From: Saccoglossus kowalevskii
Lineage: Eukaryota > Hemichordata > Enteropneusta > Harrimaniidae
Direction of reading: 5' to 3'
Assembly (NCBI RefSeq): GCF_000003605.2
Contig: NW_003108605.1
Location: 79,793 to 118,756 of the forward strand
Length of the DNA: 38,964 bases
How positions within the stretch are numbered: the first letter of the stretch is position 1; each line of letters opens with the position of its first letter. This document shows positions 1 through 38,964 of this stretch, piece by piece. The position numbers and the translations under genes are program-made. The notes below the pieces were generated by a model. The model saw only the letters and a list, made by a program, of their open reading frames with translations. It searched no databases and had not been told where the DNA came from.

Positions 1-10
1 TTAGTACTTG

Positions 11-505
11 AGATATCAGTGGAAAAACCGAAAATTGACTAATCATTATGCAAATTAGGTAATTAGTATCCACGGATTATTACCAAAAACTAATCAAAAC
101 CTAGCATGAGTTCAGAGCATCTATGTACCAAGTTTCATCAAAATCCAATGAGTGGTTGTTTAGATATCAGTGGAACAGTCATGGAACCACTAAAAAATAG
201 CTAATTATCATGCAAATTAGGTAATTAATATGCACGGATTTTTACCAAAAATTAATCAAATCTGCGCATATGTTCAGAGCATCTATGTACCAAGTTTCAT
301 CAAAATCCAATGAGTGGTTCTTTAGATATCAGTGGAACAGTCATAGAACAGCTAAAAATTAGCTAATTATCATGCAAATTAGGTAATTAACGAGCATGGA
401 TTTTTACCAAAACCTAATCAAATCTGCGCATTGGCCCAGAGCATCTATGCACCAAGTTTCATCAAAAACCGATGTATGGTTCTTGAGATAGCAGTGGAAC
501 AGTCG
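11..505. repeat. Tandem repeat, period about 151-162 bases, three copies plus a partial
   Basis: The phrase agatatcagtggaa recurs at 11, 162 and 324, and again as agatagcagtggaa at 486. Each copy is followed by the same order of motifs: aattaggtaatta, then accaagtttcatcaaaa, then a match close to gagtggtt. Copies differ by scattered substitutions and one indel of about 11 bases. No open frame runs through the unit, so it looks like a minisatellite or satellite fragment. Confidence 0.85.
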
Positions 506-506
506 G

Positions 507-560
507 ACACACATACACACATACACACACACATACACACATACACACATACAGACACAC
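507..560. repeat. CA-rich microsatellite
   Basis: Impure (CA)n and (ATACAC)n repeats directly follow the last tandem-repeat copy. The predicted peptides rich in His/Thr or Cys/Val across it are artefacts of the repeat. Confidence 0.9.
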
Positions 561-570
561 TAACTGCAAA

Positions 571-602
571 GACTCCCATTTTGTGCTTCGCACATGGGAG
601 TC
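571..602. repeat. Short inverted repeat (hairpin)
   Basis: GACTCCCAT (571-579) and ATGGGAGTC (594-602) are exact reverse complements. An inner gtgc/gcac pair leaves a very small loop. It sits at the end of the microsatellite and may mark the edge of a mobile unit. Confidence 0.7.
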
Positions 603-1089
603 AAAAACAAATAACTGTTTGGATTGAAAACTCTGTAATAAAATGGTTAGACTGCCATGACTTGTCAAATGTATTGATAAAATCAGCCACTCTATGTCTG
701 AGCAAATCAATATATAAAAATGCCTGTCACAAGTAAAAAAGTTATTTACAATCATTGAACATGATACAACACCTAATTTATAGTCTAAATTTTCCCTAAA
801 ACATTGACAATAATTTGTTTAACTATTGGTACCTATTTGCTCCTAAATTCAGTTTTTTGGACAATTTCAAATTTTGTGATGCACCATGATCATTTTGTAT
901 GAGGATTCAAAATTTCCGATTGTCATGCTTTGTTCAAATTTAGTATTAAAGACAAATGTCCCTTAAAAGGATGGGTACCAAATCTATTCATTGATCTATT
1001 TGGCTCACTGTTACCAGGGACACTTTTTCTTTGGATATTCTATGGATGATTTTAAGCAGGCATGGCACTGTAGAATCTGTATTAGTAGC

Positions 1090-1298
1090 TACTGTAAAAC
1101 ATGTTGAAAAGGCGTCATGCAATTTTAGCGAATTGTGGTAAAATGACGTAATAGCGAAATGTTGATTTAGCGAATCTTTCTTATCATTGTTGATTTCTTT
1201 GGTGGTCATTTTGAATTGATAATAAAGTCATTAGCGACATCTTGAATTAGCGAATCAATTCTCTCGCTAAATTTGCGAAAAAGACATGTTTTACAGTA
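1090..1298. mobile_element. MITE with 15-base perfect terminal inverted repeats
   Basis: The element starts TACTGTAAAACATGT (1090-1104) and ends with its exact reverse complement (1284-1298). It is 209 bases long and has no coding capacity. Its interior carries several copies of tagcgaat. Each end begins or ends in TA, as expected for a Tc1/mariner-type (Stowaway-like) insertion with a TA target duplication. The family assignment is inference from the ends only. Confidence 0.75.
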
Positions 1299-1512
1299 TA
1301 TTGCAACATAGGGAATGCAGCTTCTATTAGAGCATCTAAACATGTGAGAAATGATGAATGGGTGGCTTCTAATTGAGATTTTACTGTAGGTATGCATACA
1401 GTAATACCAGAATGTTTATCTGGCACTACAAGGATATCATTTCAAGAACCCCCCATAAAGATAAAGAGCAATGGCTTTCAGTCGGCCATATCAATCCCAT
1501 TGTGAAACGTAC

Positions 1513-4779
<3,267 letters not shown>

Positions 4780-5683
4780 GTTTTCTGACAGCCGAATACT
4801 ATGTAAAGTTCGGTCACTAAACAGCTAATCCGTATTGTCAAGGTGACCTCCTAAGGTGACCTGCACATTTAGTCGCGAGTTGGCGCTGTTTTAGGGCATA
4901 CCATTTAGGTTGTGGAGGTGGTGAAACGTCATTAAATGCTGGCGATTTACTGCGTTATATATTTCATAGAGGGAAATGTCTGTGATTTTAGATAAGAATT
5001 ATAGAACAATAAGAAACACTTTATGCATGTTTACAAGCTAGAAAAACTATATGACTTCGAAAAACAGTTATAATTTTTGATAGCCGACAACGTGACCTCA
5101 TCAGACCGCACTACTCAATATTAGCATATTCTAATACGCGAGGGACTATTTGTGAAATATATCAAACGCGATATAATGACATATAGTATATTTTCCTAAA
5201 ATCAATATTTGCAGATAATTTGGAACAATTCTAAAATATAAATACTGAAGTGTAAAAGAGAAAATTATTTTCACATTGAAAGCACTGTTGACTTGCGGAT
5301 GAATATCTTTTATTTTATGTAAATAGGCCTTGAAGGTGATTTCCTCGCAAAACGGGAATTTTGTTGATTTTGTCGAAATTTAACCCAAAGTAGTGAGGCC
5401 GTGGACGATTTTTGACCGAAATGCCTGGACTATTGCCGTAGATATTATCAATGGGTGATTTTTATTTAATTTCTCAAGTCATACCGGTTAGGCAAAATAT
5501 TTTTTACAATTTCGAGGAATTTTCATTGTCCTGACTGTTTCTACAAGTTGGTTCAAGTTCCCCTCACTTGAGCGCTCGTTACAGGGAGATTCCCTGGGAA
5601 AGTTGTGTTTACAAACGTGCGAAGTGGGCCGTCATCACCCAGAGGCGATCTGGGGTTGTTCAAGTTCCAGTTATAGTAGGGAT
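4780..5683. promoter_or_regulatory. Divergent promoter region between JMJD7 and BRD10
   Basis: The JMJD7 start (minus strand) and the BRD10 start (plus strand) lie head to head about 900 bases apart. No other gene is visible between them. CpG dinucleotides are more frequent from about 5080 to 5660 than in the flanking introns. No TATA box is obvious near either start. The 5' UTR of BRD10 must lie in the right part, but its transcription start cannot be placed. Confidence 0.55.
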
Positions 5684-6761
5684 ATGGAGATTCCTGAAGA
5701 AACGTTGCTTACATTTGAACATCACGAGATGGACGAAATGTGTTCTGAACCGGCGAATCCAACTTCAAGAGTTGGCGCAGTAACTTCTCTGGTATCTCCG
5801 ACACCAAGCGAGGATTCCCAAAAAGCGCCGCCGGAGAAACAATCGACCGCTAAGGCACAAAAGCTTGAGTTGTCTCCCGAACTTCGACATGGCTATCGAA
5901 TTCTCATGGGCGTAATGTCTTGCAGTAAATCCATTGTGTGGTCGTTTTTGGATCCAGTTGATGTCGAGAAATACAACCTGTGGGACTACCACGAGCGCGT
6001 GAAAGAGCCCATGTGGCTCCGAAAAAGTTAGTAATTACCTTTAAAATTGCCAATTCTGAAATTGTCATCATTTATCGTGGTAGATCAATATAAGTTTTAT
6101 GAAAATACAACATGTATATACGCAGATTTCTTCATAATTTTGTAGGCGTCATGGAGTAAGGTCTGCTCAGTAATGCATCAACACGGAAGGGAATCCCCTT
6201 GGTGTTTCCCAAATGATTGTCATTTGTAAGCATTGTTTATGTTTAATACATGTTCTTAGAGTGTCGGAGTCTCTAAGTTTTTTTTTTTTTTTTTGATGTA
6301 TTTTTTGAACCTGTTCGTTCATTATGTCTTTTTCAACGTATACAACAGAGGAAAAAAATGCTCTTCATTTAAAAAAAAATTAAACACATGTGTTAGAGAA
6401 ATCCTCCATGTAATGTTTTTTGGCAACATCCCACAAGAAACGTATACCTTGATTATAGTACCGTAACACCATTCAGCTCTGTCTCTTGAGTCAATGCTGT
6501 AAATCATGAAATTATAAATACTGATCAGACTTTTATAATTATTCTGACAATGCTCATCCTCAATTTTAAACTTTTTTTTTTTTATATTACAGTGGAATCC
6601 AAGTTTGAGAATGGGGAGTACACAACAATCACAGAATTTGTTAGAGATTTTAGACATATGCTTGAAAATTGTTACAGATATAATGGTCTTGATCATTGGG
6701 TTTCAAAGCAAGCCATGAAATTGGAAAGAATTTTTGAACAGAAACTAAATCTTATGTCAAG
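5684..6761 (+). other. BRD10: BRD10 exons 1-2: bromodomain
   Basis: The bromodomain is split by one intron (6027-6592, donor GTTAGT, acceptor tattacag). Helix Z is ELSPELRHGYRILMGVM. The ZA shelf reads WSFLDPVD, where WPF is usual. Helix B follows as FENGEYTTITEFVRDF, and the end of helix B reads MLENCYRYN. The acetyl-lysine-contacting asparagine of the YN motif is kept (N145), as is the Tyr before it. The domain is therefore likely able to bind acetyl-lysine, although the Ser in the shelf could change affinity. Confidence 0.85.
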
Positions 6762-9700
6762 GTGAGTAAAATATCCTTTCAATTGTGATTACCCTAGACA
6801 TCTCCATATGCAAGTGAAGGTTTCCCTGATTCTGTCAGTGTTTGCTATTTTTGTTATATACCCTACGTATATATAAAATATGTTTTTTAAATGCCGTCCT
6901 TCATCCCCTTGGCTTATTATCTCTAATTTTTCACATCCCTAATTTTGGTTCCCTGGGCATCTTTAATAAATAACTTATCTAACTACAATTTTAACAATCC
7001 TCTTTGAAATATCTCCTGTATAAGTTGCTGCTGGCAGATTGCTGTTCTCTTGACACCAGCAACTGCCTTTCTTTCTTTTTTTTTACTTGGTTGCATTTTG
7101 TATATGCCAGTCAGACACTGACAAGTAAGTAAACGAACTGGGATATAGTCAACATGGGACTCTAGAATCACAGATAGGCCCCGAATATAGAGTACACTAA
7201 AAACTATACAGCATTAATAACAAAATTCACATTACAATTGTAGTGGATATATATATAATATATTGCAAGGTGGAAATAATAAAAATAAAACCAAAAAATG
7301 ACAACAATCAACAAGACAATCCACAAGAACAAACTGCACAATGTAATCAAATCAGTAAGAGACAATTTATGAACCCCTTAAATACAAAATAGACGTCAAT
7401 GAATACAATATTTGTCAAAAATTCTGCAACCCCCACAGACAAACTCTAATATTGCAATATTGCTAGTTGTGAACTTTTAAATCATATTTATGAGGATTCC
7501 TGCATGAAGTTACAGAGATGGGAAAAATTAATAATTATGGCAAGGGAGAATATTGATTTCTTCTGCCCTGGTTATATAATAAATTGTATTTGATAGGTAT
7601 TTTTGTGTGTGTACATGCATGTACTAAAATTAAAATATATACACACATTAAAATTATTGTTGTCCAGTAGCAATGTTTCCGTCCATAGTTGATTCGAGCA
7701 GTACATTAAAAACAGCATGGTGTATAGTAGACAACACCTTCAACCAGTATTCTAGTATTTTTGAATTATAGTTAATTGTTTTGTAGCCAATTTTCCTGTT
7801 GTGTAACCTTTGTTATTCTTGTCTACATTTAAGTTGAATGAGAATTTTTTTCAGATTGTTATTTTTTTTTTTGGATTGCTTTTTTTATTTGTTATGTAAC
7901 CATTTTAATTCCTGCAAGGGATTTTATGCGTTTCAATAAAGTATTGTGCCCCATTAAAATTATCAAAATTCAAGTGCAAAAATAGCACACATGCAAAGTA
8001 AACAAAATTATTCAGAGGGATTTTGGATTTCTTACATATGAGCTGAAACGCTGAACAAAACGCGAGAATAGAGGGGTATAATTTAATGATGTTCGGTATA
8101 TGGAAACTAGTTTACAAACTATATAGTGACACCAAAATGTTTGTCAGGTTTACTCTCAATATGTAATCTTTAAAAACTTGATGGGGCTGGTACAATTTAG
8201 GGTTAAGCATGTTCAATATGACCAGCTTTATACATGCCTTATTTTAGCCCCAAACATCAATTTCAACTATTAACAACCTTTAAATCAACTATTTACAACC
8301 ATTAAAGGCTATGTTAACACTGGAATAGTGTTTGAAACCACCATAATGTCATTATGATAGAAAGAATAGATTGTCACACAGGCATGTCAGAAATTCTCAT
8401 TGTGAATTACACTTTTTGTGACTACATGCAGTTCATGTACGTTTTGCCAAAAAAAAGTCATTCTTTGGTCTGAGCTGTCTCAAAGCGTTTGAGATTTAGG
8501 GGCCTTCAGATGAATGTAGTCATGTTTCTGTTTATACACAACTAAGATATAATGCACTCAAGATACTGTACAAAATATTTTGTATTTCTAGACCTATTAG
8601 AGAAAAGGCAACCCATTTCTTGACTTCAGGAGGTAGATATGGAGATGATAAATCTGAAACTATTGTTACAGGTGAGTATAAAGCTCTTGGTCAAGTTAAT
8701 TTCTATTTTCTCACATGATATAATTCAAAATGGTTGAATAATGATACATGATCTCGAATCAGGATGTCTCAAATTTAATGGCAGTGGTGCGTTGTGTTCA
8801 ATACAGGTTTCATGTGTTGTATAAAAAGTATGTAAAAAAAAATTCATGAAACCTATTGTAATACTCACTGTATACTAAACCTCAAAGAAATTATGAACTG
8901 ATGATTATTTAAATATTATTGTCTAAAATGTAGGGCCCAGAAAAAGGACGGCATCTCGGGCACTTTATGGTCATGACAATGTGGAGAACTCCCCAATTGT
9001 TGCATTTATCAAACAAGAAGAAGAACTCAATGAAATTGAAGATAAACGACAGAAGGAGCGAGAAAAGAAAGAGGAAATACTCAGAATGCAGCAAGAGGTT
9101 ATTGACTGGGAAGTCAATCTTCTTGCAGAACCAGTAGGCTCTCAGCTAAGAGCAATGTGGGAGGTGTGTACTTGGTTTTTAGTGTGAAGTTTGATATCAG
9201 AATTACCGGGTACTTGAATTTAACTTAATGAGAATCAAATCGATTCCACTATCATCTGAATAAGCTAAAGATGTTGAGATATTTTAAATACATTAGTTTT
9301 GTTTTGCTTTGCTAACCAACTTTTAAAAATACAATGAAAATAGGTCACTAAAATTGTAATTAATTCTTTTCTTCTTATTTGTTGTAGATACCTCAAATAG
9401 GACATTTTTTGTACATATGCCAAAGTTCATTGAATATAGGTGAAGTAGTATTCTATGAACTAGAGAGGGGTTTCCTCATGCCGCGAGAAAGTTCTACATT
9501 TGCTAAAGTGTTTACCTCATTATTGAGTACACCCTTCCAAAGAATAAGGTATGTATATAAATGTTATAAAACTGATCAATACAAATTAATGCATGTACAT
9601 AGACTCATTCATAATTGTCGAATGGAACTCCTGTTTAAACTGCACAAGGTTTGAGAGTGGGACAGAATTAAAGAAATATTGTAGATGTGTTTGTATAAAT

Positions 9701-12700
9701 ATGATCACATGATTTTGATTTAGAAAATATACAATTGTGTTGTGGTTGCCTTGTCTGACCTATGGGAATGTCTAAGCATAAAATTACTTAAACAATGCTG
9801 AAGTTGAATACATTTTCAGGTTTATAATCAGATTTGAGTAACTGTCTGTGGTACTGCATTCGCAGATAATACTTTGTTTTTAGAAGAATTGCATTCTCCT
9901 GGTTTTTCTTTCTTTCTTTTCAAACACACACAAGCGAACATTTGCTGAAAATTAAAATTAAAAAATTGAATCATCATGGTTCGCACATTTTGGTGTTTTT
10001 GTCAAGTGGTAAGAGACCTGTGTATAGGCCATATTAGTAACGAACTAGTTAGTTGATTGTTGACTTGTTTTTTCCACCACTGATTGAATGTAATTCTCTT
10101 GAAAATGAATATAAGATTATAATACAATGGCATATTTTAGAAATGGAATATTTGATTCTTAAAAAGAATCCGAATTCTGGATTAAATTTCAGCATCTTAT
10201 GAAAATAATAATAAAATTGAATGTTATCTAAGATGGTCACACACAGGTTTCTTGTCTTAGGTGATTCTTCAAACTTCCGTCTGGTATGATGTGTATGCAT
10301 TTGAAAGATGTGCTTTCTCTTCACAGCCTTAACAAAAAACCACCTATGCCTTATACTGTCTGGGAAACAAAGCTGAGGGAGAAAATTCGAGTTTGGTACA
10401 AGGTGTTAGAACAGAAAGCTGGTGATAAAATTCAGGTGAGTGAAGTAACGGTAATAGTTCATTTCAGTGATTTCAATCCCTGCTCTAAGCTTATCTATTT
10501 TGATTTAATGAATACATTTCTGAAAAATTATTGAATTGTCTGAATTAATATTTTCAAATAATAACATTAGAGATTAACCTTCATTTAACCTAAATTCATT
10601 TACAGGCATCTTCACAGCTTGGTATTGATCCTTTATTTTTTGATGTTCTTGGCACAAAATTTGTGTTAGACAAGAAAAGTTATCATGAATTAACATTTTA
10701 CCAAAGAGTCTGGATTATGAAGTCCATGGTTGATATTATTGTGGTGAGTGACATCTCATGGTTTATTTTATTAAAACTACATTTAGCTTTCGAGAAGAAA
10801 AAATGAGGCAATAGTGACAAAGTGTTTTCAAAGTTTCGTTATCACAAATACAAAATTAAAGTATGTGTTTCCTGTTTCAATATTATTACTTATATCTTCC
10901 AAACAACAATTCTATATTGAAACTACAGTGTTATTGTTTAAATCTTGTTTTTTTGTGAGATTTCAATGTATTCACGATTACCATAAATTTTAACTCTCAG
11001 AGCACATTTTGCAACATTGAAATACTGCCTTGTCAGCAGAAACTTTCTTGCTACAATTTTTTTGCACATTTTTGAAGACTTGAGCTGAGTACCAGTAGTA
11101 AGTAATGACAGTACATGTACTATTAAAACAAGTAATAAAACAGTAAATAACATTGTGACACAAAATGTACCCCGGTAATATTTATTTTGTAGGGAAAATT
11201 TTTTAAATCACAAACTGAATATGACATCTTGACCTAGTTTTGTTTGGGTGTGCTTGGACAATTTTGTACTAGGTAATTGACATAAATTTAGAATTTCCTA
11301 TACCAAAAAATCAGATTTTACTTACTTTTACTTATAAAATAAAAATAAAATATGGAATTCAGTTTGTAAACACGTACCTAGGTTCATCAATGTAGTCATA
11401 CGTAATAACTTTCATATATAGTTAACTAGTAAAATACCTTGTTCTTTGATTGAAATAGTTGATTCGCTTACAAGTTTGCAAACATCACTTAGCACCGACT
11501 CTGTATTTGCAATTTGTTCATTTTTACTCACAGGAAAATCATCAGGCTATAAGAGACTGTATTAATTCCATGCCCCGCAGTGAACTTCATGCAATAACGC
11601 TTGGCCACGACAGTGAAGGCAGTTCCTACATTCATTTTCCTCATTTCTGCGGTGCTGATGTTCGAATATACAAACAAACTGCAATACCTGATCCATTTGC
11701 TAAACCTCCTAAGGAGAAAGTTAAAGAAGAAAAAGTGAAAGGAAAAAGAGGAAGGAAAAGAAAGGCAAGTATAACCATCTTGTTTGATTAGTGATGCACA
11801 TTTGCCATGTTTACAGAACAGCATTCTATTGGAGTTGAATTACTGCTCCCCCCGTTTTCCATTGAGCTATCAATCTATCACAGTATTTATTTACTCTGTC
11901 AAATAGACATTAGAGCGTGTACCTCTTCGTCAAGCCAGAAAATACGCAAAATTCCAAAGAATGTTGTCTCTGCTGTAATTGAAATGAGAGGTTACTTGAA
12001 GAAGACGATTGAAGGCGTGATTTTCACCTGATCATTGGCCCTCGATGCGTTTAGATGGCTAGAGGCATGTCAGGGTCCAATCCTATCAGAGTTCGACCCT
12101 GAGGGTTTATTGGAGCCAAACTTGGCTTGAGCCGAATGTGCATACACAACCATTTTTTGCTGGCTCAAGTCGTAGAGCTCTGATAAAATGCTGTTGTGTG
12201 AACGTATCAATTGTATTGTGTTAAAGATTTCACATTAGCTGTGCCAGTATACATCTCTGCTCATGATAACCACCCCACCTCTAATTTCATTTGTATTCTA
12301 ATTCAGTTACAACTTGAAACAAATCTGCATATTCAGTCAAAATTCAAAACAAATGTGCTTGTGCTATAACAGTAACCAATTCCCACTTGGGAAAGCTGAA
12401 ATTGTAGCATTGCAAGTGCATTGCAAAAATGAAGACATTCTTGAATGAGTACACCCCAAGATCGCCTGACTGCAGAATGTACTAAATTAAAATTGGAAAT
12501 TTAAAACCCACCTAATTATTGTATATTCACTTGTTTTTATCAAAGACTGAAATCCCAGATAAAAAGGAACTGAAGATTTTTGGAAAGAAGAAAAAGAAGA
12601 AGATGAAGAAAACGGTCACACCAGTGCCTCCTGTAGTGAGAGAAAGACCAAGCAGACTCAGACAGGTAATATCTATTATATAGTTAGAAATGCTGCTGAT

Positions 12701-15700
12701 AATAAACAATCTAATTTTAATATTAATATTTGCAATTTCTGAAGCCAAGGTACTTTTATTAGCTCCGCTGTCGATTTTGTCAAGCGGAGCTTATCATATG
12801 AGTGATTGTCTGGCGTCGTCGTCTCTGTCAATGTTTTACTTTTTCGACTTCTTCTTGAAAACTACAAGCCTGAATGCTTTGATACTTGGTGTATATGTAC
12901 CTTGGGTGGACCTGTCTTAGATTTGTTCATTTCATGATGTTATCTTCAATTCTCTAATTTTGGTGAATATTTTTGGCATTTTTGGTAAAAAGTGATATTT
13001 TCGACTTCTTGTTAAAAACTGTAAGTCCGATTGCTTTGATATTACATAGATAGATACTGCATGTAGACCTTTCTCAGATTTGTTCATTTCATGATGATAT
13101 TTTTGATTCTCTAATTTTAATGAATATTTTTGTCATTTTTGGTAAAAAGTAAAATTTTTGAATTCTTGTTGAAAACAGCAAGTCTGATTGCTTTGATACT
13201 ATACATATTGTTCATTTTCTAATGATATCTTCAGTTCTTTAATTGAAATGTGCATTGCTGACAGCGGCGCTATCTCAGCCAACAGGCTGTTTATTTGGTT
13301 GTTGCCTCACCATTATTTCTTGCCAGATTTCTCACTATAAACCTGTATTCACTGTTTACAAAAGCGGCACATGCTCTGGTGAGACGCGATAAGAGACTAT
13401 TGGTTTAATTTTAAAAATTGATGCGAGTTGTTGTTACAGGAATGCTGATTGATGGATCCAGCTTCTTGGCGCACCCAATCAAATCGTTCAATTTAACTGA
13501 GGTCAAATATAGCTTTTCCTAACATGGGTTTGTAGAGATCGCCATGGATGGTCAACTTCAGTGAAACCATTTGAATTGTACGGTGTAATATTTGTAGTGG
13601 CAAAATGTTGTTTCAATAAACAAAATTGTATTTTCACATTGAATGACACATGTTAAAGAAAAGCAATTTTTCAGGGTTTTTTTTTGTTAAATTAATCAAC
13701 TGTAAAGATAGTTTGCATTTACAAAATATTTCTGATTTGTTTTTTCCTCAGAGAATAATTCCTGTGCTTAAATCATCTGAACTGCTGTTTGAAACCTCTG
13801 AATCTACATATACCTCATCTATTGAAGACAGTGAAGATGTTGACTGTGTTGCTGCTGCTATACAACAAAGCAAGCTAGAATCAAACAGAAAAAGGAATGC
13901 TGAGTCTGATGAAGAATACAGTTCTAATTTGAGTGAAAATGAATTCCATACTGATGAAAATAATATTGTTATTGACAAACCAACTTGTAAAAGGAAAAAG
14001 AAGTGTGAAGGGATTGAAGACAATCTAGATGCAGACCATGATTGTCTTGATAATTGTCAAGAAAAAGAAAAACCATGTTCAAAGGTAATGGATGATGATG
14101 ATGTGTGTGATGACAAAAGTGAGATAATGGAACTCAACTTTGCGGAAGACAAAAATAGCCCCGTTTGCCAGGAAGAAACTATGGAAAATGGCTGTAGTAG
14201 TGATGATGATGCACTTGATGATAATGAAAAAGAAAATAATACAAATGAACTAATAACAGATTTTGCTGATGTGGAAAATATAAAAGATAGTGAAAATGAT
14301 ACAAATAGAAGTGAAATAGCATGTAATGATGAAGATAAAAGGACACATAGCGATAAGATTTGTGTAAAAGATGAACAGTTGCCTGTTGAAAAGAAATTTC
14401 AAACAGAAAATGAAGTAAAGAAAGAATTGTCAGTGGAACATAAACAGTGTCAAGAAGAAAATATTTCTTTAGATACATTAAAAAAAGAATCGGTTCACAT
14501 CAAGAAGCCAATTAATGTAGTGAAACAAGAAAAAGTGAGCACTGACCAAAAAACAAAAATTGAACTTGCTGATGAAATGACCATTAAAGATACATTAGAC
14601 AATGATGAAAGTGAGGAAAAGGTTAATATATTGAAGAGGGAATTAGTGAATGGGAAGGAATGTCCTGAGAGAACTGATAATGAAGATTGCTCTAATGCTC
14701 AAGAAGTGACTGACAAAACCACTGAAATAAACCACACAAAAGAAGATGAAAAAGTAGAAGAAAAAGAAGAGGAGATGATAGAAGTCCTGCCGGAAAAGGG
14801 TAAATTTGAGCTTGTCTGTGATAGCCTGGATTCACTAAGAGAACTCATTCTGAAGTTTACAGAGCCTGAACCTGAGCCTGAACCACCATATGCTGGTAGA
14901 GGTCGGAAGAAAAAGGTATTTACTAATGTTTAAATGAGTTACATGTAGGTTTGATGTTTCTTGACATTTTATTCACAATCCATTAGGATAATCACCTTAA
15001 TTGGCAAGGGAAGACATCAATGTTTATGACATGTTTCATTATACTAGTAGTTTTCCCGCTAAGCCCAAGCATATTCAAAAAACCTTGTTCAAATAATGGT
15101 TTTAATTATCAAAGTGTCTGATCGTATGCCAATTTGTTTGCCTCTGAAATTTATGCCAGTGCATGCACTACTAATAGAGCAAATATGGTTTGCATACTAT
15201 TCTGTATTGTCTGTATTTGAGCCTAATCTGTTGCTGAGCAGATGNNNNNNNNNNNNNNNNNNNNNNNNNNNNNNNNNNNNNNNNNNNNNNNNNNNNNNNN
15301 NNNNNNNNNNNNNNNNNNNNNNNNNNNNNNNNNNNNNNNNNNNNNNNNNNNNNNNNNNNNNNNNNNNNNNNNNNNNNNNNNNNNNNNNNNNNNNNNNNNN
15401 NNNNNNNNNNNNNNNNNNNNNNNNNNNNNNNNNNNNNNNNNNNNNNNNNNNNNNNNNNNNNNNNNNNNNNNNNNNNNNNNNNNNNNNNNNNNNNNNNNNN
15501 NNNNNNNNNNNNNNNNNNNNNNNNNNNNNNNNNNNNNNNNNNNNNNNNNNNNNNNNNNNNNNNNNNNNNNNNNNNNNNNNNNNNNNNNNNNNNNNNNNNN
15601 NNNNNNNNNNNNNNNNNNNNNNNNNNNNNNNNNNNNNNNNNNNNNNNNNNNNNNNNNNNNNNNNNNNNNNNNNNNNNNNNNNNNNNNNNNNNNNNNNNNN

Positions 15701-18700
15701 NNNNNNNNNNNNNNNNNNNNNNNNNNNNNNNNNNNNNNNNNNNNNNNNNNNNNNNNNNNNNNNNNNNNNNNNNNNNNNNNNNNNNNNNTAATATTATCTA
15801 TATTGCCAGATTGAAAAACCACCTCCTCGTAAAAGATGTGTTACTGAACTTCAAGGTGTTATGCAACCTGTTAGCCGAATTAGAACCATGGGAATCAAGA
15901 ATACAAAAGGCAGTTTCAAGAAATAGAATCAAAATGAAGAAAGAATGGGATACTTACAGGGAACAACCCCCTTCACCTGATGTGAGTATGGTAGGATTTG
16001 ACACATCCATGAATATGTGCATATATGGGGACACCATTTACTTGTGTTTATTCTTTATTCACTTTAAGAGTAAAAGTGTCTTCATTTTACTGAAAACTGT
16101 ACTCAGCTCAAGAAAGCAAAACATTCAAACTTCACTCGTACATCATGCAATACATTTATACATATGCACCTCAATCCATTTCACAATTTGATTCAAGATG
16201 GTTGATTGACGTTTATTTTTGTGCTTAAAATTCATTAAAATCGATCATTTCTGTCGAAATGAAACTGGATCTTGGTGTCATGTATGAACAGATTTTGTTC
16301 AAACTGTACAAACATTATAAGACAGTGATGCACATTAAGTTGTGTTTTAGATTGGATTCAAGATTTTGTTTTAATGGTGCAGTTCTGGTTCATATCTCCA
16401 ACATGTTCTTGCTGTTCATATTCAGAATATATACTTATATTTCTTAAACTTGCATGGACTATGTAATTCAATTAATTGTTCATTTGTGTTCCTTATTTAG
16501 TAATGCTGTATATTCTGTGTGTTTTATGCCATTAGGAAGTAGAGGATGTTTGGGCCAGTGAAGAGTCGAGTAGCGACAATAGTAGTGATGACAGCAGTTC
16601 AGATGATACTTCAGATTCAAGTGATGCTCCTAATGAACAACAGCAGAATGCAGATGTTTTGGCTCACAGGGCTGAACCAAAACTAGGTGATGTGGTTTTA
16701 GTTGAAGGTATGGTCAATGGTGCATTGGATGGAAGACCAACAACTAGAAGACAGGCAAAATTAAATACTGAGAGAGCAAAGAGAAGAGCCAGGGCGGCCA
16801 TTCTAAGGGAGAAGAAGAAAGAAGAAAAAGCACGAGCCAATGTCAATTTTGTTAATACAATAACTTTACCAATTGGTGGTGTGACCACAACTTTTACTCT
16901 TCCAACAACGTCTCTGGGTACTTCAGTTAGTTTGTCAACTTTATATGCATTACTTCAGTCTCAGCCACTTATTAAAGTGAGTACAAAAACTGGTAGCTCC
17001 ACTGCTACTTTGCTTACTACTGTTTCCAAGGGAGGCAATGTACCATTTATCCACCCACCAAAGACTGTCACTTCAGCGCCAAGTAGTACTATAACAACAT
17101 CTGTGAATCAACCAAATTTGACAACCTCGCATGGTTTTCTTGGGGATGAATCAGCAATAAACTTCCCAAGTATAGGTGGTAAAGTTGGCTTACTAGCGAG
17201 CAGCACCTCTACCCAGGCAACTACCACAAGTAATATTGTATATACATCATTAGCTTCCAGCTCTGCTATCCAGGCAACTACTTCAGCTACTGTTGGCATG
17301 TCTCCATCAGTAGTATTCAGCACTACTACCCAGGCATCAACTGTTGTCACTCAAGTCAATAACAGTAGTGTTATGTCAACAATGCCACGCTTATCACCGA
17401 CTAAACACATTATTACAACAGGTGGCAATACTGCAACATTAACTTTGAATGCACCTACTGTTGCCCAACAGTTACAACAACAACGTTTACAAAAGCAGCT
17501 CAAGCAGCAGCAACAACAACACCCTCAAACATCCACAAGTAAAGATGATAATGCAGATGCCTTAGCCGATCCAAATCAAGTTCCATCAATTCAGAATCAA
17601 AGTCAAAATAATAACAAACCAAAAGTAAGCTCTGTTGTGTCTCCGGCACCAACACAGAAAACACTGCCATCTTCTGCTGCTCCTCCGAAAGTTCAGTACA
17701 ACTTAGTTTTAGATTCTAAATCGGGTAAAACAAAACTTAGTCAAGATCAATTAATGCAACTATTGCAATCGCCTCAACTGACTTCGCAACAGAAACAGCT
17801 TGTACATCTGCAGCTATTACAGTCTCAGCTACAAAATCAGCAACTGATTTTGCAGCAACAGAAAATGAAAGTGCAGCAGAAGAGTCAGCAGGTTATTCAG
17901 CAACAGCAGCATGCCTCTCCCATACTTAAACAAAAGCCATCAACTGCCAAAATACCACAACTAGGGAGAGAACAATTATTACAGATGTTACAAAAACAAC
18001 AGAGTGCCAAGCTTCAGTTACCAAGCCAAACAAGTGCCTCATCTACTGCTGTAACTTGCTCAACAAGTCCAAAGGTTTTGCTATCCCCTCAATCAAGAGT
18101 TCAGCCAGGTACAACAGTAAGTGGTCTTCAATCAACATCAATGGCAACTACAACCTCAGTGCAGAGTTCACAACTTGTCTCAGTTTGGCCAAGTTTGAAA
18201 TCACCTACAAGTGTTATTACACCTAAGCCTAAACCACAACTCGTCCAGAACATTAAAGTACCGCAAAGTACTTCACAGAAAGGAGTTACTACGCAAGGTA
18301 TTAATCCACAGTATGTTTTGCTTGATGGAAAGTTGATTCCATATACTGCGTTTCAAGAACATGGAATCAAGTTAAAAGGTGTACAAACTCAGCCTGTTAT
18401 CAAACAATTGCAAAATGCTACTTTGCAAACACCACAAACAGGTCAGCATGTAATTACTACAAGCAGAGTAGCGACTGGGGCATCAAAGTTAATTTCCTCA
18501 ATGCCTGTGCCTAAGACTTTAGCAAGCCCATTGCCTGTTGGTCACATAAAATCACCGGTACAGTCTACAGCAACTCCTCAACAATTGCAGCTTTCACAAC
18601 CAACTAAGTTAGTGCAAAATGTTTTGACATCACAAGTTGTACCACAGCAACCTCGATTGACACCAATGTCCCCACCACAGCAACTTGAAGGTACTGTGCC

Positions 18701-20774
18701 ATCATCAAGTACAAAAGTAACAGCAGTTGTGGGAAATAAGCTTGTGACAATTACAGGGATTGATCCTAAATTTTTAGCTCAGTGTGGAGGCAAATTAGTA
18801 CTCCCGGGTAATCTCCTCTTGACTGGAGCAAAAACTTCACAACCTCAAAAAATTATTTTAACACCTCAGACTTCAGATAGCTCTCAAATGAGCCAAAGTG
18901 TCCAGAGCCAACAGTCCAACTTGCTCATGGTGTCCTCTACATCCACCTATCCAGCAGTATCTCCCATTCAGACAATCCAGAATCCACAACAGACAATCCT
19001 TTCGGTTCAAAGACAACAAGCACCTATACTTGCTCCAGGTACATCCACCCAGCCTACTTGGAGTCTTAAACCAGTTATACAACAACCAACTACACTTACA
19101 ACAGGGTCATCATCTTCTTTTCCAATCTCCAACATTCAGCAGATGCAAACCTTGCCACAGACTCTTCTTCAAGTCAACACTGGAAATATCTCTAACCAAA
19201 AAGCCGCTGTAATTACATCAAAGACGGATCCTGTCTTATCACTGCATAGTGCTCAGCATACTGTATTACAAGGAAGTGGTGCAAATGTTCGTCAACCATC
19301 AAACTTAATACTAACATCAGCAACTTCCACCCATCCAACAGCTCGGATACAGACAATACAGAGGCCACATCAAACACTTCTTGAAGTAAATCCAGGTAAC
19401 CTTCCCAATCAGCAACCAACCTTACTTACAACAGCAACAGCAACAGTTGCAGCTGCAAGCTCCCATCCCAATCTTCAGGTGCTGCAGGCTCCAAAACAAA
19501 CAACACTACAATTAAGTAGAGGAAATGTGCCAATTCAGCATTTAATTACACCAACAACGTTCACTCATCCAACAGCTGTAAGAACTACTGCTATTGCCAC
19601 TGAAAATTCAACTCTTATTGGAGGAAGAACTGTGATTCCTGTGCAAGCTGCAAACTCTTCTCAAGTACTTTTCCAAACCAATCCGCCATTATCACCATCT
19701 GTATCAAATTCATTCTGTCAACCCATTGTCAGTAATGCACCTGTGCATCAGTTAATTGCCTCTTCGCCAGCGTCGAACAAACCTTTCTTCATATTGAATG
19801 CAGCAGGTTCTGCTGCTTCCCAAGCTGGTCAGCCAAATGTCAAGTTGCTGCAGACTTCACCAGTACAATCAACTCCAACTATGCAACAGATTCACCTGTC
19901 AAGTTCCACACTAGCAGGGACAAGTAACATTGCAGAGACAACTCTGCAACAAATCCAACAACTTGTGACTACAGCTTCAATTAAGCAGCCTGTGTTTGCA
20001 ACTTTACCTTCAGCGGCTACAGCTGTTCTTCAGCAACCAAATGTCAATCAGACCACTACAGTGAATTTAAACTCGCTGCCACTGGTGGTCCAGAAACAAT
20101 TAATTGAAAAGATTCAAAAACGTGCATTATTGATGAACATCCCGGAAAAGAATGCGAGTTCAACTGCAAATACAATTGTGAAACCGATAAATGCTACTCC
20201 TACTGGAATTGCAGTGCCTACAGTACAGCAAACTTCTACTTTAATGCTTCATTCCATTCCAACCTTGGCTTCTGTAGAGCCTCAAAAAATAGCAGTGCCT
20301 GCCACAGCACCCAGTAGTGTCTGTAGTTCTAAAATGGGGAGTAAAACAATGAGTATACCACAAACATCGCCACTCAAAATTCCTCAAAATAGTGCACCTA
20401 AAACACTGTCAATACCAATCCCTGTTCCACCGTCACCAACTAAGCAAAGTCTGTACATTGTTAGTGCACACAATCAATCTGTTGGGAATGTTAGAGTTAA
20501 TCCTGTAAAACCACCACAACCTACATCGCTTCATGTGTCAATCCCTGGAGGAAACCAAGGTTTTGTTATTCAGAATTCTGCTGATACGTTGAACTTTGCT
20601 GCAAAGTCAACTCCAATCATATCAAGTCCTGGATCATCAAGAACCACAAACCCTGCTGCAAATATTGTTTTATGCAGTCCAGTGAAATCCCACATTATCC
20701 CTAGTATATCAGCATCAGCTAATTCTGACTGCAATAGCAGTACTGTTATGAATGGACTTACTGACAAAAAATAA
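5684..20774 (+). CDS. BRD10: BRD10 / KIAA2026 orthologue, bromodomain chromatin protein, 12 exons
   Basis: Coding exons: 5684-6026, 6593-6761, 8592-8671, 8934-9163, 9388-9548, 10327-10435, 10606-10743, 11534-11764, 12546-12665, 13752-14915, 15810-15981 and 16536-20774. Phases join throughout, except that exon 11 is one base too long. With that base discounted the protein is about 2384 residues; from memory the human KIAA2026 protein is of similar size (about 2100). Order of parts: bromodomain (about 61-170), basic/Glu-rich helix (about 230-260), DDT-like helices (about 275-328), WHIM-like segments ending in IHFPHFCGADVRIYKQ (about 365-460), Lys-rich linkers, acidic exon (528-915), ELEPWE-containing segment (916-972), and a Ser/Thr/Gln/Pro-rich tail (973-2384). 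The first in-frame ATG with a fair context (gatATGg) is at 5684; the reading frame upstream has no ATG. The role is inferred: nuclear chromatin binding through acetyl-lysine. The orthology rests on recognition of the domain order and conserved phrases. Confidence 0.88.
6762..8591 (+). other. BRD10 intron 2
   Basis: A 1.8 kb AT-rich intron with a GTGAGT donor and a tatttctag acceptor. Apart from short homopolymer T runs I see no exon, repeat family or RNA gene in it. Confidence 0.75.
9388..11764 (+). other. BRD10: BRD10 exons 5-8: DDT/WHIM-like region
   Basis: Exon 5 (IPQIGHFLYICQSSLNIGEV, then FYELERGFLMP and FTSLLSTPFQR) has the spacing of hydrophobic residues and the L-E-x-G/A-L helix of a DDT domain. 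Exon 7 contains YHELTFYQRVWIMKSMVDII, which resembles the WHIM1 helix (E-R-v-x-x-L-k-x-l-c-d). Exon 8 contains LGHDSEGSSYIHFPHF, resembling the WHIM2/WSD motif LGxDrxxxxYwxF. The family comparison is from memory, so the domain names are a hypothesis. The region is strongly conserved in feel and lacks low-complexity sequence. Confidence 0.6.
11765..12545 (+). other. BRD10 intron 8, GC-AG type
   Basis: Exon 8 ends at AAG followed by GCAAGT, not GT. Exon 9 starts after tatcaaag at 12546 in the same phase (0), giving GRKRK|TEIPDKKELKIF. The flanking AAG|GCAAGT is the strong consensus seen at genuine GC-AG introns. No nearby GT restores an open frame with the right phase. Confidence 0.8.
12761..13290. 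repeat. Dispersed repeat with internal 157-base tandem units, in BRD10 intron 9
   Basis: It opens with an inverted pair, AGCTCCGCT (12761-12769) and AGCGGAGCT (12783-12791). It then has about 2.7 diverged copies of a unit beginning ttcgacttctt...aaaact and including gctttgatact and atttgttcatttcatgatg. Copies begin near 12841, 12997 and 13154. There is no open frame. The outer limits are uncertain. Confidence 0.75.
13752..14915 (+). other. BRD10: BRD10 exon 10: acidic, low-complexity segment
   Basis: A 388-residue exon, open in phase 0 from acceptor tttcctcag to donor AAG|GTATTT. It starts RIIPVLKSSELLFETSES, turns highly rich in Asp, Glu, Lys and Asn, and ends with a conserved-looking helix (FELVCDSLDSLRELILKF), an EPEPEPEP run and a basic GRGRKKK. 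The middle is probably disordered. The two ordered ends are the more likely interaction sites. Confidence 0.85.
15245..15788. other. Assembly gap (544 N)
   Basis: A run of N between BRD10 exons 10 and 11. It most likely covers intron sequence. An additional small exon inside it cannot be excluded. All open frames reported through it are meaningless. Confidence 0.98.
15810..15981 (+). CDS. BRD10: BRD10 exon 11, with an apparent one-base frameshift
   Basis: The acceptor tattgccag (ending 15809) and donor GAT|GTGAGT (15982) define 172 bases. Phase 0 is required on both sides, so 171 would fit. From the left, the phase-0 frame reads IEKPPPRKRCVTELQ and later hits a stop. The frame that reaches the donor reads LLAELEPWESRIQKAVSRNR and ends REQPPSPD. 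The two readable pieces meet at about 15855-15857, in caaggtgtta. This looks like one surplus base in the assembly close to the gap, though a real allelic break or an alternative acceptor at ttcaag (15855) is possible. Confidence 0.7.
16536..20774 (+). CDS. BRD10: BRD10 exon 12: Ser/Thr/Gln-rich C-terminal exon
   Basis: A single exon encoding 1412 residues. It opens with EVEDVWASEESSSDNSSDD (acidic and phosphorylatable) after acceptor ccattag. Next come basic helices (RRQAKLNTERAKRRARAAIL), then a long tail rich in Ser, Thr, Gln, Pro and Val with glutamine tracts around 17470-17520 and 17810-17920. It ends NGLTDKK at a TAA. Such tails are usually disordered and often transactivating or condensate-forming (inference). 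Segments with VLLDGKLIPYTAFQEHGIKL, ITGIDPKFLAQCGG and LNSLPLVVQKQLIEKIQKRA look ordered and are candidate conserved motifs. Confidence 0.9.
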   Translation, partial: EVEDVWASEESSSDNSSDDSSSDDTSDSSDAPNEQQQNADVLAHRAEPKLGDVVLVEGMVNGALDGRPTTRRQAKLNTERAKRRARAAILREKKKEEKARANVNFVNTITLPIGGVTTTFTLPTTSLGTSVSLSTLYALLQSQPLIKVSTKTGSSTATLLTTVSKGGNVPFIHPPKTVTSAPSSTITTSVNQPNLTTSHGFLGDESAINFPSIGGKVGLLASSTSTQATTTSNIVYTSLASSSAIQATTSATVGMSPSVVFSTTTQASTVVTQVNNSSVMSTMPRLSPTKHIITTGGNTATLTLNAPTVAQQLQQQRLQKQLKQQQQQHPQTSTSKDDNADALADPNQVPSIQNQSQNNNKPKVSSVVSPAPTQKTLPSSAAPPKVQYNLVLDSKSGKTKLSQDQLMQLLQSPQLTSQQKQLVHLQLLQSQLQNQQLILQQQKMKVQQKSQQVIQQQQHASPILKQKPSTAKIPQLGREQLLQMLQKQQSAKLQLPSQTSASSTAVTCSTSPKVLLSPQSRVQPGTTVSGLQSTSMATTTSVQSSQLVSVWPSLKSPTSVITPKPKPQLVQNIKVPQSTSQKGVTTQGINPQYVLLDGKLIPYTAFQEHGIKLKGVQTQPVIKQLQNATLQTPQTGQHVITTSRVATGASKLISSMPVPKTLASPLPVGHIKSPVQSTATPQQLQLSQPTKLVQNVLTSQVVPQQPRLTPMSPPQQLEGTVPSSSTKVTAVVGNKLVTITGIDPKFLAQCGGKLVLPGNLLLTGAKTSQPQKIILTPQTSDSSQMSQSVQSQQSNLLMVSSTSTYPAVSPIQTIQNPQQTILSVQRQQAPILAPGTSTQPTWSLKPVIQQPTTLTTGSSSSFPISNIQQMQTLPQTLLQVNTGNISNQKAAVITSKTDPVLSLHSAQHTVLQGSGANVRQPSNLILTSATSTHPTARIQTIQRPHQTLLEVNPGNLPNQQPTLLTTATATVAAASSHPNLQVLQAPKQTTLQLSRGNVPIQHLITPTTFTHPTAVRTTAIATENSTLIGGRTVIPVQAANSSQVLFQTNPPLSPSVSNSFCQPIVSNAPVHQLIASSPASNKPFFILNAAGSAASQAGQPNVKLLQTSPVQSTPTMQQIHLSSSTLAGTSNIAETTLQQIQQLVTTASIKQPVFATLPSAATAVLQQPNVNQTTTVNLNSLPLVVQKQLIEKIQKRALLMNIPEKNASSTANTIVKPINATPTGIAVPTVQQTSTLMLHSIPTLASVEPQKIAVPATAPSSVCSSKMGSKTMSIPQTSPLKIPQNSAPKTLSIPIPVPPSPTKQSLYIVSAHNQSVGNVRVNPVKPPQPTSLHVSIPGGNQGFVIQNSADTLNFAAKSTPIISSPGSSRTTNPAANIVLCSPVKSHIIPSISASANSDCNSSTVMNGLTDKK

Positions 20775-23260
20775 CTTTACCTAATCAATTGTATAAAATG
20801 CTTATTTAACTTATTGTTCCATTGAAGGTTCTCTTAATACAAAAAGTGTTTTTTTTTTTCTATAGCAAGAAGTTCAATGCATAATGAACTGAAATACTGT
20901 GTCCACTTTTTGAGTCAGAGGGCAAGGTGCATTAGTTACATGGTGACATAGGAAATCTTGTTTTATTTGCCAATTTCAAGAGATTTTTGACCGTTTCTCA
21001 AGAGCAGATTATGACTTTCTTAATTGTCTTACCGCTAGCTGGTTGCGGTAATATTTGATGTCAGTATGATGGAGAAATATTTTGATTGTAACATGTTACA
21101 TTGATTGTTACAGTGCTTATACAGTAACCCACTGTTTGATGTACGTACATTCATGCCATGGCTTTAAGAGTTGGGTTTCGCATCATTTGAGATAAATACA
21201 ACCAAGGATAGAATAGTGTGGCAAGTGTAAAGAGCCTTCAGTCAACAGGTGCAATAGGCTTACTATTCTGTCCCCGGCTGTGCTTGTGTAATAATGCAAC
21301 AGTACATTTATTAGGTATACATTTTGTTGGGTCAAGTATCTTTCCGTCAATATGGCTTAAGTTTATATACAGGACAATTTTCAGATGTTTTATTTATTAT
21401 ATTTATTTTATGCCTTTAAAAGGGGCATGTATTGAATTAGTTTTCACCTGTATGTAATACATGAAATTTTATTTATGTACAAACTTCAGGATTTTTTTTT
21501 ATATGTAATTTTTTTTTAATTTGAGCATTTTCCCTGTTGCACATTTTGTTACATAGGGAGTTGTGTATTACATTGAAACACAGTTTTGTTTCTTTGAATT
21601 GAATTTTATTGCCAAATGCAGGTAATTCTCCTATGGAAAATTGCTATTGATCAAGGCAGTTTGAGATGAGTAATATTGAGTTTTTGTCTTTTTCAAGTTT
21701 ACATAATGTTGTCATTAAAGGGGAAAAGTGATCGCTATAATTGTTTTAGTTTGTATGTGAGAGTGGATGGATTCTGAAAACTTAATTGCAGGAACTATTG
21801 AAAAATTTTGTTTATTTGTTAAAGAATGCTCTTATCACTTATTTTTTTTCACCTTTGAAGAACTTTCTCCCACTGAAGTCAAAGGTCAAGCTTTGTGTTG
21901 CCTGAGAATCAAATCGCCCTCACATACACAAAGTACTGTAGAACAAAATTGAGTTTTAATTTTATTTCCATCATTGCCCGTATTTGTCATAAATTGCCAC
22001 AGGAACACAAAATATATATTAATTTCACTGTTTCTATTGATATATCTTTTTCACCAATTCAGCATTCTTCTTTGAAAGCTTCAAATTCTGTCAATTTGTT
22101 TCAAGTCAGAGTTGTTCTTTGAAAAGTATCTTTTTCTTTAGAACATTTCACTTGGCCTTCTGAGGAAATTGAAGGTTAGCAGTTTTCCCACTATAATAAT
22201 TTCAATCAATCTGGTAAAATATTTCCAGAGTAGTCTTCATGTAAAAAAAACTTGTTTGTTTTCTTATCGAGCAACACAATGATCAATGTCACAAACAAAC
22301 ACTGCCTTGCCTGATGGCAGAGTTAAAAATTTGTTTTAAGAAATAAGTTCAGTCTGTAGTAATCTGTGTTTGGTAGAATTGCGGACAGATTTCTTGCAAA
22401 CAGTACTGTTTTCTAAAAGCACTTCATAATAGAACTAACAGTCCCAGAAAGCGATTCACTCTACACAAAAAAAACTAATATTTTTTTCTCATAAATTCTA
22501 ATTCTGGGTTTCGTAGCTTATCTTGTTATTTAAATGACTGAAAATGCATCTTATCAATTAGCTTCTTATTTTAGATAATTCACGATGTAGCTGCCCCAGC
22601 TGAGATTGCTGGACATTTAGCTAAATTAACATGCTGTGCATGCATTCAGCCAAATTTATTATAACTATTTAAAAGTATTTCATACATTTTCAATTTTACA
22701 AGTGCATTACATCAGTGTTAGATTTCTTCGTTCTTGAAATTGGTGGCTCTTAATATGTTCACTGCCTTTTACTTTTCCTGCTGATCTGAGCAAATTTTTC
22801 TCGTTTACAATGTTTGACTGAAAGCCGACTTTTGTATTTGCTATTAAAGATACTGACATGATTTATATTTAAACTTCTTTGTATGCATAATTTCATGCCA
22901 ATCCACCAGCTCTGCCAGAATTTATAAAATATACTAAAAGTCACAGCCCATTCCTTTTATATTGCTATTTCTAATAAAGTACAGGTTCAAATGTCGGGTT
23001 TGCTTCAACCTGGAACTGCAGGCAAAATTTGTGTGCCTCCCATGCTGGATTTATCAAGAAACCGCGACACTGCTACCCTATGCTGAGAATCATAGTCAAG
23101 AGTGAATGAATTATGAGATTAAAGAGAAAACATGTTCAGTATTAATAAAATTGTTTATATATTAATGTAGAATACTTTATACAGAGCCATTTAGCTGGTC
23201 TTGGAGAATGCAAGTACTGCAACAAAGGGAATAAAATGTGTGCCTTCCTTCCATGTTATT
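20775..23260 (+). other. BRD10 probable 3' UTR and downstream sequence
   Basis: AT-rich sequence with no supported coding exon. An ATTAAA variant lies near 21714, and canonical AATAAA hexamers lie at 22973-22978, 23144-23149 and 23230-23235. Which one is used cannot be told from sequence. If a later one is used, the 3' UTR is about 2.2-2.5 kb. Confidence 0.5.
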
Positions 23261-24259
23261 TGTTTTTCATCAATCAAGGCTATTTCAAACACATTTTTCT
23301 AGTTATGTGGCAACCATTGCTGAATAATTTGAATTCAAAGCCTTTCTTTCATATTCCCTGCAACGATATGATTTGCTGTCGTTATGTGTCGCTATTGCGA
23401 AAGGGAGGCTTGGAATACAAATAGTCAGCCATGGTCGCCTTGTGATGTGTGAACTGTATCAAGCATTTAATAATGTTCGGTATCATGAAATGTCAACTGA
23501 ATCGTGCACATAATTCACTGACGTTTCTAACCCTTCGCCAAGCATTTATTAGTTTTCAGTATGCTGTGAAGTCCACTAAATTGTTGCAAATATTATTTGC
23601 ACTCTAAGGGTCATTGATGTGAATTCTCATATTTCTATTAGCATTTGTTTGCAATTAACACCCACCTCTTGTGCAGTCCTGTCATGTAGCTTTATATCTC
23701 TTATAAGAAACTATTAACATCTGTTCAATTGCAAGTGTACTTCAAACATTTTGTAATTCCTAGGTATATTGTGTTGAACATGCCCAGATATTTCATAACT
23801 TACAAACGTCAGAAAGGAAATCCCCTTGCTTCATTAAATTGCTCATCAAATGATGTGTATAGCACATTATTAAATGTGAAAAGACATCTGCATTTATCAA
23901 ATCCCTTAGTCACTACCGAGGTACCAATTTGTTTGTACTATTTTTACGTTCGATTTCACAATGAATCTTTGAGTGAACGGGGGAAAAATAGTTATTACCT
24001 TCTCATTTCCCTATACATGTTAAAAACTCAATTTATCAGATACCATATTTAAGACCCACTGAGTTTTTTTAACAAGCCATGCATGGCACAGTCCCTGTTC
24101 AAATTTAAGATTTTTTGTTTGGTTTATAGTAATAGTTGGAACACAAACATGTCAGATATGGACCCAGAAGCTGATGCTTGACTGATTTTTGTTAACATTA
24201 AAATGGTTGACATTAGGTTATCTTATATCTGATCAGACTTGTCCATATTGAAACAGCAA

Positions 24260-24520
24260 TAATTAAAACAAAATGGCCACTAGTCTTCCATTATGAATAC
24301 ATCTGAATATCTATGACAGGATGTATAATGAATATACAAAATTTGAACGATATAGCACTAGGACCACATTGACTAAAACAAAATGGCCACCAGTCGGCCA
24401 TTTTGAATCTGATCTGAAAAACAAAATGACGTGCATAATTTCCAATGTATGTACCAGCAGCCGAGATCCAGTGCTAGAAATGCTTGATTTCAGTACAAAA
24501 ATGGCCGTCATTCAGCCATC
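24260..24520. repeat. Repeat units carrying acaaaatggcc
   Basis: acaaaatggcc-like starts recur near 24268, 24378 and 24495. The middle one is a hairpin, AAAATGGCC (24380-24388) against GGCCATTTT (24396-24404) with a 7-base loop. Spacing is about 110 and 118 bases, so it resembles an old tandem repeat. Confidence 0.65.
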
Positions 24521-25253
24521 TTTAATGAAATCGTGAAACAAATTTATGTGCATTTGAATATTATGTATGAAGTTTGAATGTAATCCAAGATGCATGCCCC
24601 ATTTTTGGACTGTTCAAACGGACTAAAAACACTAACCTGTGTAGATTTTATCATTGTGCATGATGAAGATATAGCAGTAATCACCTAGGCTGATACAAAC
24701 ATATTGCTTAAAATGGAAAATTGAACATAGAAATCTCACCCTATGTAGTAATTCACCAGCCTCATAGTATTTGATTAAACTCTTTTTAACACTTTACTAC
24801 TGATAAACTCTGCATTAAGGAATGAGACGCGCAGTATTCTTGGGATCATTGCTAATCACTTTAATAGCTTTCAAATACATGCAGTTAATTGCAAGAACTC
24901 TCAATACAGTATCATCAGGTGTTATGACATTTATACAAAAAAAAAAAAGTGGTTAAAACTCGCAATACAGAAATAAATAATAAATTAAATAAACGTGTCA
25001 AAATGTATTAAACAAGACGGTTGTATAACTGTAAAATAGATAAATTATCATCTCTAACCTCTGCATCATAAAGCAAAGATAATAACTTAGAATAAATATA
25101 AAGTAGTTAAAGCTTTGAAATAATGCTTGGTATGTAAAAGACATTACATGTTCTGCTTGCCGAGTGTAGATGTAAGTGAAAGATATGCAAAACACCATAT
25201 CTGCTATGGTAAATACACAATTCAGTGTAAAACATTTTGTGAAATGAAGTGCA

Positions 25254-25300
25254 TTTAAACACCGTCCATCAACACCGGTGTTGAGGGACGGTGATTTAAA
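25254..25300. repeat. Long palindrome
   Basis: The core is 25260-25293: CACCGTCC, one base, TCAACACC, then GGTGTTGA, one base, GGACGGTG. Two 16-base halves match exactly apart from one base pair. TTTAAA flanks it on both sides (25254-25259 and 25295-25300). It can form a cruciform or an RNA hairpin. Confidence 0.85.
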
Positions 25301-25468
25301 CAAAAAAATAAATAAGTATAAATAGACTTTAAACAGAAACACAAGATTAAACATTGCGACAACAGAAGGTATGTGTGCCAGAGATATACTTTGTACAGTG
25401 AGATCACTCGTAATTAATTGAATCAGTAGACTGCTAATATTAACAACAAAGGAAGAATCAGTGATGTA

Positions 25469-25665
25469 CAATTTCATGAATAAGCTTGATTAAAACCTAA
25501 AGTTAACATTATTGCAGCAGTTCAATAAAAGCACAAATTCTGTACAATTTATATTCTATCACTTGATACATTAAGATTATAATTTCATAAATATGCTTGA
25601 TTAAAAGCTAAAATCAGTATTATTGCGGTTTAATAAAAACACAAACTCGGTGCAATTTATAAAAT
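25469..25665. repeat. Diverged direct duplication, about 113-base spacing
   Basis: The segment from atttcatgaataagcttgat to ctgtacaattta (starting about 25469) is repeated with substitutions from about 25582 (atttcataaatatgcttgat to ggtgcaattta). It is non-coding. Confidence 0.7.
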
Positions 25666-27083
25666 TAAACATGTACTACTATTTTTGAGGTCAACAGACT
25701 GGATAATTTGGTTTTAACAATTGATGACAAAAATTGACTTTGCACATTAAAATTCAGGGGTTATATTTTTATATAAAAACAAACCATCTAACAAGATTAC
25801 CTGTTATTCTATGAGTGAGTTACCATAAACAGAACACTACTGAATTATAACTAATACGATTCAACAGACTTAAATAGCTGATTTACAAAAGTTATCAACT
25901 TCTCAATTATTCACCATCGGAATCATCATGGAGATCAGAAATGCTGGTCTGATGCGCCTACGATTGGACAGCTGTTGAGAAAAAAGCTCAATAGCCTCTT
26001 AGCATTGTTATTTACTAGAAAATTAGTAGCTGATCCTGAGAGGAATAAATAGAACTCTTTTTACCTGTACATGTAATAAACATAAATGTTCCAAACAAGT
26101 TTCTCTCCACAAAGCAAAGTGACACTGTAAAACAATTCTTTTTTTCTCAATTTAGCTACTCTGTATGTTTATTAATTTATCTTGGATACAAATGTGATTT
26201 ACCAACATTGAGTTAATTTTAGCATTGAAACAAACACACTCAAATGGTACGTACCGTAGCCATCTCCAAATGTTTTACAGTCTATTACAATTGCACAGTG
26301 CTTTTATGCCAAATCCTAGATGTGAAGAGTTCAGTTTTCATGATTTAAAGCAGTCATTTAGATGTGGCAGCTATACAACAAAATAAGACAATATCACATT
26401 ACTATACATGTACACGAATGTTAATTATTGAAGAATCAGTCATCTCTAAAACGTATGCAATGGCTGCCTTTACTCAAATATATACCTGATTTTTATGAAT
26501 ATACATTTTATCTTGCTCACTTAGAATCAAAAAAAAAAAATTTAAATATCGCCAATACCATGGTTCCAAGGCCAAAACAGATTTTTCCTGAAATTGTCAA
26601 TTGTCCGTATCAAATGTGAGAGAGGTTGGAATGTCAACCCTTCTCTCTCAAAAACACAAATTTTTAAAGTTTGACTTAGTATATTACAATACTAGGTTAT
26701 GCCAAGCCTACATGTGAGATTCAATCTGCTCTGATAAAAAAAACTTGAAATTACAATTTTTTTTGCTTGTTTAGAGTAACTTAACACATACATTTAACCC
26801 TTATCTGGTCAAGTGAAGTCAATGTAAAAGTACATTGAGCTGGCAGGATAGGGTTAAATCTAGATACTTATGGTGAGCTTGAGAAAGAGAATGACACACA
26901 GCAATAGACATTTTGTTAATATGTAATTACACTAATTAACTCTAATCAGTTGTATCTATTCAAATGAGCCATAACTTTTAAAGCATCTAATGTATCAGTT
27001 AACACAGTACTCAGTGAGACAATTGCTGATTAACTTGATGCCTTTGGTTAGCTAAACTGTACTCAAAACTAAAAAAAACACTC

Positions 27084-30000
27084 TTAATCTTCTTCTTCTT
27101 TCACTTTTCTTTTCCTAACTTTCTTACACATGTCATCATCTTCTATACCATTCTCAGGTATAAGTGTATCATTGTAATTATCATTCAAATCATCATGAGC
27201 ACCTTGATCGTTGTCAACAACCAGCTTCTCTTCTTTACAAATTTTTTTTTCATCTACTATTTCTTCATTTTCATCCTCCATATCATTTGCATAAATGTCC
27301 TCATCAACATCACTATCATCTTCTACTTCTTCAACATAAACAACCTTCCTCTTAGGGGGACCTCTTGATCTTCTAGATCTAGGAACATCCGCTTTGTACT
27401 TTACAGGGACATTTCTTTTCCTAGCATGAGTAGTCTTCTTGGGCACTCTTTTCACAACCACCTCTTCTTCGTATTCGTCCTCCTCATCATCGTAGTATTC
27501 ATCAACGTAGTCCCTGTCCATATCATGATCATCATAATAAGGGTCATCAACTTTCTGTGGGCGTCTGCGTTTTGGCCTGACTGACGCTTTGGGGGATTCA
27601 TTAGTTGCCATCTGCTCAGTGACTTGACTCATGGCTACACCCATTTTATTCATGTATTCCATCATTTTCTCCATAGCCTTCTCTGTTTCTTCAAGACGCT
27701 TCTGGAGTGTCACAATGTCATCACCTGGAAATAAACATAAAAAAACTGATTTATTAGATTATTGCCTTATGAAATCACCATTGTTGTAACATCAGTGACC
27801 TACATGTCATGTATTAACACACTGCAATAACCTATACAATAGATTTTCAGAGGCATAATCCGCTTAGCCATCAAAATACCAAAATTATCTTTTTGAAAAT
27901 ATGTACATTATCATAGGTATAATGAATAAATTAAAGATCAACTCATTATGAGATCTTTCTTGGTTGCTACCTCAACAGGAGATCGCTTATACAGTTTTCT
28001 AAATCATAATATTACGGAATATATTATTATCATCATAAACTTCCACATTATGAAACACACCCAAGAAATTAGTCAAGAAAACCATCAGAGATGGCAGCTT
28101 GGGAAGTAAGTAAACTTGTAAGTAAGCTTGGTGAGTGAAAAACGGTGTGCAAAATTCACCATTTCAATCAAGAAATAATTAGATACTGGTAACTACTAAA
28201 CCACTAACACTACACCACCCTTTAAGTGGCAATAGCTGTGATTTTGAACATATTTTTGTTTAAATATACGTTAACTACATAAAGATGACCAAATCTTAAC
28301 AAAATATTATTTTAAACACAATTGCATGGACAAAGTCACCCTACACAAGGCTTATGTCACATTAAAAGAACTGTGAAAACTAAAGGTTGAGTAGTTGCCA
28401 TTGGTCATGTGATGTGAACCGTAGAAAATCATGACACACAACGCATACTTATGGAAATTGGCACTTAAAATCACTAGTGAGAGGCTGACTGAGATAAATA
28501 GCCTCTCAAGATAGTGACATATTTGACATTTCGTCCAGGGCCCAGGTAAGTTGTCATCCTGTACCATAATCCCTGACGTTCGCTCAACAAAACTAGGTCT
28601 CAATAAATGATTCCCTCTGGAGACCCAGATGCAACCACTCTGTAACATATGCAAATTAACATGCAATTCACATCTTGCTTCCACCAGAACTGTATGACTA
28701 TCAAATACACACTAAATTTCAAAATGTTTTAAATTTTGTTTATTTGACTCAGTATCAGTGTTCACCACTCTGAATCACAAATCAATTTTAAATGTGTTTT
28801 ACCCCTGTTACTACATTACAGGTCTCAAGTCCTTAGTAATGCTGAGCCCTGCATGCTGAAAACACCACTGTCTTATCATTACCTTCTTCTTCCACATATT
28901 GAGGTAAATTTTTGTCAGCTCTTTCCCTGTACTTGTCTGGCTTCAATTCTTTTTGTAACGTTCTCTGAAGTTCTTCTTCATAGACTCGTCTACTGCGCGA
29001 GTCCATCGCTGCAGCATAATTATCAGTGGGAGTAGTATTAATACAAGGAGCACCGCGGATAGGTTGACCAGTGATTGGATCTTTCTGACCTTGATCTTTG
29101 AAGAATATCTGCAAAATTCAAAGCAAAAGGTTGAAGAGCCCATTACACGTATATTGTGATATGAAGAACATGCAAGCAATGTAGTACCTATAATAAAATC
29201 TAAAACTGCAAGAAAATCAAGGTGCATACATGGGTGAAGCAGAAGTATATATCAAGAGACTACAATAATCAAAGTCAAATTCACTACACGCAATTAACAA
29301 TGAACTTTAGTATTCTGATTATCAATTTCAAAGAAATATTGTATTTGAAAGTCACCAAGAGTGTCAGCTGGAGCATTCAAGGCAATGTTGCTAAGCCCTA
29401 GGCATTAGTTGCCTGAAAACCATTCAAGTGGCAGGCCAAACAGATATGGTTGCAGTGCATAATAACAGAAGACATATATTATAAGTATGTTTGCCCACTG
29501 TTTGCATGTTTAAAGTGTGCTTGCATTCTGAGCACACTTGAAGCATGCTGCAGGGTGCGACAATAATCTTAACTCACCCGATACATAATGTATGCAAAAT
29601 AAACAATGATACCGACAGCATAGACTGGCAGTACAGAGCTCATCATGCCTCGTGATTTTCCAGCCCCTTCTTTTTGAGCCTGTGGTGCCATTTGAGCTGC
29701 TACTCGATCACCTCCCATTGGTCCTGAAGTGAAGTGACAAATCGCATAAAAAAGATGAGAAATATAAAATCAAAAAAAAACTTACAAACTCACTTTATAG
29801 AGAATGGTAGCTTTCATGAACTACAACGGCTTTCTCTCCAGGCAGTTTTGCTATGATTTAAAACATTGATACAGATATGCATTTTATATAGCAGCATTAT
29901 GCAAATTACCGACATACCTGCACAATTACCTGGTGAGAACACAGTAGTTGTCAATCCAATTAATATACAAATACTTGCTAATCAACACAATAATTGTATG

Positions 30001-31346
30001 TGATCATAACAATACAAATACCCAATAAAGAATGAAAATTACAATGTAAAAAAAACTACTATGACTTAGATTTAACAGGATCGCAACTGCTGTACTGGAA
30101 AGCATACAAGTACATGTACAATGCTATTTTTACCTCGATTTGGAGGACTTCTTGGACCATGATGCCTCATGTGTGGTGGATACACTGCAAAGAAAGTAAT
30201 GAGCGTAGCATATTTTAATGTTTATATTATTAAAGTTTGTTTAATATTATTAAACAAACAAATTACTGACTATTGATAAAGACTCAAAGATGTGTAATTT
30301 TATCAAAGCATAAATGGCAGCATAACAAGGATCCAAGGAGCTTTGCAATCACTTTTGACTTTTGTCATGTATGTACATGTTTGAATACTAACGTGTGTGA
30401 AGACAGCGTAAAGTTCGATTCGCATATGATTGGCGTATGATAGTTGTACGATTGAAATTTACACAAATGTTTATATATAGCAAATAAATACCCTCATTGT
30501 TTGAGTTTGAGTGACATTGCTTAGACTCTAGACTACAGTAACTTAGAATCAAATTATATCATCAGACAGATCTTACGTGCAAATTGTTACAAATGAAAAG
30601 GTAAAACCTTTGACACCAGACTGAAAACCCCCTTCCCATCTTCAGTATTATGAGGCGAGGTCAGAACTTTTATTTTGACCTATTATTCCTTTTCCGCTCT
30701 GTTATTAGTATTTTATACTGCCAGCCTTTTAATCTCCATATTCCAGGATGCTCTACTACAAGATAATCATCAGCCAAGCGACAAAGTTAAATGTTCAAAA
30801 TGTTTTCAACTGTATTCCATCTATGTTCACTATTTCATTTCCTGATTCGTGTATTTTTGACATACCAGGAAGTTGTTTGAAATGCAATTCCAGAATAGCT
30901 TGTTTTTAAATTCTCTTTTGTTAATTTTGCATGTAATAGTAATATGTTATGCATATCATATGTTATGCTTAACAACCTTCCTCTTAGGGGGACCTCTCGA
31001 CCTTCTCCTGTTAGGACAGTTAGTAATACTGTATTGTACAATGGTCTACATCAATGCATAGAGCCTATACTATAGAGTAAGTATATGTGAAATACTTTAT
31101 TTTAGCTGGATTTAATTTTCGCTGAAACGGCTTTTTGGGTATTTTATATGGAACTTATTTTCACTTATTTTTTTTGATGAGTTGAATGTGAAACAGAAAA
31201 AGAAGTATATTTGCTGGTTTTTATTTTCACTGAATCATTCCTTGCGCGAAAATAGCGAAAATAAAGTATTCTACAGTATTATATGTGTTGGTAATAATTA
31301 ATTACCAAATAAACAAACAAACTAAACAAACAAATAAATAAATGAA

Positions 31347-31401
<55 letters not shown>

Positions 31402-31767
31402 AAATAATTTATCTTTCTAAACTATTTTATTTTTCTGCAGTCTGTAGTTATGTTAATTTAAGGTTTGTTTCTGTAAAATTAAACTAGCTACGCTGCATAA
31501 CAAACAGAATATTTATTGTATGCCAAAAAATTGAAGGTCATCTAAATATCGGACCATCTGACAAATGTCAAAAATATAATAATAATTAATCAACTTACTT
31601 TGTGTATCATCCCTTTCAGTGCCAGTCCCACTACTTTCGCCTCCCCCAAACCACTGTTTGTACATGTTACTGAATATAGAGGGGTACAGAATGGCATTGC
31701 AAACTATCATAACAGTGAAGACAAAACAAGCAGTGTGATGAAACGCCATTTTGGATTTTCGGATCAT
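27084..31767 (-). CDS. RIC3: RIC3, ER chaperone of nicotinic acetylcholine receptors, 5 exons
   Basis: Minus-strand exons: 31767-31599, 30184-30134, 29723-29578, 29108-28883 and 27724-27084, ending in TAA (27086-27084). All have GT-AG borders and phases 1, 1, 0, 1. The probable start is the second ATG at 31749 (AAAATGGCG, strong context), giving MAFHHTACFVFT and 404 residues. The upstream ATG (31767) would add MIRKSK. Parts: N-terminal hydrophobic segment (about 5-26), His/Pro/Gly-rich lumenal loop including YPPHMRHHGPRSPP, second membrane segment SSVLPVYAVGIIVYFAYIMY (97-116), then IFFKDQGQ, a conserved cytosolic helix (RRVYEEELQRTLQKEL), a coiled coil (LQKRLEETEKAMEKMMEYM, about 195-230), and a tail alternating basic and acidic. 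RIC3 proteins in vertebrates and nematodes act in the ER to help fold and assemble nAChR and 5-HT3 receptors. Human RIC3 has 369 residues. Confidence 0.9.
30971..31015 (-). pseudogene. Fragment duplicating part of RIC3 exon 5, inside RIC3 intron 1
   Basis: The first 27 bases (30971-30997) are identical to exon 5 bases 27339-27365. The next nine differ at two positions. On the minus strand both read RSRGPPKRKVV in the same frame, with RRRSRG in the copy against RRSRG in the exon. The flanks are unrelated. No intact exon surrounds it, although an AG precedes the block on the minus strand (cctaacag). Confidence 0.7.
31082..31278. mobile_element. MITE, family of the tactgt-gaatacttta type, copy 2
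   Basis: The same structure as 3009-3207: the left end has aatactttattttagctgga and ttttcgctgaaa, and the interior has ggctttttgggt and ttgatgagtt. The right end has gcgaaaataaagtattctac followed by agta. It is about 197 bases long, in RIC3 intron 1, and more diverged at its left end than copy 1. Confidence 0.85.
31305..31405. repeat. (AAAT)n microsatellite
   Basis: An AAAC/AAAT lead-in, then an almost pure AAAT array, directly beyond the right end of the MITE (31278). Such A-rich arrays often grow next to inserted elements. Confidence 0.9.
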
Positions 31768-32244
31768 AGTACTTTTAGTTTGAGCCTGTATGTTCGAGCA
31801 TTATCGGTAAGTTAAAGAAATGATGCATAATCGTTATTTTTATATTATATATTTTGTAATGGATAATAACCAATATATTATGATTTTTTTAATGTTTTAA
31901 TCCTAAAATTACAAATATTATTAGTAGTACGAATCCATATACTACAATTACTACTTGCGCGCTGTGTCACGTGATCATTGAAATTATATAAACAAAAAAA
32001 ATTGCGTTAAAAATTCTTATGCGAAGAATTTAGGATTTTATTGGTTGCCTTACAATGCTATAACTACAAAAAATATTAAATTTACCAATTTATTGTCATC
32101 TGTTCAAACACAATGTATTTAACTGTCACGGTCTTGCGGGAGAGCAGCTTGTCCGACGAGATTTTGCGAGATTTACCAATAATTTAAGCTTATGAAACCC
32201 CGTAGCCGACCCATGTTCCATCCTTTTCCAACAAGAAGCCCAAG
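31768..32244. promoter_or_regulatory. Divergent promoter between RIC3 and RPS11
   Basis: The two start codons are under 500 bases apart and point outward. The region contains a palindromic E-box, TCACGTGA, at 31967-31974 (GTCACGTGAT, close to the CLEAR/USF type). On the RPS11 side it contains a CpG-bearing segment and an oligopyrimidine start (separate entry). No TATA box is clear. Confidence 0.6.
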
Positions 32245-32252
32245 ATGGCGGA
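32222..32252 (+). promoter_or_regulatory. RPS11 5' TOP start and YY1-like site over the ATG
   Basis: CCTTTTCC at 32222-32229 lies 15 bases before the ATG, as expected for the 5' terminal oligopyrimidine tract of ribosomal protein mRNAs, which puts translation under mTOR/LARP1 control in animals. The start codon sits in CAAGATGGCGG, which matches the YY1 consensus often found at ribosomal protein starts. The exact transcription start is inferred. Confidence 0.65.
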
Positions 32253-35200
32253 TCAGGTACGATTGTCACATGGACATTATTACCACGACATTCTTTATTT
32301 AATGGCAATGTTATAATGAATAGATGTATCATTAAGAATGGTTGTTGTAGTCTCTAAGAGTGACAAGCGTCTAATATTTCCAACAACCAATTTTACTAAC
32401 GAATTCCTAATTCCTGTGTTTAAGTCAAACATCAAAACACGCGTGATACTCCATCCCATTGACTGCAGCCGATTCTTGAGATCGTGGCTCGTGTTATGCA
32501 TGTGGAAAATCCATCCATAATGAATGCTACGGTAGAGGAGTCCTAAAATAGTCGTCTATGCGTTTTCATTGCCAATAACTTCTAATGATTATAAATAAAT
32601 TCATAATGCACTTGTTTATTGACAATGAAATGCTGCCCGGGAGGGAAGTCTATTCCACTATTGGTTATGATTCCAAAAGGTGTACTAGTATTCTAATTTT
32701 TTACATTGCAATGCCTCTACCTGAAGGAAAGAGTCCCTTATAGCTCCCCACCCTGAATCCTAATCCTTGCGCTCCAGCCTCAATGTGTTTCAATATGCCC
32801 CTCCAAATAAATAAATAACTTACTTTGAGTTGATATATATAATTGAAATGGAGGAGGGGCAAGGATAGATTTAGGAACTCTTGCCGACCTGCAAAACTGT
32901 TGAACTTTCTCTCGCCCTTGGCACTATGATCAAACTGTTTGAAATGACAGTTACTGGTATTAACAAGACGATGTTTTCAACACTATACAGGGGCAACTAC
33001 CACGACAAAAACAACAACAAAAAGATTTTGCTGCTGAGCAGGTATTCTAAATCCAGGACAGGGGTCTTTGGATTTTAAGCACGCGTACATAATCATTTAT
33101 CTGAGGTGAAGGGTGAAAGGACTCAACTAAAAATTAAAAAATACATTCCACATAAGTATCATTGAAGTCTCCACAAACAATGTACCAGTAAAAACATGTT
33201 TTAGTGTGAGGTACAAAGTTATGAATCAATATTCCCATTCATATTTTCATTTTGTGTTGTATGGTATAATACAAAAAAAAACAAGTTGCAAATATTCTGC
33301 TGGGTACATAATAAGGTTATCAGAAAATCACCTTCAAAGAAAATAATGCATATCACAATCAATTCAGTGTCCATATTGTCTGCATTTCATTCAATGCAGT
33401 TCTTATTTCTGTCAATGACTGACAGAACTGCAAATGCTCGTATCTAATTTTTGTTCTGTCTTCAGAAATGTCACATCCGTCTTGCGTGCAGAAATGTTTG
33501 AGAAAATTATTTATTACCACTTATTATATATTTGAGTCAAATAAATTTTATTTCATAGATCAAATGGAATACAAAATTCCCTGCAATGTGTTAAGGGAAT
33601 CACTTGTATTATCTTACCATTATAGCAGATGCACTTTCTTCATAATATTGAAAATGAGGGTCAGTAATTACAGCTTCCAAAGCTCAACTGTATTTGCCAC
33701 GTTTCTGTTTTCAGCTAGTGCATTATTTGTTGCCACCTCAGAAGTTGATACTACTTGTACATGCTTTAACAGTCCTAAAATCATAAATGTATTGGAAGCT
33801 GGTTAAAATTGTCTTTATTTTGTCATGTTATTTGTACTTGTGTGTTGGTGTTACACTGGTGAAACATAATGTGTACATTAATAATTTGAAGCTAGTTGTC
33901 CTCGTTGATTTTATTTCATACACAAACTAAATCAGTGTTGGTTTTAAAATTTTAAAGGTAATTCCATACATGAATATTCCACTTCATAAATCTTGAGACA
34001 CAACACTGAATGTAAAATTGACTATGCCGAATGTACAGAGAAAGCAGTTCTTTACAACTAAAGTGACCAAATTGACATTTGAGATGCATTTTAAAAACGG
34101 TAAAATATAGATTCATTGAATTGCTGGTAAATTTACATTAAGCATAGAAAATTGTACATTCAAAAAAAGTGGAACTTTGAAATCAGTCTTGCTTTTTCAC
34201 CCTTCATTTGCTACCCATTTTGATGTTTTATTACAGACTGAGAGGGCCTTCCAGAAACAGCCCACGGTATTTCAAAACAAAAAGAGAGTTCTTGGTTCTG
34301 GTAAGAAGAAAAATTTACGGCTTGTGAGAAACATTGGTTTAGGATTTAAAACTCCTCGCGAGGTGAGTAAAGCAAAATTAATTGCCAATATCGACTAAAC
34401 TACATATGGCCTCTATTTTAACTGTACATGATGTTTATCACGATGGTCTTCTTAAATTACTTATGCTGAAACTGCCTTTTGGCAATTGCTGATACAGTTC
34501 GATAAATTTAATGCGTTAAGTATTGTTTGACTACATGTAAATGCAAATCCCTAAACTTCTATCTCGTCTTTCAGGCCAGTCAAGGCACTTACATTGATAA
34601 GAAATGTCCATTCACTGGTAATGTTCATATTCGTGGAAGGATTCTTAATGGTGTCGTCACCAAAATGAAGATGCAAAGAACAATAGTGGTTCGTCGGGAT
34701 TATCTTCATTATATCAAAAAATACAACAGATTTGAGAAGAGACACAAAAATATTTCAGTTCATCTTTCTCCATGTTTTAGGTAAGTATATCATTCCACAT
34801 ATACAATTTGTTGGGTTTTTTTATGTTGCACAAATGTTAGTCTTTGGTGTAAGGCTATGTATTAGCTATGTTTTGATATGAATTAGTTCCAATAGGCTAA
34901 ACTTATAGATTTAGGAACATACTCCTGTAAAATATTTGATGTAATGTATAGTATCCTGCAAGTAGTTGGGGCATTTCTGTATAAAACATATTCTGACTTT
35001 TGTCTCAGATAACATATATGCACTGTAAATGATGTTTTCACGATGGTCTTCTTATGCCTCTCATTGGCACTGCTGAGAACTGCCTTTTGGCAATTGCTGA
35101 TACAGTTGCATTTATTTTCCCAGCTGAATTGAGGACGATGCAATCAACTTTGTTCACATATGTCACTATATAGGGGCAGCCTGGCTTGAAACTTAAGACA

Positions 35201-35584
35201 ATTCAGGAAACCTGTTTTTCCTTACAAGTCGAGGGGAAAAAATACAAAATTTTCACAACAAAACAATTCGTTGGGGTTCCAGAGAGAATTCATGAAAAAA
35301 ACATCTTGTACATTTTATGCCAGAGAATTAATATTCCTTGATGAATTCCCTTTTTTCATCCAATTTCGTAAGTAGCAGCATAAACACATGGTTGCAATAT
35401 ATAAGGATGCCTCTGTTGCACAATTTTATTTATTTACCTTATGTTTACTTGCAGAGATTTGACTGTTGGTGATGTTGTGACCATTGGAGAATGCAGACCA
35501 CTTAGTAAAACTGTGCGTTTTAATGTGCTCAAAGTCTCTAAGGCCCCAGGGAGCATGAAGAAAAAGGCTTTCCAAAAGTTTTAA
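32245..35584 (+). CDS. RPS11: RPS11, small ribosomal subunit protein uS17, 4 exons
   Basis: Coding exons: 32245-32256 (MADQ only), 34237-34362, 34575-34780 and 35455-35584, with TAA at 35582-35584. They give 157 residues against 158 in human. Characteristic stretches are [85 protein letters not shown] and [18 protein letters not shown]. The protein binds 18S rRNA in the 40S subunit. The 12-base first coding exon followed by a 2 kb intron is a common layout in ribosomal protein genes. A polyadenylation signal AATAAA lies at 35627-35632. Introns 2 and 3 each contain a snoRNA, so splicing of this mRNA would also supply rRNA-modification guides. Confidence 0.97.
32257..34236 (+). other. RPS11 intron 1
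   Basis: A 2 kb AT-rich intron from CAG|GTACGA to ttattacag. No box C/D snoRNA like those of introns 2 and 3 is visible. The only local structure I note is a pair of mutually exclusive hairpins at 33380-33432, for example TGCAGTTCT (33395-33403) against AGAACTGCA (33424-33432). Confidence 0.65.
34421..34498 (+). ncRNA. SNORD35: SNORD35-like box C/D snoRNA, copy in RPS11 intron 2
   Basis: Terminal stem ACTGTA (34421-34426) with TACAGT (34493-34498). Box C is ATGATGT (34428-34434) and box D is CTGA (34489-34492). The guide TCACGATGGTCT (34438-34449) can pair with the conserved LSU rRNA segment AGACCGUCGUGA, with one G-U pair. A degenerate D' box, CTTA (34451-34454), puts the fifth upstream base opposite the C methylated in human 28S (C4506), the known SNORD35 target. 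Human SNORD35B also lies in an RPS11 intron. The second half forms a small hairpin, TGCC-TTTT-GGCA. Confidence 0.88.
35022..35106 (+). ncRNA. SNORD35: SNORD35-like box C/D snoRNA, copy in RPS11 intron 3
   Basis: A paralogue of the copy in intron 2. The terminal stem ACTGTA/TACAGT (35022-35027, 35101-35106) is extended by flanking TGC/GCA pairing. Box C is ATGATGT (35029-35035) and box D is CTGA (35097-35100). The guide TCACGATGGTCT and D' CTTA (35038-35054) are the same. The guide-side 16 bases and the last 30 bases match the other copy exactly. Only the middle segment differs in length and sequence, as expected when boxes and guide are under selection. Confidence 0.88.
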
Positions 35585-37500
35585 GAATACCATTTTGCTG
35601 GGACATTTGTTATGAACATCATGTAAAATAAATCTATCAAGTGGCTCAGTATTAATTGTCTTGTTTTTTTTTGCTTCAACTTCACTGCCTACTGGTACCG
35701 GTACTACTGTAGTAGCTATATTACTAAATGCATGCATTCATTCATGGAATGTAACAGACTACAAATTAGTGCAAAGGTGGTACATGTATATTACTTGTAT
35801 GTACACAATTAAGTATCAGGGCAGCCAATTTGCTAACTTGGGGGGGGGGGCTAGATTTGAAAGACAACTTTTTAGTCAAAACCCAAGCAGTTGACCAATT
35901 CGCCAGTGAGTTTGCAAATTGGCTGCCCCAGTATTTGAGACTTGCTGTAAGCTCATGAATCCTATGTAGCTTGTGGAATGAGTGAAAAGAATCTTAGAAG
36001 ACTTCTAGCTGTGAAGTGTACATATCAACAGGTTTCAGTACTATCTGGTCTTGGTTAGAATATTCTATACTCATAAACATCTTAGTCCCCGCAAGATTTA
36101 TGGCTGGATAGAATGGCAAGTGGAACAAAAATGCTTGCTTACTCGCTGCATGGCACACAGAGTAAAGGCTTTTTATTACCTTGCCCGTACCATCAAAGAT
36201 GGAAGGGAAAGGTATATTAAGGGGAAAATTTTGTCCGTCGTTGTCGTTAATAATTGTTATTGTGTGCATAACTTTACTAATTCTATTCCAAACTTTATCA
36301 AACTTGGTCACCTTATTCATCAGTATAAAGTCTTCCCTGAGTCTGAACAACAAATGTCCTGTATGAAAATATCATGCAAAAATTGAGAAAATCTGATAAA
36401 ATATTTTGACTGTTTCTACTTGACTGATCACTGGTGATACACATCAAAGGTCACTGATCTCAGTGGAAATATGCATTGTTGAATGTGTTCAATGAAGCAA
36501 ATGATTTATCTTGTAATAATATCCTTGGTAATGTATCCCAGAATCCCATACTGGGTTTCAAAACCAACTCGTGGAGAGATTGCACAGTCTGATACACATT
36601 TGCAAACCTATCAGTAAAATCTTTACAGACAACAAGATGTCAGAAAATCAATATAAGCACTGCTATGAACTGGGTGCCAAACTTTGATCAAGATCTGAAG
36701 CTAATAGAAAATATGTTTAGTTCAAAGTTATCAAATCAAAAACAATACATAAAAAGCAAAACATTTCATGCACATTTTAAAAAGAAAATTGTTCTAAAAT
36801 ATATGTATTCTGTATTTGACAAACAGTTCATTCGACAAATGAACACTCGCAGGAATATGTTTCAGTATTAGAACAGAATGATAGAGTTTTCATAATACTA
36901 GTTTAAAAACGCACTTCAAAGATTGCAGTGTTTGAAGATGTAGATTCTCAGGAGGCACAGTACTGTTGACTTCTCACTCCACTGGACACCAACTAACTAT
37001 TTAAGTTGATTTGCATATAAAGCAGAGCTTGCAACATGATAGCTATTCATAAAGGGTGTTTTTTTTTACTTTTCATATAATACAGTAGTCACACAATGAG
37101 GCAGTTCATATTTGTCTCAGTGAATCATTAATTTTTGACAGACACCTGTACAAAATACTTGGACTAAAGCAGCACTTTTTTTTTTTCAATGAGACATTTG
37201 TTTTTATACTAAAATATCTGAATTACTTTGAAGAAAGCTGGAAATATGTCCCTTAAAATAATTAAACAAATAAGGCACCAATGATTTTGTAAGATATTTA
37301 CATCTTTTAAGGACATTCGGTAGACTGATTCCCCACTGTTGGTTCAACCCCAAAACTTGTTTGTATTCAAAATTAATTATGACAATGCATATTTATATTG
37401 AAACAAACTATGATAAAGGGAATTATATTATATAACAAAGGGCAAGGTCACCAGAGTTCAACTATGTTTATTATTGTTGTAGGAATTGATTATGTATTGT
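35585..37500. other. RPS11 3' end and downstream spacer
   Basis: Holds the RPS11 AATAAA (35627-35632) and a hAT-like MITE (35817-35929). Beyond that it is AT-rich sequence in which overlapping open frames on both strands (35994-36386) show no recognisable protein and lack supporting splice structure. No gene is supported. Confidence 0.6.
35817..35929. mobile_element. Short hAT-like MITE with 15-base terminal repeats
   Basis: GGGCAGCCAATTTGC (35819-35833) and its exact reverse complement (35914-35928) bound 113 bases. The left end begins CAGGG, typical of hAT elements. The direct repeat AGTAT flanks both sides (35812-35816 and 35930-35934) as a possible target duplication, which is shorter than the usual 8 bases. 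A run of ten G lies inside. Confidence 0.75.
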
Positions 37501-37517
37501 GTAAATTAAAAGTTTAC

Positions 37518-37682
37518 CTCGTGATTTAAGAGGTTTGCACTGCTCTCTCCGTGATTCAAACGTCGTGGTGGTGTCGGCGCAATGCTGCTCTGAGACGCTT
37601 GCCAGACTCTGCCTCGCTCAAAATCATTATCGCCATGCTTGATTTCCGCAACATTTACATTATGATTTCCACAGCTATTGTT
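37518..37682 (-). CDS. Doubtful coding exon, unrecognised protein
   Basis: Minus strand: 55 open codons in a CpG-rich patch, ending in phase 0 at a good donor (CACGAG|GTAAAC, 37517). The peptide includes GDNDFERGRVWQASQSSIAP and then TPPRRLNHGESSANLL, which has normal protein composition, unlike nearby chance frames. It has no in-frame ATG and an upstream stop at 37685-37683, so it would need an unseen acceptor or an upstream exon. I recognise no family. Confidence 0.25.
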
Positions 37683-37699
37683 CTATGAGATGCGTCCTC

Positions 37700-38964
37700 A
37701 AGTTTAGTTGGGTCGGCATGTACTCATTGAAAGTGTTGGTTCATTTACGTAATCCACTGATCACGCCAATGCGAAGTTAAAAATATGTCGCTACTCTGTG
37801 AGCTTGCCCAGAACGCTACTTGTACCGGTACGTTTATTTTTTTCCCCGAAAAAATTACACCCGGTACATTCTTATTTGGGACGGTACGTTTATTCATTTT
37901 TCTAAATCGGGCAAATCATGCCTTTTTTCCCCATGCATTACGAAGCCAAAAGATCGCACTAAAACATCGGTAAATATCTTCCTTGTTGTTTTCACTATGA
38001 GGTCGCTGAACTGTCATTAACATATTTAAATGTTTATGGTAATTTGAGCACATGGGCACTATCCAGCATTTTGATTGGTTGATTAGCGACTTGATCTGGT
38101 CAATAAACACACCTCGTCAGCATGGATAACATGGCTGATATCGTATAGCATTTGCTTATCATAATCATTTTACTTGCATTTCATAACAATTCAACGAATT
38201 TATTTTTGTACGTTAATATAATCACCACTGAGTACTAATCAACAATTGCAACACTTCGAAAACAAGTAAGCTGCCGTACCGTGATCATTTGCTACTAACA
38301 AAAAAATAATGCATATTAAATATAGTGAATATTTTTTTTTGTCATGTGAACAGTTTTTTTGATTGACTGAAATTTTCCAACATTTCATGATGCCCATTGT
38401 AGAACCAAATTAACGCCTTTCAATCCTCATGACGCCTATTTAAAAGATTATACGGCATCTTGCTTTTCGCCAGCCACGAAGGTCACACTAGTAGATGAAC
38501 TTGATCGATACTGCCGACCGTTTCGTGCATTTTTTATCGACGCACGACGGCATGCAAATGGAGAAAAGTATTGTCCTTGCAACAATTTTGCGCAATACGT
38601 CACTATTGTACTGTGACTGATTTTAATAATAGTAATATTATAATAATATTTATTCAACATTAAAGCAAACTACAAAGAGTTGTTCTATGGTCGTATAAAA
38701 ATAAAATGATCTACATTAAGATACAGTAAAGTTAACCAACTAAACAGAATGCTAAATAAAGCTAAAAAATATTACAAACACATTCAGAATCACAATAAAC
38801 TTGTACGATACAGTACAATACAATACTCTAACTAGTATTGCTAAGGAGTGGGAAATCACATTCACATTAAAGTCATAACTATGGAAAGAATATTTTTAAA
38901 TTTGGTGGAGCTGCTCATATATCATTTGCATACATTTTTGTATGTATTGTGCAGTTTCCCAGCC
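37700..38964. other. Right-hand end, no supported gene
   Basis: Two patches richer in CpG (about 37740-37980 and 38440-38600) could be promoter sequence for a gene to the right. No exon with recognisable protein or consistent splice sites is visible. Confidence 0.5.

Follow-up and report, generated by a model that had tools for sequence, protein, structure and literature searches.

The window, that is, the whole 38,964-nucleotide stretch of Saccoglossus kowalevskii DNA analyzed here, carries on its + strand a four-exon gene model for RPS11 (uS17), and introns 2 and 3 of this model each host a SNORD35 copy. The coding part of exon 1 (MADQ) presumably lies at 32245-32256, where its sequence is followed by GT; exon 2 (34237-34362) was assigned by uS17 homology, with a translation that ends in ...TPRE, and is followed by exon 3 (34575-34780) and exon 4 (35455-35584, up to the stop codon). 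Intron 2 (34363-34574, 212 nt) contains copy 1 and intron 3 (34781-35454, 674 nt) contains copy 2, both with GT-AG boundaries. In the encoded protein, intron 3 falls at CF-R/D (...SPCF-R/D). The intron numbers hold if exon 1 is ATGGCGGATCAG followed by GT at 32245, as its letters would indicate. The host encodes a uS17 with 90% identity to that of Ptychodera flava, the highest value among the 120 best of 5745 matches, and the 8 echinoderm proteins in that set of 120 were 80-85% identical.

Several other features were observed in the window. The open reading frame at 16536-20774 (+) represents a large exon from a gene similar to bromodomain-containing protein 10. It has two relatives at E <= 1e-20 (7983 candidates scored), from the hemichordates P. 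flava and Glandiceps talaboti, which align to 44-55% of the query with 40-41% identity. The match for this gene and that for RPS11 are both on contigs of size 45,584,913, which suggests that the linkage of the two genes is retained in Ptychodera. On the - strand, the open reading frames 28833-29117 and 31513-31800 presumably resemble the acetylcholine receptor chaperone RIC3, and 1478-1777 presumably resembles a JmjC protein such as JMJD7. A run of N occupies 15245-15788 and may be an assembly gap. Just downstream of RPS11 is an inverted repeat (35820-35927) with arms at 35820-35838 and 35909-35927 that are complementary at 18 of 19 positions; it gave a weak miRNA match (20.4 bits vs. a threshold of 135) and is perhaps a small palindromic mobile element.

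Copy 1 spans 34421-34498 (+), with an Rfam RF00211 match at 34423-34501. The 5' strand of its terminal stem, ACTGTA (34421-34426), pairs with TACAGT at 34493-34498, and letters and Rfam alignment together place box C (ATGATGT) at 34428-34434, box C' (TGCTGA) at 34464-34469, and box D (CTGA) at 34489-34492. Between these elements are the antisense guide (34438-34449), a degenerate box D' read as CTTA (34451-34454, three of four letters as in CTGA and placed by the +5 rule), and an internal hairpin, TGCC-TTTT-GGCA (34473-34484). Copy 2 spans 35022-35106 (+; RF00211 match 35024-35109) and is built from the same parts: a terminal stem whose 5' strand (35022-35027) pairs with TACAGT at 35101-35106, box C ATGATGT (35029-35035) and box D CTGA (35097-35100), both supported by letters and Rfam alignment, the guide (35036-35049), a degenerate D' CTTA (35051-35054), box C' TGCTGA (35071-35076), and the internal hairpin TGCC-TTTT-GGCA (35081-35092), present in the centroid fold. 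Between D' and C', copy 2 has a further hairpin, TGCC-TCTCATT-GGCA (35055-35069), which the Rfam consensus also shows; copy 1 is without it and has a shorter, unrelated spacer there. The 6-bp terminal stem, box C ATGATGT, and box D CTGA that define a box C/D snoRNA occur in both copies, and the complete units with terminal stem, boxes, guide, and degenerate D' that the original prediction had described were all located.

In order to establish family identity, both units were scored with the SNORD35 covariance model, a check that had been proposed beforehand. Copy 2 scored 49.4 bits and copy 1 scored 41.1 bits, both above the curated gathering score of RF00211 (36 bits). The proposal of two SNORD35-like snoRNAs in consecutive RPS11 introns was thus borne out by the covariance scores and the gene model. 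A search of the animal's own 572-Mb assembly, in which scoring covered 58 of the 6485 initial candidates, reported no SNORD35 match besides these two. Searching 33500-36000 for other Rfam families at a lax threshold yielded three matches, each far under its gathering score. Stand-alone folding energies were unexceptional relative to shuffled sequences (z of -0.24 and -0.97), which is neither for nor against a box C/D snoRNA.

The predicted target was sought in the animal's own 28S rRNA. Contig C2002 opens with the 28S 3' end (positions 1-534; Rfam LSU_rRNA_eukarya, 340.7 bits) and contains AGACCGTCGTGAGA, to which the guide of copy 2 pairs over 14 bp (2 G-U). For the guide of copy 1 the pairing is 12 bp long (1 G-U), to AGACCGTCGTGA; the next-best guide pairings on the same 10-kb stretch of C2002 reached 9 bp. 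If D' is taken as CTTA, the base five positions upstream of it is paired to the initial C of the 28S GACC, and on the basis of E. coli and yeast numbering we take this C to be the U35/snR73 site (human C4506). Because D' is degenerate, the CTTA reading was guided by the resemblance to CTGA and by where the known site lies. For Arabidopsis, human, and yeast, the tables of PMC3511168 list the U35-type guide (clan CL00056) together with its site. The stretch upstream of box D (AACTGCCTTTTGGCAATTG), considered as a second guide, found no convincing partner within the 10 kb of C2002 that include the 28S 3' end: the best pairings listed, six for each strand, span 9-11 bp and include 3-5 G-U, and those on the rRNA strand fell at positions of at least 846, beyond the end of the rRNA at 534.

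Short 28S rRNA fragments that include the SNORD35 target were also observed on many contigs, and 25 of the 40 matches besides the rRNA contig were examined. Their 5' ends are variable and their 3' ends cluster 31-43 nt downstream of the G in GACCGTCG, with 15 of the 25 ending 35-37 nt past that G; a common T-to-A variant (GGGATTAG) is carried by 6 of the 25. These fragments look like retroposed pieces or a 28S-derived element.

The reading preferred here, at a probability of roughly 0.93, is that both copies are functional-looking SNORD35 snoRNAs that would be processed from RPS11 introns, would methylate 28S rRNA, and were duplicated within the gene. Box C/D snoRNAs are stable small RNAs bound by fibrillarin, NOP56, NOP58, and 15.5K. 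Copies 1 and 2 would be spliced out together with RPS11 introns 2 and 3, the released copies would be trimmed down to their terminal stems, and the trimmed copies would be bound by the standard C/D proteins, with the guide upstream of D' directing fibrillarin to a single 28S cytosine, the human C4506 equivalent, for putative methylation. The pair would have arisen when one snoRNA was copied into the adjacent RPS11 intron. Vertebrate C/D snoRNAs prefer a distance of approximately 70-80 nt from the 3' splice site; copy 1 lies at 75 nt and copy 2 at 347 nt, and the release of copy 2 may be less efficient or follow another route. No shortening structure beyond chance was found in the intron 3 stretch after copy 2 (z 0.02). 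The distance of copy 2, together with the degenerate D' (CTTA) and the hairpin missing from copy 1, counts against the preferred reading.

Comparison of the two copies yielded insight into their origin. Global alignment gave 71 identical columns out of 87, and the exact blocks common to both are ACTGTA, ATGATGTTT, TCACGATGGTCTTCTTA, TGCTGA, and a 30-nt 3' block. The 3' block agrees with the original prediction, which had also given the shared guide block (TCACGATGGTCTTCTTA) as 16 bases; its actual length is 17 nt. Exact matches between introns 2 and 3 extend to 30 nt at most, and 100 dinucleotide shuffles gave a maximum of 13 and a mean of 9.1. The flanks of the snoRNAs (58-75 nt) aligned no better than shuffled sequence, the observed score being reached in 290 of 300 shuffles upstream and in 163 of 300 downstream, and ungapped extension past the 3' end covered 10 nt with 6 of 10 letters alike. 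Since the flanks are unalike, either the snoRNA alone was copied or enough time has passed since the duplication for the surrounding sequence to diverge. With shared blocks far beyond chance and unrelated flanks, the intra-gene snoRNA duplication that had been proposed is the best reading. Copy 2, in intron 3, would be the older form, as suggested by its higher score and its family D'-C' hairpin, from which a direction of duplication from intron 3 to intron 2 may be drawn.

The boxes and guide had further been proposed to be under selection; they may be, and gene conversion could also preserve the 30-nt block. Identity of the guide and 3' block through gene conversion or a fairly recent duplication, not through selection on each block, is an unlikely though still appreciable alternative: a 30-nt block without any change beside a diverged middle is what it would produce, and against a recent event stands the flanking intron, which has no similarity beyond shuffles. 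The dissimilar flanks indicate that the duplication was not very recent, unless the snoRNA alone was copied. That only one copy is active, copy 1 being a decaying duplicate, appears improbable. The lower score of copy 1 (41.1 vs. 49.4 bits) and its lack of the D'-C' hairpin would fit decay, but its stem, boxes C, C', and D, and guide are intact, and only 75 nt separate its 3' end from the 3' splice site.

The proposed link of SNORD35 to RPS11 in vertebrates is documented for human, with SNORD35B in RPS11 and SNORD35A in RPL13A (PMC6466398; PMC8393311), and for chicken, with U35 in RPS11 intron 4 and a 13-nt 5' antisense element (PMC2653536). The vertebrate hosting part of the suggestion that the host relationship is ancient thus stands; a single origin is probable only, with re-hosting as the competing explanation. 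Relative to human SNORD35B and chicken GGgCD67 (RF00211, CL00056), the copies described here have the same boxes, D' guide, 28S site, and host gene, and perhaps the same intron. They differ from vertebrate SNORD35 in that two copies occupy one host and copy 1 is without the D'-C' hairpin; for chicken GGgCD67, the table of PMC2653536 gives a single isoform. According to that study, nearly all snoRNA paralogues of chicken stem from intragenic duplication, mostly into adjacent introns and with the guide kept. The Saccoglossus pair is like those cis-duplicated vertebrate paralogues in its adjacent introns, retained guide, and otherwise diverged sequence (PMC2653536), and differs in belonging to another lineage, the hemichordates.

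Among the titles listed in literature searches on invertebrate, amphioxus, hemichordate, and sea urchin hosts, none places SNORD35 in RPS11 beyond the vertebrates. A predicted fish protein that contains a repeated segment (P0002) has its break at ...SPCFR, where intron 3 is located here, a weak hint that this intron also exists in vertebrates. Retention of SNORD35 in the same RPS11 intron since the hemichordate-vertebrate ancestor, with the intron 2 copy as a later duplicate, is advanced tentatively, at a little below even odds. If true, it would mean that a snoRNA has stayed with its host for more than half a billion years, as opposed to a view of constant reshuffling. Convergence, in which SNORD35 entered RPS11 twice, in vertebrates and here, is considered rather unlikely. 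snoRNAs do change hosts, as human SNORD35A in RPL13A illustrates (PMC6466398; PMC8393311), and PMC3511168 reports that none of 22 snoRNA-bearing ancient introns had homologous snoRNAs across eukaryotic supergroups; however, with so many ribosomal protein genes available as hosts, two independent moves into the same one are less likely, and the fish protein hints that the intron may be the same one. With the human RPL13A protein as query, only a fragment with an internal stop, perhaps a pseudogene, was observed, on contig C4227, and Rfam at the gathering threshold gave no match in the 15.5 kb around it.

The family, its target, its host gene, and the mode of duplication are all known already, and a duplicated SNORD35 leaves the understanding of box C/D snoRNAs unchanged. 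Mildly new is the extension of the SNORD35-RPS11 link to a hemichordate, possibly in the same intron. The locus provides a hemichordate data point for how long one snoRNA stays with one host gene, as well as two natural guide-RNA variants, with and without the D'-C' hairpin, in one host transcript.
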